Of a stretch of DNA of 64,000 nt, positions 1-64,000 are shown piece after piece. Source of the DNA: an uncultured cyanobacterium (GTDB lineage: Bacteria; Cyanobacteriota; Cyanobacteriia; PCC-6307; Cyanobiaceae). Under the pieces are notes generated by a model, which was given only the letters and a program-made list of their open reading frames with translations, was not told where the DNA came from and made no database searches. The stretch is from NCBI GenBank assembly GCA_903917565.1, contig CAIXBB010000001.1:62001-126000 (forward strand). The letters run 5' to 3'. Position 1 is the first letter of the stretch, and each line of letters opens with the position of its first letter. The translations under genes were made by a program, and so were the position numbers.

Positions 1-667
1 GGAGATCCTGCGCCTCTACCTCCATTGCGCCCCCTGGCGCGGGGTGATCCGCGCCGAGCTGCGGCGCCGGGAGCTCGATGACTTCGCCCTCCAGCACCAC
101 CGCCAGCTCTGGGCCGCGATTGGGGAGCTGGAGGAGGACAACCTTGGTGCCGGTCGCCTGGAGGCCATCAACCGGGGCACCGATCCGGGGCTGGACCTGG
201 CCGATCTGGATCTGTCGCGCCTGCTGGGCGACCGGCTGCTGGTGGAGCAGAGCGCCCTGCTCGGCCGGCTCACCCCCCTGCTGGAGCCCAGCGAGGTGCA
301 GCGGCTCGCCCTGGCCCATCCCCCCCTGCAGCTGCGCGGGGCCACGGCGTCGCTGGAGCGCCAGCGGGTGCTGCGGCGCTGCCGTCACCTGCTCGATGCC
401 TGGTCGAGCCAGCGCCTGCAGACCCTCGAGCACTGCATCGCCCGGCTGCTGGAGGAGGAGCGCGATGCGCCGCCGTCAGGTGCGGCCCTCCCGGCGCCCG
501 GTGCCGGCCTCGACATGGAGACCCGCATCCATGACCTCTTCGACGCGCTCAACGGCGACGCCCTGCGTTTCCAGGAGGCTTACTACGCCGAGCGTCGCTA
601 CCTGAATCAGCTCGATGACGGCCGCCGGGCCGGCTATGAGGAGACCCTGGCGGTGCCGGCGGCCTGA
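1..667 (+). CDS. dnaG: DNA primase, C-terminal fragment (5' end outside window)
   Basis: The frame is open from base 2 to a TGA at 667, so only the last ~221 residues are present. They are almost all helical and charged, opening with EILRLYLHC and then ELRRRELDDFALQHHRQLW, the pattern of the helicase-binding C-terminal region of cyanobacterial DnaG. The catalytic TOPRIM core would lie upstream. Primase makes RNA primers at the replication fork and this tail docks on DnaB. The next gene starts 105 bases later on the same strand. The identity is family recall on a poorly conserved domain, so an unrelated helical protein cannot be fully excluded. Confidence 0.72.
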   Translation, partial: EILRLYLHCAPWRGVIRAELRRRELDDFALQHHRQLWAAIGELEEDNLGAGRLEAINRGTDPGLDLADLDLSRLLGDRLLVEQSALLGRLTPLLEPSEVQRLALAHPPLQLRGATASLERQRVLRRCRHLLDAWSSQRLQTLEHCIARLLEEERDAPPSGAALPAPGAGLDMETRIHDLFDALNGDALRFQEAYYAERRYLNQLDDGRRAGYEETLAVPAA

Positions 668-772
668 GGCCAGGACCCCCGCCCGGCGTTCGAATCGGGT
701 CGGCCGCCCGCCTGCGCAGACCCGCTTGCCACCGCCCGTTCTGCCTAGATTTGTTGTGGATGCAGGTCTGCC

Positions 773-1771
773 ATGGCTCCTTATCCGGCCTATCCGGTCC
801 CTGCGGATGAGGAACAGCGTCTTCGCGACCTGGAGCGTTACGGCATCCTCGAAGCCGACAGCGACGAGCATTTCGATCGCATCCTGGATCTGACGGCGGC
901 CATCTTCCAGACCCCCATCGTGGCCATTTCCCTGGTGGAGGCCGATCGCCAGTGGTTTCTGGCCAAACGGGGACTTGAGGTGCGCGAAACCCCCCGTGAG
1001 ATGGCCTTCTGTGCCCACGCCATCGTCCATGACGAGGTGATGGTGGTGCCCGATGCCCGCGCCGATGAGCGCTTCCGCACCAACCCCCTGGTCTTCGCCG
1101 ATCCCCACATCCGCTTCTATGCCGGGGCGCCCCTGCAGACCCCTGAGGGCCACAACCTCGGCACCCTCTGCGTCATCGACCGGGAGCCCCGTCACCTCAC
1201 CGCGGAGCATCGCGAGCTGTTGCATCGTCTGGCCCAGCTGGCCATGCGTGAGCTGGAGTTGCGGCGCCTGGCCCACCTCTGCCCGGTCACCGGCCTGCCC
1301 ACCCGTCACACCTTCCTCAGCATCGGCGCGCGGGAGTTCGACCGTGCCCGCCGCGATCACCACCCCCTGTCGCTGCTCCTCTTCGATGTCGACAATCTGC
1401 GTCTGATCAATAACCGCTGGGGCCATGCCGCCGGCGATCAGGTGCTCACCGATCTGGTCCAGCTGGCGCGCACTTTCCTCCAGGAACCGGACTTCGCTGC
1501 CCGCCTGGGGAATGGCGAGTTCGCCCTGCTGCTGGTGGGAGTCGAGGGCGATCAGGCCATGGCCCTGGCCGATGCCCTGCGCACCGCCGTCGCTCACATG
1601 CCCGGTGTCCACACCCATTCCGACTTCCGTCTGCACATCAGCGGCGGCCTCACCGTCCTGGCCCCCGCCGATCGCCAGTTCACCGACCTGTTCCAGCGGG
1701 CCGAACGGGCCCTTGAGCTGGCCAAGGGCAATGGTCGCAACCAGATCGCCAGCCTCTACGAAGGGGCCTGA
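773..1771 (+). CDS. GAF domain protein with degenerate GGDEF domain
   Basis: This is a 332-residue soluble protein. Residues ~30-150 form a GAF sensor domain (AGAPLQTPEGHNLGTLCVID is typical) and ~170-328 a diguanylate cyclase fold, with DVDNLRLINNRWGHAAGD at 205-222. The signature at 246-250 reads GNGEF instead of GGDEF or GGEEF. The acidic residue that coordinates metal at position three is Gly, so cyclic-di-GMP synthesis is unlikely. The protein may act as a receptor or regulatory partner. It lies just upstream of, and convergent with, umuC (9 bases between stops). The ATG at 773 is the only good start before the GAF domain. The GAF ligand cannot be told from sequence. Confidence 0.85.
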   Translation: MAPYPAYPVPADEEQRLRDLERYGILEADSDEHFDRILDLTAAIFQTPIVAISLVEADRQWFLAKRGLEVRETPREMAFCAHAIVHDEVMVVPDARADERFRTNPLVFADPHIRFYAGAPLQTPEGHNLGTLCVIDREPRHLTAEHRELLHRLAQLAMRELELRRLAHLCPVTGLPTRHTFLSIGAREFDRARRDHHPLSLLLFDVDNLRLINNRWGHAAGDQVLTDLVQLARTFLQEPDFAARLGNGEFALLLVGVEGDQAMALADALRTAVAHMPGVHTHSDFRLHISGGLTVLAPADRQFTDLFQRAERALELAKGNGRNQIASLYEGA

Positions 1772-1780
1772 GAGCGGCCC

Positions 1781-3061
1781 TCAGGCCCGCACCACCGGCA
1801 CATCGCTCAGCCGGGTGGTGGCGGCCCGGGACAGGCGCGAGCGGCGCATCGTCCAGCGGGGCCGCAGGCCGCAGGCGGCCCACTGCACGGTGCCGCTGCC
1901 GTAGCGGCGGTTGAGACCGTCGACGGTGGCCATCAGGGCCTCGCGCCGCTGCTGCTGCTCCGGCGGTAGTGGGGCCAGCAGATGGTGCTGCAGCAGCGCG
2001 ATCGGCTTCAGATCCTGCAGCAGCACGCCCGCCTTCTGCAGCGGCTTGTGGGGCCGGAACAGCCGCTCGGCCAGGGGCAGGGCGGCGGCGAGCAGCACGG
2101 CGGTGTCGTTGCTGGGCAGCGGCAGAGCCACGGTGGCGGCGTTGGCGTAGAAGCGGGTGCCGTTGAAGGGGCTGCTGCGCACGAACACCGTGACGCTGCC
2201 CGCCCGCTGGCCCTGGCGGCGCAGCTTCTCGCAGGCCCGGCTGAGGTAGGTGGCGATCGCCTGCCGCAGGTCCTCGAGGCTGCTGACCGGTTCGCTGAAG
2301 CTCCGGCTGACGCAGGTTTCCTGCTTCGCCGGCGGCACGGCCACCAGGGGCAGGCAGCTGTGGCCGCGCAGTTCCTGCTGCAGGCGCACCCCCACGACGC
2401 CACAGCGATGCCGCAGTTCGCCGCTCGGCATGTCCCGCAGGGCCCGGGCGTGGCCGATGCCCCGCAACCGGCACCAGCGGGACAGCTTGCGGCCGATGCC
2501 CCAGACGTCCTCGATGGCGATGGCCTCCAGCCAGGGGCCCGGATCACCCACCTGGCCCAGGTCGAACACGCCGCCATGGGAGGGGTCGCGCTTGGCGATG
2601 CGGTTGGCGATCTTGGCCAGCACCTTGGTGGGGGCGATTCCCACCGCCACCGGCAGGCCCAGCTGGCGGCGCACCTGCTGGCGCAGGTCTTTGCCCCAGG
2701 CGGTGAGGTCGCCGTCGCCGGGCGGGCGGTGCAGGCGACCGAAGGCCTCGTCGATGGAATAGATCTCCAGTTCCTCCACCCAGGCTTCGAGGCTGGCCAT
2801 CAGCCGCTGGCTCATGTCGGCGTAGAGGCCGTAGTTGGAACTGCGCACGATCACGCCGCGGCGTTCCAGGTCGTGGCGCACCTGGAACCAGGGGGTGCCC
2901 ATGGGAATGCCCATGGCGCGGGCCTCGGCGCTGCGGGAGACGATGCAACCATCGTTGTTGGAGAGCACCACCAGGGGCTTCCCGATCACGGAGGGGTCAA
3001 GGGCCGCTTCGCAGGAGGCGTAGAAGTTGTTGCCGTCGACCAGGACGGTGGCCTGGCTCAT
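1781..3061 (-). CDS. umuC: Translesion DNA polymerase V subunit UmuC
   Basis: This Y-family polymerase has 426 residues, the normal length for UmuC. The catalytic carboxylates are visible: D9 in LVDGNNFYAS and D104/E105 in SIDEAF. The helix-hairpin-helix region (VWGIGRKLSRW) and a C-terminal little-finger domain follow. It copies past DNA lesions during the SOS response together with UmuD'. I chose the ATG at 3061 because it overlaps the TGA of umuD as ATGA. The same frame stays open upstream, but that stretch is umuD sequence in another frame. Translation is probably coupled to umuD, and transcription should start at the LexA-like box upstream of umuD. Confidence 0.95.
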   Translation of the reverse strand: MSQATVLVDGNNFYASCEAALDPSVIGKPLVVLSNNDGCIVSRSAEARAMGIPMGTPWFQVRHDLERRGVIVRSSNYGLYADMSQRLMASLEAWVEELEIYSIDEAFGRLHRPPGDGDLTAWGKDLRQQVRRQLGLPVAVGIAPTKVLAKIANRIAKRDPSHGGVFDLGQVGDPGPWLEAIAIEDVWGIGRKLSRWCRLRGIGHARALRDMPSGELRHRCGVVGVRLQQELRGHSCLPLVAVPPAKQETCVSRSFSEPVSSLEDLRQAIATYLSRACEKLRRQGQRAGSVTVFVRSSPFNGTRFYANAATVALPLPSNDTAVLLAAALPLAERLFRPHKPLQKAGVLLQDLKPIALLQHHLLAPLPPEQQQRREALMATVDGLNRRYGSGTVQWAACGLRPRWTMRRSRLSRAATTRLSDVPVVRA

Positions 3062-3408
3062 CGGCCCCCCGGCAGCGAACGGATCACGTGCAGGGCCACG
3101 CCCCAGAGGCGGTCGTCGTCGCTGCCGCCGAGGGCCAGGGGCGGGTAGGCGGGGTTGGCCGGCTCCAGCCACCAGAGCGCCCCCCGCCGCACCAGGCGCT
3201 TGACGGTGAATCCCCCCTCCAGCAGGGCCACCACGATGCGGCCGGACCGGGGGGCAGCCCCCCGATCCACGACGAGCAGATCGCCGTGGCGGATGCCGGC
3301 ACCGAGCATGGAGTCGCCGCAGACGCGCAGCAGCAGGGTGCGGCCGGGGTGGAGGTTCAGCTGTTCGTTGAGGTCGACCCCCATCCCGGCCCGGGCAAGA
3401 GTCCTCAC
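3058..3408 (-). CDS. umuD: UmuD-like S24 peptidase, N-terminally short (UmuD'-like)
   Basis: The protein has at most 116 residues and matches the C-terminal catalytic domain of UmuD/LexA. It carries the Ser of RVCGDSMLGAGI and the Lys of FTVKRLV, the Ser-Lys dyad of S24 peptidases. It begins at a point matching roughly residue 36 of E. coli UmuD (DLNEQLNLHPG). The N-terminal arm with the Cys-Gly or Ala-Gly self-cleavage site is therefore absent. GTG at 3408 or ATG at 3384 could be the start; neither recovers the arm, and the codons upstream do not resemble UmuD. The product would be equivalent to processed UmuD'. Its stop overlaps the start of umuC. Confidence 0.88.
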   Translation of the reverse strand: MRTLARAGMGVDLNEQLNLHPGRTLLLRVCGDSMLGAGIRHGDLLVVDRGAAPRSGRIVVALLEGGFTVKRLVRRGALWWLEPANPAYPPLALGGSDDDRLWGVALHVIRSLPGGR

Positions 3409-3411
3409 TGT

Positions 3412-3425
3412 AGTACGGACGTACT
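3412..3425 (-). promoter_or_regulatory. Candidate LexA (SOS) operator upstream of umuDC
   Basis: AGTACGGACGTACT is an inverted repeat AGTAC-N4-GTACT. It is close to the cyanobacterial LexA consensus RGTACNNNDGTWCB, with C where D is expected. It ends 3 bases before the GTG start of umuD, or 27 bases before the alternative ATG. It is the only such palindrome I noticed. The position suits repression of umuDC. Confidence 0.7.
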
Positions 3426-3427
3426 GG

Positions 3428-3835
3428 TCAGTCGTCGTCCTCCAGCAGCAGCTGCTGAAAGGCGGTGTAGAGGTCCTGCTCGGGATCGTCGGCCGAGGGG
3501 CGGGGGCTGCCGCCGGTCCGGGGGGTCTGGGTCCGCCGGCGGCCGGGGCTGGCGGGGCTGCTGGTGGGGGCCGTCGTTGGTGAAGGCACCTCCAGTTGCC
3601 GCAGCCGTTCCAGCAGGTGGGGGGGCACGCTGCCGTCGGCGCTGACGTCCATCAGCCCACGGAACAGCTTCTGGGGGTCCTGTTCAGTTTCCACGGGATG
3701 GCGGCGGTCCACCGCCCGGCCGCCGGGGGCCGGATCGCCGGCCATCGGGGTGGGCGGAGGCGGAACGGGAAGCTTGCTGGGCAGCTGGCGGCCGAGGGCC
3801 TCCAGCCGTTCGCGGCTACGGGCATCGAAGCTCAT
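3428..3835 (-). CDS. Conserved cyanobacterial hypothetical protein
   Basis: This is a 135-residue acidic, proline-rich soluble protein of unknown function. The N-terminal SFDARSRERLEALGRQLP and the acidic C-terminus (DLYTAFQQLLLEDDD) look ordered. The middle (~70 residues) is Pro/Ser/Thr-rich and probably disordered. It has no signal peptide or membrane segment. It lies upstream of umuD on the same strand with only 19 bases between its stop and the umuD GTG, so the umuD operator overlaps the end of this gene's transcript. I do not recognise a named family. Confidence 0.65.
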   Translation of the reverse strand: MSFDARSRERLEALGRQLPSKLPVPPPPTPMAGDPAPGGRAVDRRHPVETEQDPQKLFRGLMDVSADGSVPPHLLERLRQLEVPSPTTAPTSSPASPGRRRTQTPRTGGSPRPSADDPEQDLYTAFQQLLLEDDD

Positions 3836-3845
3836 CGGGGCGGGC

Positions 3846-4349
3846 TCAGCTGCAGTTCAGTGTGTCGCGTGTGAGACGACCGCTGACGGGATTGGTGCCG
3901 CTGGCGGCGGCGCAGAGGCTGGTGAGGGCGTCGCCGCGGAGGGGCACATTGGTGAAGTCGGCGCCATCGATGCGCACCCCACGGAACTTGGTGTTGAAGG
4001 CGAAGGCGTCGTCGAGGCGGGCGTTGCGCAGGTCGGTGCCCTCGAACACAGCCGAATCCAGGGTGGCGTCCCGCAGATCACTGCCGCTCAGGTCGGCGTC
4101 CTGGAGCTTGGCGCCGAACAGGCTGGCGCCGCGGAGGTCGGCACCAGAGAGATCGGCGTCGCGCAGGTTGGTGAGGTTGAACGTGACGCCGCGCAGATCG
4201 GCGCCGTGGAAATCGGCCCCGATCAGCACCTGCTTGGCGTAGTCCATCGCCGCCGCCACCGGGACGGGACGGGCCAGCAGCAGCAGTCCGCCCAGAAACA
4301 GGGACAGCAGGAGGCTCAGGAACCGGGGCGGGGAGAGGGGGCTCGCCAT
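3846..4349 (-). CDS. Exported pentapeptide-repeat protein (probable thylakoid lumen)
   Basis: The protein has 167 residues. Residues 1-34 form a signal peptide (SLLLSLFLGGLLLLARP followed by VPVAAA), consistent with export to the lumen or periplasm. Residues ~40-125 contain about fifteen A(D/N)LXX repeats (for example ADFHGADLRG, ADLSGADLRG and GTDLRNARLD), which fold as a right-handed quadrilateral beta-helix. A short tail holds two Cys (SLCAA and LNCS). I took the ATG at 4349 because it starts the signal peptide; the open frame upstream has no such feature. Lumenal pentapeptide proteins are widespread in cyanobacteria and mostly without known function. Confidence 0.85.
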   Translation of the reverse strand: MASPLSPPRFLSLLLSLFLGGLLLLARPVPVAAAMDYAKQVLIGADFHGADLRGVTFNLTNLRDADLSGADLRGASLFGAKLQDADLSGSDLRDATLDSAVFEGTDLRNARLDDAFAFNTKFRGVRIDGADFTNVPLRGDALTSLCAAASGTNPVSGRLTRDTLNCS

Positions 4350-4495
4350 CGGGGATGGAGCGAAGGAGAACAGCCTAGGAAAGGGATCCTCACCCCTCCA
4401 CGGCCCGGGGAGGGGTGCGGAGTGGGACAGGGCGACTAGCGTGAGAAGGGTCCGGTTCTCCGGTCCGTTCGATCTCCGAATCCGTGGATGGCCCA

Positions 4496-4531
4496 GGACT
4501 TCCAACTCAGGGACTTCCAACTCAGGGACTT
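4496..4531. repeat. Short tandem direct repeat
   Basis: The 15-base unit GGACTTCCAACTCAG occurs twice head to tail (4496-4510 and 4511-4525), followed by a 6-base start of a third copy. It lies 43 bases upstream of the EAL-domain gene start, in the divergent intergenic region. It may be slippage product or part of the leader. No known protein site was recognised in it. Confidence 0.8.
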
Positions 4532-4573
4532 GCAGCGATCAGGGGCCGGTAGGTGGTTCCGGACCAGGCAACC

Positions 4574-6181
4574 ATGACCGAGGGCATCGCCGGCGACGCA
4601 GGGGAGAGGCCAGGGGCCGCAGCGATCGGGAGCCTGCTGGAGAGGATCGACAGGCCTGCGGCCCTGGCCGATAGCCAGGGGGCGATCGTGGCGGCTAATG
4701 GGGCGTTCTGCAGCCGTTCGGGGCTGGAACTGGCGGCGTTGCGCCAGCGGGGCCTGCAGGAGCTCTGCGCCGCCGACGTGGCGCCGCTGCTGCAAGGTGC
4801 CGTGGCGACCCTGAGCAGTGAACTGGTCGGCTCCCCGCAGGCCGATGGGGTGATTCCCCTGTCCCTCACCGGCCTGCCGGCCAGCAACGGGACGGAGCCG
4901 GTCTGGTGCCTGCTGGAGCTGCTCGACCAGCGGGTGACCCTGGAGGACCTGGACGACCTGGTGACGGCCCGCTACGCGGACGGCGCCGTGCTGCTGCATC
5001 TGCAGGTGCTGCAGCTCGACCTGGTGCGTGGCCGGCTGGGCATCGCCGCCTGCGAGGCCCTGATCGAGGAGATCGCCCATCGGCTGGAGGCGGCGCTTCC
5101 GGCCGGGGGCTTCTTCTCCCGCCAGGGGGGCGACCGCCTGCTGGCCCTGCTGCCTGGCGCGATGGGCATCGATGCGGTGCGGGACATGGCCGGCGCCCTG
5201 CTCGGCTGCCTGGAGACACCCACCACGGTGCTGGAGCACGTCATCGAGCCGTCGCTGAACGTCGGCATCAGCCGCGCTCCGAACGACGGCAACGAGTTCG
5301 CGGTGCTTCTGGAGGCCGCCACCCGGGCCCTGGAGGAAACCCATCGCCAGCCGTTCCCCAGCTGCAGCATCGCTTCGCCGGTGGAGCGCTCCGTCCAGCT
5401 GCAGGAACTGCTGGCCCGTCCGCTGGCCCTGGCGATCGAGCAGGAGCAGTTGGAGCTGGCCTATCTGCCGATCATCGAGCTGGAATCCGGCCGTGTGGTC
5501 GCCGCCGAGGTGCTCTGCCGCTGGGATGATCCGGTGCTCGGCCGCCAGTCCCCCGCCGACTTCATCGACGTGGCCGAAGCCACGGCACAGATCTCGTCTT
5601 TGGGGCGCTGGGTGATGGAGCGGGCGTTTGAGGCCCTGCATCGCTGGGACGTGGCCGGGCTGCAGCTGGGCAAGATCTGCGTCAACGTCTCACCCCTTCA
5701 GGTGCAGGATCCCACCTGGAGCAGCGACCTGCTGCTGGCACTGGAACGGCACCAGCTGACCCCCGATCGCATCGTCCTTGAGCTCACCGAGGGCAGCATC
5801 CTGGAGATGTCGAACCACGTCGCCAACCAGCTGCGGGACCTCAGGCGGCAGGGGTTCGAGCTGGCCATGGATGATTTCGGCACCGGCTACTCCGGCTTGC
5901 AGCGGCTCACCGAGCTGCCCTTCAGCGAAGTGAAGATCGACAGGAGCCTGATCTCCGCCATCGACTACGACCAGTTGCAGCAGGCCATGCTCAGTGCCGT
6001 GATCCGGCTCAGCGACGCCACCGGAATCATGGTGGTGGTGGAGGGGGTGGAACGCTCCCGGCAGCGGCAGATGCTGCTCACCCTCGGTTGCCGCCACGGC
6101 CAGGGCTACCAGCTGTCGGCACCCCTTTCTGATCTGGAGCTGGAGGCCCTGCTCCAGAGCCAGATCACTCCAGAGGCCTGA
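4574..6181 (+). CDS. PAS-like / degenerate GGDEF / EAL phosphodiesterase
   Basis: The protein has 535 residues from the ATG at 4574. Residues ~20-70 look like a PAS sensor (AALADSQGAIVAANGAF). Residues ~135-260 form a decayed GGDEF module with GGDRL at 185-189. Residues ~280-535 form an EAL domain. The key EAL residues look present: E312 in EVL, N371 in NVSPLQ, E403/E406 in ELTE, D433/D434 in DDFGTGYSGL, K454 in KIDRSLI, E490 in VEGVE and Q510 in HGQGYQL. Cyclic-di-GMP hydrolysis is therefore plausible and synthesis is not. There is no membrane segment. A GTG at 4553 is an alternative start. Confidence 0.9.
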   Translation: MTEGIAGDAGERPGAAAIGSLLERIDRPAALADSQGAIVAANGAFCSRSGLELAALRQRGLQELCAADVAPLLQGAVATLSSELVGSPQADGVIPLSLTGLPASNGTEPVWCLLELLDQRVTLEDLDDLVTARYADGAVLLHLQVLQLDLVRGRLGIAACEALIEEIAHRLEAALPAGGFFSRQGGDRLLALLPGAMGIDAVRDMAGALLGCLETPTTVLEHVIEPSLNVGISRAPNDGNEFAVLLEAATRALEETHRQPFPSCSIASPVERSVQLQELLARPLALAIEQEQLELAYLPIIELESGRVVAAEVLCRWDDPVLGRQSPADFIDVAEATAQISSLGRWVMERAFEALHRWDVAGLQLGKICVNVSPLQVQDPTWSSDLLLALERHQLTPDRIVLELTEGSILEMSNHVANQLRDLRRQGFELAMDDFGTGYSGLQRLTELPFSEVKIDRSLISAIDYDQLQQAMLSAVIRLSDATGIMVVVEGVERSRQRQMLLTLGCRHGQGYQLSAPLSDLELEALLQSQITPEA

Positions 6182-6195
6182 GCCGTCCCGGCAGG

Positions 6196-6690
6196 ATGCC
6201 CTTGATTGTCCCGCTGCTGCTGTCCGTGGATGTGGGGGATGGGCGCTCCGTGGCCGGCCTCTCCAAGGCGATCCAGCTGTCGGTGGCCCCGGTGTTCCTG
6301 TTCACCGGCGTCACCGGGCTGCTGAGCCTGTTCTGCTCCCGGCTGGCCAGGATCATCGATCGCACCCGCGTCATTCAGGAGGCCCTGGCCAAGAGCCGGG
6401 CCAAGGAGGAGGCCGACGTGGAGGACGGGGAGCGGCTGGAGCAGGTGCTGGTGGTCCAGCGGCGTCGCACCTTCCTGATCAACCGGGCGATCCTGGCGGT
6501 CACCGTCACGGCCCTGATGGTGGCCGCCGTGGTGGCGGTGCTCTTCATCAGCGCGGTGGCGGCCCTGGACGTGACCGCCATCGTGGTGCCCCTGTTCGTG
6601 GCGGCCATGGGGGCCATGATCGTGGGCCTGGTGCTGTTCCTGCTGGAGGTGCAGCTGGCCATCAGCCAGAACCCCCGCCGGTATTACTGA
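6196..6690 (+). CDS. DUF2721 family membrane protein
   Basis: The protein has 164 residues with three hydrophobic segments: residues ~25-45 (the region of SVAPVFLFTGVTGLLSLF), ~95-118 and ~122-150. A conserved cytoplasmic stretch RLARIIDRTRVIQEAL follows the first. This arrangement is typical of DUF2721, a widespread bacterial inner-membrane family without known role. It starts 14 bases after the EAL gene on the same strand, so the two may be cotranscribed. The start at 6196 follows GGCAGG, a modest ribosome-binding site. Confidence 0.8.
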   Translation: MPLIVPLLLSVDVGDGRSVAGLSKAIQLSVAPVFLFTGVTGLLSLFCSRLARIIDRTRVIQEALAKSRAKEEADVEDGERLEQVLVVQRRRTFLINRAILAVTVTALMVAAVVAVLFISAVAALDVTAIVVPLFVAAMGAMIVGLVLFLLEVQLAISQNPRRYY

Positions 6691-6751
6691 GCCCCCCCGG
6701 CCCCCGGCCCGCTGCCAGTGGGCGTGACAGCGGCGGGGAACCCTGGAGCAG

Positions 6752-7132
6752 ATGAGGCTCCTCCCCATGCCCCCCAGCCCCGCCCAGCGTCAGGGAGCCT
6801 GGGCGGAGCAGAGGGTGCTGCGGTTGTTACGGCTCCAGGGCTGGCAGTTGCTGGTGCGCAACTGGCGCTGCCCCTGGGGGGAGCTCGATCTGGTGCTTCA
6901 CAAGCCGGGACGCCTGCTGCTGGTGGAGGTGAAGGGGCGCCGGCGTTCTGGTCTCGATGGCGCGGGCACCGCGGCGCTGCGCTGGCCGAAGCGCCAGCGC
7001 CTGGAGAGGGCCTGGAACTGCTGGCTGGCGGCCCACCCATGCTGGGAGCGAACGCCGGTGGAGCAGGTGGCGGCCCTGGTGCCCCTGCCGCCCTCCCAGG
7101 CGCCGGTGCGATGGATCCGGCTGGGTGATTGA
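6752..7132 (+). CDS. YraN/UPF0102 family nuclease-like protein
   Basis: This 126-residue protein belongs to UPF0102. After the N-terminal helix (AEQRVLRLLRLQGWQLLVRN) come WGELDLVL and LLLVEVKGRR, matching the restriction-endonuclease-like motif GE-x-D-[LI] ... VEVK of YraN. Its physiological substrate is not established in the family. A second ATG at 6767 would trim five residues. It is followed convergently by a small exported protein gene. Confidence 0.85.
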   Translation: MRLLPMPPSPAQRQGAWAEQRVLRLLRLQGWQLLVRNWRCPWGELDLVLHKPGRLLLVEVKGRRRSGLDGAGTAALRWPKRQRLERAWNCWLAAHPCWERTPVEQVAALVPLPPSQAPVRWIRLGD

Positions 7133-7151
7133 CCGGTTCCGAGCGCCCGGC

Positions 7152-7463
7152 TCAGGGCTGGCCGGAGGCGGGAGCGGCTGGGGTTGCCGTGGCTGGGCCC
7201 TTCGTGGCCGGGGCTGTTGTGTAGAAGACGGTGCAGCGGTAGCGGGTGTTGTCCATGCCCACCTCCAGGTCCTCGCAGACCGTGCGGGTCACGGTGGCGC
7301 CCTTGGGCACCTGGCTCCTGGCCTGCTGGCGGGTGGCCTGACGGTCGAAGATCGATTCGGCGGTGGCACTGCCGGCGCGGGCGGGGCCGGTCAGCAGGGT
7401 GAGGGTGGCTGCCAGCAGGGCACCGGTCAGCCGGGGGTCGGTCAGCCGAAAACCAGGGGCCAT
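7152..7463 (-). CDS. Small exported protein with conserved Cys-pair module
   Basis: The protein has 103 residues with a signal peptide at ~6-30 (LTGALLAATLTLLTGPARAG). The mature part holds AESIFDRQATRQQARSQVPK and then GATVTRTVCEDLEVGMDNTR and YRCTVFY. Two Cys (63 and 77) could form a disulfide outside the cytoplasm. The same arrangement (QVP-x-GATVT, Cys, Tyr-Arg-Cys) closes the caspase-like protein encoded at 8370-9576, on the other side of rsmA. The two are thus related modules. The ATG at 7463 is the first residue of the signal peptide. The function is unknown. It is transcribed divergently from rsmA (76 bases apart). Confidence 0.75.
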   Translation of the reverse strand: MAPGFRLTDPRLTGALLAATLTLLTGPARAGSATAESIFDRQATRQQARSQVPKGATVTRTVCEDLEVGMDNTRYRCTVFYTTAPATKGPATATPAAPASGQP

Positions 7464-7539
7464 GGCGGAGGGGGAACGCTGCTCCACCTCTAGCCAGGCC
7501 TGACGGCCCTGCAATCTGGGGAGACCTGCCGGCGCCTCC

Positions 7540-8409
7540 ATGACCTTCAGCGGCCACCGGGCCCGCAAACGCTTCGGGCAGCACTGGCTCACGGATCCCC
7601 TGATCCTCGATCGGATCGTGGCGGCCGCCGACCTGCACGGCGCCGACCATGTGCTGGAGGTGGGCCCGGGGCGGGGCGCCCTGACCGAGCGCTTGCTGGC
7701 GTCCCAGGCGGCGTCACTGCTGGCGGTGGAACTGGACCGGGATCTGGTGGTGGGCCTGCGGCAGCGGTTCGGCGGCGATGGGCGCTTCACCCTGATCGAG
7801 GGTGACGTGCTCGAGCTGGCCTTGCCCTGCTCCGAGCGGCCGCTTCCCACAAAGGTGGTCGCCAACATCCCGTACAACATCACAGGCCCGTTGCTGGAGG
7901 TGCTGGTGGGCCGTCTTGGCCGGCCGGCCCCCTGCCGCTTCGAGCGGCTGGTGCTGCTGGTGCAGCAGGAGGTGGGCCAGCGCATCCGGGCCCGGCCGGG
8001 CAGCAGCGCCTTCTCGGCCCTCAGCGTGCGGATGCAGTTGCTGGCCCGTTGCAGCAGCGTCTGCACGGTGCCGCCCCGCTGCTTCTCGCCACCGCCGAAG
8101 GTCACCTCGGAGGTGATCGTGATCGAACCTGTGGCGGCGACGGCCCTGCCACCGCTGGAGCAGGCCCTGGCGGTGGAGGGCCTGCTGAGGCGCTGTTTCG
8201 CCGGACGGCGCAAGATGCTGCGCACCAGCCTGGCGGGCCTGCTGCCGGCGCCGGCCCTTCTGGAGCTGGCTGCCGCCGCTGGCGTGGACCTGCAGCAGCG
8301 GCCCCAGGAGCTCGGCCCCGATCGCTGGATGGCCCTGGCCCGCTCCCTGATGCTCGTGGGCGGGGTCGCTCAGGGAGAGGGGGAGGTGAACCAGACGCTG
8401 CAGCGGTAG
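7540..8409 (+). CDS. rsmA: 16S rRNA (adenine1518-N6/adenine1519-N6)-dimethyltransferase
   Basis: RsmA/KsgA dimethylates two adjacent adenines near the 3' end of 16S rRNA late in 30S assembly, using S-adenosylmethionine. The protein has 289 residues. It shows RKRFGQHWL at the N-terminus, SAM motif I EVGPGRGALTERLL, ELD of motif II and catalytic NIPYNI of motif IV, then the usual C-terminal helical domain. In many cyanobacteria ispE follows directly. Here ~1.8 kb of minus-strand genes lie between them. The last 40 bases overlap the 3' end of the convergent caspase-like gene. Confidence 0.95.
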   Translation: MTFSGHRARKRFGQHWLTDPLILDRIVAAADLHGADHVLEVGPGRGALTERLLASQAASLLAVELDRDLVVGLRQRFGGDGRFTLIEGDVLELALPCSERPLPTKVVANIPYNITGPLLEVLVGRLGRPAPCRFERLVLLVQQEVGQRIRARPGSSAFSALSVRMQLLARCSSVCTVPPRCFSPPPKVTSEVIVIEPVAATALPPLEQALAVEGLLRRCFAGRRKMLRTSLAGLLPAPALLELAAAAGVDLQQRPQELGPDRWMALARSLMLVGGVAQGEGEVNQTLQR

Positions 8410-9576
8410 CGGGCATTGCCGGCCACGGAGAGTTCGGTGCATCGGCTGTCCGTCACCGTCGCGCCTTGGGGCACCTGATCCATCGCCAACCGGAGGGCAT
8501 CGCCACGATTGCGGATCGATTCGGTGCTGATCAGGCTGGGCTTTCCTGGAAGGATGGACCGTGGAGGCGGGGACAGCGGAGACTCCGGCGGCCGGGGCAT
8601 GGGCAGCACTTCGATCCGACCTCCCCCAGGCGAAGCCTTCGCCTGCGGAGGCGGTACTTCCAAAGGCGCCGAACCCTGGGGGATGGTCGGGACGCCACCG
8701 GCAGAGGCCCGGACGACCCGGAAGACGATGTCACCTTCATCGAGACGCGGATCTCGAATCTTGCCGTACTGGGGATTCTGAGCAGAGCTGTAGTTGGCTA
8801 TCTGCTGGGGCAGATACTCGCCCAGCTCAGAACCTGTGACGTAGCCATCGTGGTTGAAATCGGCCGCTCCATCCAGGGCCCGGATGAGCAGGGGTGTGAA
8901 TAGAGTTGTGGCTGGCACCACCTCATTGACATCGCCAGCGGTAAGAAATTGCCTGACAGGCATATTCATCTTCCGTTGCAGGTAGGTGGGCAGAGGTGAG
9001 GCTGAGCGCACTTTGAAGATGGCTCCGGAGAAACAGCTGTCGAATATGAATAGAACGTGCTTGGCTTCCATCTGCTTTGCCCATGACATGATCTGCTCCA
9101 TGCTGAGGGCAGACTTCGCAAACTCAAGATCACTGTCTGCGCGAGCGACGGCAGGAGCATCCACCGGAACAAGATAGCCGAGATCATTGTTGCGGGTCCA
9201 GCCGTGGCCAGCGAAGTAAATCACTAACCGATTGTCGGGATTGTAACCAAATCGCTTCACGAAATCTTCAATGGACTGCTTCAATCTCAAAGATCCTGGA
9301 TTGGCAACGACATCAACCTGAAATCCCTGGCAATTCAGTGCTGAGACGAAATCCGCAGCTTCATGTTGGAGATTGTTAAGTTTTTTTCCAGAAAGGATTT
9401 TTATAGTCTCCTGCCCAGATGACAAGGGCATGGCTGCCCCCGTAGCTGAACAGAAGCGTGCCCCTGGTGTCAGTGACCTGCAATCCTTCCTGAGCTGATG
9501 AGCTGGCGACGCACCCCCATCCAAGCCAAACGACAGAGGCCAGCTGGACGAGGACCTGGATGCGCCTTGTCGTCAT
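8370..9576 (-). CDS. Exported caspase-like (C14) peptidase with EF-hand loop; frame broken at an A7 run
   Basis: Two overlapping frames make one protein. Bases 9576 to ~9382 encode a signal peptide (ending SSSAQEG) and SHALVIWAGDYKNPFWKK. The next frame, to the stop at 8370, continues LNNLQHEAADFVSALNCQGF with the caspase core. Removing one A from the A7 run joins them into ~401 residues. In the joined numbering, His124 (FAGHGW) and Cys181 (DSCFSG) are the catalytic dyad. Residues 239-250 (DFNHDGYVTGSE) match an EF-hand calcium loop. A Pro-rich linker leads to a C-terminal Cys-pair module (~352-401). Without frameshifting, only 66 residues would be made from the proper start. The gene overlaps its upstream neighbour by ATGA and rsmA by 40 bases. 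Confidence 0.85.
9381..9387 (-). other. A7 homopolymer at the caspase reading-frame break
   Basis: In the coding direction the sequence reads TCTGGAAAAAAACTTAAC. With seven A the frame ends in TAA directly after the run. With six A it continues into the caspase core. It could be a transcriptional-slippage site, a phase-variation site, a genuine inactivating indel or a sequencing error. Confidence 0.75.
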
Positions 9577-9965
9577 CGCAGCAGGGGCGTGATCGCCTTG
9601 AGCAGCTCCCCGGAACCGGGCTTGTCACCGGCTCGGAAAATCCTCACCTCCTTCGCCTTCCCCTGATCGACGAGAATCGTTCTTCCCGCCAGGCGCTTGT
9701 CGTTCTGGATCTGCAATCTGCCGTCGGACCCACGACGAACGACGATCCCGCCGTAGCGCACTTCCTTATAGGCACTCATCAAGGTCTTCACCAGCAGATC
9801 GATACTCACGATCCCCACGAGGACGTAGATCAGTGCCTGAGAGCGGACGTCGGGTTGGGAGGTGCCCTCCGGCGTCACGCTGCCATCGAAGGCCAGTTCC
9901 TTCTGGATGGCGATGGATTGGCGACCCGGTGCTCTCCAGAGGATGTCCACGGTTCGCCCCGACAT
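9573..9965 (-). CDS. Membrane protein encoded with the caspase-like peptidase
   Basis: The protein has 130 residues from the ATG at 9965. Residues ~44-63 form one membrane segment (ALIYVLVGIVSIDLLVKTLM). The N-terminal ~40 residues are polar. The C-terminal ~65 residues look like a beta-rich domain (GGIVVRRGSDGRLQIQNDKR, then RTILVDQGKAKEVRIF). The stop overlaps the caspase start as ATGA, so the two genes are almost certainly an operon. The layout resembles small effector-associated proteins found with bacterial caspases, but I cannot place it in a named family. The frame is open upstream to 10241 but shows no protein-like features there. Confidence 0.65.
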   Translation of the reverse strand: MSGRTVDILWRAPGRQSIAIQKELAFDGSVTPEGTSQPDVRSQALIYVLVGIVSIDLLVKTLMSAYKEVRYGGIVVRRGSDGRLQIQNDKRLAGRTILVDQGKAKEVRIFRAGDKPGSGELLKAITPLLR

Positions 9966-10203
9966 CGGGTCGGCCCGAGGGCTGCAGAGGCCTGCAACAG
10001 CAGGCTGAACTACATGCCAACGATGAAGGGTGCACGCAAGGGGTTTCGATGGGTTGATTTCATCAGTGCACCTCGACGTTTCGACCATTCTGGGTGCCCA
10101 GGTCGGGCTCAGGCCATGGTCGAAGGCCTCCCAGCGCCTGCCGGGTGCTCCGCTTGAATCAGGCCTGCGCTCAGCGTTCCTGCAGGGACGTCCGCCCTGC
10201 CCC

Positions 10204-11154
10204 ATGCCCGATCTGATCGTTTCGGCCCCCGCCAAGATCAACCTGCACCTGGAGGTGCTGGGCCTGCGGCAGGACGGCTACCACGAGTTGGCGATGGTGA
10301 TGCAGAGCATCGACCTGAGCGACACCCTGGTGCTGCGCCCCACAGCCGACGCCACGATCCGCCTGCACAGCGACAGCCAGGAGCTGCCCGTGGACGGCAC
10401 CAACCTGATCGTCAAGGCGGCGGAACTGCTGCGCTCCCGGGTCGGCCTGCCGGAACTGGGGGTCGAGGTCACGCTGCACAAGCGCATCCCCATCGGCGCC
10501 GGCCTGGCGGGTGGTTCAAGCGATGGGGCCGCCGCCCTGGTGGGGCTCGATGCCCTCTGGGGTCTGGGTCTGGGGAGCGAGAGGCTGCACGGCCTGGCGG
10601 CCGAGCTGGGTTCCGACATGCCCTTCTGCCTGGAGGGCGGCACCCAGCTCTGCTTCGGCCGCGGGGAACGGCTCGAGCCCGTCCCTGCCGAGCGGGTGGT
10701 GGAGCGGGCGGTGCTTCTGCTCAAGCACCCCGAGGCCAGCGTGTCCACGCCCTGGGCCTACCGCCGTTGCCGGGAGCTGCGCGGTGATTTCTATCTCGAC
10801 GACGAGAACGACTTCGAACAGCGGCGCCAGGCCCTGCGCAACAGCCCCTTGCTGGCGTCGCTGGCCTGTGCGGGCCCGCTGCCACAGCTGCGCAACGATC
10901 TGCAGGCAGTGGTGGAACCGGAGGTGGAGAGCGTGCGCACGGGCCTCGAGCTGCTGCGCTGCCAGCCGGGGGCGCTGGCCGTCGCCATGAGCGGATCCGG
11001 ACCCAGCCTCTACGCGCTCTACCCGGACCTGGCGGCAGCCGAGGCGGCCGGGACGGCCCTGGTGGGGACGCTGGAGGCCCTTGGCTTCCAGTCCTGGTGC
11101 TGCCGCTGTGGCGGATCGGGTGTCAGCCTGGTGACGGATGGATCCCCGCCATGA
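10204..11154 (+). CDS. ispE: 4-diphosphocytidyl-2-C-methyl-D-erythritol kinase
   Basis: IspE is a GHMP kinase that phosphorylates CDP-methylerythritol in the MEP pathway, feeding carotenoid, phytol and quinone synthesis. The 316-residue protein shows the substrate motif [24 protein letters not shown]-binding [15 protein letters not shown] and the C-terminal GHMP motif [13 protein letters not shown] chose the ATG at 10204, since it gives the standard N-terminus; the upstream open frame has no homology-like content. Its stop overlaps the next gene as ATGA. About 240 bases without a recognised gene separate it from the divergent membrane protein gene at 9965. Confidence 0.96.
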
Positions 11155-11453
11155 CCGAAGAGAGCCCCGCCAAGCCCCCCCGCAAGGGCCCGCTCAGCTT
11201 TCTTTCCGGCGCCCTCACCAGCGGCCTGCTCGCCTGGCTGAGCCTGGGGGTGAGCCAACGGGTGGTGGGCTGGTACGTGACCCATCCGCCGCACTTCGAT
11301 TCACCCTTCGCCCAGAGCATCGCCACGGCGATGAAGACCCTGATGGTGGGGATGTGCTTCCTGGCCACCTTCAGCTTCGCCTTCATCGGGCTGGGGCTGT
11401 TCCTGGTGTTCATCCGCAGCCTGTTGCCGGCCGAAGCGGAATCCCCTTCCTAA
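11151..11453 (+). CDS. DUF3082 family membrane protein
   Basis: The protein has 100 residues with two probable membrane segments, ~14-34 ([20 protein letters not shown]) and ~63-90 ([20 protein letters not shown]). [20 protein letters not shown] lies between them. This pattern is DUF3082, a cyanobacteria-specific family commonly found between ispE and pdhB. Function is unknown. The start overlaps the ispE stop, so translation is probably coupled. Confidence 0.85.
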
Positions 11454-11481
11454 GCTGCCACCGCCGTCGCTCTTCCCCCCG

Positions 11482-11577
11482 ATGACTCCCCACGACCTGG
11501 GTCTGCTGGTGGTCCTGCTGCTGCCCGGCATGCTCCTGTCGGTCCTGCTGCTCAGCACCTTCGCCGCCGGCGGCTGA
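11482..11577 (+). CDS. Tiny single-span membrane peptide (31 aa)
   Basis: The reading frame ATG to TGA encodes 31 residues. They begin [20 protein letters not shown] and end FAAGG, essentially one hydrophobic helix. It sits alone between DUF3082 and pdhB on the same strand, 28 bases after one and 31 before the other. This spacing fits a real gene of the cluster. Size and topology recall the small photosystem, b6f or NDH subunits, but the sequence does not match one I know. There is no strong ribosome-binding site. Confidence 0.55.
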
Positions 11578-11608
11578 GATAGGTTGGCCGCGCAAAGGCC
11601 TCCGCTCC

Positions 11609-12592
11609 GTGGCTGAAACTCTCCTGTTCAACGCCCTGCGTGAAGCCATCGACGAGGAGATGGCGCGCGACCCCCATGTCTGTGTCATGGGTGAGGACGT
11701 GGGCCATTACGGCGGCTCCTACAAGGTCACCAAGGACCTCTGCGAGAAGTACGGCGAATTCCGGGTGCTGGACACCCCCATCGCTGAGAACAGCTTCACC
11801 GGCATGGCCGTGGGCGCGGCCATGACCGGCCTGAGGCCGATCGTGGAAGGCATGAACATGGGCTTTCTGCTGCTCGCCTTCAACCAGATCTCCAACAACA
11901 TGGGGATGCTGCGTTACACCAGTGGCGGCAACTACACCATCCCGGCCGTGGTGCGCGGGCCCGGGGGCGTCGGTCGTCAGCTCGGTGCCGAGCACAGCCA
12001 GCGCCTGGAGGCCTACTTCCACGCCGTGCCGGGCATCAAGATCGTGGCGGTGAGCACCCCCACCAATGCCAAGGGCCTGCTGAAGGCGGCGATCCGGGAT
12101 AACAATCCCGTGCTCTTCTTCGAGCACGTTCTGCTCTACAACCTCAGCGAAGAGATCCCTGAAGGCGACTACATCTGCGCCCTCGACCAGGCCGAAGTGG
12201 TGCGCGAGGGCACCGATGTCACGATCCTCACCTATTCGCGCATGCGCCACCACTGCCTCAAGGCGGTGGAGCAGCTGGTGGAGGAGGGTGTCGATGTCGA
12301 GCTGATCGATCTGATCAGCCTCAAGCCCTTCGACATGGAGACCATCGCCCGCTCGATCCGCAAGACCCACAAGGTGGTGGTGGTGGAGGAGTGCATGAAA
12401 ACCGGCGGCATCGGCGCCGAACTGATCGCCCTGATCACAGAGCACTGCTTCGACGATCTCGATGCCCGGCCCCTGCGCCTCTCGTCCCAGGACATCCCCA
12501 CGCCATACAACGGCAATCTGGAGAATCTCACCATCATCCAGCCCCACCAGATCGTCGCCGCGGCGCTCGACCTGAAAGCCGGTCGTCGCTGA
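11609..12592 (+). CDS. pdhB: Pyruvate dehydrogenase E1 component, beta subunit
   Basis: PdhB pairs with the alpha subunit in the thiamine-diphosphate E1 enzyme that turns pyruvate into acetyl-CoA. The 327-residue protein has the normal length. It shows [20 protein letters not shown], the ThDP-contacting [31 protein letters not shown] and the C-terminal transketolase domain beginning near [10 protein letters not shown]. The start is GTG at 11609. secD begins one base after its stop, in the conserved cyanobacterial order pdhB-secD-secF. Confidence 0.96.
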
Positions 12593-12593
12593 G

Positions 12594-14120
12594 ATGGGAC
12601 GCCAACAGGGCTGGTTCGCCCTCATCCTCGCCCTCACCATCGCCTCCGGCGCCCTGTTGGCCAACTACGGACTGCAGCTGGGTCTGGACCTCCGCGGCGG
12701 CAGCCAGCTCACCCTCCAGGTGATGCCCGCCGGCGCCATCACCCGGGTGGACACCGAGCAGCTGGAGGCCGTCAAGGACGTGCTGGAGCGGCGCATCAAT
12801 GGCCTTGGCGTGGCCGAATCCACCCTCCAGGCCGTGGGCAGCGACCAGCTGGTGCTGCAGCTCCCCGGCGAGCAGGATCCCAGCCAGGCGGCCCGGGTGC
12901 TCGGCAGCACGGCCCTGCTGGAATTCCGCGCCCAGAAGCCCGGCACGGAGGAGGAGATGCGCGGACTTCTGGCCCTCAAACGCCAGGCCGAGTCGGTGCT
13001 GCGGGCCAAGCGCCCCCCCACAGCAACCAAAGACCCCACAGTGCCGGCGCCGCCCGAGCCCCCCTCGCTGTCGCCCCAGGACCTGTCCAAGGCGCTCACC
13101 TCCCTCGGGATCCAGGTTCCCGCCGGCAGCAGTGAGGCTGATCAGATCGAGCTGCTGCTCAAGGAGACCAATCGCCGGATCCTCAGCCTCTACGGGCCTC
13201 CGCTGATCACCGGCAAGGACCTCACCAGCGCCGGTCGCCAGCAGCAGGCCACCGGAACCGGCTGGGATGTGACCCTGGGCTTCAACCGCGAAGGGGGTGA
13301 GAAGTTCGCGGCCCTCACCCAGTCGATCGCGGGCACCGGTCGGGTGCTCGGCATCGTCCTTGATGGTCGCTCGATCAGTGAGGCCAGCGTAGGCGAGCAG
13401 TTCAAGCTGGCCGGCATCACCGGAGGATCCGCCTCGATCACGGGCAATTTCAGCGCCGAAGAGGCCCGCGACCTGGAAGTGCAGCTGCGGGGTGGTTCCC
13501 TGCCCCTGCCGGTGAAGATCGTGGAAGTGCGCACCGTCGGGCCATCCCTCGGGGCCGAAAACATCCGCTCGAGCCTGGTGGCAGGCCTGTCAGGCCTGGT
13601 CCTGGTGGCGGTGTTCATGGTGTCGGTCTACCGCCTTCCCGGGATCGTTGCGGTGGTGGCCCTGAGCCTCTATTCCCTCTTCAACCTGGCGATCTACGCC
13701 CTCATCCCCGTCACCCTCAGCCTGCCGGGCATCGCCGGCTTCATTCTCTCGGTGGGGATGGCCGTGGATGCCAACGTGCTCATCTTTGAGCGGATCAAGG
13801 AGGAGCTGCGGGCCGGCAACACCTTGATCCGCTCCATCGACACGGGCTTCTCCCTGGCCCTGTCTTCGATCATCGATGGCCACGTCACCGGTCTGATCAG
13901 CTGTGCCGCCCTCTTCTTCCTCGGCACCGGCCTGGTCAGGGGCTTCGCCGTCACCCTGGCGATCGGTCTGTTGCTGAGCCTTTTCACGGCCCTCACCTGC
14001 ACCCGCACCCTGCTGCGCCTGCTGATGAGCTATCCGGCCCTGCGCCGCCCCACTTATTTCCTCTCCGCCCGCCAACTTCCCCCCGCCAAAGCCACCGCGG
14101 CCCAACCGGGTCTGGCCTGA
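12594..14120 (+). CDS. secD: Protein translocase subunit SecD
   Basis: SecD works with SecF to complete Sec-dependent export using the proton gradient, in plasma or thylakoid membrane. The protein has 508 residues. It has an N-terminal span (~7-25), the LDLRGGSQLTLQV motif, a periplasmic P1 domain with a Pro-rich insertion (~140-165), and five C-terminal spans. The conserved GMAVDANVLIFERIKEEL follows the third C-terminal span. The length is typical for cyanobacteria. It directly abuts secF (TGA then ATG). Confidence 0.96.
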   Translation: MGRQQGWFALILALTIASGALLANYGLQLGLDLRGGSQLTLQVMPAGAITRVDTEQLEAVKDVLERRINGLGVAESTLQAVGSDQLVLQLPGEQDPSQAARVLGSTALLEFRAQKPGTEEEMRGLLALKRQAESVLRAKRPPTATKDPTVPAPPEPPSLSPQDLSKALTSLGIQVPAGSSEADQIELLLKETNRRILSLYGPPLITGKDLTSAGRQQQATGTGWDVTLGFNREGGEKFAALTQSIAGTGRVLGIVLDGRSISEASVGEQFKLAGITGGSASITGNFSAEEARDLEVQLRGGSLPLPVKIVEVRTVGPSLGAENIRSSLVAGLSGLVLVAVFMVSVYRLPGIVAVVALSLYSLFNLAIYALIPVTLSLPGIAGFILSVGMAVDANVLIFERIKEELRAGNTLIRSIDTGFSLALSSIIDGHVTGLISCAALFFLGTGLVRGFAVTLAIGLLLSLFTALTCTRTLLRLLMSYPALRRPTYFLSARQLPPAKATAAQPGLA

Positions 14121-15083
14121 ATGACTGCCATGACCCCTGTCCCCTCCCCCCGCTTCCGCATCAGCCGCCACCGGCGTCTGGCCTGGGTGGGTTCGTTGTT
14201 GGCCTGTGGCCTGAGCCTCCTGGGCCTGGCGCTCTGCTGGCTGAACCCGTCGATCGGCGCACCGCTGCGGCCAGGCCTTGACTTCACCGGCGGCACCCAG
14301 GTCCAGGTGGAGCGGGACTGTGCCCCCTGCAAGCCCATCACCGCCCTCGAGATTCGCCAGGCCCTGGGCCGCGTCGACCTGCCATCCCCCGCAGGGGAGA
14401 GCGTCCCCAATCTGGGCAGTGCCTCGGTTCAGGTTCTCGACGGCGGCCGGTCCCTGGTCCTGCGGCTGCCGGCCCTTGAGGCCGAGCAGAGCAAGGTCCT
14501 GGTCGATGCGCTCGCCGCTCAGTTCGGCCCGCTGCGTGCCAGTGGCACCTCGGTGAACACGATCGGCCCCACCCTTGGCTCCCGACTCCTGCAGGGCAGC
14601 CTCATCTCCCTGCTGGTCAGCTTTGCGGGAATCGCCGTCTATATCTCCTTCAGCTACAGCGGCGTCTTCGCTTTTCTGGCCTTGCTCTGCCTGGCCCACG
14701 ACGTTCTGATCACCTGTGGCCTGTTCGCCTGGCTGGGGCTGCTCCAGGGCATCGAAGTAGACTCTCTCTTCGCCGTTTCCCTGATCACCGTCGCCGGTTA
14801 CTCGGTCACCGACACCGTGGTGGTCTACGACCGGATCCGCGAGCAGCGACGCACCCTGGGTGAACTTTCCCTGGTGGATCAGGTGGACGTGGCGGTGGAC
14901 GCCACCCTCACCCGCTCGCTCTACACCTCCTTCACCACCCTGCTGCCCCTGGTGGCTCTGATCTTCTTCGGAGGCAGCACCCTGTTCTGGTTCGCCGTGG
15001 CGCTCACGGTGGGCATTGCCGTCGGCAGCTGGTCGAGCATCGGTGTGGCTCCCACCCTTCTGCCCGTGCTCTCGAAACGATGA
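14121..15083 (+). CDS. secF: Protein translocase subunit SecF
   Basis: The protein has 320 residues with six membrane spans. It has the GLDFTGGTQVQV motif near residue 55 and the SecF signature TVAGYSVTDTVVVYDRIREQ in the fourth-span region. It forms the SecDF complex with the upstream gene. ATG 14121 is taken as start; ATG 14130 would remove three residues. Two Cys in the periplasmic loop (DCAPCKP) are unusual for SecF and could form a disulfide. The stop overlaps the next small gene as ATGA. Confidence 0.96.
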   Translation: MTAMTPVPSPRFRISRHRRLAWVGSLLACGLSLLGLALCWLNPSIGAPLRPGLDFTGGTQVQVERDCAPCKPITALEIRQALGRVDLPSPAGESVPNLGSASVQVLDGGRSLVLRLPALEAEQSKVLVDALAAQFGPLRASGTSVNTIGPTLGSRLLQGSLISLLVSFAGIAVYISFSYSGVFAFLALLCLAHDVLITCGLFAWLGLLQGIEVDSLFAVSLITVAGYSVTDTVVVYDRIREQRRTLGELSLVDQVDVAVDATLTRSLYTSFTTLLPLVALIFFGGSTLFWFAVALTVGIAVGSWSSIGVAPTLLPVLSKR

Positions 15084-15304
15084 GAGACCCTGATCGTGTC
15101 GAGGGGGCCATGCGTGGCTTGCCCATGCTGCCGGTGGTGCTGCTGGTGCTGGCCCTGATCGATCTGAGGGTGGAACTGATCCTGCTCTGGGATCACCTCA
15201 CTCTGACGTCTGTCATCGCTGCGGTGCACTCCCATCTGCTGGCCGTGGCGGTGCTGCTCAGCCAGCCTTCCCTCTGGAGTCACTACCGCCGCTCCCGCGG
15301 CTGA
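15080..15304 (+). CDS. Small membrane protein downstream of secF
   Basis: The protein has 74 residues with two hydrophobic stretches (~15-38 and ~46-62), including LPVVLLVLALIDLRVELILL. It is translationally coupled to secF by an ATGA overlap. It closes the plus-strand cluster and is convergent with the permease gene at 15335. I know a similar small protein in this position in cyanobacterial genomes but no function. An internal ATG would shorten it by ~10 residues. Confidence 0.65.
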   Translation: MRDPDRVEGAMRGLPMLPVVLLVLALIDLRVELILLWDHLTLTSVIAAVHSHLLAVAVLLSQPSLWSHYRRSRG

Positions 15305-15334
15305 TGCAACCTGGCCGATGGGCCGGCCGCTCGA

Positions 15335-16342
15335 TCAGGCCAGATCCCAGCGGTCCATCACGTCACGGACGAGCACCTCTTCACAGGCCACCTGCAGCAC
15401 CACCACCAGGGGGAGGGCGAGCAGAAGCCCAGGCAATCCCAGCAGGGCCCCCAGACTCAGCTGGGCCATCAGGGCGACGGTGGGCAGCAGGTTGACGGTG
15501 CGGCTCAGCAGCAGGGGGGTGAGCAGGAACGCTTCACCGTTCTGCAGCAGCAGTCGCAGCATCAGCACCTGGACCACCTTCGCCGGTGAGATCAGCAGGG
15601 CGACGGCCAACGGCAGCAGGGTGGCGGCGGTCGGGCCGATGGTGGGAACGAAGGTGAGCAGACCACAGACCAGGCCGCTCAGCAGCGCCAGGGGCACCTG
15701 CAGCACCGCCAGGCCCGCCCAGGTGGTGACGAAGACCACCGTGCCGGAGATGGTCATGCCCGCCAGCCAGCCCCCCAGGGCCTGGCGGCATTCCCGCAGC
15801 AATTCTTCCATGCGCCGCCGGTAGAACCGCGGCGTGGCGGCGATCACCAGGCGTTGATGGCTGACCGGATCGAGCGCCATCAGGATCGCCAGCAGCAGCA
15901 TCAGCAGCAGCTGGATGGTGCTGTTGGCGGCGCCACCCGCCACGCCGAGCAGCTGGCTGCCCAGGGGCTGGAGTCGATCCAAGAGGGATCCATCGGCCAG
16001 CTGTCGCTCCAGGTCACGCACCAGGGGGATCTTGGGCGCGATGTCGCCGAGCCGCTTGATCAACTCGGGGACCAGCTGGCTGAACTGGCGGATTTGGTCG
16101 ATCAGTTCCGGCAGCAGCAGGTTGCCCAGCAGCCAGCCGATGACGAGCAGCGCCAGCAACACCAGCGACAGGGCGGCCCCCCGGTTCAGGCGGGTGAGGC
16201 GCCGCAGCAGGCTGGTGGGCACATCGAGCGCCACCGCCAGCACCACGGCGCCGAAGAGGATCAGCAGCACCCAGCGCAGCTCCCACAGCAGCAGGAACAG
16301 CGCCACCAGGGCCATGGCCCCGAGCAGGGTGCGTGCCTTCAT
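15335..16342 (-). CDS. AI-2E family (PerM-like) membrane protein, paralogue 1
   Basis: The 335-residue polytopic protein has two spans at the N-terminus (~1-45), another near 60-80, a soluble segment (~85-140), then four or five C-terminal spans. GLVCGLLTFVPTIGPTAATL is the family signature. AI-2E/PerM proteins include transporters and ion antiporters, so the substrate cannot be named. The start overlaps the stop of the paralogous gene upstream (ATGA). With psb28 first, the three form one operon. Confidence 0.88.
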   Translation of the reverse strand: MKARTLLGAMALVALFLLLWELRWVLLILFGAVVLAVALDVPTSLLRRLTRLNRGAALSLVLLALLVIGWLLGNLLLPELIDQIRQFSQLVPELIKRLGDIAPKIPLVRDLERQLADGSLLDRLQPLGSQLLGVAGGAANSTIQLLLMLLLAILMALDPVSHQRLVIAATPRFYRRRMEELLRECRQALGGWLAGMTISGTVVFVTTWAGLAVLQVPLALLSGLVCGLLTFVPTIGPTAATLLPLAVALLISPAKVVQVLMLRLLLQNGEAFLLTPLLLSRTVNLLPTVALMAQLSLGALLGLPGLLLALPLVVVLQVACEEVLVRDVMDRWDLA

Positions 16343-17412
16343 GTCTGCCGACGCTCCCGCTTCCAGGGATCGAGGATGTCATGGATCAGCAGATCCCGCA
16401 GCAGCACCTGCAGACACACGGCCAGGGGCAGGGCCAGCAACAGGCCGAGCGGGCCGAACAGCAGGGTGAACAGGAGCTGGGCGGTGAGGGTCAGGCCCGG
16501 CAGCAGCCGCAGCTGATGGTGCATCACCGACGGGGTGATGACGTAGCTCTCGAGATTCTGGATCAGGACGTACACCAGCAGCACGGCGAGGGCCTTCCAG
16601 GGGGCATCCAGGAGCGCCACCGACATCGGGAAGATCGTGCTCAGCGTCGGTCCCACATTGGGGATGATGTTGAGCAGGCCGGCCAGCAGGGCGTTGGCCG
16701 CCACCAGCTTCACGCCCAGCAGGGACAGGCCGATGGCCGCCAGCAGGCCCACGCAGACCGAACTGATCAGCACCCCCACCATCCAGCTGCTGAGCGCTGT
16801 GCCGCAGGCCACCAGCACCTGGCGCAGCCGCCGCCGGTAGAAGGAGGGTGCCAGCAGCAGCAGGGCCTCCCGGTATCCGGTGGGCTGGGCCGCCACCATC
16901 AGGCTGACGGCCAGCACGAAGAGGATCTGGAGCAGGCCGGCGCCGAGATTCCCGGCCACGCCTACCAGGCCGATCGCCCCACCGCCGAGCCGACCCAGCA
17001 GGTCAGGGGGCAGGGTGGCGGGAATCGAGAGGGTGGATTTCAGCCAGTCGAGGTTGCCGTCCCTGCGGCCGTAAAGCATCTGTGACGCACCCTCGAGGGA
17101 ATGGCGCAGGAGCTTCAGCAGCTCCTCCCAGGCCCGCGGCACCTGCAGGACCAGTTCGCGGAACTCCGCGATGAAGGGGGGGATCACGACCGTGGCGATG
17201 ATCAACACCAGCAGCGTCACCAGCAGCAGGGCCAGCAGCAGGGCGATGGGCCTGGCCACACCGATCCGTTCCCGGATGGCGCCCACCAGGGTGCAGAGGG
17301 CCATGGCGAGCACCACGGCGGCGAACAGGAGAATCAGGGCGTCACGCAGGCTCCAGAGCAGAACGAGCGCCGCCAGCAGGGCGAGCAGGCCCAGCCACTG
17401 GCCGAATCTCAA
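16339..17412 (-). CDS. AI-2E family (PerM-like) membrane protein, paralogue 2
   Basis: The 357-residue membrane protein has the same topology as its downstream neighbour, with the signature [20 protein letters not shown]. Both share [20 protein letters not shown]-type N-terminal spans and the [10 protein letters not shown] linker (FYRRRMEELL in the other), so they are tandem duplicates that have diverged. The start appears to be TTG at 17412 overlapping the psb28 stop as TTGA. The transported substrate is unknown. Confidence 0.87.
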
Positions 17413-17783
17413 ACCTCCTCCTGGCCCTCCTCGGCCGGCTCATCGCCCTGGCCGGCAAATCCGAGGCCGTGGCCGTCGGCATAGCGCTGGGCGAAGCGCA
17501 TGAAGCGCTCGAAATCGGCGGTGCTCTTCCAGGTGTAGGTCGCTTCCAGGGCGCTGGCCTTGCCATTCACGAAGCGGGCCTTCACCTCGCGGGTGACCAT
17601 CTCGCCCTCTTCGTCGAGCATGAACATGCCGGTGATGTCACCCACCGCCTGGGGGGCCAGGGCCTCGGGCTCCTCGAACACGAAGGTGGCCTGGCCGGTT
17701 CGACCATCCCGTGATCGGGTCAGGCGGATGTCGGGCACGACCGTCTCGTCCACCCCGCGGAAGAACTGAATGGCGGCGGCCAT
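17409..17783 (-). CDS. psb28: Photosystem II assembly factor Psb28
   Basis: Psb28 binds the cytoplasmic face of PSII assembly intermediates (RC47) and protects them during biogenesis and repair. The 124-residue protein starts [20 protein letters not shown] and continues [34 protein letters not shown] and [20 protein letters not shown], all typical. It has an extra acidic tail ([11 protein letters not shown]). ATG 17783 is chosen because it gives the normal start. It is divergent from gun4 with 119 bases between. The two AI-2E permeases follow in the same operon. Confidence 0.95.
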
Positions 17784-17902
17784 GGCACTCGCTGAAAATG
17801 GGACTTTAGGCAGACCCTGTCCCCGATCCCCCTTCAACCAGTGCCGATCGGCCCTGACATAGTGGGACCCACCATGCTGCCTTTCCGGCTGGTCGTCTGC
17901 CC

Positions 17903-18649
17903 ATGCTCTCCGGTCCTCCGGTTTCCAGCACCGTCGATGCCGAACAGCTGCTGGATCGTTTCCTCGCCGGCTCGGCCCGTCAGCGCCGCAGTCTCCTGGG
18001 CACTCTTGAGCAGGCCGGCCCCGGCCTGTTGGATCGCATCCCGGACCGGCTCGACCAGCTGGATGCCACCGGGGACGACTGGGCCGCCGGCCATCTGATC
18101 CAGCTGCTGCTGGCCTGCGGTGACGCTGCTCGGCAGGAGGCCTGGCTGGCACGCCATCCCGTTGGCTGGCTCGCCGTCGGCAGCGTCGCCGGACTCGACT
18201 ACGCCCCGCTGCAGCGCCACCTGATGCGGCAGGCCTTCGAGGAGGCCGATCGCCTCACCAGCGAGCACCTGCGCCAGCTGGCGGGAGAGCCGGCCGTGCG
18301 GCGGGGCTACGTCTATTACAGCGAGGCCGCGTCCATCCCTGGCATCGACCTCACCAGCCTTGACCGCCTCTGGTGCTGCTATTCCCAGGGGCGCTTCGGC
18401 TTTTCTGTCCAGGCCCGCCTGCTGCAGGTGTGTCAGGGGCAGTGGGATCGGCTCTGGCCCAGGCTCGCGTGGAAAAGTGAAGGCACCTGGACCCGCTACC
18501 CGGGCTCCTTCCAGTGGACGCTCGACGCGCCCGAGGGCCACATGCCCCTGGTCAACCAGCTGCGGGGTGTGCGGTTGATGGACGCGCTTCTGCAACATCC
18601 CGCCATCCAGGCGCGTCTGGGGGAGGCGCCGGCAGGGCGCGCGCGTTAG
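17903..18649 (+). CDS. gun4: Tetrapyrrole-binding regulator GUN4
   Basis: GUN4 binds protoporphyrin IX and Mg-protoporphyrin and stimulates Mg-chelatase, the entry to chlorophyll synthesis. The protein has 248 residues. Residues ~1-90 form the helical N-terminal domain. Residues ~95-225 form the GUN4 core, with [20 protein letters not shown], the turn around [20 protein letters not shown] and [12 protein letters not shown]. The length is close to the Synechocystis protein. It starts at the ATG at 17903, divergent from psb28, and may share a regulatory region with it. Confidence 0.94.
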
Positions 18650-18681
18650 GTTCAATCAAGGCGAATGGGAACTCCTGCTTC

Positions 18682-19107
18682 ATGCAGCTCCGCTGGGCCG
18701 ACTACATCACCCCCTCCACCCTGCAGCTGGCTCCGCTGGTGGAGTTGCTGCTCGAACCCATCGGCTGCGCCCTCCGCCAGGCGGAGCTGCAACTGGGTCT
18801 GCAGGAGGCCCTGGTCAATGCCGTGCGTCACGGCAATGGTTGCGATCCCGGCAAGTGCCTGAGGGTGCGCCGGATCGTCACCCCCCGCTGGGTGGTCTGG
18901 CAGGTGCAGGACGAAGGCCCCGGACTGCCGCCCCATGCGCGCCAGAGCAGCCTGCCCTGCCAGGAGGATGCCCCTTCCGGCAGGGGCCTGTTTCTCATCC
19001 ATCACTGTTTTGATGACGTGCGCTGGAGTGGTCGGGGCAACCGACTGCAGCTGGCGGCACGGAGGTCGGTGGTCAGCGGCCGTGGGCAGGACAGCCCGGA
19101 TCGCTGA
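18682..19107 (+). CDS. RsbW-like anti-sigma-type ATP-binding protein
   Basis: The 141-residue protein is a stand-alone GHKL ATPase domain. It has an N-box ELQLGLQEALVNAVRHGN (E42, N52), a G1 box DEGPGL (77-82) and a G2-like GRGLFLI (100-106). There is no histidine phosphotransfer domain, so it resembles the RsbW/SpoIIAB serine kinases that control sigma factors through anti-anti-sigma partners. It begins 32 bases after gun4. No STAS-domain partner is visible in the window. The 3' end overlaps the convergent gene at 19073 by 35 bases. Confidence 0.82.
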   Translation: MQLRWADYITPSTLQLAPLVELLLEPIGCALRQAELQLGLQEALVNAVRHGNGCDPGKCLRVRRIVTPRWVVWQVQDEGPGLPPHARQSSLPCQEDAPSGRGLFLIHHCFDDVRWSGRGNRLQLAARRSVVSGRGQDSPDR

Positions 19108-19435
19108 TCTCGGCCCGCAGCCAGGCCTGGGCATTTTCCAGCAGGGCGATGGCGCTCCGCCGACCCTCGGTGGTCGCACTGGCGGCCGGATCATCGGCGG
19201 CGAGAAGTTGCACCAGGGCCGCCGCCACCTGTTCGGCGGCCCGCCGGGAGCGCTGGCGCTTGAGGGCATGCCAGTCCCGGTCGCCGATGCTGAGCTGGCG
19301 ATGCAGGCGTTCGGCCAGGGGCAAGGCCTCGGCGGGCCACGATCGATGCGACGCCACTGAAGTGCTGGACGGGGAAGCCGTTTCGGTTGGCACGTTGGTG
19401 GCTTCCACTGGACGATCGGGCCGGAGTGGTCCCAT
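19073..19435 (-). CDS. Conserved cyanobacterial hypothetical protein (DUF6439-like)
   Basis: The protein has up to 120 residues. The first ~33 are low in structure; the rest is helical. AEALPLAERLHRQLSIGDRD is followed by WHALKRQRSRRAAEQVAAAL and a C-terminus DPGCPAHGR. The helical part looks like a small cyanobacteria-specific family that I tentatively equate with DUF6439. A later start is possible. It is convergent with the RsbW-like gene and divergent from the next small gene. Confidence 0.55.
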   Translation of the reverse strand: MGPLRPDRPVEATNVPTETASPSSTSVASHRSWPAEALPLAERLHRQLSIGDRDWHALKRQRSRRAAEQVAAALVQLLAADDPAASATTEGRRSAIALLENAQAWLRAEISDPGCPAHGR

Positions 19436-19473
19436 CCTGTCGTTTCAGGCTTCGTCCTGTCGCTCGCGTCTCC

Positions 19474-19743
19474 ATGAGCCCTCTCCAGCGCCCCCGTCGC
19501 TCCCCGTCACCGGGACTGCTGCACCAGCTGGCGGCGGTGCTCAGCCTGGCCGGCCGCCCGGGGAGCGTCTCCCCCAGTGGCGTGACCCTGCGGCGGCGGC
19601 GGCAGAAGCTGGAGCTGGCCCAGCGGCTGCTGGATCCCCTTCCCGAAGCCCTGCTGCCGAGCACCCGGCACGGCGATCGGTTCTGGTCGGTCCTGCGTTG
19701 GGGGGGACTGGGGCTGCTGCTGGCCTGGCTGCTGCGTCCCTGA
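19474..19743 (+). CDS. Small hypothetical protein with C-terminal membrane anchor
   Basis: The protein has 89 residues, basic, with RRRRQKLELAQRLLDPLP in the middle and one hydrophobic segment at the end (WGGLGLLLAWLL). This suggests a tail-anchored membrane protein. It stops one base before the stop of the convergent glutamine-synthetase-like gene. It has no family I recognise. Codon use matches the neighbours, but at this GC content an open frame of this size needs homologues to be certain. Confidence 0.5.
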   Translation: MSPLQRPRRSPSPGLLHQLAAVLSLAGRPGSVSPSGVTLRRRRQKLELAQRLLDPLPEALLPSTRHGDRFWSVLRWGGLGLLLAWLLRP

Positions 19744-19744
19744 T

Positions 19745-21091
19745 TCAGGCCATGGGGTCGCTGCCGAACTCGTGGGGATGGGGCCTGTGCTCCAGCTCCT
19801 CCACCTCGTGGCGTTTCAGGGCGATCCAATCATCAACCAGTTCCTGGCTGAAGACGCCACCGGCCAGGAGGTAGTCATGGTCGTTGGCCAGGGCCGCCAG
19901 GGATCCGCCCAGGTCGGTGGGCAGGGTGGCGCCATGGGACCCGCCGCAACCTGCGGGGGTGGGCTCCTGATCGCTGGGGGATCCGGGATCGCTCTGGCGC
20001 CGCAGGCCATCGAGGCCGGCCATCAGCATGCCCGCAAAGGCCAGGTAGGGATTGGCCAGCCCATCCGCCTGACGCAGCACCAGCCGCCGCTTGCCGGGGT
20101 CGCTGCCGCCGGCGGGAATACCGATCACTGTGGAGGGATCGTTCCTGGCGTAGGTGAGGCGGGTCGGGGCCTCGGGGCCGCTCCTCAGGCGCCGGTAGCT
20201 GTTGGTGCCCGGGTTGGTGAAGGCGGCCAGGGAGGGGCCGTGCCGCAGCAATCCCCCCAGGTACCAGCGGGCGGTCTGGGACAGGTCGCCGTAGGTGCCT
20301 TCCCCACAGAACAGGGGCTGGCCGGCCCTCCAGAGGCTCTGGTGCACCGCCAGGCCGGCGCAGGTGCGCTCCAGGGTGGGCCTGGGCAGGACGCTGGCAC
20401 GCCAGCCGTGGCGCCGGGCCACATTTCGCACCACGTAGCGGCTGACCATCAGGGCGTCGGCGGCCCGCAGCGGATCGCTGTTCCCGAGGGTCAGATGGTG
20501 CAGGGGTCCCGGCGGCGCCGGCTGGGACAGGCGGGCCCGGAGACCGAGGGCCGCCAGGGTGAGCAGCAGCTCGTCCTGGAGCGCTTCCGGAACCTCCGCG
20601 CCGATCCCGACCCGGCAGCCACAGCCCTGGGCATCGGAGTGGGCGACCAGTTCTTCAAACAGGAAGACGTCTTGCTGGGCTCCGAAACGGGCGCCATCCG
20701 CCAGACCGCTGCTGGCCAGCTGGCCCAGGGCGCGGGCGGCCAGGGAGCGGGGGCAATGGCGGAACCTCGCTCCGGCCTCCGCCGGCGCCTGGAACGCGGC
20801 GATCAGGCTGAGGCTTCTGGGGGTGAGGAATGGGTCGATCCAGGCGGTCGTGGGGTCCGGATGGAGGATCAGGCCTCCGGGGGGTGTCGCTGTTCCCCAG
20901 GGCACCGTTCCCCATGGCTCGGTGTCGAGCCGGTCGAGGTGAAGGCCCCCCTCAAAGGCCCCATCGCCGAACTGGTGCGCGCCCAGGCCGATCGAATGCC
21001 AGCGCCCCTCCAGGTCACTCACCTTGAGGTCGATGCGCTCGATGCCGTCCTCCGTGAGTCGACGCAGGACGTCCTGGGCGGAGGTGGTCAT
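19745..21091 (-). CDS. Glutamine synthetase-like protein, probably catalytically inactive
   Basis: The 448-residue protein clearly has the GlnA fold. It shows the N-terminal beta-grasp (IERIDLKVSDLEGRWHSIGL), DPTTAWIDPFLTPRSLSLI, RYVVRNVARRHGW, VHQSLWRAGQPLF, AFTNPGTNSYRRL and ANPYLAFAGMLMAGLDGL. Key residues have changed. PEPEFF reads AQQDVF (139-144). The AGQ-x-E region reads LTLGNSDP (~200-207). The phosphate-binding Arg of NRSA-x-RIP is gone (RNDPSTVIGIP). The metal Glu of LEFR is Val (LVLR, ~337-340). His250 remains. Glutamate-ammonia ligation is unlikely, so a regulatory or other role is inferred. It is divergent from apcF (162 bases). Confidence 0.85.
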   Translation of the reverse strand: MTTSAQDVLRRLTEDGIERIDLKVSDLEGRWHSIGLGAHQFGDGAFEGGLHLDRLDTEPWGTVPWGTATPPGGLILHPDPTTAWIDPFLTPRSLSLIAAFQAPAEAGARFRHCPRSLAARALGQLASSGLADGARFGAQQDVFLFEELVAHSDAQGCGCRVGIGAEVPEALQDELLLTLAALGLRARLSQPAPPGPLHHLTLGNSDPLRAADALMVSRYVVRNVARRHGWRASVLPRPTLERTCAGLAVHQSLWRAGQPLFCGEGTYGDLSQTARWYLGGLLRHGPSLAAFTNPGTNSYRRLRSGPEAPTRLTYARNDPSTVIGIPAGGSDPGKRRLVLRQADGLANPYLAFAGMLMAGLDGLRRQSDPGSPSDQEPTPAGCGGSHGATLPTDLGGSLAALANDHDYLLAGGVFSQELVDDWIALKRHEVEELEHRPHPHEFGSDPMA

Positions 21092-21253
21092 GGCGGGGGG
21101 CTGGTGGGAAGGCTGCCGCCACGATGGTGCCCCCCCGCGCGCCGGTGGCCGCGTAACCGTTTCTGTCAGATTCCCCAGAACCAGCCGCAGCACAGGAATC
21201 TGGCGGATAGCGAGTGCTACGTTCCGCTGCAGGTGCGTCGATCCGTTTCGTCC

Positions 21254-21772
21254 ATGCGAGATGCCATCACCGGTCTGATCGGTCGCTACGACCAGCTGGG
21301 CCGCTATTTCGATCGCTCCGCGATCGATCGGATTGATGCCTATTACGGCCAGGCGGAGTTGCGACTCGCCGCCGTCGAACTGATCAATCGGGAAGCGGCT
21401 GTCATCGTGCGCGAGGCCGCCCAGCGCCTCTGGCTTGAAGACCCCGAGCTGCTCCTTCCCGGAGGCAACGCTTACACGACCAGGCGTCTGGCGGCCTGCC
21501 TGCGGGACATGGATTACTTCCTGCGCTACGCCAGCTACGCCCTGGTGGCCGATGATTTCACGATCCTCGACGAGCGCGTCCTCAACGGCCTGGACGACAC
21601 CTACAAGAGCCTGGGGGTTCCCACAGGACCCACCGTCCGCAGCATCGCCCTGCTCGGGGAGGTGATCGCCGAGATGCTGGCCGATGCTGGCCTGGTGGAC
21701 ACCGGCCTCGTGCGGGCCCCCTTCGAGCACCTCTGCCGCGGCCTCTCCTCCAGCAACGTCCGCGCCCGCTGA
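21254..21772 (+). CDS. apcF: Allophycocyanin beta-18 core subunit
   Basis: ApcF replaces one beta subunit in the terminal-emitter trimer of the phycobilisome core, next to the linker-emitter ApcE. The 172-residue protein begins MRDAITGLIGRYDQLGRYFD and contains GGNAYTTRRLAACLRDMDYF. Cys82 would carry phycocyanobilin and Asn72 is the usual methylated residue. The order MRDA and the absence of the ApcB-specific N-terminus favour ApcF over ApcB. ATG 21254 gives the normal N-terminus. It stands alone, as is usual for apcF. Confidence 0.93.
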   Translation: MRDAITGLIGRYDQLGRYFDRSAIDRIDAYYGQAELRLAAVELINREAAVIVREAAQRLWLEDPELLLPGGNAYTTRRLAACLRDMDYFLRYASYALVADDFTILDERVLNGLDDTYKSLGVPTGPTVRSIALLGEVIAEMLADAGLVDTGLVRAPFEHLCRGLSSSNVRAR

Positions 21773-21819
21773 GGCGGCGGTTCCCTAATCTCAGAACACT
21801 TCTGCCGCTCCGCCAGGTC

Positions 21820-23013
21820 TTGCCTCTTCTCCCAGTGCCTCCATCCGTCAGCAGCACCCACAGGCTCGCTCTGGATCCCATCGCCACCCCTGAACGGCTG
21901 CTGCTGGGTCCTGGCCCTTCCAATGCCCACCCCACGGTGCTCCAGGCCCTGGCCCGGATGCCGATCGGCCACCTGGATCCCCTCTACATCGAACTGATGG
22001 GTGAGGTGCAGGAGCTGCTGCGCTACGCCTGGCAGACCGACAACCGGCTGACCATTCCGATGAGCGGCACCGGCAGCGCCGCCATGGAAGCGACCCTGGC
22101 CAACACCATCGAGCCCGGCGACAAGGTGCTGGTGGCGGTGATGGGCTATTTCGGCCAGCGGCTGGTGGACATGGCCGGCCGGTACCGGGCCGACGTCGTC
22201 AGCATCGAACGGCCCTGGGGAGAGGCCTTCGATCTTGCCCAACTCGAGGCCGCCCTGATCGCCCACAAGCCCGCCATCCTGGCGATGGTGCATGCCGAAA
22301 CCTCCACCGGCGTGTGTCAGCCGATGGAGGGAATCGGCGAACTCTGCAGGCGGCACGACTGCCTGCTGCTGCTTGACACGGTCACCTCCCTGGGGGCGGT
22401 GCCGTTGCACATTGATGCCTGGCAGGTGGACCTGTCCTACAGCTGCAGCCAGAAGGGGCTCAGCTGCCCCCCCGGTCTGGGCCCCTTCACCATGGGTCCG
22501 AGGGCCGAGGCCAAGCTGGCGGCCCGCAGTGGCAAGGTGCCCAACTGGTACCTCGATGTGTCCCTGCTCAATAAGTACTGGGGCAGCGACCGGGTGTACC
22601 ACCACACCGCACCGGTGAATATGAACTTCGGGATGCGCGAAGCCCTGCGGCTCCTGGCCGAGGAGGGACTGGAGGCTGCCTGGGCCCGCCATCGCCGCAA
22701 TGCCGAGCGGCTCTGGGCCGGCCTGGAGCGGCTGGGCCTGGACCTTCACGTCAGCGAGCCCCTGCGTCTGCCCACCCTCACCACCGTTCGCATCCCCGAG
22801 GGGGTGGACGGCAAGGCCTTCAGCCTTCACCTGCTCGATCGTTTCGGCATCGAGGTGGGTGGTGGGCTCGGGGATCTGGCCGGCAAGGTGTGGCGCATCG
22901 GCCTGATGGGTTACAACAGCACCCCGGAGAATGTCGATCGACTGCTCGACATCTTCGAGCGCGAACTGCCCGCCTTCCGGCCCCCTGCGGCCGTGGCCGC
23001 TGCCATCGCCTGA
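21820..23013 (+). CDS. Serine-pyruvate / alanine-glyoxylate aminotransferase family protein
   Basis: This class V PLP aminotransferase has up to 397 residues. It shows LLLGPGPSNAHPTVLQALAR at the N-terminus, SGTGSAAMEATLAN, HAETSTGVCQPMEGI, DTVTSLGAVPLHIDAW, and the PLP lysine in YSCSQKGLSCPPGL. In cyanobacteria this enzyme handles photorespiratory glyoxylate (serine or alanine to glyoxylate), making glycine. The start may be TTG 21820 or GTG 21835; no ATG precedes the conserved region. It ends one base before the stop of convergent tadA. Confidence 0.9.
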   Translation: MPLLPVPPSVSSTHRLALDPIATPERLLLGPGPSNAHPTVLQALARMPIGHLDPLYIELMGEVQELLRYAWQTDNRLTIPMSGTGSAAMEATLANTIEPGDKVLVAVMGYFGQRLVDMAGRYRADVVSIERPWGEAFDLAQLEAALIAHKPAILAMVHAETSTGVCQPMEGIGELCRRHDCLLLLDTVTSLGAVPLHIDAWQVDLSYSCSQKGLSCPPGLGPFTMGPRAEAKLAARSGKVPNWYLDVSLLNKYWGSDRVYHHTAPVNMNFGMREALRLLAEEGLEAAWARHRRNAERLWAGLERLGLDLHVSEPLRLPTLTTVRIPEGVDGKAFSLHLLDRFGIEVGGGLGDLAGKVWRIGLMGYNSTPENVDRLLDIFERELPAFRPPAAVAAAIA

Positions 23014-23014
23014 T

Positions 23015-23509
23015 TCAGGCTTCCGTTGCGCCGTTCCCCTGGCGGGCCAGGCGCCGGAGTCGGAACCAATCCTCCAGTTGCTCCCCGGCCCGCTCGCCCC
23101 GCACCCCACCCTTCACCACCATGTGGTGGTGGGCGCTCGCGTGGCTGGCGAGATTCAGGCTGCCGCCGAGGGCGCCGCGCTTGGGATCAGGGGCGGCGTA
23201 GATCACCGTGCCCACCCGCGCCTGGATCAGGGCACCGGCGCACATGGGACAGGGCTCGAGGGTCACCAGCAGGGTGCAGCCGTTGAAGCGCCAGTCGCCC
23301 CGTGCTGCCGCGGCCTGGCGCAGGGCGAGCAGTTCGGCGTGCCCCAGGGGGTCCGCCCGCCGGTGGCGCCGGTTGCTGCCCCAGCCCACGCAGCGACCCG
23401 CCTCATCCAGTAACGCCGCCGCCACGGGAATCTCCCCCCGGGCCCCGGCCAGCTCGGACAGCCGCAGGAGCCGGTCCATCCACAGCAGGCTGACAGCGTC
23501 ACTCACCAT
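23015..23509 (-). CDS. tadA: tRNA(Arg) A34 adenosine deaminase
   Basis: TadA deaminates the wobble adenosine of tRNA-Arg(ACG) to inosine. The 164-residue protein has the zinc-binding residues His57 and the catalytic Glu59 (GHAEL), plus Cys87 and Cys90 (PCPMC), followed by CAGALIQARVGTVIYAAPDP and GGVRGERAGEQL. The length and motif order are standard. It diverges from the decarboxylase gene with only 26 bases between the starts. Confidence 0.95.
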   Translation of the reverse strand: MVSDAVSLLWMDRLLRLSELAGARGEIPVAAALLDEAGRCVGWGSNRRHRRADPLGHAELLALRQAAAARGDWRFNGCTLLVTLEPCPMCAGALIQARVGTVIYAAPDPKRGALGGSLNLASHASAHHHMVVKGGVRGERAGEQLEDWFRLRRLARQGNGATEA

Positions 23510-23535
23510 ATCCTGCTTCTAGCCATCCCTCCGCC

Positions 23536-25008
23536 ATGGCAACCGGCAGAATGCCGAGACCCCCACAGTCGCCGTTGGCCAGCGTCCCCCCCGCCCACCG
23601 GCCATCGCCGTCCCCCCGGGACTTCGGGTCCTTCCCGGATCCCTTTCAGGTGGACCCTGGCCTGGAGGACGTCTTGCAGCAGGCGACCGTTCTGCTCTGC
23701 CGCTGGCTGGGCCAGGCCGGCCATGGCACCCCCCTGCCCGGATTGAGCGTGCTGCCGGCGGTGGAACCGGAGGCTGCAGGGCTCAGCAGCGACAGGCTTC
23801 TGGCCGATCTCCAGCTGGTGATGGAAGGGGCCTACAACCCCAACCACCCCGGCGCCCTGGCCCATCTCGATCCGCCGCCCCTGTCGGCCTCGATCGTGGC
23901 CGACCTGATCTGCGCCGGACTCAACAACAACCTCCTGGCCGAAGAGCTCTCCCCCAGCCTCAGCCGTCTTGAGCGGGCCCTGTGCGCCTGGATCGCCGGC
24001 CAGCTTGGCCTGCCCGACGGTGCCGGGGGCGTGGCCGCCAGCGGCGGCAGCCTCAGCAACCTGATGGCCCTGGTCACCGCCCGCCATCGCCGGGGTCTGG
24101 CCTGCCGGGGGGAGGCGGTGGTGCTGTGCAGTGAGGAGGCCCACGTGTCGCTGAAAAAGGCCACCGCCGTGATGGGTCTGCCGGCAGAGGCCCTGGTGCA
24201 GCTCCCGGTGACCGCCGCCGGCAGCCTCGAACCCCTGGCCCTCGAGGAGCGGCTGGTGCGGCTCGACCGGGCCGGTACCCCGGTGATCGCCGTGGTGGCC
24301 ACCTCCGGAACGACAGTGCGTGGTGCCCTGGATCCCCTGGAGCCCATCGCGGCGCTTTGTCGGCGCTATGGCCACTGGCTCCACGTCGATGGGGCGATCG
24401 GTGCGATCTTCGCCTTCAGCGAACGATTCCGTCCCCGGCTCGCCGGTCTGGGGCTGGCCGATTCGATCACGGTCAACCCCCAGAAGCTGCTCGGCATCAC
24501 CAAGACCTCCTCCCTGCTTCTGCTGGCGGATCCGCTCCACCTGCAGCGGGCCTTTGCCACCGGACTGCCCTACATGGAACCCAGCTGGGGCGGCGGCCAC
24601 CAGGGGGAGGCGGGGCTGCAGGGCACCAGGCCAGGGGAGATCCTCAAGCTCTGGCTGGGACTGCGCCAGCTTGGCCTCGACGGCGTCGCCGCCCTCATCG
24701 AAGCGGCTGTCCAGCGCCGCACCCAACTGGAGCAGCGGCTGCGGGCCGTCGGCGGCCTGACCCTCTGCAGTGGCCCCCTGCACCTGCTCGCCTTCCGCCC
24801 CGATGGCTGCGAAGGCCCAGAGGCGGAACGCTGGAGCGCCGCCACCCGGTCGGCCCTGCTGGCTGAGCAGCTGATGCTTTCGCGCCCCGTCTACCGGGGA
24901 CATCACCATCTCAAGGCCGTGCTGGGCAACCCGCACACGCTCCCTCACCACCTGGAGCGGCTGAGCCTGGTGGTGCAGCGAAGCCTGGCGGAGCCCACCA
25001 ATGGTTGA
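23536..25008 (+). CDS. PLP-dependent group II amino acid decarboxylase
   Basis: The 490-residue protein belongs to the glutamate/aromatic/diaminobutyrate decarboxylase family. It shows HPGALAHLDPPPLSASIVAD, ASGGSLSNLMAL, the PLP-stacking region EEAHVSLKKA, HVDGAIGAIFAF, and the Schiff-base lysine in NPQKLLGITKTSSLLL. NPQK replaces the more usual DPHK and the Asp-Ala pair reads VDGA, marking a divergent subgroup. The substrate could be 2,4-diaminobutyrate, an aromatic amino acid or aspartate. The last 8 bases overlap the next small gene. Confidence 0.85.
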   Translation: MATGRMPRPPQSPLASVPPAHRPSPSPRDFGSFPDPFQVDPGLEDVLQQATVLLCRWLGQAGHGTPLPGLSVLPAVEPEAAGLSSDRLLADLQLVMEGAYNPNHPGALAHLDPPPLSASIVADLICAGLNNNLLAEELSPSLSRLERALCAWIAGQLGLPDGAGGVAASGGSLSNLMALVTARHRRGLACRGEAVVLCSEEAHVSLKKATAVMGLPAEALVQLPVTAAGSLEPLALEERLVRLDRAGTPVIAVVATSGTTVRGALDPLEPIAALCRRYGHWLHVDGAIGAIFAFSERFRPRLAGLGLADSITVNPQKLLGITKTSSLLLLADPLHLQRAFATGLPYMEPSWGGGHQGEAGLQGTRPGEILKLWLGLRQLGLDGVAALIEAAVQRRTQLEQRLRAVGGLTLCSGPLHLLAFRPDGCEGPEAERWSAATRSALLAEQLMLSRPVYRGHHHLKAVLGNPHTLPHHLERLSLVVQRSLAEPTNG

Positions 25009-25234
25009 ACCGACTGCGGATCCGATCCCACCGAAGCCCCCGCTGAAGGATCCCCGCGGCAGGTGGGTGGCGATCCTCACCGGTGCCCTCTCGATCCTGA
25101 TCGGGGTGGCCTACCTGGTGCTGATCACGGTACTGGATTCCCGCGGCCCCCTCCAGCCGCCCCCCCCCGAGGCCCTGGGCGGGGCGGCAGCCGCCGTCTC
25201 TGGCGTTGCTGCAGAGGCTCCACCACCCGGTTGA
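25001..25234 (+). CDS. Small single-span membrane protein
   Basis: The protein has 77 residues. It has a Pro-rich N-terminus (ADPIPPKPPLKDPRGRW), one membrane helix (~22-45, VAILTGALSILIGVAYLVLI), then a Pro/Ala-rich tail. It overlaps the decarboxylase end by 8 bases, supporting translational coupling. The last 110 bases lie opposite the 3' end of the GTPase gene at 25125, an unusually long convergent overlap. The low-complexity tail may include read-through sequence. Similar short proteins occur near this position in related genomes, without assigned function. Confidence 0.6.
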   Translation: MVEPTADPIPPKPPLKDPRGRWVAILTGALSILIGVAYLVLITVLDSRGPLQPPPPEALGGAAAAVSGVAAEAPPPG

Positions 25235-26720
25235 GGGCGGTTTCCAGGAAGGTGCGCAGCATCCCCTCGCGCTTGTTGAGGTCGTACTCGCGCTGCAGCA
25301 CCTCCTGCAGCCCCCCATCGCCCCAGTCCTGGTTCTGGCGGAAGTAGGTGATGAAGCTGCGCCCCGCCACCCGGGTGAGCCAGGCCGCGCTGACGGCCTG
25401 AATGGCCCGGCTGACCACCAGGGCGGGCAGGTTGAGGCTGAGGGCCGAAGTGATCAGACCCACCCCTCCCTTGACCAGCCCCAGCCCCGCCAGGGTCCGG
25501 CCCACCGAAAGGGCCAGATCCTGGGCGTTGTCGCGGCTGAGGCTGACGCCATAGACCCGGCCGATCTCCACCACCATCTGGGCGTTCACCGCCGCTGTGG
25601 CGAGCAGGTCGATGCCCGGCAGCGGGGTCACCATCACCACCCCCGCGCCGATCCACATGTAGCGGTCGACGATGCTGCTGGCATCACTTTGCCGTTGCCG
25701 GTCCAGCAGGTCCTGGCTGGCCTGGCTGAGGCGGCGGCACTGGAGCAGCAGGTTGTCGGCGATCAGCTCCTCCCCATCGGCATGCAGAACGCTGGCGACA
25801 CGGCGCAGCAGGGCCTCCACCTCCGGCGGCGGCTGCAGCGGCCGGCCACCGGGCATCGGCACGCTCTGGGGGGCCGCGCTGGCGGGGATCACATCCTCGG
25901 AAGCGAGCCGCCCGGCGCAGCGTTGCCGCAACAGCGCCAGCAGGCGCCGCTCCTCCTCCTCGCCGCGCAGGTCGCACTTGTTGAGCACCAGCAGCAGCCG
26001 CTTGCCCAGCCCAGCGAGGGCGTCGAACACCTCCAGTTCACTGGCGCGGAGGTCGCCATCCAGCACCAGCAGCAGCAGGTCGGCCCGGGCGGCCAGTCCC
26101 CGGGCCAGCCGCTCCCGCTCGCGGCCCTGGCGGCCCGCCTCAAGGATGCCCGGGGTGTCCTCCAGGATCACGGCCCGGGGCAGATCCCGCAGTCGCAGCC
26201 TGTAGCGGGTGGCGGTGGTGGTCGAGCCCATCGGGGCGCCCACCTCCCCCACCACCTCCTGCAGCAGGGCACGGATGAGTGAGGTCTTGCCCGCCGAGCC
26301 GGTGCCGAACACGACGATGACCAGGTCGCCCCGCTCCAGTTCCGCCTCCATCCGCTGGCGTTCCTGGCGCAGGGCCTCCCGCTCCACCGCATGGCGCACC
26401 TTCTCCAGGGTGCGGTCGATGGCACCCAGATTCCGCTGGGCGGCCTCCCTGCGGCTGGAGGGCACCGCCACGGTGGGGCCCTTGCCTGCCCCCGATGGGC
26501 CAGGGCGACGCAGCCTCTGGAGCCAGGGCCAGCCGACCTGCGCCAGGGCCAGCAGCAACGCCACCAGCACGACCAGCATCAGCGGGCCGACCATCCAGTA
26601 AGGAAGCCAGGTGCTCAGGGTCCACTGCAACTGCTGGATCGCCTGCAGCACCATTCCCAGGGCCACCAGCGCCAGCAGACCCAGAAGGATCCAGATCCAG
26701 AGGCGTTGGGGCAGCTTCAT
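25125..26720 (-). CDS. Membrane-anchored Era/YcjF-type GTPase (DUF697-like)
   Basis: The 531-residue protein has two N-terminal membrane spans (~7-27 and ~42-65). A GTPase domain follows with P-loop GTGSAGKTS (139-147), switch-II DTPG (188-191) and NKCD (247-250). A C-terminal region (~355-460) contains hydrophobic segments such as VVMVTPLPGIDLLATAAVNA and VKGGVGLITSALSLNLPALV, resembling DUF697. Such proteins occur throughout cyanobacteria and are thought to act at membranes, but their role is unknown. The start overlaps the stop of the PBP gene (ATGA). Confidence 0.88.
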   Translation of the reverse strand: MKLPQRLWIWILLGLLALVALGMVLQAIQQLQWTLSTWLPYWMVGPLMLVVLVALLLALAQVGWPWLQRLRRPGPSGAGKGPTVAVPSSRREAAQRNLGAIDRTLEKVRHAVEREALRQERQRMEAELERGDLVIVVFGTGSAGKTSLIRALLQEVVGEVGAPMGSTTTATRYRLRLRDLPRAVILEDTPGILEAGRQGRERERLARGLAARADLLLLVLDGDLRASELEVFDALAGLGKRLLLVLNKCDLRGEEEERRLLALLRQRCAGRLASEDVIPASAAPQSVPMPGGRPLQPPPEVEALLRRVASVLHADGEELIADNLLLQCRRLSQASQDLLDRQRQSDASSIVDRYMWIGAGVVMVTPLPGIDLLATAAVNAQMVVEIGRVYGVSLSRDNAQDLALSVGRTLAGLGLVKGGVGLITSALSLNLPALVVSRAIQAVSAAWLTRVAGRSFITYFRQNQDWGDGGLQEVLQREYDLNKREGMLRTFLETALNRVVEPLQQRQRRRLPPRPGPRGGAAGGGRGNPVP

Positions 26721-28909
26721 GACCCCGGAGGGGCGGAGCGCACGATCTCTCCGAACAGGGAGGCCGCCAGGGCGCTGCTGGCCGCCGTGGGACTGTTGTC
26801 ATCGTTGCCGAGCCAGATGCCGATCACCCACTGATGTCTGGGGGCATAGCCCACGAACAGCAGATCCCGGCCCTCGTTGGTGGTGCCGGTCTTGCCCCAG
26901 CTGCCGGCGCCCACATAGGCGGCGCTGCCGGTGCCGCCGCTGACCACCCCTTCCAGCAGGATCCGCATCGCCTTCGCGGTGGCGGGGCTCATCACCCGGC
27001 GCCCATGGCTGTTCACCGTTCGGGTGCTGCCGGCGGCGGCCCGGCAATCGGCCCCGCCCCGCTCCCCCCCCGACTGGGAGGCGGCGCAGGCTTCGGCATC
27101 GGTGAGCCGCCGGATCGTGGTGGGTGCTCGCCAGAGCCCATCGGCGGCGACGGTGGCATAGGCCGCAGTGAGCTCCAGCAGGGTCACCTCGCTCTGGCCC
27201 AGGGCCAGGCCCGGCACCGGGGCCAGCGGGCTGGTGAAACCGAGGTCGCGACCCTTGCTCACGATGGCGTCGAGGCCACCCTTGCGGGCCAGGCGCAGGG
27301 CAGCGGTGTTGCTGCTGATCGCCAGGGCCTGGCGCAGGCTGAGGGTGCCGCCACAGCCGCTGGCGAAGTGCTGGCCCCCCCACTCCAGCGGTGCGCAGCT
27401 GATCCGGTCACCGGGACGGGCCCCCCGCTCCAGGGCGACGACGTAGGGGACCAGCTTGAAGGTGCTGCCAGGCTGGCGCAGGGCCATCGAGGCCCGGTTG
27501 AACTGGCTCTGCAGGTAGTCCCGACCGCCCGCGATGGCGCGGATCCCGCCTGTGCGGCTGTCGAGCACCACCACCGCCCCCTGGCTTACCCCCAGCGATC
27601 GGCTGGCATCGATGCGCTGCCGCAACAGCTGCTCGATCCGCTCCTGCAGCAGCGGATCGAGGTGGGTGTCGATCAGGAAGTTGCCTTCGGCGGCCACCTC
27701 CTTGCCCACCAGGTTCTCCAGATCGCGGCGCACCTGGTCGGTGTAGAAGGGGGCCCCGCGCTGCTGGGCGGAGCGGCAGGCGTCCGGGGCCAGTCGGATC
27801 GGTTGCCGCCGGGCCCGGCGGGCCTGATCGGCGCTGATCCGGTTGGCGGCGGCCATCTTGTCGAGCACCTGGTTGCGGGAGGCCAGGGCCGCCGAGGGGT
27901 CGATGCAGGGGTCGTAGCCGTTCGGGGAGGGCAGCAGGCCCACCAGAAGGGCGGCCTCCTCGAGCTTCAGGGCCGCTGCCGGCCGGCCGAAGAAGCGCCG
28001 GGACGCATCCTCGAACCCCCAGACGGCACCGAGATACGCCCGGTTGAGGTAGCTCAGCAGCAATTGCTCCTTGCTGAAACGCGCCTCCAGCTGCAGGGCC
28101 ACCAACAGCTCGCGCCATTTGCGTCCCAGGGTCTCCCCCTGTCCCACCTGCTCCGGGTAGAGGCTGCGGGCCATCTGCTGGGTCAGGGTGCTGCCGCCCT
28201 CGAGCACCCGGCCGCCGAGCAGGTTGGCGAGCAGGGCACGGGCAGTGCCGATCGGATCCACGCCGGGATGCCACCAGAAGCGGTTGTCTTCGCTGGCCAG
28301 CAGCGCATCGACCAGAACGGCGGGATAGGCGTTCAGATCAGGAAGTTCGCGACGCTTGCGATCGGCCACGGACGCCACCGGCCGGTTGCTGCGGTCGTAG
28401 AGGAGCAATGGGCCCCGCACCGTCGCCAGGCTGCCCCGGGTGGGCACCTGCAGCAGGGACAGGGCCAGCAGCAGGGTGCCGGCGCCGACCACGGCCGCCG
28501 CGCCCAGGGCCCCCCAGCTCCCCAGCCAGGCCCGCCGGAGGACCCCTTGCCGCTCGAAGAGGAGCGAGGGCAGATCCTCCTGATCGGCGGGTCCGAAGCG
28601 CACCTGATCCCCCTGGCGCAGCACCAGCTCCCGCACCCTGCGGCCCCTCCACCAGAGCCCGTTGGTGGAGCCGGCGTCCGTCAGCAGCCAGTGCTCACCA
28701 TGCTTTTCGAGCAGGGCATGGTGGCGGCTCACGGCCGTGTGGTCGATGACGATGGTGTTGTCGGTGGCGCGGCCGATCCGGTAGAGGCTGCCGTGCAGGG
28801 GCTGGCTCAGCTCCGGCAGGCCGGGGCGCAGCACCCTGAGCTGGGGGCCGGCGGTCTGGGGTCGGGGGCGCAGCCTCCGCTCCAGGCCCTCAAGGATGGC
28901 GGTCGGCAT
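26717..28909 (-). CDS. FHA-domain class A penicillin-binding protein
   Basis: This 730-residue bifunctional peptidoglycan synthase has a cytoplasmic FHA domain in front. FHA spans ~24-118 (IGRATDNTIVIDHTAVSRHH and DAGSTNGLWW). A membrane anchor is at ~132-153. The GT51 glycosyltransferase follows, with catalytic ASEDNRF (Glu207) and GGSTLTQQMARSLYP. The transpeptidase carries QPGSTFK (SxxK), SSN in AISSNTAAL and KTGTT. FHA reads phosphothreonine, so cell-wall synthesis may respond to a Ser/Thr kinase. ATG 28909 overlaps the end of lspA by 20 bases. Confidence 0.93.
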   Translation of the reverse strand: MPTAILEGLERRLRPRPQTAGPQLRVLRPGLPELSQPLHGSLYRIGRATDNTIVIDHTAVSRHHALLEKHGEHWLLTDAGSTNGLWWRGRRVRELVLRQGDQVRFGPADQEDLPSLLFERQGVLRRAWLGSWGALGAAAVVGAGTLLLALSLLQVPTRGSLATVRGPLLLYDRSNRPVASVADRKRRELPDLNAYPAVLVDALLASEDNRFWWHPGVDPIGTARALLANLLGGRVLEGGSTLTQQMARSLYPEQVGQGETLGRKWRELLVALQLEARFSKEQLLLSYLNRAYLGAVWGFEDASRRFFGRPAAALKLEEAALLVGLLPSPNGYDPCIDPSAALASRNQVLDKMAAANRISADQARRARRQPIRLAPDACRSAQQRGAPFYTDQVRRDLENLVGKEVAAEGNFLIDTHLDPLLQERIEQLLRQRIDASRSLGVSQGAVVVLDSRTGGIRAIAGGRDYLQSQFNRASMALRQPGSTFKLVPYVVALERGARPGDRISCAPLEWGGQHFASGCGGTLSLRQALAISSNTAALRLARKGGLDAIVSKGRDLGFTSPLAPVPGLALGQSEVTLLELTAAYATVAADGLWRAPTTIRRLTDAEACAASQSGGERGGADCRAAAGSTRTVNSHGRRVMSPATAKAMRILLEGVVSGGTGSAAYVGAGSWGKTGTTNEGRDLLFVGYAPRHQWVIGIWLGNDDNSPTAASSALAASLFGEIVRSAPPGS

Positions 28910-29366
28910 GGGGTCGCAGCAGATCGATGAGGAAGCACGCCACGGCCAGGTTGATGGCCACGTCGGCAAGGTTGAAGATCGGGAAGTGAATCGGGACGAA
29001 CTCCAGGAAGTCCACCACAGCGCCGTAGCGCCAACGGTCGATGCCGTTGCCCAGGGCTCCTCCGAGCAGCAGTCCCGGGGCAAGGCTGCTCCAGGGGCCG
29101 ACGGGAGGGCGCCACAGGATCCAGACCAGCAGGCCGAAGCACGTCAGAGCGCTCACCAGGCCCAGCTGGATCGACGCCCCGGTGAACAGGCTGAAGGCGG
29201 CCCCTGTGTTGCTGACCCTCTGCAGTTGCAGCAGGCCAGGAAGCAAAGGCCGGATGGTGTCGCTGGCCAGGTGGTCGAGGGCCCAGGCCTTGCTCACCTG
29301 ATCGAGCATCAGGGTGATGGCCGTCACCAACAGCGTCCCCAGCCGCTGGCGGAGCGGTCGTGCCAT
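28890..29366 (-). CDS. lspA: Lipoprotein signal peptidase (signal peptidase II)
   Basis: LspA cleaves signal peptides from diacylated prolipoproteins in the plasma membrane. The 158-residue protein has four spans and the catalytic Asp pair: NGIDRWRYGAVVDFL and FNLADVAINLAV. RVSNTGAAFSLF is the third conserved block. ATG 29366 is used; the bioY stop overlaps it (TGATG). A GTG three bases upstream is also possible. It sits between bioY and the FHA-PBP in a minus-strand operon of envelope genes. Confidence 0.95.
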   Translation of the reverse strand: MARPLRQRLGTLLVTAITLMLDQVSKAWALDHLASDTIRPLLPGLLQLQRVSNTGAAFSLFTGASIQLGLVSALTCFGLLVWILWRPPVGPWSSLAPGLLLGGALGNGIDRWRYGAVVDFLEFVPIHFPIFNLADVAINLAVACFLIDLLRPHADRHP

Positions 29367-29935
29367 CACGAAGGCACCAGCAGCAGCCGGCGCAGCAACC
29401 AGCCCATGACGCCGACGGCGCAGCAGAGCAGCAACTGGGGCAGCAGAGCCAGGCTGTACCCGACCACCAGCGTCAGGGTGTCACCCCCCCAGCGGCCGGC
29501 CAGGCTGCCCAGCAGCAGGTTGGTGAGGCCGCAGAGATGCAGCACCACCAGTCCGATGGCGGCGGCCCCGGCGAGGGCAAGGGGATCGTCCATGCCCGGC
29601 TGGCGTGACAGTTTGCCGGTGATCCAGGCGGCCGGCAGGAAGCCTGCCAGGTAGCCGAAGCCCGGATCGAGCAGATAGCCGATCCCTCCGCCCTCGTGGA
29701 AGACCGGCAACTGGAACAGACCGACACTGAGATAGGCCACGGCGGCTAGGGTGGCACTGCGGGGGCCGCAGACCAGGGCGGTCAACAGCAGGGCCGGCAC
29801 CTGCAGGGTGATGCCGAGCGGACGCAAATCCCAGCCACCGACCCCATGGACCGGGAAGGCCGCCGGCACCAGACCGCCGACAAGGATGAGGAGGAGGCCG
29901 GCGATCGCTCCGCTCCAGGTGGCAAGGGCTCGCAA
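29366..29935 (-). CDS. bioY: Biotin transporter S component BioY
   Basis: BioY captures biotin as the membrane component of an ECF transporter or alone. The ~189-residue protein has six spans. It shows the BioY pattern PLGITLQVPALLLTALVCGP, LSVGLFQLPVFHEGGGIGYL, and LLDPGFGYLAGFLPAAWITG. The start is uncertain: TTG 29935 leaves room for the divergent ndhS promoter, while the frame stays open to 30040, inside ndhS. No energy-coupling ATPase is in the window. Confidence 0.9.
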   Translation of the reverse strand: MRALATWSGAIAGLLLILVGGLVPAAFPVHGVGGWDLRPLGITLQVPALLLTALVCGPRSATLAAVAYLSVGLFQLPVFHEGGGIGYLLDPGFGYLAGFLPAAWITGKLSRQPGMDDPLALAGAAAIGLVVLHLCGLTNLLLGSLAGRWGGDTLTLVVGYSLALLPQLLLCCAVGVMGWLLRRLLLVPS

Positions 29936-30017
29936 AGAACCGTTCGTGGCTGGCGCCCATCCTGCTCCAGCTAGGTTCGGCTGAGAAGGGCCCGGAGCCC
30001 GCTGAAGCGCCGTACCG

Positions 30018-30302
30018 ATGTCGGATCCCACCCCCACCAATCCCCCGGCACCGGAGGAGCAGCCGCTGGGAGCTCCGGTGGTGGCGATCCACCTGGGGGA
30101 TGCCGTGCGGCTGCGCCAGCCCCTCTCTTACCTCAAGACCGCCGACCCGATGCCCATGCTGCGTCCGCCGGACCTGGTGGACCCGGGTGAGGTGGGCCGC
30201 GTCGTGGAGATCCGGCCCCTTGAACTGAGGGCCATCCGTTTCCGCCGTGGCACCTTCCTGATCAACCTCAGCGACCTGGAGCCGGCCTCCCCTGCCGGCT
30301 GA
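30018..30302 (+). CDS. ndhS: NAD(P)H dehydrogenase (NDH-1) subunit S
   Basis: NdhS sits at the ferredoxin-docking site of the photosynthetic NDH-1 complex and supports cyclic electron flow. The 94-residue protein contains GDAVRLRQPLSYLKTADPMP followed by MLRPPDLVDPGEVGRVVEIR and the SH3-like [15 protein letters not shown]. All are characteristic. It is divergent from bioY and overlaps the convergent M16 gene by 35 bases at its 3' end. Confidence 0.92.
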   Translation: MSDPTPTNPPAPEEQPLGAPVVAIHLGDAVRLRQPLSYLKTADPMPMLRPPDLVDPGEVGRVVEIRPLELRAIRFRRGTFLINLSDLEPASPAG

Positions 30303-31587
30303 GCCCGTGGTTGAGCCAGGCCCGGTGCGCCTGCTCCAGCGCCGGGGCCGGGCCCACAAGGCTCAGGCTGGGGGAGGCCAGCCAGCGGCGGGCCGCCGCC
30401 CGCAGATCCTCAGAGCCCAGTCCAGGGGCCCGCTCCAGCACCCGGCGTACGTGGTCGGAGGGCAGGCCATGGCTGAGCACCAGAGCCAGGCGTTCGGCGA
30501 TCTGGGAGCAGGTCTGGCGCCCCATGGCGTCCTGCCCCTGGAACTTGGCCAGGGCCAGCAGCCGTGAGCCCCCATCGAGGGGCTCCTCCAGGAGCCGCTG
30601 CCACTCGTCCAGCAGACAGGTGGTGGCTTCCGCCGCCCGCTCAGCCGAGGTGGAGAGGTGCATGACAAACGGCGAGCCGCCGGCATGGGCCGGCAGGTGA
30701 ACACCGACGTCATAGGCCAGGCCGCGTTCCTCTCGCATCGTGATGAACAACCGGCTGGACATGCCGAGGCCGAGGTGAGCCTGCAGCAAGCGCAGAGCCA
30801 GGGCGTCGGGATGGGCCAGGGGAACGGTCGCGGCCCCCAGCATCAGCACCACCTGTTCGGTGTCCTGCACCTGCCGGGCGAATCGGCCCTTGGCCAGCGG
30901 CGGACCGGCGAAGGTTTGGGGCCGAGGGGCATGGGTGCTCCACGGAGCCGCCGCCAGTTCCTGCTCCAGGGCGGCCCCCAGCGCCGCCGGGGCGTCGCCG
31001 CACAGCACCAGCACGGCGCCGTCAGCCCCGAGACCCTCCACGAGGGGGCGCAACGCCTCCGGGCCGAGGCCCGCCAGTTCCGCCTCGATCCCGAGCGGGT
31101 CATGGCCGTAGGGGCCATCGCCGTAGAGCAGGCGGCGCAGCTGGTCGTGGGCCAACTGGAAGGGGTCCTCCTTCTGGCGCTGCAGCAACTGCAGGTTGAG
31201 CTGCCGTTCGATTGCCACCTGCTCGGCCTCCAGCCGCGGCCGTCGCGCCATCGCCAGCAGCAGGGGCACCAGGGCGGGAGCATCGTCGGCGGAGCACTTC
31301 AGGGCCAGCACCAGACCGTCCTCATGGGCCTCCACCCGCAGGGCGGCGCCTGCCCCCTCGACGCAATCGGCCAGGGCCTCGGCATCGAGGTCGCCGCAGC
31401 CCCGGGTCATGCTGCCGGCCAATAACTGGTGGGCACCCCGGCGGCCGACCGGGTCCCGGCCGCTGCCGCCTGGAATGGCCAGGCGTGCCGCCAGGATCGC
31501 CGGTCCTGGCCGGTGCAGGATCCGCAGGGGCAGACCCCCTTCCAGGACGCGGCTGTCCTCGTTGGAGACAGAAGCGGCGAGGCTCAT
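30268..31587 (-). CDS. M16 family peptidase homologue lacking the zinc motif
   Basis: The 439-residue protein has the M16A/B two-domain fold ([20 protein letters not shown] at the start, [20 protein letters not shown] in the second half). The HxxEH zinc motif is replaced by HQLLA (in [15 protein letters not shown]), so it cannot bind zinc as usual. M16 enzymes often work as a catalytic plus non-catalytic pair, and the gene just upstream encodes the partner with HFLEH. The ATG at 31587 overlaps that gene's stop, consistent with equimolar expression. Confidence 0.9.
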
Positions 31588-32858
31588 GCCGGCACCGCTT
31601 CCAGCAGGCAGGCCCGGGCCGGATCCAGCAGGGCCAGGATCTGCTCCTGGAGCCGTACGGGCGACCAGCGATCGAGCAGCGCCAGGGGATGGTCGAGGGG
31701 CTGACTCCGTCCCCACAGACGGCTGCTGCCGATCAGGGAGGCCACACCGCCGGGGGACTCCAGGGAGAACCGATAGCCGTTGGCGACCAGGCGGCGGGCC
31801 CGCCACCACTCCTGCTCGCCGACGCTGTCCTGGCGGAGTTCCTGCCACACCTTGGTGATGGCCCCACGCACCTCGCTCAGATCCTCCTCGTCGCAGACGG
31901 CTTCCAGCAGGGCAAAGCTGCCGCCCTCCATGGCATGCAGATCCAGGTCGATGCTCTCCACGATCTGCAGCTGTTCCCGCAGGCGCTCCACCAGACGGCT
32001 GCGGCGCCCCTCCGCCAGCACGGTGGTGCCCAGGTCGGCCCCCACCATGTCCTCCACATCGCTGGCGGGTGGCAGCCACCACAGCATCAGCAGCCGGGCG
32101 GCCTCCAGCCGCGGCACGGCCAGCCGGTGGACGCCGGGGGTGACCTGGAGCCTCGCCGGAGCCATCACCGCGCTGGACGGAGCCAGGGCCGCGAGGGGGC
32201 CCGCGGCCGCCCGCCGCATCAGATCGCCATCCGCCACGGCACCGGTGAGGGCCAGGACGCAGCGGGCTGCGGCGTACTGACGGTGGTGGAAGGCGGCCAT
32301 GGCGGCGGGGTCGTGGGCGACCAGGGCCTCGCGCCGCCCGAGGATCGGCAGGCCATAGGGGTGGTCCGGACAGGCCAGGGACAGCAGCCGCTGCAGGGCC
32401 ACCTCCTCGGGCTGATCCTCGCTCTGGGCGAGTTCCTCCAGCACCACCTGCCGCTCCATGGCGAAGCTTTCAGCCTCCAGCCGAGGCTGCAGCACCAGAT
32501 CCATCAGCAGTTCCAGGGCCTCTCCGGCCGCTTCCGGCGGCATCAGGGCGTGGAAGTGGACATCGTCGAAGCCGGTGGCGGCATTGCTGCTTCCCCCCAG
32601 GGCTTCGATGCGCCGGTCGAACTCCCCGGCCGCCAGTCCTTCGCTGCCCTTGAACACCATGTGTTCGAGGAAATGGGCCATGCCGCTCTCCGCGGGGCCC
32701 TCGAAGGCGCTGCCGGCCCGGCACCAGAAGTCAAGGCAGACCAGAGGGGCGTCCTTCAGGTCCAGCTGCACCAGTTCGACGCCATTGGCGAGGATGTGGC
32801 TGATGGGGGCGGCCAGCCCGGGCAGCAAGGACCCGCAACAACCCAGGGACACACTCAC
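31584..32858 (-). CDS. M16 family zinc metallopeptidase, catalytic partner
   Basis: The ~424-residue protein has the inverted zinc motif in [15 protein letters not shown] (His62, Glu65, His66) and the downstream Glu region [21 protein letters not shown]16 peptidases degrade peptides such as cleaved transit or signal peptides. With the motif-less paralogue downstream it should form a heterodimer. GTG at 32858 or 32852 is the likely start, since no ATG lies before the domain. The start faces that of pcyA only 6 bases away, so the two promoters must overlap or lie inside coding sequence. Confidence 0.9.
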
Positions 32859-32864
32859 GGACGC

Positions 32865-33653
32865 ATGGCAGGATCCGCATTCTGCTGTGACGACGTGTCC
32901 ATGGGTGAGGTCGCTCCGGCCGGTGACGGTGGCATCCACCCGCTGGTGGATGGTCTGGCCGAGCGGATCCGGCTCTGTCGCAACGATCTGCCGGATCTGG
33001 CCCCCCTGGCGATTGACCCCGACCTGGAGGCGATCAGCGGCAGCCTGGAGGGGGATGCGCTCTTCATCCGCAACGAGGTGCACCGCTGTAGGGGGATGCG
33101 CAAGCTGCATCTGGAGACGGCGCGTCTCGGCGCCGGACTGCAGATCCTCCACTGCGTCTTCTTTCCTGATCCCCGCCACGATCTGCCGGTGTTCGGCGCC
33201 GACATCGTGGCCGGCAAGGGCGGGGTGAGCGCCGCCATCGTCGACCTCTCTCCGGTGGGGGAGGACCTGCCGCAGGCCATCGCCGGGGCCCTGGCCGACC
33301 GCCGCCGTCCCGCCTTCTCGCAGGTGCGGGAGTTGCCGCCCTGGGGCTCGATCTTTTCCCCCCACGTGCTGTTCGTCCGGCCAATATCGGAAGCGGAGGA
33401 GCAGGGGTTCGTTGAGGAGGTCGCCGCGTTCCTCGGCGTGCTCGCCGAAGCCGCCAACGTGAGCCCTTCCCAGGCCCATGACCATCCGGCTACCGTTGCG
33501 CGGTGGGAAGGGCAGCTGAGGTATTGCAAGCAACAGAAACAAAACGACAAGACCCGCAGGGTCCTGGAGAAGGCCTTCAACCCCCAGTGGGCGGATCGCT
33601 ACATCGAAGACCTGCTCTTCGACGACCCACCGGTCCCTGGCGCAATGGCCTGA
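32865..33653 (+). CDS. pcyA: Phycocyanobilin:ferredoxin oxidoreductase
   Basis: PcyA reduces biliverdin IXalpha by four electrons from ferredoxin to phycocyanobilin, the chromophore of ApcF and other biliproteins. The 262-residue protein shows [20 protein letters not shown], where His corresponds to Synechocystis His88. [20 protein letters not shown] carries the Asp105 equivalent. The C-terminus has [19 protein letters not shown]. By ungapped alignment the position of Glu76 holds Arg (FIRNEVHR). An alternative ATG at 32901 removes twelve residues. The 3' end overlaps the devB-like gene. Confidence 0.94.
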
Positions 33654-34531
33654 TCGTCGCCGGGGTGGCGGGATTGGTGGTGGCCGGAGTGGTTCTGCAT
33701 CAACGTCTTCAGGCCCCCAAAGTCCCTGCCGCCGCCGTCGCCAGGCCACCGGCGCCCGTGGAGGCCGTGGCGGCCCTGGGCCAGCTGGAGCCTGACGGCG
33801 ATGTTCGCGTTTTGGCCGCTCCGATCACCGGCATCGGCGGCAGTCCCCGCATCACCGAACTGCTGGTGGCCGAGGGCGACAAAGTGCAGGCCGGACAGCT
33901 GCTGGCCCGCTTCGACAACCAGCCGCTGCAGCGGGCGGAACTGGCGTTGATCCGCACCCGGATCGCCAACCTCGGCCGCCGGCTCACGATTCAGACCCGC
34001 GACCTGGCGCGCTACCGCAAGCTGGCCAGCGACGGGGCCTATGCGGCCGCCGATCTGGATCTGCTCGAGCAGCGCACCCTGGAACTCCAGGGGCAGCTGC
34101 AGGAGGCCAGGGCCTCCCTGGTCAAGGCGAGCACGGATCTGGTCAACACCGAACTGAGGGCTCCGATCGACGGCACGGTGCTGCGTATCCAGTCCCGCGT
34201 CGGCGAACGCCCCGGCGACAAGGGCATCCTCGAGCTGGGGGCCAGCGATCGCATGGAGGCCCGGGTGGAGGTCTACGAAAGCGACATCGACCGTGTGCGC
34301 CTCGGCCAGGCCGTGACTCTCACCAGTGAGAACGGCGGTTTCGATGGCAAGCTCCGAGGCACCGTGCGGCGCATCAGCCCCCAGGTCCGCCAGCGGGAGG
34401 TGCTTTCCACCGATCCCACCGGCGATGCCGACGCCCGGGTGGTGGAGGTGCGGGTGCGGCTGGATCCCGGCGATGGGGCCCGGGTCGCCTCCCTCACGGG
34501 CCTCAAGGTGATCGCCCGCATGCAGCCATGA
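33587..34531 (+). CDS. DevB-type HlyD family membrane fusion protein
   Basis: The protein has ~314 residues from GTG 33587. It has one N-terminal membrane anchor ([18 protein letters not shown]) and then a lipoyl/barrel-sandwich hybrid split around a coiled-coil hairpin. The first half contains [20 protein letters not shown] and [20 protein letters not shown]. The hairpin runs ~95-185, and [20 protein letters not shown] follows. It links the DevC/DevA pump to an outer-membrane channel. The start is uncertain: the frame is open to 33503 inside pcyA, and no ATG precedes the anchor. The stop overlaps devC (ATGA). Confidence 0.87.
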
Positions 34532-35694
34532 ACCTCTGGCAGGGACGCCGGATCCCCCTGGCCTGGCTGCTGCTGACCCGACAGCCCATGCGCCTGGCCG
34601 TGGCCCTGGCCGGGATCACCTTCGCCGGGATCCTGATGTTCATGCAGCTGGGCTTCCGGGACGCCCTGTTCGACTCCAGCGTCACGGTGCACAAGCTGTT
34701 CGACACCGATCTGGTGCTGCTCAGCCCCCGCACCAAGAGTTCCATCAGCATGAGTGGCTTCCCCCAGCGACGGCTGGTGCAGGCCATGGCCGATCCCGAC
34801 GTGACCGGCACCACGCCGGTGCACTGGAACCTGCTGCTGTGGCGCAACCCCCAGACCAAGGCGACCAGGTCCATCCTGGCCCTGGGGTTCGAGCCCCGCG
34901 ATCCCCTGTTCATCGATCCGGCCGTCACGGCCCTGGCACCACGCCTCACCCAGAAGGGTCGTGTCCTTTTCGACGACCAGTCCCGGAATGAGTTCGGACC
35001 GGTGGCCAAGTGGTTCCGGCAGGGACGCACCGTGGAGAGCGAGGTGGCTGGAAAGCGGCTGAGGGTGGCGGGTCTGTTCAGCGCCGGTGCCTCCTTCGGC
35101 GCCGACGGAAACATCCTCACGAGCCGGGAAACCTTTCTCAGCCTGCTGCCCAATACCCCCCCCGGGAGCATCGAACTGGGCCTGATCCGCCTGCGTCCCG
35201 GCGCCGATCCCGCACCGGTGATTCAACGTCTGCGCCGCTTGCTGCCGGAGGACGTCAACGTCCTCACCAAGCAGGGCTTCCTCGATCTGGAAATGGACTA
35301 CTGGCGCAGCAGCACCGCCATCGGCTTCATCTTCACCCTGGGCGCCGCCATGGGCTTCATCGTGGGATGCGTGATCGTCTATCAGATTCTTTATTCCGAT
35401 GTCAGCGACCACCTGCCGGAATACGCCACCCTCATGGCCATGGGCTACAGCCTGCTGACCCTCCTCGGTGTGGTGGCCCGGGAGGGCCTGCTGCTGTCGA
35501 TCTTCGGCTATCTGCCCGCCTACGCCGCCGGTCAGGTGCTGTACGCCCTCATCCATGCCGCCACCAAGCTGCCGGTGGCCATGGCCGGTGATCGGGCCAT
35601 CACCGTCTTTCTCATGATCCTGACGATGTGCATGGGCTCGGCGGCGATGGCGATGCGCAAGCTGGGCGACGCCGACCCGGCGGACATTTTCTGA
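34528..35694 (+). CDS. DevC-type ABC transporter permease
   Basis: The 388-residue MacB/FtsX-like permease has one N-terminal span (VALAGITFAGILMFMQLGF), a ~230-residue periplasmic domain starting DALFDSSVTVHKLFDTDLVL, and three C-terminal spans. FILTMCMG-type sequence (MILTMCMGSAAMAMRKLG) lies near the end, with ADPADIF as the terminus. DevC proteins act with DevA and DevB in glycolipid or lipid export in filamentous strains; the cargo in unicellular strains is not settled. It overlaps devB by four bases. Confidence 0.93.
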   Translation: MNLWQGRRIPLAWLLLTRQPMRLAVALAGITFAGILMFMQLGFRDALFDSSVTVHKLFDTDLVLLSPRTKSSISMSGFPQRRLVQAMADPDVTGTTPVHWNLLLWRNPQTKATRSILALGFEPRDPLFIDPAVTALAPRLTQKGRVLFDDQSRNEFGPVAKWFRQGRTVESEVAGKRLRVAGLFSAGASFGADGNILTSRETFLSLLPNTPPGSIELGLIRLRPGADPAPVIQRLRRLLPEDVNVLTKQGFLDLEMDYWRSSTAIGFIFTLGAAMGFIVGCVIVYQILYSDVSDHLPEYATLMAMGYSLLTLLGVVAREGLLLSIFGYLPAYAAGQVLYALIHAATKLPVAMAGDRAITVFLMILTMCMGSAAMAMRKLGDADPADIF

Positions 35695-35712
35695 TCCGAT
35701 GATTCCGAGCCG

Positions 35713-36456
35713 ATGACCACCCTTCACCCCGGTTCTGCCCCCCCCACCATCTCCAAGGGGGATGGCCTCGCCACGGTGTCGGTGCGGGGCCTGAGCCACT
35801 GGTACGGCACCGGCTCCATGGAGCGCCAGGTGCTGCAGGGCATCGACCTGGAGATCCACCCCGGCGAGGTGGTGCTGCTCACGGGGCCCTCCGGCTGCGG
35901 CAAGACCACCCTGCTCACCCTGGTGGGGGCCCTGCGTCAGGTGATGGAGGGATCGGTGCGGGTGCTGGGCTGCGAGCTGAAGGGGTCCAGCCGCCAGGAG
36001 CGCCAGCTGCTGCGCCGCAGCGTTGGCATGATCTTCCAGGGCCACAACCTGCTGCGCTGCCTCACAGCGGAGCAGAACGTGCAGATGGGGGCCGACCTGC
36101 TGCCGGATCTGGGCTACCGCGCCCGCCGCGACCTCTCCCGCGAGTGGCTGCGGGCCGTGGGGCTCTCCGATCACCTCAGCAAGCTCCCCCACGACCTCTC
36201 CGGCGGCCAGAAGCAGCGGGTGGCGATCGCCCGGGCCCTGGCGGCCCATCCCCGCCTGCTGCTGGCCGACGAACCCACCGCCGCCCTCGACAGCCGCACC
36301 GGCAGGGAGGTGGTCGACCTGCTCAAGCGGCTGGCCCGGGACGAAGGCTGCGGTGTGCTGATGGTGACCCACGACCCGCGCATCCTTGATGTGGCCGACC
36401 GGCTGGTGCGGATGGAGGATGGCCGGCTCTGGGCCAGTGATGCCCTGGTCGGTTGA
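35713..36456 (+). CDS. DevA-type ABC transporter ATP-binding protein
   Basis: The 247-residue ATPase has Walker A GPSGCGKTTLLTLVGALR, Q-loop FQGHNLLRCLTAEQNVQMGA, signature LSGGQKQRVAIARAL, Walker B LLLADEPTAALD and switch His THDP. The GHNLLRCLTAEQNV block is typical of DevA. It completes the devB-devC-devA exporter, 18 bases after devC. A later start near GLATVSVRGLSHWYG would remove ~17 residues. A Rho-independent terminator lies after the next small gene. Confidence 0.94.
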   Translation: MTTLHPGSAPPTISKGDGLATVSVRGLSHWYGTGSMERQVLQGIDLEIHPGEVVLLTGPSGCGKTTLLTLVGALRQVMEGSVRVLGCELKGSSRQERQLLRRSVGMIFQGHNLLRCLTAEQNVQMGADLLPDLGYRARRDLSREWLRAVGLSDHLSKLPHDLSGGQKQRVAIARALAAHPRLLLADEPTAALDSRTGREVVDLLKRLARDEGCGVLMVTHDPRILDVADRLVRMEDGRLWASDALVG

Positions 36457-36512
36457 TCCGGGTCGGTTGAGTAGGGTGGGAACTCACAGTCTTTTCGAAG
36501 CGCCGAAGCCCT

Positions 36513-36668
36513 ATGTCCAAACGCAGGAATCTCAAGAAGGAAAAGCAGGAGCGCAACCGGGCCTACGCCCGTAAATTCAAGAAGCGCAAGCTGCGCAACG
36601 ACGGCCGCGGTGAAGGGGCCGGCAACGGCGTGACCGGTACGGCCAACAACGGCGGCGCCGCGGACTGA
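36513..36668 (+). CDS. Small, strongly basic conserved protein (51 aa)
   Basis: The protein has 51 residues, beginning MSKRRNLKKEKQERNRAYAR and continuing KFKKRKLRNDGR, with a Gly/Asn/Ala-rich tail. The basic first half is a familiar short cyanobacterial protein of unknown function. Its charge suggests binding to RNA or the ribosome. It starts 56 bases after devA and is followed by a clear terminator. It is below common gene-prediction length limits. Confidence 0.75.
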   Translation: MSKRRNLKKEKQERNRAYARKFKKRKLRNDGRGEGAGNGVTGTANNGGAAD

Positions 36669-36695
36669 GCACGCCTGTCCGGTCATGGCGGCCCC

Positions 36696-36725
36696 GGGGG
36701 GATTCGAGCGGGATCCCCCCTTTTT
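36696..36725 (+). terminator. Intrinsic terminator
   Basis: A perfect 8-bp stem pairs GGGGGGAT (36696-36703) with ATCCCCCC (36713-36720). The loop is 9 bases and is followed by five T. It lies 28 bases after the stop of the 51-residue gene and ends the devBCA transcript. It is the clearest terminator in the window. Confidence 0.85.
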
Positions 36726-36790
36726 CATGGCCACCAGCTCCGCCCCCTGCTCCGGCTGCTGCCTGCGCTCCCGCAACGCCCCGAACCCCG

Positions 36791-37729
36791 ATGTTCATCA
36801 GCGTCGTCATCCCCACCTACAACCGTCTGCCGATCCTGCGCCAGTGCCTGCAGGCCCTGGAGCGGCAGGAGATGGGCGGTCCCCTGGAGGCCTACGAGGT
36901 GGTGCTGGTGGATGACGGCTCCACCGACGACACGGTGCGCTGGCTCGATGCCCATGCCACGGCCTTCCCCCACCTGCGGTTGATCCGCCAGGACCACGGC
37001 GGACCTGCTGAAGGACGCAACCGGGGCGTGGACGAGGCCCGCGGCGATGTGATCGTCTTCATCGACAGTGACCTGGTGGTGACGGAGACATTCCTGCTGC
37101 ACCACGCCACGGTCCTGGAGCGGGCCTGGAAGGAGAGCGGCGACCGGCTCTGCTTCACCTATGGCGCGGTGATCAACACCCACAATTTCGATGCTCCCAC
37201 CGCGGAGCCCCACAAGCTCAGCGACCTCTCCTGGGCCTATTTCGCCACCGGCAACGTGGCGATCGACCGCCGGGTGCTGGAACAATCGGGTCTGTTCGAT
37301 ACCGGATTCCGACTCTATGGCTGGGAGGACCTGGAGCTCGGGGAACGGCTGCGCCGCATGGGGGTGCGGCTGGTGCGCTGCCCCGAAGCCGTCGGTTACC
37401 ACTGGCATCCGCCCCTGAGCCTGGAGCAGATCCCTGATCTGGTGCGGGTGGAGCGGGAACGGGCCCGCATGGGCCTGGTGTTCTTCCGCAAGCACCCCAC
37501 CTGGCGCGTCCGTTTCATCATCCAGTACACCTGGCTGCACCTGGCGCTGTGGGAGCTGCTCACCCTGGGCGGCCTGATCAATGAACGCAGCCTGCGGCCC
37601 CTGCTGCGCTGGCTGATCCGCCATGGCAAGGCGGGCCTGGCGATGGAGCTGCTGCGGCTGCCCCTCAACCGCTTCGGGGTGCGGGCCCTCCATGCCGAAG
37701 CCCGGCAGCAGGGCCATTTGGTAGGTTGA
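36791..37729 (+). CDS. Family 2 glycosyltransferase
   Basis: The 312-residue GT-A glycosyltransferase shows FISVVIPTYNRLPILRQCLQ, VVLVDDGSTDDT for nucleotide binding, GRNRGVDEARGDVIVFIDSD (DxD-type metal site), and an acceptor region GWEDLELGERLRRMGVRL with the ED motif. It has no signal peptide or clear membrane span. It could act in exopolysaccharide, lipopolysaccharide or glycolipid synthesis; the donor sugar cannot be read from sequence. It stands alone between the terminator and rpsB. Confidence 0.88.
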   Translation: MFISVVIPTYNRLPILRQCLQALERQEMGGPLEAYEVVLVDDGSTDDTVRWLDAHATAFPHLRLIRQDHGGPAEGRNRGVDEARGDVIVFIDSDLVVTETFLLHHATVLERAWKESGDRLCFTYGAVINTHNFDAPTAEPHKLSDLSWAYFATGNVAIDRRVLEQSGLFDTGFRLYGWEDLELGERLRRMGVRLVRCPEAVGYHWHPPLSLEQIPDLVRVERERARMGLVFFRKHPTWRVRFIIQYTWLHLALWELLTLGGLINERSLRPLLRWLIRHGKAGLAMELLRLPLNRFGVRALHAEARQQGHLVG

Positions 37730-37759
37730 TTGCGTAACCCCAACACCGCACACCTGCAT

Positions 37760-37825
37760 GTTTCGGGTGATCCGCTGCCTTTCCTACGGCGCGGCATCCC
37801 TGGCAGGTGGAGGCCAACCCGAAAC
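37760..37825 (+). promoter_or_regulatory. Structured rpsB leader candidate
   Basis: A perfect 9-bp inverted repeat pairs GTTTCGGGT (37760-37768) with ACCCGAAAC (37817-37825). It closes a 66-base element that ends 15 bases before the rpsB ATG. Inside, CTGCC (37775-37779) can pair with GGCAG (37802-37806), or GCCT (37777-37780) with AGGC (37811-37814); these are mutually exclusive. Position and fold suggest autoregulation by ribosomal protein S2. Confidence 0.5.
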
Positions 37826-37840
37826 CCCCCTACAACCAAA

Positions 37841-38557
37841 ATGGCTGTCGTCACTCTTTCCGAGATGATGGAAGCTGGTGCCCACTTCGGACACCAGACC
37901 CGTCGCTGGAATCCCAAGATGTCGCGCTACATCTATTGCGCGCGCAACGGAGTCCACATCATCGATCTCGTGCAGACTGCCGTCTGCATGAATAACGCCT
38001 ACAAATGGACCCGCAGTGCCGCCCGCAGCGGCAAGCGCTTCCTGTTCGTCGGCACCAAGAAGCAGGCCTCCGAGGTGATCGCCCAGGAAGCCGCCCGCTG
38101 TGGCGCCTCCTACGTCAACCAGCGCTGGTTGGGCGGCATGCTCACCAACTGGAGCACGATGCGCGCCCGCATCGACCGGCTCAAGGACCTGGAGCGCATG
38201 GAGTCCTCCGGCGCCATCGCCATGCGCCCCAAGAAGGAAGCGGCCGTCCTGCGCCGGGAACTCGACCGTCTGCAGAAATATCTCGGCGGCCTGAAGAACA
38301 TGCGTCGCCTGCCCGATGTGGTGGTGCTGGTGGATCAGCGCCGCGAGACGAACGCCGTGCTCGAGTGCCGCAAGCTCGACATTCCGCTCGTGTCGATGCT
38401 CGACACCAACTGCGATCCTGATCTCTGCGACGTCCCCATTCCCTGCAATGACGACGCCGTGCGCTCCGTGCAACTGGTGCTGGGCCGGCTGGCGGATGCC
38501 ATCAACGAAGGCCGCCATGGAGCCCAGGATCAGCGCAGCGGCGACGACGACGCCTGA
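37841..38557 (+). CDS. rpsB: 30S ribosomal protein S2
   Basis: S2 binds the 30S head-body junction and is required for S1 recruitment. The 238-residue protein has the conserved [66 protein letters not shown] and the C-terminal [20 protein letters not shown]. The start ATG 37841 follows a leader with a long inverted repeat. tsf follows after 38 bases, the universal rpsB-tsf order. Confidence 0.98.
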
Positions 38558-38595
38558 GCCCTTCCCTCCTTTCCGACCTCCCTCCCTCCCCACCC

Positions 38596-39255
38596 ATGGC
38601 TGAGATCACAGCGAAGCTCGTCAAGGAACTGCGCGACAAGACCGGCGCGGGCATGATGGACTGCAAGAAGGCCCTCACCGAGTCCGGTGGGGATGCCACC
38701 AAGGCCGCCGAATGGCTGCGCCAGAAGGGCATCGCCACCGCCGAGAAGAAGGCCGGCCGCACGGCGGCCGAAGGGTCCGTCGGCAGCTACATCCACACCG
38801 GTGCCCGTGTCGGCGTGCTGGTGGAGGTGAACTGCGAGACCGATTTCGTCGCCCGGGGCGAGCTCTTCCAGGAGTTGGTTCGCAATGTGGCGATGCAGAT
38901 CGCGGCCTGCCCCAACGTGGAATACGTCACCACCGATGACATCCCCCCCGACGTGGCGGAGCGGGAAAGGTCCATTGAGATGGGTCGTGATGATCTCACC
39001 GGTAAGAAGGAGGAGATGAAGGTCAAGATCGTGGCCGGGCGCATCGGCAAGCGCCTCAAGGAAATGGCCCTGATGGACCAGCCCTTCATCCGCGACAACA
39101 CCCTGACGGTGGGTGAAATGGTCAAGTCGGCCGCCGGCAAGACCGGCGAGAACATCCGTGTGCGCCGTTTCACCCGCTACACCCTCGGCGAGGGGATCGA
39201 GGTGGAGCAGTCCGACTTCGCCGCGGAAGTGGCGGCGATGGGCTCGGCGGCCTGA
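38596..39255 (+). CDS. tsf: Translation elongation factor Ts
   Basis: EF-Ts exchanges GDP for GTP on EF-Tu. The 219-residue protein is the short cyanobacterial form. It has the UBA-like N-terminus with [20 protein letters not shown], the TDFVAR motif ([16 protein letters not shown]) that contacts EF-Tu, and C-terminal [20 protein letters not shown]. It is cotranscribed with rpsB. An acidic hypothetical gene follows after 10 bases, probably in the same transcript. Confidence 0.98.
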
Positions 39256-39265
39256 GCCGGAGCCG

Positions 39266-40387
39266 TTGAGCGAACCGTCCGACGCGATCGATCTGCCGGG
39301 TCAGCTGCAAGAGCTGACCCAGCAACTGGCGCAGTCCAACCCGGAGCTCTATCGCCATTTCGCCCTCTACCTCCAGGTACTTCGCCAGGTGTTGCCCCAG
39401 CGGGTGCAGCAGGCCTGCTTCCATCTCGCCACCCAGATTCACCCGCAGCGCTACGCGGCCCTGCCAGCGGAGCGCCGGCGTCTGCTGCTGTCTCAGATCG
39501 AGGAGCTGGTGAACCGTTGCTCCAGCCGGCTCACGGTGGAGCAGCTGGTGATCCTTGCCGCCCAGATGTCCAAGGAGCGACAGCGGCGCGAACGTCACGA
39601 GAGACAGCAGCTCCTGGAGGACCTCTCCTGGGATGGGGAGTCCCCCGGCAGCCCCACGGAGCCTGATCACCTTCCGCCCGGGTCCGTCCAGATCGCCCTG
39701 GCCCCGCCCCTGACCGGTGGCTCCTTCCTCTGGGGGGCGCTGGGCCGTGAGGCTGGCGCCCCTGGGGCGGATGGGGGTGACGGGGACGACGGGACGGACC
39801 ATGAGGAGGAGGACGACGACGAGAATGAACCGACAGACGATCGGTTTGTTCTGGCTCTGACGGCAGAGGGCGAAGCCTCGCCGACCCCTGCCGAGACGGC
39901 CGTGACAGGGGAGGCATCCCTGTGGCAGGTGGGCCGGCTACCGGAGGATCCCGAGGAGGTGCTCCGCTGGATGGACGGCATGGAAATGGCCCTGGGCCGG
40001 CGGCTCCGCAATCTGTCCCATGCCATCAATGTGGAGTTGTTGCGGGGCGGCGTGAGCCGCAGCCTGCTGCCGGTGAGCCTGCTCGATGCGGTCCTGGACG
40101 GGCAGCTGGAGACCATGGCCGCCCCCGCCAACCTGATGCGACTGCCCCTTCCCTTCAGTCCCAGCCGTTCCACCCAACCCCACACCATGGCGGTGTTGCT
40201 GCGGGGCGTGGAACTGGAGCTGGAGGAACCCCGCCTGCGATCATGCCGGCGGCGGCTCCAGCAGCATCGCCAGGAGGTTCGCAGAATGGCCCAGCAGTTC
40301 CGTCGCCTGCAACGGCGGTTACGGATCCATCAGGCTGAACAGCTTTGGCTGCAGGACATCCGCCCCACCCAGAGTCCGAGCGACTGA
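39266..40387 (+). CDS. Conserved cyanobacterial hypothetical protein between tsf and recG
   Basis: The protein has ~373 residues from TTG 39266, the first start after tsf. The N-terminal ~120 residues are helical (LQELTQQLAQSNPELYRHFA, LPAERRRLLLSQIEELVNRC). A strongly acidic low-complexity stretch (EEEDDDENEPTDD) follows. A second helical domain (~215-373) ends in an Arg-rich coiled coil (RRRLQQHRQEVRRMAQQFRR). There is no signal peptide. I know it only as a hypothetical protein of picocyanobacteria. Its place between tsf and recG gives no clear function. Confidence 0.75.
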   Translation: MSEPSDAIDLPGQLQELTQQLAQSNPELYRHFALYLQVLRQVLPQRVQQACFHLATQIHPQRYAALPAERRRLLLSQIEELVNRCSSRLTVEQLVILAAQMSKERQRRERHERQQLLEDLSWDGESPGSPTEPDHLPPGSVQIALAPPLTGGSFLWGALGREAGAPGADGGDGDDGTDHEEEDDDENEPTDDRFVLALTAEGEASPTPAETAVTGEASLWQVGRLPEDPEEVLRWMDGMEMALGRRLRNLSHAINVELLRGGVSRSLLPVSLLDAVLDGQLETMAAPANLMRLPLPFSPSRSTQPHTMAVLLRGVELELEEPRLRSCRRRLQQHRQEVRRMAQQFRRLQRRLRIHQAEQLWLQDIRPTQSPSD

Positions 40388-40410
40388 CCGGGCCCTCCGC
40401 CGGGGACGGG

Positions 40411-42900
40411 ATGGACGCGAACGCGCTGGAGGCCGTCGACGCCTGGTGCACCCCCCTGCAACTGGCCTGTCGCCTGGAGGCCGAAGGCGGTTTTGGCGAT
40501 CTCCAGGGACGGCGGGCCCGCTTCAGCGGCTTCGTTGGCGCCACCCTCGCCGCTGCGGTGGAGAGACTCGAGTTCGCCGAGCGCCAGCAGCTGGCCGCCC
40601 TGGCGATGGATTTCGGTGGCTACGGCGGCCTTGCCCTGGGGGCCCGCCAGTCGCTGGTGTGCCGGTTGCGGCAGACCCTGCACGAGCTGCGCCAGCGCCG
40701 GAGGGAGGTCCTGCCGGTGGCTCCCCCCCGCCTGCGTCTGGTGCCGCCCACCTCAGCGGCGAGCGCGGACACCAGGGGGGGGACGGTCCGTCTCACGGCC
40801 CAGACCCCCCTGGCGGAGGTGGCTGGCATCGGGCCGAAGACCGCCACCCGTCTTGCCGCGCTCGGCCTGCTGGTGGTGCGCGACCTGGTGCACCACTACC
40901 CCCGCGACTATCTCGATTACGCCCATCTGGTGCGGATTGTCGCCCTGGAGCCGGGGCGGACCGCCACCATCGTGGCCACGGTGCGCCGCTGCCATGCCTT
41001 CGGCAGTCCCCGCAACCCCAATCTGGCGATCCTGGAACTGCATCTCCAGGACGTCACGGGTCGCCTGAAGGTGACCCGCTTCTTCGCGGGCCGCCGTTTC
41101 AGCAGCCCCGGCTGGTTGAAGGCCCAGCAGCGTCTCTACCCGGTGGGGGCCACGGTGGCCGTGAGCGGCCTGGTGAAGGAGAGTCCCTATGGCCCCTGTT
41201 TCGGCGATCCCCTGCTGGAGGTGCTGGAGGCCCCCGGGGCGCCGGTGCGGTCGGAGCAGATCGGACGCTTCGTGCCCGTCTATGCCCTCACCGAGGGCCT
41301 CAGCGGCGAGAGCCTCGCTCGGTCCATCGCCCTGGTGCTGCCCTCGGCGGGCCGCTGGCCCGATCCCCTGCCGGAACCCCTGCGGCTGGAGCTGGGCCTG
41401 GTGCGCCGCGGCGAGGCCCTCCAGGGCCTGCACCGCCCCGCCGACCGGGAGGAGCTGCAGCGCTGTCGCCGGCGCCTGGTGTTCGACGAGTTCCTGCTGC
41501 TGCAGCTGGCCCTGGGCCAGCGGCGCGAGCGCCTGCGCCGCTCACCGGCTCCTCCGTTGCTGCTGCCCAGCGGCGGGGAGGATCTGGTGAGCCGTTTCCT
41601 CGACCTGCTGCCCTTTCCCCTCACCGGGGCCCAGAACCGGGTGCTGGCGGAGATCCGCTCCGACATGGAGCGGCCCCAGCCCATGGCCCGGCTGGTCCAG
41701 GGCGATGTGGGAAGTGGCAAGACGGTGGTGGCCCTGGCGTCCCTGCTCGGGGCCATCCAGGCCGGCTGCCAGGGGGCACTGATGGCGCCCACCGAGGTGC
41801 TGGCCGCCCAGCACTTTCACAAGCTGGCCGGGTGGCTGCCCCAGCTCAACGTCAGCCTCGAGCTGCTCACCGGCTCCACCCCCGCCCGCCGCCGCCGCCA
41901 GTTGCTGCAGGATCTCGCCAATGGCCAGGTGAACCTGCTGGTGGGCACCCACGCCCTGCTCGAGGATCCGGTGCAGTTCGACCGCCTCGGCCTGGTGGTG
42001 GTGGACGAACAGCACCGCTTCGGCGTCCGCCAGCGCAACCGGCTCCTGGCCAAGGGGCTCCAGCCCCACCTGCTCACCATGACCGCCACCCCGATCCCCC
42101 GCACCCTGGCCCTCTCGATCCATGGCGATCTGGATATCAGCCAGATCGATGAACTGCCGCCCGGCCGTACCCCGATCCGCACCCGGTTGCTGCGGGGATC
42201 GGAGCGGCCCAGCGCCTGGGAGCTCGTGCGCCAGGAGGTGGCGAAGGGCCAGCGGGCCTACGTGGTGCTGCCCCTGGTGGAGGAATCGGAGAAGCTGGAT
42301 CTCCGCTCCGCCGTGGAGGTGCACCGCCACCTCGATGAGGAGGAGTTCCCCTCCCTTGCGGTGGGACTGCTGCACGGGCGCATGACCGGCGAGGAGAAAC
42401 AGCGTGCCATCAGCGCTTTCCAGGAGGGTCGCTCCCAGGTGCTGGTCTCCACCACCGTGGTGGAGGTGGGGGTCGACGTGCCGGAGGCGAGCGTGATGGT
42501 GATCGAGCATGCCGAGCGCTTCGGCCTGGCCCAGCTGCACCAGCTGCGGGGACGGGTCGGCCGGGGTGCGGCCGCCTCCCATTGCCTGCTGCTGCACGAG
42601 GGCGACAACGCCTCGGCCCGCCAACGGCTGGAGCTGCTGGCCCGCAGCAGCGATGGCTTCGAGATCGCCGAGATGGACCTGCGGCTGCGGGGCCCCGGCC
42701 AGGTGCTCGGCACCCGCCAGTCGGGGCTCCCGGACCTGGCCCTGGCCAGCCTCAGCGACGACGGTGCCGTGCTGGAGGAGGCCCGCCTGGCGGCCCGGCG
42801 GATCCTGGCGGAGGATCCCGCCCTGGAGCGCCACCCGGACCTGCGCGAGGCCCTCGACGCCCAGCGCCGACGCTCGGTGGAGGCGGCCCAGTTGAATTGA
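40411..42900 (+). CDS. recG: ATP-dependent DNA helicase RecG
   Basis: RecG remodels stalled forks and branched DNA. The 829-residue protein carries a ~120-residue N-terminal extension common in cyanobacteria. Next comes the wedge domain with the helix-hairpin-helix-like AEVAGIGPKTATRLAALGLL and OB fold. The helicase core has GDVGSGKTVVALASLLGAI (from residue ~431), DEQH (~532), TATPIPRTLA and QLRGRVGRG. ATG 40411 is preferred; an upstream GTG overlaps the preceding gene. It is the largest gene in the window. Confidence 0.96.
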   Translation: MDANALEAVDAWCTPLQLACRLEAEGGFGDLQGRRARFSGFVGATLAAAVERLEFAERQQLAALAMDFGGYGGLALGARQSLVCRLRQTLHELRQRRREVLPVAPPRLRLVPPTSAASADTRGGTVRLTAQTPLAEVAGIGPKTATRLAALGLLVVRDLVHHYPRDYLDYAHLVRIVALEPGRTATIVATVRRCHAFGSPRNPNLAILELHLQDVTGRLKVTRFFAGRRFSSPGWLKAQQRLYPVGATVAVSGLVKESPYGPCFGDPLLEVLEAPGAPVRSEQIGRFVPVYALTEGLSGESLARSIALVLPSAGRWPDPLPEPLRLELGLVRRGEALQGLHRPADREELQRCRRRLVFDEFLLLQLALGQRRERLRRSPAPPLLLPSGGEDLVSRFLDLLPFPLTGAQNRVLAEIRSDMERPQPMARLVQGDVGSGKTVVALASLLGAIQAGCQGALMAPTEVLAAQHFHKLAGWLPQLNVSLELLTGSTPARRRRQLLQDLANGQVNLLVGTHALLEDPVQFDRLGLVVVDEQHRFGVRQRNRLLAKGLQPHLLTMTATPIPRTLALSIHGDLDISQIDELPPGRTPIRTRLLRGSERPSAWELVRQEVAKGQRAYVVLPLVEESEKLDLRSAVEVHRHLDEEEFPSLAVGLLHGRMTGEEKQRAISAFQEGRSQVLVSTTVVEVGVDVPEASVMVIEHAERFGLAQLHQLRGRVGRGAAASHCLLLHEGDNASARQRLELLARSSDGFEIAEMDLRLRGPGQVLGTRQSGLPDLALASLSDDGAVLEEARLAARRILAEDPALERHPDLREALDAQRRRSVEAAQLN

Positions 42901-42933
42901 TCCACAGATCAGCCGCGCCCGGTCCACCGCCCC

Positions 42934-43647
42934 ATGCCCCCCCTGCGCCCCTGGAGTCCGATCCCCATCGAGGACGCTGGCGAGCCCCTCGTCGACCTGC
43001 CGCCGCGGCTGTGGCGGCTGGAGCCCCATCCGTATCAGGCCCTGGGGGCGCCCTATGGCAGTGGCGCCAGTCCATTCCGGCTGCGCCGGGCGGTGATCAC
43101 CCGGCTGGAGACGGCCCAGGCCCTGCTCCAGCAGCAACGGCCCCAGTGGCGGCTGGCCATCTTCGACGCCTGGCGCCCCATCGCCGTTCAGGCGTTCATG
43201 GTTCGCCAGGCCTTCCGTCGGGCCTGCCTGCAGCGGGGCCTCGATCCCGATGCCGGCGGGGCCGCCCAGGCGGCCACGTCCGCGGAGGTGGATCGCTTCT
43301 GGGCGCCGCCGAGCCCCGATCCGGCCACCCCGCCCCCCCACAGCACCGGCGCCGCGGTGGATCTCACCCTGGCCGATGCCACGGGCCGGCCCCTGGCGAT
43401 GGGGGGGGAGATCGACGCGATCGGGGCGATCTCCGAGCCCGACCACTACGCCGGCGCCGCCCCGGGCAGTGAGGGTGCCGGCTGGCACGCCCAGCGCCGC
43501 CTGCTGGCCGACGTGATGGGCGCGGCTGGGTTCGTCCAGCACCCGAATGAGTGGTGGCACTTCAGCTACGGTGACCAGCTCTGGGCCTGGGGCTGCCAGG
43601 AACCGCAGGCGCTCTATGGCGCCGTCGCCGATGCCGGGGATGGCTGA
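42934..43647 (+). CDS. VanX-type D-Ala-D-Ala dipeptidase (M15)
   Basis: The 237-residue M15D peptidase shows the zinc motif PHSTGAAVDLTL (SxHxxGxAxD) and EWWHFSYGDQ, with Glu as catalytic base and His as third ligand. FDAWRPIAVQAFM carries the conserved Arg. VanX-like enzymes hydrolyse free D-Ala-D-Ala, here probably for cell-wall recycling and not vancomycin resistance, since no vanHA is present. It has no signal peptide, so it acts in the cytoplasm. The last 34 bases overlap the convergent gene. Confidence 0.9.
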   Translation: MPPLRPWSPIPIEDAGEPLVDLPPRLWRLEPHPYQALGAPYGSGASPFRLRRAVITRLETAQALLQQQRPQWRLAIFDAWRPIAVQAFMVRQAFRRACLQRGLDPDAGGAAQAATSAEVDRFWAPPSPDPATPPPHSTGAAVDLTLADATGRPLAMGGEIDAIGAISEPDHYAGAAPGSEGAGWHAQRRLLADVMGAAGFVQHPNEWWHFSYGDQLWAWGCQEPQALYGAVADAGDG

Positions 43648-44051
43648 GGGCCGGCGGGTGCCGTGCTGCCGGCCACGGGGATCACCGTGCCGGGCAGGGT
43701 CAGGCCCAGTTCCCGGAACAGCACGCTGGCCTGGGGACGGGTCAGCAGTCCCTTCTGGACGCAGCGCTTGAGGCTGGCCAGGGTCATATCGTCCTGAACG
43801 CGGCGCAGCTTGGCCAGCACCTCAGGGCTCTGGTCGGCATAGGGAAGGAGATGGCTTTTGTAGGAGGCCCTGATCGCCTCCGGCTTGCAGGCAAGGGGGT
43901 CTGAATCGAAGTACTGAACCGGCGCCTGTGGTTGGCCGGGTCGCTCCGCCGCCTCGTTGGCCCGGCCTGCCCCGGACAGCACCCCCAGCAGCAGCCAGAG
44001 GAGCAGGGGGTGGAGCAGGCCTTCGACGGCAGCGGCTGCACGGTTCGGCAT
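43614..44051 (-). CDS. Exported hypothetical protein
   Basis: The protein has 145 residues with a signal peptide (~10-30, LLHPLLLWLLLGVLSGAGRA). The mature part includes PVQYFDSDPLACKPEAIRAS, a helical segment VLAKLRRVQDDMTLASLKRC, and a Pro/Ala tail. Two Cys could pair in the periplasm. It has no family I recognise. ATG 44051 is chosen as the first residue of the signal peptide. It shares its 3' end with the VanX-like gene (34-base overlap) and lies downstream of sir on the same strand. Confidence 0.65.
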   Translation of the reverse strand: MPNRAAAAVEGLLHPLLLWLLLGVLSGAGRANEAAERPGQPQAPVQYFDSDPLACKPEAIRASYKSHLLPYADQSPEVLAKLRRVQDDMTLASLKRCVQKGLLTRPQASVLFRELGLTLPGTVIPVAGSTAPAGPQPSPASATAP

Positions 44052-44121
44052 GCGCAGGATCCGTAAAGATCCCAGGTTAGGCGGGACCCGGGGACGCTCA
44101 AAGGCTCCGATCAGCCAGGAA

Positions 44122-45897
44122 TCAAGCGGGGGAAAGCAGTTCCCCGACCCTCTCGTCACCGATCCTGTCGATGAAGTCGCCGAAGCGACTGCGGGCGCCG
44201 CCCTCGTCGCGCCAGGCCGTCAGCAGGGGCTCCAGGGTGGCCTCCAGCGTCTCAAGGGGCATCTTCTCCAGGTAGGGCCTGGCCAGGCGCGTCAGGCCAT
44301 GGCTGCCGCCGAGCCACAGCTGGTAGGTGTCCACCGCGCTCCCCACCAGCCCGATCTCGGCCATGTAGGGGCGGGCGCAGCCGTTGGGGCAGCCCGTCAT
44401 GCGCACCAGGAGCGGTTTGGAGATCTCCAGTTTTGCCAGCAGGGCATCGAGGCGGCCGAGCACATCGGGGAGGACCCGTTCGGCCTCGGTGACCGCCAGG
44501 CCACAGAGGGGCAGGGCCGGACAGGCGAGGGCGTGACGGGCCAGGGCGGGCGGGGCTTCTGGACTGGTGAGGCCCAACGCCGCCAGGCCCTCCCGCACGG
44601 ACGAGCGCTGGGCGCTGCCGATGTTGCACAGCAGCAGGTCCTGGTTGGGGGTGAGCCGCACCTCCAGCTGGTAGGTCTCGATCAGCCGGCGCAGGCCGTT
44701 CTTGAGGTCCCCCTGGAGGCGTCCGCAGAGCACGGGCAGACCCACGAACCACAGGCCCGGCGACTGGCGGTGCCAACCCAGGTAGTCGGTGAGGACGGGG
44801 GCCGGTTCCCGGCGCAGCCCCTTGATCGGATGGGGAAAGTAACGGCCCAGCTCGGTCCGGAACCAGTCCACGCCACGGTCGTGGATCAGGTATTTCATCC
44901 GCGCGTGGCGGCGCTGCACCCTGTCGCCGTGGTCGCGCTGCAGGGCCACGATCGCCTGCACCAGTTCCAGCACATGGGCGGCGGCCACGTAGCCGAGGGG
45001 ATCGGCCGTGCGGGCGAAGGTCTCCTCCTTGTTATGAGTCCGCCCCATGCCACCACCCACGTACACATTGCAACCCTGCTGTCGGCCGGAGGGATCGCTG
45101 AACAGCACCAGGCCGATGTCCTGGGTGAGCAGGTCGACCGAGTTGTCCCCCGGGACGGTGACGGCGACCTTGAACTTGCGGGGCAGGTAGGTGGAGCCGT
45201 ACAGGGGCTCGGCGGCATCGCCACTGAAGACGGCTCCGGATTCCTGGAGCTGGCGCGCCTTCTTCACGGGACCCCGGGGCTTGATGCGGTAGCTCAGATC
45301 CCCGTCCACCCAGAGGTCCAGGTAGGAGCCCTCGGCGGCCTGGGGCGCCAGCAGGTCGGCGATGCGATCCGCCAGCAGGCGGGCCTCCGGGTAGCCATCC
45401 CGCTCGAAGGGAGCGGCCGGGGCCATCACATTGCGGTTGATGTCGCCACAGGCCGAGAGCGTCGAGCCCAGGGAGCGCACGATGCCGCCGATCACCTCCT
45501 TGAGGTCCGTCTTCTGCACGCCGTGCATCTGGAAGGCCTGGCGCGTGGTGATCCGCAACGTGCCGTTGCCGAGCCGATCGGCGAGGGAATCGAGCGCCAG
45601 ATAGAGGGACGTGGGAATGCGCCCGCCCGGATTGCGCAGCCGCAGCATCATCTGCCAATCCTTCTCAACCCCCTTGCGACGGTTGTCCCGATCGTCCTGC
45701 TGGTAGCTGCCGTGGAACTTGAGGATCTGGACGGCGGGATCGGTGAAGCTGGGCAGCGCGTTGCCCAGTTCGGCAGCCAGGGGATCATGCAGGTGGCCGC
45801 TGCCGGCCTTGAGCGCCTCCTGTTTGGTGGGGGGGTTGGCGGGGGAAGCCGATGGGAGCGACGTGCTGTCGGCGACCGTCGTCGAGGACATCGGCAT
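44122..45897 (-). CDS. sir: Ferredoxin-sulfite reductase
   Basis: Sir reduces sulfite to sulfide with six electrons from ferredoxin, for cysteine synthesis. The 591-residue protein has the siroheme/4Fe-4S cysteines in CPALPLCGLAVTEAERV and TGCPNGCARPYMAEIGLVG. It also has two sulfite/nitrite reductase half-repeats, with LRITTRQAFQMHGVQKTDLK and GGGMGRTHNKEETFARTAD. The length and lack of a nitrite-reductase-type Fd extension favour sulfite over nitrite reductase. ATG 45897 or 45891 may start it. It diverges from glyS with 107 bases between. Confidence 0.94.
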   Translation of the reverse strand: MPMSSTTVADSTSLPSASPANPPTKQEALKAGSGHLHDPLAAELGNALPSFTDPAVQILKFHGSYQQDDRDNRRKGVEKDWQMMLRLRNPGGRIPTSLYLALDSLADRLGNGTLRITTRQAFQMHGVQKTDLKEVIGGIVRSLGSTLSACGDINRNVMAPAAPFERDGYPEARLLADRIADLLAPQAAEGSYLDLWVDGDLSYRIKPRGPVKKARQLQESGAVFSGDAAEPLYGSTYLPRKFKVAVTVPGDNSVDLLTQDIGLVLFSDPSGRQQGCNVYVGGGMGRTHNKEETFARTADPLGYVAAAHVLELVQAIVALQRDHGDRVQRRHARMKYLIHDRGVDWFRTELGRYFPHPIKGLRREPAPVLTDYLGWHRQSPGLWFVGLPVLCGRLQGDLKNGLRRLIETYQLEVRLTPNQDLLLCNIGSAQRSSVREGLAALGLTSPEAPPALARHALACPALPLCGLAVTEAERVLPDVLGRLDALLAKLEISKPLLVRMTGCPNGCARPYMAEIGLVGSAVDTYQLWLGGSHGLTRLARPYLEKMPLETLEATLEPLLTAWRDEGGARSRFGDFIDRIGDERVGELLSPA

Positions 45898-46004
45898 GCG
45901 GAAGGGTTGATTGATCGAAACTAGCGAACAGGACGTGTCGGCCTGGCGGCGCCCCTGGCGATCTCCCTCCTTTGCATACAGTCGCGTCCTGCCCGCTCCC
46001 CTGT

Positions 46005-48170
46005 ATGGCCACCTTTCTTCTGGAGATCGGAACCGAGGAACTGCCGGCCGATTTCGTGCGCCTGGCCCAGCCCCAGCTGGAGGCGATCGTGGCCAGGGAT
46101 CTGCAGGAGGCCCGCCTGAGCTGGGACAGCCTCAGGGCCAGCGGCACCCCCCGCCGGCTGGCCATCACCGTCGCCGGACTGCCCGAGCGGCAGCAGGATC
46201 TGATCGAAGACCGCAAGGGCCCCCCGGCCCAGCAGGCGTTCCGCGATGGCCAGCCCACCCAGGCCGCCCTGGGCTTCGCCCGCCGCTGCGGCTGCGCGCC
46301 GGAGCAGCTGGAGATCCGCGATACCGACAAGGGCCCTTTCGTGTTCGCCCGCACCACCGAGGCCGGCCGCTTCGCCGAGGAGGTGCTGGCCGGCTGCATC
46401 CCCGGCTGGATCCGCTCCCTGCAGGGGCGACGCTTCATGCGCTGGGGGGACGGGGACGGCCGCTTCAGCCGGCCCCTGCGCTGGCTGGTGGCGCTGCTGG
46501 ATGGGGCGGTGGTTCCGGTGCAGCTCACCGATGTGGATCCACCCCTGGCCAGTGACCGCCTCAGCCGCGGACACCGGCTCCATCAAGGGGTGGTGGTGAT
46601 CCCCACCGCCGGGGCCTATGCGGCGACCCTGGAGGAGGCCGATGTGCAGGTCGACCGGGAGGCCAGGGGCCAGACGATCCGCCGTGACCTGGAGGCGGCA
46701 GCAACGCGCGCGGGAGCCGAGCTGGATCTGCCCGAGGCCCTGTTCGACGAGTTGGTCGACCTGGTGGAGTCCCCCCGGTTGATCGAAGGCAGCATCGACG
46801 CCGTCTATCTCGCCCTGCCCCCGGAGGTGCTCAGCACGGTGATGCGTTCCCACCAGCGCTACGTGCCCCTGCGCTTCCCGGAAGCCTCGGGCGATCCCCT
46901 GGCCCTGGTGGCGGAGGAGGTGCTGATGCCGCGCTTCCTGTGCATCTCCAATGGCCTTGCCTCCGCCGCCGACACGATTCAGCGCGGCAACGAGCGGGTG
47001 CTGCGGGCGCGGCTGGCGGACGCGGCCTTCTTCCTGGCGGCGGATCGCCGTCAGAGCAGCGCCGGGCGGGTGGAGGCCCTCGAGCGGGTCACCTTCGCCG
47101 AGGGATTGGGTAGCCTGGCCGATCGCTGCCGGCGTCTCTCCTGGCTGGCGGATCTGCTCTGCAGCAGCCTTGGGATCGCTGAGGAGGTCGCCACCGCTGT
47201 GCGCCGGGCCGCCCCCCTCTGCAAGCACGACCTGGTCAGCCAGATGGTGGGGGAATTCCCGGAGCTGCAGGGGATCATGGGGGCCAAGTACCTGCTGGCG
47301 GAGGGGGAAACCCGCGCCGTGGCCCTGGCGGTGCTGGAGCACTACCAGCCCCGCGGGGCCGGTGATGCCCTGCCGGGTTCGGAGGCGGGGGCCCTGCTGG
47401 CCCTGGCCGAGCGCCTGGAGCTGCTGCTCAGCATCTTCGCCAGGGGGGAACGGCCCAGCGGCTCCTCCGATCCCTATGCTCTGCGCCGGGCCGGCAACGG
47501 CGTGCTGCAGATCCTCTGGGATCGGGGCTGGTCGCTCGACCTGGTGGCACTGCTGGCCGAGGCGACGGCCCATTGGCAGGGGCTGCTGCCCGCCCTGGAG
47601 ATCCAGCCACCGGCCCTGGCGGCCGACCTGCTGGATGTCCTGCGTCAGCGCCTCGCCAGCCTGCTGGAGGAGGAGGGCTCTAGCGTCGATCTGGTCCAGG
47701 CGGTGGCTGGCGACGGCGTCTCCCTGGAGCGCCTGTTGCGGGATCCGGCCGATGCCCGGGCCCGGGTTGAGCTGCTGCGGCGTCTTCGGGCAGAGGAGCG
47801 TCTGCCCCTGCTGCAGGCGGTGGTGCAACGGGCCTCCCGCCTGGCCGAACACGCCGATCTGGCCGCCGACGTGCTCAGCCCTGCCGGGGTGGTGGATCCG
47901 GACCTTTTCACCTCGCCCAGTGAGGCCGCCGTGCTGTCGGTGCTGGAGACCTTGGCGGTGCATGCCGCCGCCAACGGAACGGCCCGCTACGAACCCCTCG
48001 CCCGCCTGCTGGGGGAGAGCGGTGCCACCCTGGCGGCCTTCTTCGATGGCGACGACAGCGTCATGGTGATGTGCGACCAGCCCCAGGTGCGCCGCAACCG
48101 ACTGCGGCTGCTCGCCGTTCTGCGCAACCAGGCCGCCGTGCTCGCTGACTTCGCCCGCCTGGGCGGTTGA
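46005..48170 (+). CDS. glyS: Glycyl-tRNA synthetase beta subunit
   Basis: The beta subunit of the alpha2beta2 enzyme binds tRNA-Gly and carries HD-like and anticodon-binding domains. The 721-residue protein starts ATFLLEIGTEELPADFVRLA and includes MRSHQRYVPLRF, CISNGLASAADTIQRGNERV, RVTFAEGLGSLADRCRRLSW, MGAKYLLAEGETRAVALAVL and SGSSDPYALRRAGNGVLQIL, all characteristic. ATG 46005 gives the standard N-terminus. glyQ is not in the window, as is common in cyanobacteria. Confidence 0.97.
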   Translation: MATFLLEIGTEELPADFVRLAQPQLEAIVARDLQEARLSWDSLRASGTPRRLAITVAGLPERQQDLIEDRKGPPAQQAFRDGQPTQAALGFARRCGCAPEQLEIRDTDKGPFVFARTTEAGRFAEEVLAGCIPGWIRSLQGRRFMRWGDGDGRFSRPLRWLVALLDGAVVPVQLTDVDPPLASDRLSRGHRLHQGVVVIPTAGAYAATLEEADVQVDREARGQTIRRDLEAAATRAGAELDLPEALFDELVDLVESPRLIEGSIDAVYLALPPEVLSTVMRSHQRYVPLRFPEASGDPLALVAEEVLMPRFLCISNGLASAADTIQRGNERVLRARLADAAFFLAADRRQSSAGRVEALERVTFAEGLGSLADRCRRLSWLADLLCSSLGIAEEVATAVRRAAPLCKHDLVSQMVGEFPELQGIMGAKYLLAEGETRAVALAVLEHYQPRGAGDALPGSEAGALLALAERLELLLSIFARGERPSGSSDPYALRRAGNGVLQILWDRGWSLDLVALLAEATAHWQGLLPALEIQPPALAADLLDVLRQRLASLLEEEGSSVDLVQAVAGDGVSLERLLRDPADARARVELLRRLRAEERLPLLQAVVQRASRLAEHADLAADVLSPAGVVDPDLFTSPSEAAVLSVLETLAVHAAANGTARYEPLARLLGESGATLAAFFDGDDSVMVMCDQPQVRRNRLRLLAVLRNQAAVLADFARLGG

Positions 48171-48205
48171 AGCGGACAGCCTCCTCTGCGCCCCCGGGGC
48201 CTTGA

Positions 48206-49303
48206 TCACTCCAGCAGGGCCACTTCGATACAGAGGCCGGGTCCGAAGGCCATGGCCAGGCAGGGCCCTGCAGCACCGCTGCGCCGCAACCGCTCGAGGA
48301 TGAACAGCAGGGTCGGGGACGACATGTTGCCGTAGTCCCGCAGCACGGAGCGCGAGGGTTCGATCAGCTGTGGATCGAGCCCAAGGCTCTTCGTGACAGC
48401 CGAGAGGATCCGGGGTCCACCGGGGTGGACCGCCCAGCAGCCGATGGCGGTGAGGGTGAGGTTGTGGGAGGCCAGCCACCCCTCCAGCCAGGGCCGCAGA
48501 TGCTCGCCGATCAGATCAGGTACCTGCGGGGACAGCCCCATGGCGAAACCGTGGTCCCCGATCCCCCAGGACATGGCGTCACTGCTGGCGGGCACCAGCA
48601 GGGAGCCGCTGGCGATCAACCGCCCCAGCGGTGCCGTTGCCGGTGCCCCTTTCGCCAGAAGCTCTCCCGTGGCCACCAGGGCAGCGGCGCCATCGGCGAA
48701 CAGGGCATTGGCCACGATCCGCTCGGCCTCCCAGCCGTACTGGAGATGGAGGCTGCAGAGCTCCACGGCGCAGAGCAGCACGCAGGCCTCCGGTTCGGCA
48801 CCGGCGAACCCGGCGGCGACCCTCAGACCATTGAGAGCCCCGTGGCAGCCCATGAATCCCACGTGGGTGCGGGCCAGGCCGGCGCCCATCGGCAGGGCGG
48901 CCATCAGGGCGAGATCGACGCCGGGGGCCTGGAAGCCGCTGCAGGAGACCGTGACCAGATGGGTGATCCGCTCCGGCGGCAGCTGGGCCTGCTCGAGGGC
49001 TGCCTGGACGGCCCGCAGCGCCAGGGGTGGCGCTTCGCGGGCATAGCGACGCATCCGCTCCCCGGTGCCGGGGCTGGTGGCTCCGAAGAAGGTTTGTCTG
49101 GGGTCGCTGCCGGGGGGCTGGAGCAGCACGCTGTGGCGGCTGGCGACGCCCGAGCGGCGATGCAGGGTCTCGAGCAGCCGGCGCTGGCCGTGAGAGGGGA
49201 TCTGGTGGGGCAGGGCCACCTGGGCAGCGATGGCGGCGGCATCGCCCTGGGCGATGCGCTGGGGAGGCAGGGCCGTTCCCAGCCCCTGGATGGTCAGGGA
49301 CAT
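48206..49303 (-). CDS. Type III polyketide synthase (chalcone synthase-like)
   Basis: The 365-residue thiolase-fold enzyme has the full type III PKS triad: Cys153 (GFMGCHGALNG), His293 (AVHPGGPRIL) and Asn326 (DYGNMSSPTLLFIL). The C-terminal loop GPGL is present (AFGPGLCIEVALLE). Such enzymes extend an acyl-CoA starter with malonyl-CoA to pyrones, resorcinols or phloroglucinols. Starter and chain length cannot be read from sequence. It is the last gene of a three-gene operon with a flavoprotein and a methyltransferase, overlapping the flavoprotein gene by 10 bases. Confidence 0.93.
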   Translation of the reverse strand: MSLTIQGLGTALPPQRIAQGDAAAIAAQVALPHQIPSHGQRRLLETLHRRSGVASRHSVLLQPPGSDPRQTFFGATSPGTGERMRRYAREAPPLALRAVQAALEQAQLPPERITHLVTVSCSGFQAPGVDLALMAALPMGAGLARTHVGFMGCHGALNGLRVAAGFAGAEPEACVLLCAVELCSLHLQYGWEAERIVANALFADGAAALVATGELLAKGAPATAPLGRLIASGSLLVPASSDAMSWGIGDHGFAMGLSPQVPDLIGEHLRPWLEGWLASHNLTLTAIGCWAVHPGGPRILSAVTKSLGLDPQLIEPSRSVLRDYGNMSSPTLLFILERLRRSGAAGPCLAMAFGPGLCIEVALLE

Positions 49304-50448
49304 GGCTCGGGGACCGGCGGGTTCAGGCTGGTGCCATCGAAGGGGTGCAGGAGGGGGGCGGCCAGGATCGGCCAGCGCTCCACCGCCGCCAGAAGACAGC
49401 GGCTGAGGCCAGGGCGGCGCAGGGCGAAGGCCAGGCCATGGCAGAGGCGTTGGCGTGATCCGATCAGGTGGGCGTGCCGGCGGACCCACTGCCGCTCAAG
49501 CTCCCTGCTCCACTGGCGTTGGCCCTGCAGCACCAGCGGCACCGTCGCCAGAGCCCCCAGCAGGGCCCATCCCATGCCCTCCCCCGTGAAGGGTTCGACG
49601 TACCCGGCGGCGTCCCCCAGCAACAGCAGCCGTGCAGACGCCGGCGGCCAACGGCGGACGGTGAGGGCCGAGGTGGCCATCCAGGCGGCAGCGGACGCCT
49701 GGGGGACGGGCTCGAACCCGGCCTCCGCCAGCACGCCCGCGGCAGCGAGCGCCGCTCCTCCCGCCTGGATCAGATGGGCCCGGTCGAAGGCCGCCGCCAG
49801 GTTGAGATCTCCGGCTTCGGTGCGCACCAGCCCGACATAACCGTGCCGGCCGATCGCCATGTGGATGGTGCCCCTCCCATAGCCGCTGGCGCTGACGCCC
49901 ACGCGGCAACCGGCACCAACTCTGGAGTGCGCCTGGACCCGACTCCGGATCCCGATGGCAGGGGTCAGGCCCGGGCTACCCAGCCCGGTCGCCACCAGCA
50001 CCACCCGGGCGCTGGTGGTTTCAGGCGTGGCGCCGCAGCGCAGCCTCACCTGCCGGCCGCCAGGGCAAAGGCCAGCCACCGTGGCCTCGGTATCCATCCG
50101 AAACACCGTTCCTTCGGCCACCGCGGCCTCGCAGAGGGCCAGGTCGAGGCAGCCCCGGGAGAGGGACTGGCCCAGGGGCAACGCCAGCTCCGTCTGATGG
50201 TTCTGCAGGCCCAGACGGAGCCGCACCAGGGGCACACCGCCGAGGCGTTCCACCAGGCCCGACAGGCCGGCCTGCGCCAGCGCCCCGAGGGCCACCCCGT
50301 TGAGACAGGTGCCACAGACCTTCCAGCGGGGAAAGGCCCGCTTGTCCACCATCAGCACCCGCAGCCGCTGCCTGGACAGCTGGTGGGCCGCCAGGGCACC
50401 GGCAGGCCCGGCCCCGAGCACGATCACATCCCACTCGGGTGGGCTCAT
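49294..50448 (-). CDS. FAD-dependent oxidoreductase of the type III PKS operon
   Basis: The 384-residue flavoprotein belongs to the geranylgeranyl-reductase/aromatic hydroxylase superfamily. It has the FAD-binding GxGxxG DVIVLGAGPAGALAAHQLSR, the KVCGTCLNGVAL region, and the second FAD motif LLLGDAAGYVEPFTGEGMGW. It may hydroxylate or reduce the polyketide made by the neighbouring synthase. ATG 50448 overlaps the methyltransferase stop. It differs clearly from ChlP at 52719, which belongs to the same superfamily, so it is not a chlP duplicate. Confidence 0.88.
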   Translation of the reverse strand: MSPPEWDVIVLGAGPAGALAAHQLSRQRLRVLMVDKRAFPRWKVCGTCLNGVALGALAQAGLSGLVERLGGVPLVRLRLGLQNHQTELALPLGQSLSRGCLDLALCEAAVAEGTVFRMDTEATVAGLCPGGRQVRLRCGATPETTSARVVLVATGLGSPGLTPAIGIRSRVQAHSRVGAGCRVGVSASGYGRGTIHMAIGRHGYVGLVRTEAGDLNLAAAFDRAHLIQAGGAALAAAGVLAEAGFEPVPQASAAAWMATSALTVRRWPPASARLLLLGDAAGYVEPFTGEGMGWALLGALATVPLVLQGQRQWSRELERQWVRRHAHLIGSRQRLCHGLAFALRRPGLSRCLLAAVERWPILAAPLLHPFDGTSLNPPVPEPCP

Positions 50449-51182
50449 GGGGCCTGAAGCCCGCCGACAGGACGACGCCAGCTGAGCAGGAACCGCTCGG
50501 GCCAGCTGCGCCGCACGCGGGCCCCGCCGAGGCCGGCCCGGGCTGCCAGATCCAGCGCCTCGTCCATGCGGAAGGCCCCTTGCACCGAAACGGGACCATC
50601 GAAATGAACGATCGGCGAGCGACTCAGCAGGCGACAACCCACCCACGCCAGTCCATAGCCCAGGGGACTGCGGATCAGGTCATTCACCAGCACCAGATGG
50701 CGGCTGCTCCGGCCCATGCGGCGGAGCAGTTCGACGGCGGCGTCTTCATCGAGATGATGCAGAAACAGACTGCAGACCATGACGTCGTAATCAGGCGGCA
50801 GGGGATCCTCCAGGGCATCGGCCTGGAAGAAGCTTCCGCCCAGAGGCCTGCCGGTGGCATGGCGGCTGGCCATGGCCACCGCCTGCTGGCTGCGATCGCA
50901 GCCGTCGATGTGCACGGCCAGTCCTTGGCTTCGGCAGCGTTCCGCCAGGGCGATGGTGTTGTCACCGCCACCGCAGGCCAGATCCAGAATCCGTAGGGGA
51001 CGGGAGAGTTCCAGTGCGACGGCCAGGGCCTGGATCTGGCTGAACAGGGACCCCGCCGCACCACTGAAGGCATTGATCCGGCGCAGACCGATGAGGGCTT
51101 GATCATGGGCAGCGGCGTCGATGCCGATCTGATCCATCCACTCAGGCTGTCGGTTCCGCTCGCCCAGGGGCTGCCAATGCAT
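50445..51182 (-). CDS. SAM-dependent methyltransferase of the type III PKS operon
   Basis: The 245-residue class I methyltransferase shows SAM motif I ILDLACGGGDNTIALAERC, acidic motif II HIDGCDRSQQAV, and YDVMVCSLFLHHLDEDAAVE (motif IV region). It is UbiE/arylamine-type, acting on small molecules. As first gene of the operon it may methylate the ring made by the type III PKS. ATG 51182 is used; the frame stays open to 51335 without homology-like content. It is divergent from the CNNM-type gene with ~208 bases between. Confidence 0.87.
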   Translation of the reverse strand: MHWQPLGERNRQPEWMDQIGIDAAAHDQALIGLRRINAFSGAAGSLFSQIQALAVALELSRPLRILDLACGGGDNTIALAERCRSQGLAVHIDGCDRSQQAVAMASRHATGRPLGGSFFQADALEDPLPPDYDVMVCSLFLHHLDEDAAVELLRRMGRSSRHLVLVNDLIRSPLGYGLAWVGCRLLSRSPIVHFDGPVSVQGAFRMDEALDLAARAGLGGARVRRSWPERFLLSWRRPVGGLQAP

Positions 51183-51390
51183 CGGGGAAGGTCGCTGGGG
51201 GTTGGGCAGATGGGCTGAGCTCGCGACTCCACCCGCAGGTTGATGGGAACGTCGTGTGAAGCAGATCCGTTGGACGGGGTGTCGCGGAAGGCTCCAGGGA
51301 AGGGGCACCCGGCCGTGAGCTTCAGCCGTCGTCACCTAACTTGTCCTTTGCATCCGTTCGCCGGCCGAGGGGCCATCACTGGAATTGCCG

Positions 51391-52710
51391 ATGCTTATCG
51401 ACGGTTTTCTGATAGTCCTTCTGATTCTGATCAACGGGATCTTTTCCGGTTCGGAGTTGGCCATGATGTCGGCTAGGAGATTGCGCCTTGAGCACCAGGC
51501 GGAGGCTGGGGACCCGAAGGCGGAAGTGGCTCTGAAACTAATCCGATCCCCCAACGATTTTCTCTCGACGGTGCAGATCGGCATCACATTGATCGGGATT
51601 CTAAGTGGCGCCCTGGGCGGCTCGCGGGTGGCCCAGTCCCTGCAACCAGTCCTGGAGGCGGTGCCCCCGTTGCGGGCCTGGGCCGAACCCCTTGCCCTGG
51701 GAATCGTGGTGACCGTGATCACCTTTCTTTCGCTGGTGCTGGGGGAGCTGGTGCCCAAGCGCATCGCCCTGAGTGACCCGGAGCGCATGGCCTGCCTCGT
51801 GGCGCCAGCCATGCGCACCCTGTCGCGCTGGATGGCCCCCCTGGCCCATCTGCTCGGCTCGTCCACCGATCAGCTGCTCAGCCTGATGGGCATCGGCGAG
51901 AGTGGTGAGCCGGAGATCACCGAAGACGAGATCAGGACCCTGCTGCGCAGGGGAACGGAATCAGGCCTGTTCGACGTGGCGGAGCACGCCATGGTGGAGC
52001 GGGTGTTTCGCCTGGCCGATCGGCCCGTCAAGGCGATCATGACCCCCCGCACCGACATCTGCTGGCTGGATCTCTCCGAATCCCCCCAGTCCCATCTCGA
52101 GCGGGTGATGGCGGCGAATCATTCCCTGTTTCCGGTGGCGCGCGCCAGCCTCGACGCCTGTGTGGGCGTGGTGCGTGCCCGCAGCTTTCTGGCCGCCCAG
52201 CTGGGCGAGGGGCCGCGGGAGATCGAGTCCTTCCTGCAACCGCCGTTGTACGTGGGCGAGAGCACCAGGGCCTTGAAGCTGATCGAGCAATTCAGATCCA
52301 GTGGGGTTCACATCGCTCTGGTGACCGATGAATTCGGCGGCATCGAGGGACTGGTGACCCTCAACGACATGATGGAAGCGATCGTCGGTGATCTTTCCTC
52401 TGCCAGGGACAAGGAAGACCCGATGATTGTTGTCCGACAGGATGGATCCTGGCTGCTCGATGGCGCCCTCGACATCGCTGACTTCAAGGACTTGGTCCAG
52501 AAAGGATGCCTGCCGGAGGAAGTCCGTGGGGGCTACCAGACCCTGGGCGGGTTCGTGATGCACCATCTCGAACACATTCCCACTTCCGGTGAGCTCTTCG
52601 AATGGGAAGACCTCCGCATCGAGGTGATGGACATGGATGGCAACCGGGTTGACAAGCTTCTGGTGACCCGCATCGAACCCCCTTCAGACCAACCCGAAAG
52701 GCCGGCCTGA
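51391..52710 (+). CDS. CNNM/CorC (HlyC/CorC) family membrane protein
   Basis: The 439-residue protein has an N-terminal DUF21 domain with three or four spans (LIDGFLIVLLILINGIFSGS and VVTVITFLSLVLGELVPKRI). Next come a CBS pair (ITEDEIRTLLRRGTESGLFD onward) and a C-terminal CorC domain (GYQTLGGFVMHHLEHIPTSG). CNNM proteins export magnesium or related cations. The specificity here is unknown. ATG 51391 is chosen; TTG 51385 is possible. It ends 8 bases before the stop of the convergent chlP. Confidence 0.92.
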   Translation: MLIDGFLIVLLILINGIFSGSELAMMSARRLRLEHQAEAGDPKAEVALKLIRSPNDFLSTVQIGITLIGILSGALGGSRVAQSLQPVLEAVPPLRAWAEPLALGIVVTVITFLSLVLGELVPKRIALSDPERMACLVAPAMRTLSRWMAPLAHLLGSSTDQLLSLMGIGESGEPEITEDEIRTLLRRGTESGLFDVAEHAMVERVFRLADRPVKAIMTPRTDICWLDLSESPQSHLERVMAANHSLFPVARASLDACVGVVRARSFLAAQLGEGPREIESFLQPPLYVGESTRALKLIEQFRSSGVHIALVTDEFGGIEGLVTLNDMMEAIVGDLSSARDKEDPMIVVRQDGSWLLDGALDIADFKDLVQKGCLPEEVRGGYQTLGGFVMHHLEHIPTSGELFEWEDLRIEVMDMDGNRVDKLLVTRIEPPSDQPERPA

Positions 52711-52718
52711 GGGCTCGA

Positions 52719-54110
52719 TCACTTGGCCACCAGTTCCGGTTCCTTGGCGGAGTCGCTTCCGGCCTGGGGATCCACGGGTGCCGTGGTGGCATGAACGCCC
52801 GCAGGTTTCATCGACGAGCGCGGCTCTGCAGCCAGGAAAATCGCCTCCGCCTCCTCGGCCGAACGCACGGCGCTGGGCACCGGCTTATACCCAGCCGGGG
52901 CCAGGGCCTGCCCCCGCAGCACTGCTCCGAGGGTGAGAAGGGTCAGCTTGATCTGCTGCCAGGGGTTCATCGCCACCACCCGCTTGTAGAGGTAGCTGTC
53001 GAAGGTGAGGCGCTGCACGTCCTTGTCATCGCACATCTCGACGAACGCCTCCCGGGCGGCATCGTTGCTGTAGAAGATGTTCTGCAGCAGCTCCAGCACC
53101 TTGTAGGTGGCGCCGTACTTGCGGTCCCACTTGCGGATGTAGACCTTGAGGTCCTTGTCGGTGGGAATGCGGGTGCCGGAGGCGCTGGCCGCCACGATCT
53201 CCTCGGCACACATCCGGCCACTCTTGGCGGCGAAATAGATGCCTTCACCGGAGCTCTTGGTGACATAACCGGCCGCGTCGCCCACCAGGGCCATGCGACC
53301 GACCACGCGCCTGGGGCGGGGATGCTCCGGGATCGGGTGCGCTTCCACCTTGATCACCTCGCCGCGCAGAAGGCGGCGGCTGGCCCGGGCGCGAATGCCC
53401 TTCTGGAGGCCCTTGATCAGCGACTGGTTGGCCTGCATCGTGCCGGTGCCCACCGCCACGTGGTCGAACTTGGGGAAGACCCAGGCGTAGAAATCAGGCG
53501 ACACATCGGTGCCGACGTACATCTCCGCCAGATCCTCGTAGTAGGCCATCTCCTCGGCGGGGAGGCGGATGCGCTCCTGGAAGGCGATCGCCACGTTGTA
53601 GTCCCCCGCATCCATGGCCTTGGCCACCCGGCTGTTGGCGCCGTCGGCCCCGACGATCAGATCCACCTCGAGGGTCTTCAGTTCGCCGGTGGGGCCGCCG
53701 GAGGAGTAGTCGGCGTAATTGAGGGTGTAGGGGCCCTGTCGCTGGTTGCCGGTGTCGATGCTCTGCACCAGGCCGTTCACCAGTTGCGCCCCCAACTCGG
53801 CGGCGCGGTCGCGCAGGAAACCGTCGAGAACTTCCCGGCGGCACATGCCGATGTATTCGTTGCTGTTTTCCAGGTGAATATCCACCTCCCTGTTGGAGGG
53901 GGAGATCATCCGCATGTTCCGCACCTTGCGGTCGATGATGGATTCCGGCAGGTCGAACTCCTCCACCATGCAGAGGGGGATCGCGCCACCACAGGGTTTG
54001 GCGTTGTCGAGCTTGCGCTCGAACAGCCAGGTCTGGATGCCGGCCTTGGCGAGAACTTCCGCAGCACAGGAACCGCTGGGGCCGCCGCCCACGACTGCCA
54101 CTCGCAACAT
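52719..54110 (-). CDS. chlP: Geranylgeranyl diphosphate reductase
   Basis: ChlP reduces three double bonds of geranylgeranyl diphosphate or geranylgeranyl-chlorophyll to phytyl, for chlorophyll and tocopherol. The 463-residue protein has the FAD motif VAVVGGGPSGSCAAEVLAKA, KPCGGAIPLCMVEEFDLPES, ALVGDAAGYVTKSSGEGIYF, and the long C-terminal domain KWDRKYGATYKVLELLQNIF typical of plant and cyanobacterial ChlP. ATG 54110 gives the conserved start. It is divergent from the VanY-like gene. An extra ~40-residue C-terminal tail after the usual end is low in complexity. Confidence 0.96.
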   Translation of the reverse strand: MLRVAVVGGGPSGSCAAEVLAKAGIQTWLFERKLDNAKPCGGAIPLCMVEEFDLPESIIDRKVRNMRMISPSNREVDIHLENSNEYIGMCRREVLDGFLRDRAAELGAQLVNGLVQSIDTGNQRQGPYTLNYADYSSGGPTGELKTLEVDLIVGADGANSRVAKAMDAGDYNVAIAFQERIRLPAEEMAYYEDLAEMYVGTDVSPDFYAWVFPKFDHVAVGTGTMQANQSLIKGLQKGIRARASRRLLRGEVIKVEAHPIPEHPRPRRVVGRMALVGDAAGYVTKSSGEGIYFAAKSGRMCAEEIVAASASGTRIPTDKDLKVYIRKWDRKYGATYKVLELLQNIFYSNDAAREAFVEMCDDKDVQRLTFDSYLYKRVVAMNPWQQIKLTLLTLGAVLRGQALAPAGYKPVPSAVRSAEEAEAIFLAAEPRSSMKPAGVHATTAPVDPQAGSDSAKEPELVAK

Positions 54111-54230
54111 CTTGAAACCTGCTCCGCCATTGGGATGTTGCGTGGAAGCTAACACCGCCGGGCGTGCATCCGTCCTGTAGAAAAACCACTGAAATGAGCC
54201 CCCGCCTAGGATCGGAACCAGCATGCAGCT

Positions 54231-54956
54231 GTGGGAGTGTCCGCCCCAGGGTTCGACGACATTCCGCTGGCCAGGCGCACCACGCCCCGTCCCCGCCGGC
54301 AGACCTCCCTACCCAGGCGCCTGGCTCAGGTCCTGCTCACGGGTGCCCTGCTGGCCGGCGCTGGCGTGCTGCTGCTGGTCGGCCCGCTCCGCAGCCTGAT
54401 CACCCCCACCCCTGTGCCGGGTCTGGCCGCCCGTCTCGGGCCGGACGGACGGCTGCTCGGCCACTTCCCCTATCCCGAGACCAAGCCCGAGAAACTGGTG
54501 TCGATCGCTCCGGGTCTGCGCTTACGGCCGGAGGCGGCCCGGGCCCTGGACGCCATGCGGGCCGCCGCGGATGCCGACGGCATGTCCCTCACCGTTCTGA
54601 GCGCCTACCGCAGCGTCGAACTGCAGAAGCAGCTGTTCTTTGATGTCAAGGCCGAGCGCAACCAGACCTCCGCCGACCGGGCCAGGGTGAGTGCCCCGCC
54701 GGGCTTCTCCGAACACAGCACCGGCTATGCGGTGGACCTGGGCGATGGCCGCCTGCCGGCCACCAATCTCAGGGAGAGCTTCGAGACCACCGACGTCTAC
54801 CGCTGGCTCGATCGCCATGCCGCCCGCTTCCATTTCGTGCGTTCCTTTCCAAAAGGCAACCGTCAAGGCGTGATTTATGAGCCCTGGCACTGGCGCTTCG
54901 AAGGATCCACCGATGCCCTGGAGATGTTTGAGCCGGCCCAGCGGCTGGCCCGTTGA
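54231..54956 (+). CDS. VanY-type D-Ala-D-Ala carboxypeptidase (M15)
   Basis: The protein has ~241 residues with one membrane anchor or signal (~32-55, LAQVLLTGALLAGAGVLLLV). The M15B zinc motif is SEHSTGYAVDLGDG, with catalytic Glu and third ligand His in YEPWHWRFEG; VLSAYRSVELQKQLF is typical. The enzyme trims D-Ala from peptidoglycan stem peptides in the periplasm. The start is uncertain (GTG 54231 or a later codon). With the VanX-like dipeptidase at 42934, the window encodes two D-Ala peptidases. Confidence 0.88.
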   Translation: MGVSAPGFDDIPLARRTTPRPRRQTSLPRRLAQVLLTGALLAGAGVLLLVGPLRSLITPTPVPGLAARLGPDGRLLGHFPYPETKPEKLVSIAPGLRLRPEAARALDAMRAAADADGMSLTVLSAYRSVELQKQLFFDVKAERNQTSADRARVSAPPGFSEHSTGYAVDLGDGRLPATNLRESFETTDVYRWLDRHAARFHFVRSFPKGNRQGVIYEPWHWRFEGSTDALEMFEPAQRLAR

Positions 54957-55262
54957 TCCGGGGGGTTCGGAGACCCTCCGCAGGGGTCAAGGGGGGGTGG
55001 GAGTAGGATCAAGATTCGCTTCAACGTTCGCCACATGTCCAACCGGGCCGGCGCGGCAGGGTTTGACCGAAAATCCTGATGAAGCGTCAGAGCGCTGGTT
55101 GGCCCCATCACAGCGGCCAGTTTTCAGCGGCCCACTTCCCAGGCTCGTTGGAAGCGACATGCCTTCTTCGTCTCGCCATCAACGCCTCGTTTCCCTGGAA
55201 ACGATCCCCGTCGATTCGATTCCGTCGAACCCTTTCCCCCCACATCGCAGGACGACATCCCC
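54957..55262. other. Intergenic region upstream of typA
   Basis: These 306 bases hold no convincing gene; frames are short and lack protein-like content. A weak stem around CCTCCGCAGGGG follows the VanY-like stop. The promoter and leader of typA must lie here, but no box with good match to a known consensus is visible. Confidence 0.6.
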
Positions 55263-57071
55263 ATGAGCGGCGACATCAAAGGCGCCCCGATTCGCAATAT
55301 CGCGATCATCGCCCACGTCGACCACGGCAAAACCACCCTGGTGGATGCCCTGCTCGAGCAGTCCGGCATCTTCCGCGAAGGCGAAGCGGTGCCCACCTGT
55401 GTGATGGATTCCAACGATCTGGAGCGGGAGCGGGGGATCACGATTCTCTCCAAGAACACGGCCGTGGATTACAACGGCATTCGCATCAACATCGTTGACA
55501 CCCCCGGTCACTCCGATTTCGGCGGTGAGGTGGAGCGGGTGCTCGGCATGGTGGATGGCTGTCTGCTGATCGTGGACGCCAACGAAGGCCCCATGCCCCA
55601 GACCCGCTTCGTGCTCAAGAAAGCCCTGGAGAAGGGGCTGCGGCCGATCGTGTTCGTCAACAAGATCGACCGGGCCCGGGTCGACCCCGAGCAGGCCGTC
55701 GACAAGGTGCTGGATCTGTTCCTGGAGCTCGGCGCCGACGACGACCAGTGCGATTTCACCTACCTCTTCGGCAGCGGCATGGCCGGGTACGCCAAGCCCG
55801 ACATGGCCACCGAGAGCGACACCATGAAGCCGCTGTTCGATGCCATTCTCCGGCATGTTCCGCCCCCGGTGGGTGATCCCACCAAGCCCCTGCAACTGCA
55901 GGTCACCACGCTCGATTATTCCGATTTCCTTGGCCGGATCATGATCGGCCGGGTGCACAACGGCACCATCGTCGGCGGCCAGAGCGTCGCCCTCATCCGC
56001 GACGACGGCAGCATCAAGCGTGGCCGTATCAGCAAGTTGCTGGGCTTCCAGGGTCTGCAGCGGGTGGAGATTCCCGAAGCCCGGGCCGGAGATCTGGTGG
56101 CCGTGGCCGGTTTCGATGAGGTCAACATCGGCGAAACCATCGCCTGCCCCGACCACCCCGAGGCCCTGCCTCTCATCAAGGTGGACGAACCCACCCTGCA
56201 GATGACCTTCGTGGTCAACGACTCCCCCTTCGCCGGCAAGGAAGGCAAGTTCGTCACCAGCCGTCAGCTACGGGATCGCCTGCAGCGGGAACTGCTCACC
56301 AATGTGGCCCTGCGGGTGGAGGACACCGATTCCCCCGACCGCTTCTCCGTCTGCGGACGGGGCGAGCTGCACCTGGGCATCCTGATCGAAACGATGCGCC
56401 GCGAGGGCTTCGAGTTCCAGGTGTCCCAGCCGCAGGTGATCTTCCGCACCATCGACGGCACCCCCCACGAGCCGTTCGAAACCCTGGTGATGGATGTGCC
56501 CGAAGAAGCCGTGGGCAGCTGCATCGAGAAGCTGGGCATGCGCAAGGGCGAAATGCAGAACATGGAGGCCACCAGCGACGGACGCACCCAGCTGGAGTTT
56601 GTGGTGCCGTCCCGGGGCCTGATCGGCTTCCGGGGTGAGTTCATCCGCGCCAGCCGCGGCGAGGGAATCATGAGCCACTCCTTCCTCGACTACCGCCCCA
56701 TGCAGGGGGACTTCGACGCCCGCCGCAATGGCGTGCTGATCGCCTTCGAGGAAGGCACCGCCACCTTCTACGCCCTCAAGGGGGCCGAGGATCGGGGCCA
56801 GTTCTTCATCACCCCCGGCACCAAGGTGTACAAGGGGATGATCGTGGGCGAGCACAACCGTCCGCCCGATCTGGAACTCAACGTCTGCAAGGCCAAGCAG
56901 GTCACCAACATCCGTTCGGCCGGCGCCGAGGTGCTCGACACCCTGCAGTCCCCCATCCAGATGACCCTGGAGCGGGCTCTGGAGTACATCGGTCCCGACG
57001 AAATGCTCGAGGTCACGCCCGAGTCGATCCGGCTGCGCAAGATGCCGGTGAAGAAGCCCGCCAAGCGTTGA
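55263..57071 (+). CDS. typA: Ribosome-associated GTPase TypA/BipA
   Basis: TypA is an EF-G-like GTPase acting in ribosome assembly and stress growth. The 602-residue protein has G1 [15 protein letters not shown], switch [17 protein letters not shown]3 [16 protein letters not shown], and G4 NKIDR. Domain II and the C-terminal TypA-specific part follow, with [20 protein letters not shown] and [20 protein letters not shown]. It has a normal length. A 22-base gap separates it from the DUF309 gene, so they are probably cotranscribed. Confidence 0.98.
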
Positions 57072-57092
57072 GCGGCGGCTCTCCGCCCGCCG

Positions 57093-57476
57093 ATGACTCC
57101 CTCCGCCGATGAGGAAACCCTGCTGCGGGCCGACCCCCGCCTGCGGCAGGCCGTGGCCCACTTCAACGCCGCCGACTGGTACACGTGCCACGACGGCTTC
57201 GAGGAGCTCTGGCATGAGACCCAGGGACCCATGCGCCCCGTCCTGCAGGGTCTCCTCCAGATTGCCGTGGCTGAACTCCACCTTGAAAGGGACAACCGAC
57301 GGGGCGCCACGGTGCTGATGGGCGAGGGCCTGGGGCGACTGCGCCGGTGCGACGACGAAGCCCTCGGCCTGGCGCTGGCTCCCCTGCGCCTGCTGGCGGC
57401 CGAGCGCCTGAACGCCCTGCAGCAGCAGGCCGATCTGGGTTCCCTTCCCCTGCCGCGCCTGGAACTGGCGCGGTGA
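57093..57476 (+). CDS. DUF309 family protein
   Basis: The 127-residue helical protein has the DUF309 signature AHFNAADWYTCHDGFEELWH followed by GLLQIAVAELHLERDNRRGA. The His/Glu spacing suggests metal binding, though function in the family is unknown. It overlaps the following OstA-type gene (GTGA), placing it at the head of the lpt gene group. It starts at ATG 57093. Confidence 0.85.
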   Translation: MTPSADEETLLRADPRLRQAVAHFNAADWYTCHDGFEELWHETQGPMRPVLQGLLQIAVAELHLERDNRRGATVLMGEGLGRLRRCDDEALGLALAPLRLLAAERLNALQQQADLGSLPLPRLELAR

Positions 57477-57997
57477 GCGGGCACGCCACCGGTACATTGA
57501 GCACACTCAAGGCCTCAACGATTTCCACCTTGACCCTGCCCCAACGCCCACCCCTGTTCGTGCTCGCCGCAGGGCTCGCCGCCGCTGCCCTGCTGGTGCT
57601 GCCGTCGCGTCCTGTCGCCGCGGAGGCTCCTAGGGCGAAATCCGCCGCCACGGGGATGGTCACGATCGAGTCCGACAGTCAGCAGGCTGACAACCAGAAT
57701 GGAATTGTCACCGCCACGGGCAATGTGCGCATCGTCTATGCCGACCGCGGCATGACGGCCACGTCCCGCCAGGCCCAGTACTTCAGCAACGAGGGGCGCC
57801 TGGTTCTCACCGGCGATGTCGACGTGATCGACACCGACGGCCAGCGCCTGCGGGCCGAAAGGCTAGTGTATCTGCTGGACAGTGAACGCATGGTGGCGGA
57901 ACCACCGGCCGGCAAGCAGGTCTTCAGCAAGTTCCGCCTGCAGCAGCAGGGCAGCGCCAAGCCTGTCACCCCCAAGCCTGCCACCCCCAAGCCGTGA
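57473..57997 (+). CDS. Exported OstA/LptA-like protein
   Basis: The protein has ~174 residues from GTG 57473. It has a signal peptide (LFVLAAGLAAAALLVLPSRP, then VAAEA). The OstA-type beta-jellyroll follows: MVTIESDSQQADNQNGIVTA, GNVRIVYADRGMTATSRQAQ, EGRLVLTGDVDVIDTDGQRL. It should bridge lipopolysaccharide across the periplasm. The tail repeats KPVTPKPATPKP. It overlaps both DUF309 upstream and lptB downstream by four bases, so the genes are coupled. Confidence 0.87.
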   Translation: MSGHATGTLSTLKASTISTLTLPQRPPLFVLAAGLAAAALLVLPSRPVAAEAPRAKSAATGMVTIESDSQQADNQNGIVTATGNVRIVYADRGMTATSRQAQYFSNEGRLVLTGDVDVIDTDGQRLRAERLVYLLDSERMVAEPPAGKQVFSKFRLQQQGSAKPVTPKPATPKP

Positions 57998-58722
57998 GCC
58001 TGGTACTGGAGAGGGTGGCCATCACCCTCGCAGGCCGTCCCCTGGTGAGCGATGTGAGCCTCGACCTCCAGCCCGGTGAGGTGGTGGGGCTCCTGGGTCC
58101 GAATGGGGCCGGCAAGACCACCACCTTCAACCTGATCACCGGGCTGCTCAGGCCCGACTGTGGTGAGGTGCTGCTGGATGGGGAATCGGTGGCCCATCTG
58201 CCGATGCCCCGCCGCGCCAGGCTGGGCATCGGTTACCTCCCCCAGGAGGCGAGCGTGTTCCGTCAGCTCAGCGTCCGAGACAACCTGATGCTCGCCCTCC
58301 AGGAGAGTGGCTCGGTCCCGGCCGGGCGCCGCCAGCGGCTCGAGGAGTTGATCAGCGACTTCCACCTGGGCAACTTTCAGCACCGCCGCGGCTACCAGCT
58401 TTCCGGCGGGGAGCGGCGCCGTTGCGAAGTGGCCAGGGCGCTGGCGGTGGGGAACCAGGGTCCCCGCTACCTGCTGCTCGACGAACCCTTCGCCGGGGTG
58501 GATCCCATGGCCGTGGCCGACCTCCAGGCCCTGATCGACAGCCTGCGCAATCGTCAGATGGGGGTCCTGATCACCGACCACAACGTGCGGGAGACCCTGG
58601 CGATCACCGACCGGGCCTACATCCTTGCCGATGGCAGGATCCTGGCGTCCGGTCCTTCTCTGTCGGTGGCCAACGATCCCCTGGTGCGGCGCCACTACCT
58701 CGGCGAGGACTTTCAGCTTTGA
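57994..58722 (+). CDS. lptB: LPS export ABC transporter ATP-binding protein
   Basis: LptB powers extraction of lipopolysaccharide from the inner membrane. The 242-residue ATPase has Walker A GPNGAGKTTTFNLITGLL, Q-loop GIGYLPQEASVFRQLSVRDN (PQEASVFR is the LptB signature), LSGGERRRCEVARAL, Walker B LLLDEPFAGVDP, and switch TDHNVRETL. It starts with GTG overlapping the lptA-like stop and ends overlapping the permease gene. Confidence 0.96.
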   Translation: MSLVLERVAITLAGRPLVSDVSLDLQPGEVVGLLGPNGAGKTTTFNLITGLLRPDCGEVLLDGESVAHLPMPRRARLGIGYLPQEASVFRQLSVRDNLMLALQESGSVPAGRRQRLEELISDFHLGNFQHRRGYQLSGGERRRCEVARALAVGNQGPRYLLLDEPFAGVDPMAVADLQALIDSLRNRQMGVLITDHNVRETLAITDRAYILADGRILASGPSLSVANDPLVRRHYLGEDFQL

Positions 58723-59939
58723 AGGGAGCTCTGCTGGAGAAGCGTCCCACCTGGTTGCACTTGCCCAGCCGAGAACGGCTGCTGGACTGGCGGCGAACCC
58801 CACGCTGGCGGGATCTGCCCCTGCTGGATCGCTGGTTGCTGCAGGAGCTGCTGGGCCCTTTGCTGTTCGGCATCGCCGCCTTCACCGCCGTCTCCCTCTC
58901 GGTGGGAGCTGTGTTCGAGCTGGTACGTCGGGTCGCCGAGTCCGGCCTGCCGGTGCTGGCGGCGACGAAGGTGCTGCTGCTGCGGCTGCCCTCCTTCCTG
59001 GTGCTTTCCTTCCCGATGGCCACGCTGATGGCCACCCTGCTGGCCTACAGCCGCCTGTCGGGGAGCAGCGAACTGACCGCCCTGCGCAGCGTGGGCGTCA
59101 GCACCCGTCGCATGGTGCTGCCGGCCATGGCCCTGGCCCTGGTGATGACCCTGCTCACCTTCGTTTTCAACGACGCGATCGTGCCGCGGGCAAACCTGGA
59201 GGCCACCAACAGCCTGGAGCGGGCCCTGGGCAAGGCCATCGCCACCGAGCAGAGCGACAACGCCCTCTATTCCCGGTTCACCGATGTCAAGTTGCCGAAT
59301 GGCGACACGGCGAAATGGCTCACCCACATCTTCCATGCCCGGCAGTTCCGAAAGGGGGTCATGCTCGACGTCACCCTGCTCGACTTCTCCCGCCATGGCT
59401 ACCGGCAGATGCTCACGGCGTTGACCGGAAAGTGGAACGAGGAGCAGGGCATGTGGGAGTTCAACAAGGGCCGCATCACCAACATCGACATCGTCAGCGG
59501 CACCACCACCTCCGCCAGCTTCGACCGCTACCTCTACCCCTTCACCCGGGATCCGATCGAGGTGGCCCAGCTGCCCACCGATGCCAGCACCATGACCGTG
59601 GGCCAGGCGCTCACGGCGGAACGGCTTCTGCTGGAGGCCAACAACACCAAGGAGGCGCGGAGGCTGCGGGTGCGCATCCAGGAGAAATTCGCCTTCCCGG
59701 CCATCTGCCTGGTGTTCGGCTTGATCGGCAGCAGCCTGGGGGTGCGCCCCAACTCACGCACGAGCCGCAGCCAGGGTTTCGGCATCAGCGTGCTGCTGAT
59801 CTTCGGCTACTACCTGATGTCCTTCATCTTCAGCTCCCTGGGCGTCACCGGCACCCTGTTCCCCTTCCTGGCGGCCTGGCTGCCCGTGATCATCGGGCTG
59901 GCCGGTGGGCTCAGGCTGCTGCGTCAGGCCAGCCGCTGA
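58719..59939 (+). CDS. LptF/LptG-type permease
   Basis: The 406-residue protein has the YjgP/YjgQ fold. Three spans lie at ~45-145 (LLDRWLLQELLGPLLFGIAA, PMATLMATLLAYSRLSGSSE), a periplasmic jellyroll domain at ~150-320, and three C-terminal spans (FPAICLVFGLIGSSLGVRPN). Cyanobacteria usually have a single such permease, acting as a homodimer with LptB2. TTG 58719 overlapping the lptB stop (TTGA) is the likely start. It ends 28 bases before ccsA. Confidence 0.93.
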   Translation: MKGALLEKRPTWLHLPSRERLLDWRRTPRWRDLPLLDRWLLQELLGPLLFGIAAFTAVSLSVGAVFELVRRVAESGLPVLAATKVLLLRLPSFLVLSFPMATLMATLLAYSRLSGSSELTALRSVGVSTRRMVLPAMALALVMTLLTFVFNDAIVPRANLEATNSLERALGKAIATEQSDNALYSRFTDVKLPNGDTAKWLTHIFHARQFRKGVMLDVTLLDFSRHGYRQMLTALTGKWNEEQGMWEFNKGRITNIDIVSGTTTSASFDRYLYPFTRDPIEVAQLPTDASTMTVGQALTAERLLLEANNTKEARRLRVRIQEKFAFPAICLVFGLIGSSLGVRPNSRTSRSQGFGISVLLIFGYYLMSFIFSSLGVTGTLFPFLAAWLPVIIGLAGGLRLLRQASR

Positions 59940-59967
59940 CGCCCCAGCCGCCGGATGACACGGCAGA

Positions 59968-60906
59968 GTGGAACGGTTTCGATCCGCTCCCCTGGTGAAC
60001 GATCCGGTCATCGGTCTTGGTCTCGCGGCCTTCGCCCTGCTGCTGCTGGTGTTGCCCATCGCCTTCTGGTCCGTCAGCGGCGGCCGCAGCAACCCGGTGG
60101 TGAGGATCCTGGTGGCCTCCGCCAATCTCTGCCTCACCGCCCAGTTGGTGCTGCGCTGGTGGGAGTCGGGCCACTTTCCGATCAGCAACCTTTACGAGTC
60201 GCTCTGTTTCCTGGCCTGGGCCTGCACCCTCACCCAGTTGCTGGTGGAACGCAGCTGGCCCAACCCCCTGGTGGCGGCGGCGGCCACGCCCATGGGTCTG
60301 GGCTGCGTGGCCTTCGCCAGCTTTGCCCTGCCCGATCGTCTGCAGGAAGCCTCGCCCCTGGTGCCGGCGTTGCGCTCCAGCTGGCTGGTAATGCACGTCA
60401 GCGTGATCATGGTCAGCTATGCCGCCCTGCTGGTGGGCTCCCTGCTGTCGGTGGCCGTGCTGTTCGTCGACCGCAATCAGGATCTGGAACTGCGTGGCAG
60501 CTCCATCGGCAGCGGCGGCTTCCGCCAGGCCCAGCTGGCCAGCGACGGACCCGGCGCGATGGCCCTGAGCAGCAGCAGCTTCCGCATCAGCGAACAGCTC
60601 GACAGCCTCAGCTACCGCACGATCACGGTGGGTTTCCTGCTGCTGTCGGTGGGGCTGGTGAGCGGGGCGGTCTGGGCGAATGAGGCGTGGGGCAGCTGGT
60701 GGAGCTGGGATCCCAAGGAGACCTGGGCCCTGATCTGCTGGCTGGTCTATGCGGCTTACCTGCACACCCGCCTGATCCGAGGCTGGCAGGGCAGGCGGCC
60801 GGCGATCGTGGCCTCCGCAGGCCTGGTGGTGATCGCCGTCTGCTACATCGGGGTGAACCTGCTCGGCATCGGCCTGCACAGCTATGGCTGGTTCCTCGGT
60901 GACTAG
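59968..60906 (+). CDS. ccsA: Cytochrome c biogenesis protein CcsA
   Basis: CcsA delivers heme to the lumenal side for attachment to apocytochromes c and f (system II). The 312-residue protein has eight spans and the heme-handling tryptophan motif [20 protein letters not shown]. Conserved His residues flank it ([40 protein letters not shown]). GTG 59968 or GTG 59995 may start it. The following glycosyltransferase starts 26 bases later. Confidence 0.95.
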
Positions 60907-60931
60907 GTCGCTGCTCTCCTGGTGTCCAGGA

Positions 60932-62464
60932 ATGCGATCGGCAGGCTTCCGGCTGTCCCTTGTTCTCTTCGCAGGACTGGGGCTGCGGCTGGCACTCGCA
61001 GCGATCCTGCCCCCGGGCTACGACGAGGCCTATTACAGCTTTTACGGCCGTCAACTCGATCTCAGCTATTTCGATCATCCCGTCGCGGTGGGTCTCTGGG
61101 CCTGGGCAGGCCAGCGGCTGGGGGGATCGCTCTTCGCGCTGAGGCTGCCCTCGCTGCTGAGCTACACCGTGGCGCTCGCCTTGCTCGCCGGGGCGACACA
61201 ACGCTGGTTCGGTCCGCGGGCGGCACTGGCGAGCGCCGTCCTGGGCAGCCTCTGCCCGGTGCTTCTTCTGTGTGGAGGCGTCCTGCTGCTGCCGGACAGT
61301 CCCCTGCTGCTGGCCCTGGCGGCGCTCCTGTGGTGGTTGTCCCGGCACCCGAGGGTGGTTCCCGCCACGGCTGGCGAGGCCTCTGGCCTTGGCCTCCTGC
61401 TGGGCCTGGTCACCCTGGGGAAGTACCACTCCTTCCTGGTGCTTCTCTCCCTGCTGGGGTGGTGCCTTGGTTCACCCCAGCGGCGCGCCCTCTATCGCAG
61501 TCCCTGGCCAGCCTTCGGAGGGCTTGTCTGGCTGGTCGTGGCGGCGCCTCTGTGGGTCTGGAACATGGGCCAGGGGTGGGTCTCCTTCCTCTTCCAGGGC
61601 GGCCGGATTGATGCAGGGGCTGGTTATGCGCTGGCTTCGCCCCCCCTGTTCCTCCTGTCCCAGTTGGTGTTGCTCTTTCCCACGCTCGGCGTCGTTCTGT
61701 TGCTGGCTCTGCTGCCCCGATCCAGCCGGGATGACGCCGTCGCCCAGAGGCAGCTGCTGCGTTGGCTGGTGCTGCCGCAACTGGTGGTGTTCGTGGTCCT
61801 GGCCGGACGGATGCATGTGCTCGCAAGCTGGCTGGTGCCGGCCTGGTGGCTGCTGCTGCCGCTCGCCGGCGACTGGCTCGCTGGTCTGCAACGGCCCAGG
61901 CGATGGCCTTGGATGGCGGCCGGGGGTTGGGGCACGGCCCTGATCCTGCCGCCGTTGCTGCTCACCCTTGCGTTCCAGGTGCGCTGGGGGATTTTCGACC
62001 GTTGGTTGCCTGCCGGTCTGGACACCTCAACGCAGCTGATGCCGCCTGACAGCCTGCGCAGGGATCTGGAACGCAACCCCGCCGTGTGGAAGGCGCTCCA
62101 GCGGGCCACGGTCATTGCCGCCAACCGCTATGACCTGGCCGGTTTTCTATCCCTGGCGTTGGGTCCTGGGCACCACACGACCTTCACCACGTTCAACCCC
62201 GACGCCCGGGGTTTCGCCTGGTGGCAGCCCGCTGATGGCTTCAAGGGAGCCACCGGTGTGATCTTCGGGATTGAAGAACCAGGCAAGCCCTTGGTGCCAG
62301 CCTCCTGGGTTCCCTGGATGGGAACCCTTGAGTCCCTGGGCAGCGTCGAGATCTATCGCGCTGGACGGCCGGCACTGCGGCTGGCCTTCTCCCGCTTCGG
62401 CCCCCTTCCCTACCCGTTGCCCCGCTTCTATGGACCGAGAGCGTTGACGACCCGGTCGCCCTGA
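60932..62464 (+). CDS. GT-C family membrane glycosyltransferase (GT39/GT83-like)
   Basis: The 510-residue protein has about ten to twelve spans and the GT-C acidic motif PPGYDEAYYSFYGRQLDLSY near residue 40. FDHPVAVGLWAWAGQRLGGS is typical of the ArnT/PMT superfamily. These use polyprenyl-phosphate-linked sugars as donors and act on the outer face. Acceptor (lipid A, protein or glycan) is not known. ATG 60932 is taken; an in-frame ATG at 60884 would overlap ccsA. It is convergent with rpe. Confidence 0.85.
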   Translation: MRSAGFRLSLVLFAGLGLRLALAAILPPGYDEAYYSFYGRQLDLSYFDHPVAVGLWAWAGQRLGGSLFALRLPSLLSYTVALALLAGATQRWFGPRAALASAVLGSLCPVLLLCGGVLLLPDSPLLLALAALLWWLSRHPRVVPATAGEASGLGLLLGLVTLGKYHSFLVLLSLLGWCLGSPQRRALYRSPWPAFGGLVWLVVAAPLWVWNMGQGWVSFLFQGGRIDAGAGYALASPPLFLLSQLVLLFPTLGVVLLLALLPRSSRDDAVAQRQLLRWLVLPQLVVFVVLAGRMHVLASWLVPAWWLLLPLAGDWLAGLQRPRRWPWMAAGGWGTALILPPLLLTLAFQVRWGIFDRWLPAGLDTSTQLMPPDSLRRDLERNPAVWKALQRATVIAANRYDLAGFLSLALGPGHHTTFTTFNPDARGFAWWQPADGFKGATGVIFGIEEPGKPLVPASWVPWMGTLESLGSVEIYRAGRPALRLAFSRFGPLPYPLPRFYGPRALTTRSP

Positions 62465-62493
62465 GCGTTGCAGCCCGCCAGGGTGCGGTGCCT

Positions 62494-63177
62494 TCAGACC
62501 AGGACCGGTTCAGGGCGGCGGCTGTTGCGGATGCCGGTGATGGCCTCGGCGTAGTCGGCGTGGCCGAAAACACCCGAGCCGCTCACGATCGCATTGGCGC
62601 CGGCCTCGATCACCTGCCAGGCGTTGCTGCCCTTGACGCCACCGTCCACCTCGATCCATGGATCAAGACCCTTCTCGTCGCAGAGGCGGCGCAGCTGGCG
62701 GATCTTCTCCACCTGGGAGGGAATGAAGCTCTGGCCGCCAAAGCCGGGGTTGACGCTCATGATCAGCACCAGATCGCAGAGCTCCAGGCAGTAGTCCAGG
62801 GTGTCGAGCGGCGTGCTGGGGTTGAGCACGGCACCGGCCATCTTGCCCAGGTCCTTGATCTGGCCGAGGTTGCGGTGCAGGTGGGGGCAGGCCTCCACCT
62901 GGACGCTGATGATGTCCGCCCCGGCCTTGGCGAAATCGGCCACATACCTCTCGGGCTCGACGATCATCAGGTGCACGTCGAGGGGCTTGGTCGTCACCGG
63001 CCGCAGCGCCTCGACAATCAGTGGGCCGATGGTGATGTTCGGCACGAAGCGGCCGTCCATCACGTCCACGTGGATCCAGTCGGCACCGGCGGCGTCGACG
63101 GCGCGGACGTCGTCACCGAGGCGGGAGAAGTCGGCGGAAAGGATCGACGGGGAGATCACCAGAGGCTTGGTGCTCAT
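62494..63177 (-). CDS. rpe: Ribulose-phosphate 3-epimerase
   Basis: Rpe interconverts xylulose-5-P and ribulose-5-P in the Calvin and pentose phosphate cycles. The 227-residue TIM barrel has [20 protein letters not shown] (catalytic Asp37 in the [16 protein letters not shown] region), [32 protein letters not shown] and [13 protein letters not shown] 63177 gives the standard start. It is divergent from glpX, also a Calvin cycle gene, with 192 bases between. They may share control elements. Confidence 0.97.
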
Positions 63178-63369
63178 GGACGGCCACCGCAACGGAAGTG
63201 TGAGGCAATTGTAAGGAGCGGCCCTCCATCGGGTCCTGGGCGCGCTGATACGATGGCCCCGCTTCGACTCCGAGAGGCCTTGCAGCGGCTGGATCCTTCC
63301 CCGCTTTGCCTGCGGTCCGCCTCCGGCGTGCCGGCCCCTCGTTGAGGCCCCTCCCCCCGCCGGACCGTT

Positions 63370-64000
63370 GTGGATCGCACTCTCATCCAGGAACTGCTTG
63401 AAGTCGTCGAGCAGGCCGCCATCGCCTCCGCCCGCCTGACAGGGCTCGGCAAGAAGGACGAAGCTGATTCCGCTGCCGTGGAGGCGATGCGCCACCGCAT
63501 GGGCAGCATCGCCATGCAGGGCAGGATCGTGATCGGTGAGGGCGAGCGCGACGAAGCCCCCATGCTCTACATCGGCGAGGAAGTGGGCAGCGGCACCGGT
63601 CCTGGCGTCGATTTCGCCGTGGATCCCTGCGAAGGCACCAACCTCTGCGCCAATGCCCAGGACGGCTCGATGGCCGTGCTGGCCGCCAGCGACCGCGGCG
63701 GCCTCTTCTATGCCCCCGACTTCTACATGAAGAAGCTGGCGGCGCCGCCGGCCGCCAAGGGCAAGGTGGACATCCGCAAGAGCGCCACAGAAAACATCGC
63801 CATTCTGAGCGCGAGTCTGGGCATTCCCGCCAGCGATCTGGTGATCGTGGTCATGGACCGCGCCCGCCACAAGGGCCTGATCGCCGAGATCCGCGCCACC
63901 GGCGCCCGGGTCAAGCCGATCAGTGACGGCGATGTGCAGGCCGCGATCGCCTGCGGCTTCGCCGGCACCGGCACCCATTGCCTGATGGGCATCGGCGCCG
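63370..64000 (+). CDS. glpX: Class II fructose-1,6-/sedoheptulose-1,7-bisphosphatase, N-terminal part
   Basis: The gene runs off the window; ~210 residues are visible from GTG 63370. The sequence has [40 protein letters not shown] (metal-binding Glu), [20 protein letters not shown] (Asp and Glu metal ligands) and [20 protein letters not shown]. This dual-function FBPase/SBPase is the main Calvin cycle bisphosphatase of cyanobacteria and is redox- and AMP-regulated. GTG is chosen because no ATG lies in the conserved N-terminus. Confidence 0.96.

Follow-up and report, generated by a model that had tools for sequence, protein, structure and literature searches.

A conserved, hierridin-like type III polyketide synthase operon in an uncultured picocyanobacterium

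Operon layout

The window analysed here is a 64,000-nucleotide stretch of DNA from an uncultured member of the Cyanobiaceae. On its minus strand, at 48206-51182, lie three complete open reading frames encoding a methyltransferase (MT), an FAD-dependent oxidoreductase and a type III polyketide synthase (PKS), which bears out a sequence-only reading that had placed these functions in one operon of overlapping genes. The locus and its flanks are as follows:

45972..48170, plus strand: glyS, glycyl-tRNA synthetase beta chain; flanking gene that marks the conserved site
48206..49303, minus strand: HidC-like type III PKS, 365 aa; gene 3 of the operon
49294..50448, minus strand: HidB-like FAD-dependent oxidoreductase (protein P0002), 384 aa; gene 2
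50445..51182, minus strand: HidA-like class I SAM methyltransferase, 245 aa, ATG start; gene 1
51183..51384, no strand: gap of about 200 bp that separates the operon from the divergently oriented CBS-protein gene; likely promoter region
51385..52710, plus strand: hemolysin-type CBS-domain membrane protein; flanking gene, given for context

The MT and FAD genes overlap by 4 bp (ATGA) and the FAD and PKS genes by 10 bp, so the three very probably form a single transcription unit. A promoter and terminator scan detected nothing, roughly the chance expectation, with no sigma-70-like site in 51183..51384, and Rfam gave zero matches in the window. The names of glyS and the CBS-domain protein come from reading the proteins rather than from a family search. 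No second PKS copy was found in the window's own genome.

Conservation of the gene cluster

Scanning bacterial and archaeal genomes with the PKS yielded 80 loci, and the order MT, FAD, PKS on one strand recurred at 70 of these in six phyla (33 Cyanobacteriota, 24 Planctomycetota, 6 Hydrogenedentota, 5 Gemmatimonadota, 1 Acidobacteriota and 1 Elusimicrobiota). With the same order in so many loci from so many phyla, the three-gene grouping is not a matter of chance. The operon type thus extends to Hydrogenedentota, Gemmatimonadota, Acidobacteriota and Elusimicrobiota, almost all of them represented by metagenome bins. The other ten loci comprise five with the PKS alone (one of which, L068, starts just 139 bases ahead of the PKS), three with the FAD gene close to the contig start, one without the FAD gene (L075) and one with a split FAD match (L038). 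The split match, in a planctomycete at about 2008-3151, falls in two pieces and possibly reflects a frameshift or a sequencing error.

Among 201 genomes of the window's family, the PKS occurs in 69 and the MT in 62, with zero genomes carrying the MT and lacking the PKS. Leaving out the window's own, the MT lies within 2 kb of the PKS at 61 of 68 PKS places; the remaining seven are a deletion (G163), G059, G153 and four divergent PKSs. The operon is therefore accessory, being carried by about a third of the sampled family genomes and deleted in two congeners. Separate occurrence of the three genes in other genomes had been named in advance as what would count against the operon; that check was run, and both counts, across phyla and within the family, show the genes kept together. 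The four divergent type III PKSs (39-46% identity; G048, G083, G128 and G081), which have no nearby MT, probably belong to a different lineage.

A quick tree built from 81 synthases put the window's PKS in a 12-row cyanobacterial clade (SH-aLRT 100). The cyanobacterial rows as a whole formed one group, at an SH-aLRT of 75, which is not strong, with planctomycetes and other phyla beside it. Support was gauged by SH-aLRT only and several branches are long, leaving the deep order unsure, and we therefore make no claim on the direction of transfer between phyla.

Genomic site, deletions and selection

Near relatives have the operon flanked by glyS and the CBS-protein gene, with chlP beyond. This site next to chlP is shared by the near relatives and genus g51 and was not seen in several other carriers; in G084, from another genus, the operon likewise lies between chlP and glyS. 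Neither glyS nor chlP was present within the fetched stretches of G102, G140, G101, G112, G054 and G045, so the operon is located elsewhere in these genomes.

Two members of the window's genus retain remnants at the site. In G163 (L087, G163:C5:298500-310500, about 5353-6213), the first codons of the MT are fused to the PKS from residue 101 onward and the FAD gene is gone; in G198 (L101, G198:C1:300000-316000, about 7933-8196), MT residues 1-32 and PKS residues about 284-336 are left. The PKS-side end points are unlike, most simply explained by two separate deletions, with one deletion followed by further loss as a less simple alternative. In three further congeners (G255, G274 and G256; L102, L103 and L104), glyS adjoins the CBS-protein gene with no detectable operon remnant.

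The three operon genes are under purifying selection. Against four relatives, YN00 estimates of dN/dS, where computable, were 0.07-0.10 for the PKS, 0.11-0.19 for the FAD gene and 0.14-0.18 for the MT, and NG86 values were <0.37 for all three genes. Ratios well below 1 in intact operons show that the pathway is of use to the genomes that retain it. Within the genus most sampled genomes maintain the operon under purifying selection, but two members have lost it through in-place deletions with different end points, a pattern that fits an accessory lipid useful only in some settings. Recent foreign origin was considered and rejected: GC (0.67-0.73) and GC3 (0.76-0.86, lowest in the MT) are near those of neighbouring genes, and with the same site occupied in near relatives there is no sign of recent arrival.

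Identity of the three enzymes

The PKS is a type III polyketide synthase, as it has both CHS/STS domains (Chal_sti_synt_N and Chal_sti_synt_C in Pfam, above cut-off at E 3e-20 and 6e-22) and a complete catalytic triad, Cys153-His293-Asn326, that is invariant in 27 homologues. It is 79-91% identical to its nearest relatives and about 50-63% identical to planctomycete enzymes and to the majority of the remaining picocyanobacterial ones, with values of 46-59% for the planctomycete loci found by our scan. Its best solved sequence relative is PKS18 of M. tuberculosis, a Cys of which aligns with Met255, itself invariant in the 27 homologues. At the residue corresponding to the gatekeeper Phe265 of chalcone synthase, HidC and its clade (3.2222) have a conserved Met, and the PKS18 clade has a Cys (Larsen et al. 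2021, PMC8086630). Met255 matches the HidC clade at this position, which was placed through the PKS18 alignment and not through an alignment to chalcone synthase. This Met is not a mark of hierridin makers alone, since non-cyanobacterial homologues have it as well.

The MT is a class I SAM methyltransferase (PF13649, E 9e-15; NF004851, whose cut-off of 243 it misses with 225 bits). Its structural model (mean pLDDT 93.6) has as its nearest folds the small-molecule methyltransferases CysG(N-16), NovO, CouO and ChlM. Because NovO and CouO are C-methyltransferases and CysG(N-16) and ChlM are O-methyltransferases, the fold matches leave the choice between O- and C-methylation undecided. The window's MT shows 39-50% identity to MTs from non-cyanobacterial loci and 49-59% to picocyanobacterial MTs from beyond its own clade, values at which function cannot be securely transferred from Cyanobium sp. 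LEGE 06113, the source of the hidABC cluster.

The FAD enzyme is a geranylgeranyl-reductase-type flavoprotein (TIGR02032, E 9e-25, below the curated cut-off), scoring 88 bits against this superfamily and 28 bits against UbiH-type hydroxylases. The nearest folds to its AlphaFold2 model (mean pLDDT 89.8) are flavin halogenases (PltA, Bmp2, PltM, CndH and others) and phenol hydroxylases or related hydroxylases such as PqsL and p-nitrophenol monooxygenase.

Comparison with known systems

The sequence-only reading took srsABC of Streptomyces griseus as its model, which, like the window, combines a type III PKS, a methyltransferase and a flavoprotein for modified alkylresorcinols. In srsABC, SrsB is an isoprenylcysteine-type methyltransferase, SrsC is UbiH-like and the gene order differs. 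The window's MT, a soluble class I SAM protein by PF13649 and by its model, is not an isoprenylcysteine-carboxyl-methyltransferase of the SrsB type, and in the published tree SrsA falls in PKS clade 2.22 and HidC in 3.2222 (PMC8086630). That reading's core, an operon for a modified phenolic lipid, is well supported; its choice of model is not, given the separate clade of SrsA and the stronger match of the FAD enzyme to TIGR02032 than to UbiH-type proteins. We regard srsABC as an analogue only; the closest known system is hidABC.

The hidABC genes of Cyanobium sp. LEGE 06113 encode a methyltransferase, an oxidoreductase and a type III PKS, in the more conserved of two orders (Larsen et al. 2021, PMC8086630), and have hierridin B as their known product (Costa et al. 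2019, as described in PMC8086630 and PMC10896814). Hierridins are long-chain methylated phenols, and LEGE 06113, the one characterised cyanobacterial member, makes O-methylated hierridins (PMC8086630). The window resembles hidABC in its gene functions, MT-FAD-PKS order, picocyanobacterial host, catalytic triad and gatekeeper Met, a likeness drawn from published descriptions of hidA, hidB and hidC. Its three genes, adjacent, on the same strand and in this order, have the arrangement that defines a hierridin-like cluster, of which 47 were recorded in cyanobacteria, particularly Prochlorococcus and Synechococcus (Larsen et al. 2021, PMC8086630). The earlier statement that the cyanobacterial product is not known thus fails at the level of product class.

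The same operon of MT, FAD enzyme and type III PKS is carried by 58 planctomycetes (PMC10896814). The window shares its gene order with the operons of Gimesia maris and Rhodopirellula baltica, whose MT seems to C-methylate, and planctomycete synthases expressed in C. glutamicum gave pentadecyl- and heptadecylresorcinols (PMC10896814). The window's operon is real, conserved and hierridin-like, and its pathway is not new: the finding adds a further member to a known pathway and moves the analogy from srsABC to hidABC.

Proposed product and alternatives

From the HidC-clade Met, the gene order and the resorcinols of the planctomycete synthases, we read the window's operon as a pathway to a 5-alkylresorcinol, with oxidation and methylation to follow. 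With a probability of roughly 0.85 it is a hidABC-type alkylresorcinol operon leading to a hierridin-like methoxyphenol. Cys153 of the PKS would be loaded with the acyl thioester of a long chain (about C14-C18), which three malonyl-CoA extensions would lengthen; C2-C7 aldol condensation, with CO2 lost, would then close the ring to the 5-alkylresorcinol. The FAD enzyme would then add a ring oxygen, presumably by hydroxylation beside the alkyl chain, and the SAM methyltransferase would methylate ring oxygens, at positions that are likewise presumed, to yield the methoxyphenol. Two parts of this scheme, the kind of operon and the chemistry of the PKS, have the backing of homology and of expression work published on relatives; at which positions and in which order hydroxylation and methylation take place is what we infer.

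Both O-methyl groups of hierridin B would have to come from a single MT, which speaks against a hierridin as product, and when the G. maris MT and FAD enzyme were expressed together, one extra methyl was added, probably on carbon (PMC10896814). With MT folds of both kinds as nearest matches, hierridin proper is not assured. The same operon type and alkylresorcinol core could instead serve an MT acting on a ring carbon and an FAD enzyme oxidising the ring; the C-methylated end product would then be an alkylresorcinol, a hydroquinone or a quinone and not a hierridin. We consider this possible but doubtful: the G. maris result, the presence of NovO and CouO among the nearest folds and the identity of the MT to those of other loci, too low for a secure transfer of function from LEGE 06113, speak for it, but CysG(N-16) and ChlM are just as close in fold, and the O-methylated hierridins of LEGE 06113 point the other way. 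Lactonisation by the PKS to alkylpyrones, in place of resorcinols, is improbable. Although PKS18, the best solved relative, is an alkylpyrone synthase according to PMC8086630, which also leaves pyrones possible for some Prochlorococcus enzymes, Met255 stands where the PKS18 clade has Cys, resorcinols were the products of planctomycete relatives that have this operon (PMC10896814), and the enzymes conserved beside the PKS, MT and FAD, are in keeping with a phenol ring.

Chlorination of the ring by the FAD enzyme, as in hierridin C, we hold to be very improbable. Its best structural matches are flavin halogenases, including the phloroglucinol halogenase PltM, but hydroxylases match the model about equally well, and no Lys stands at columns 75 or 76 in any of 30 FAD homologues, the columns being placed approximately, by extending the alignment of the FAD enzyme to CndH. 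The placement uses what we take to be the number of the CndH active-site lysine. On its sequence the enzyme seems to lack the halogenase lysine, making hydroxylation more likely than halogenation, and a halogenase role was rejected on this approximate placement.

The hierridin-like methoxyphenol remains our preferred product. A speculative and rather unlikely variant is that the Cyanobium/Synechococcus/Aphanothece clade makes something other than hierridin B, such as a C-methylated alkylhydroquinone or a quinone lipid, with the conserved FAD-enzyme cysteines C45, C48 and C336 taking part in an undescribed reaction. Among FAD homologues Cys45 and Cys336 are invariant and Cys48 is nearly so. A divergent FAD oxidoreductase, 36% identical, is present in a congener at G267:C75:45333-46424.
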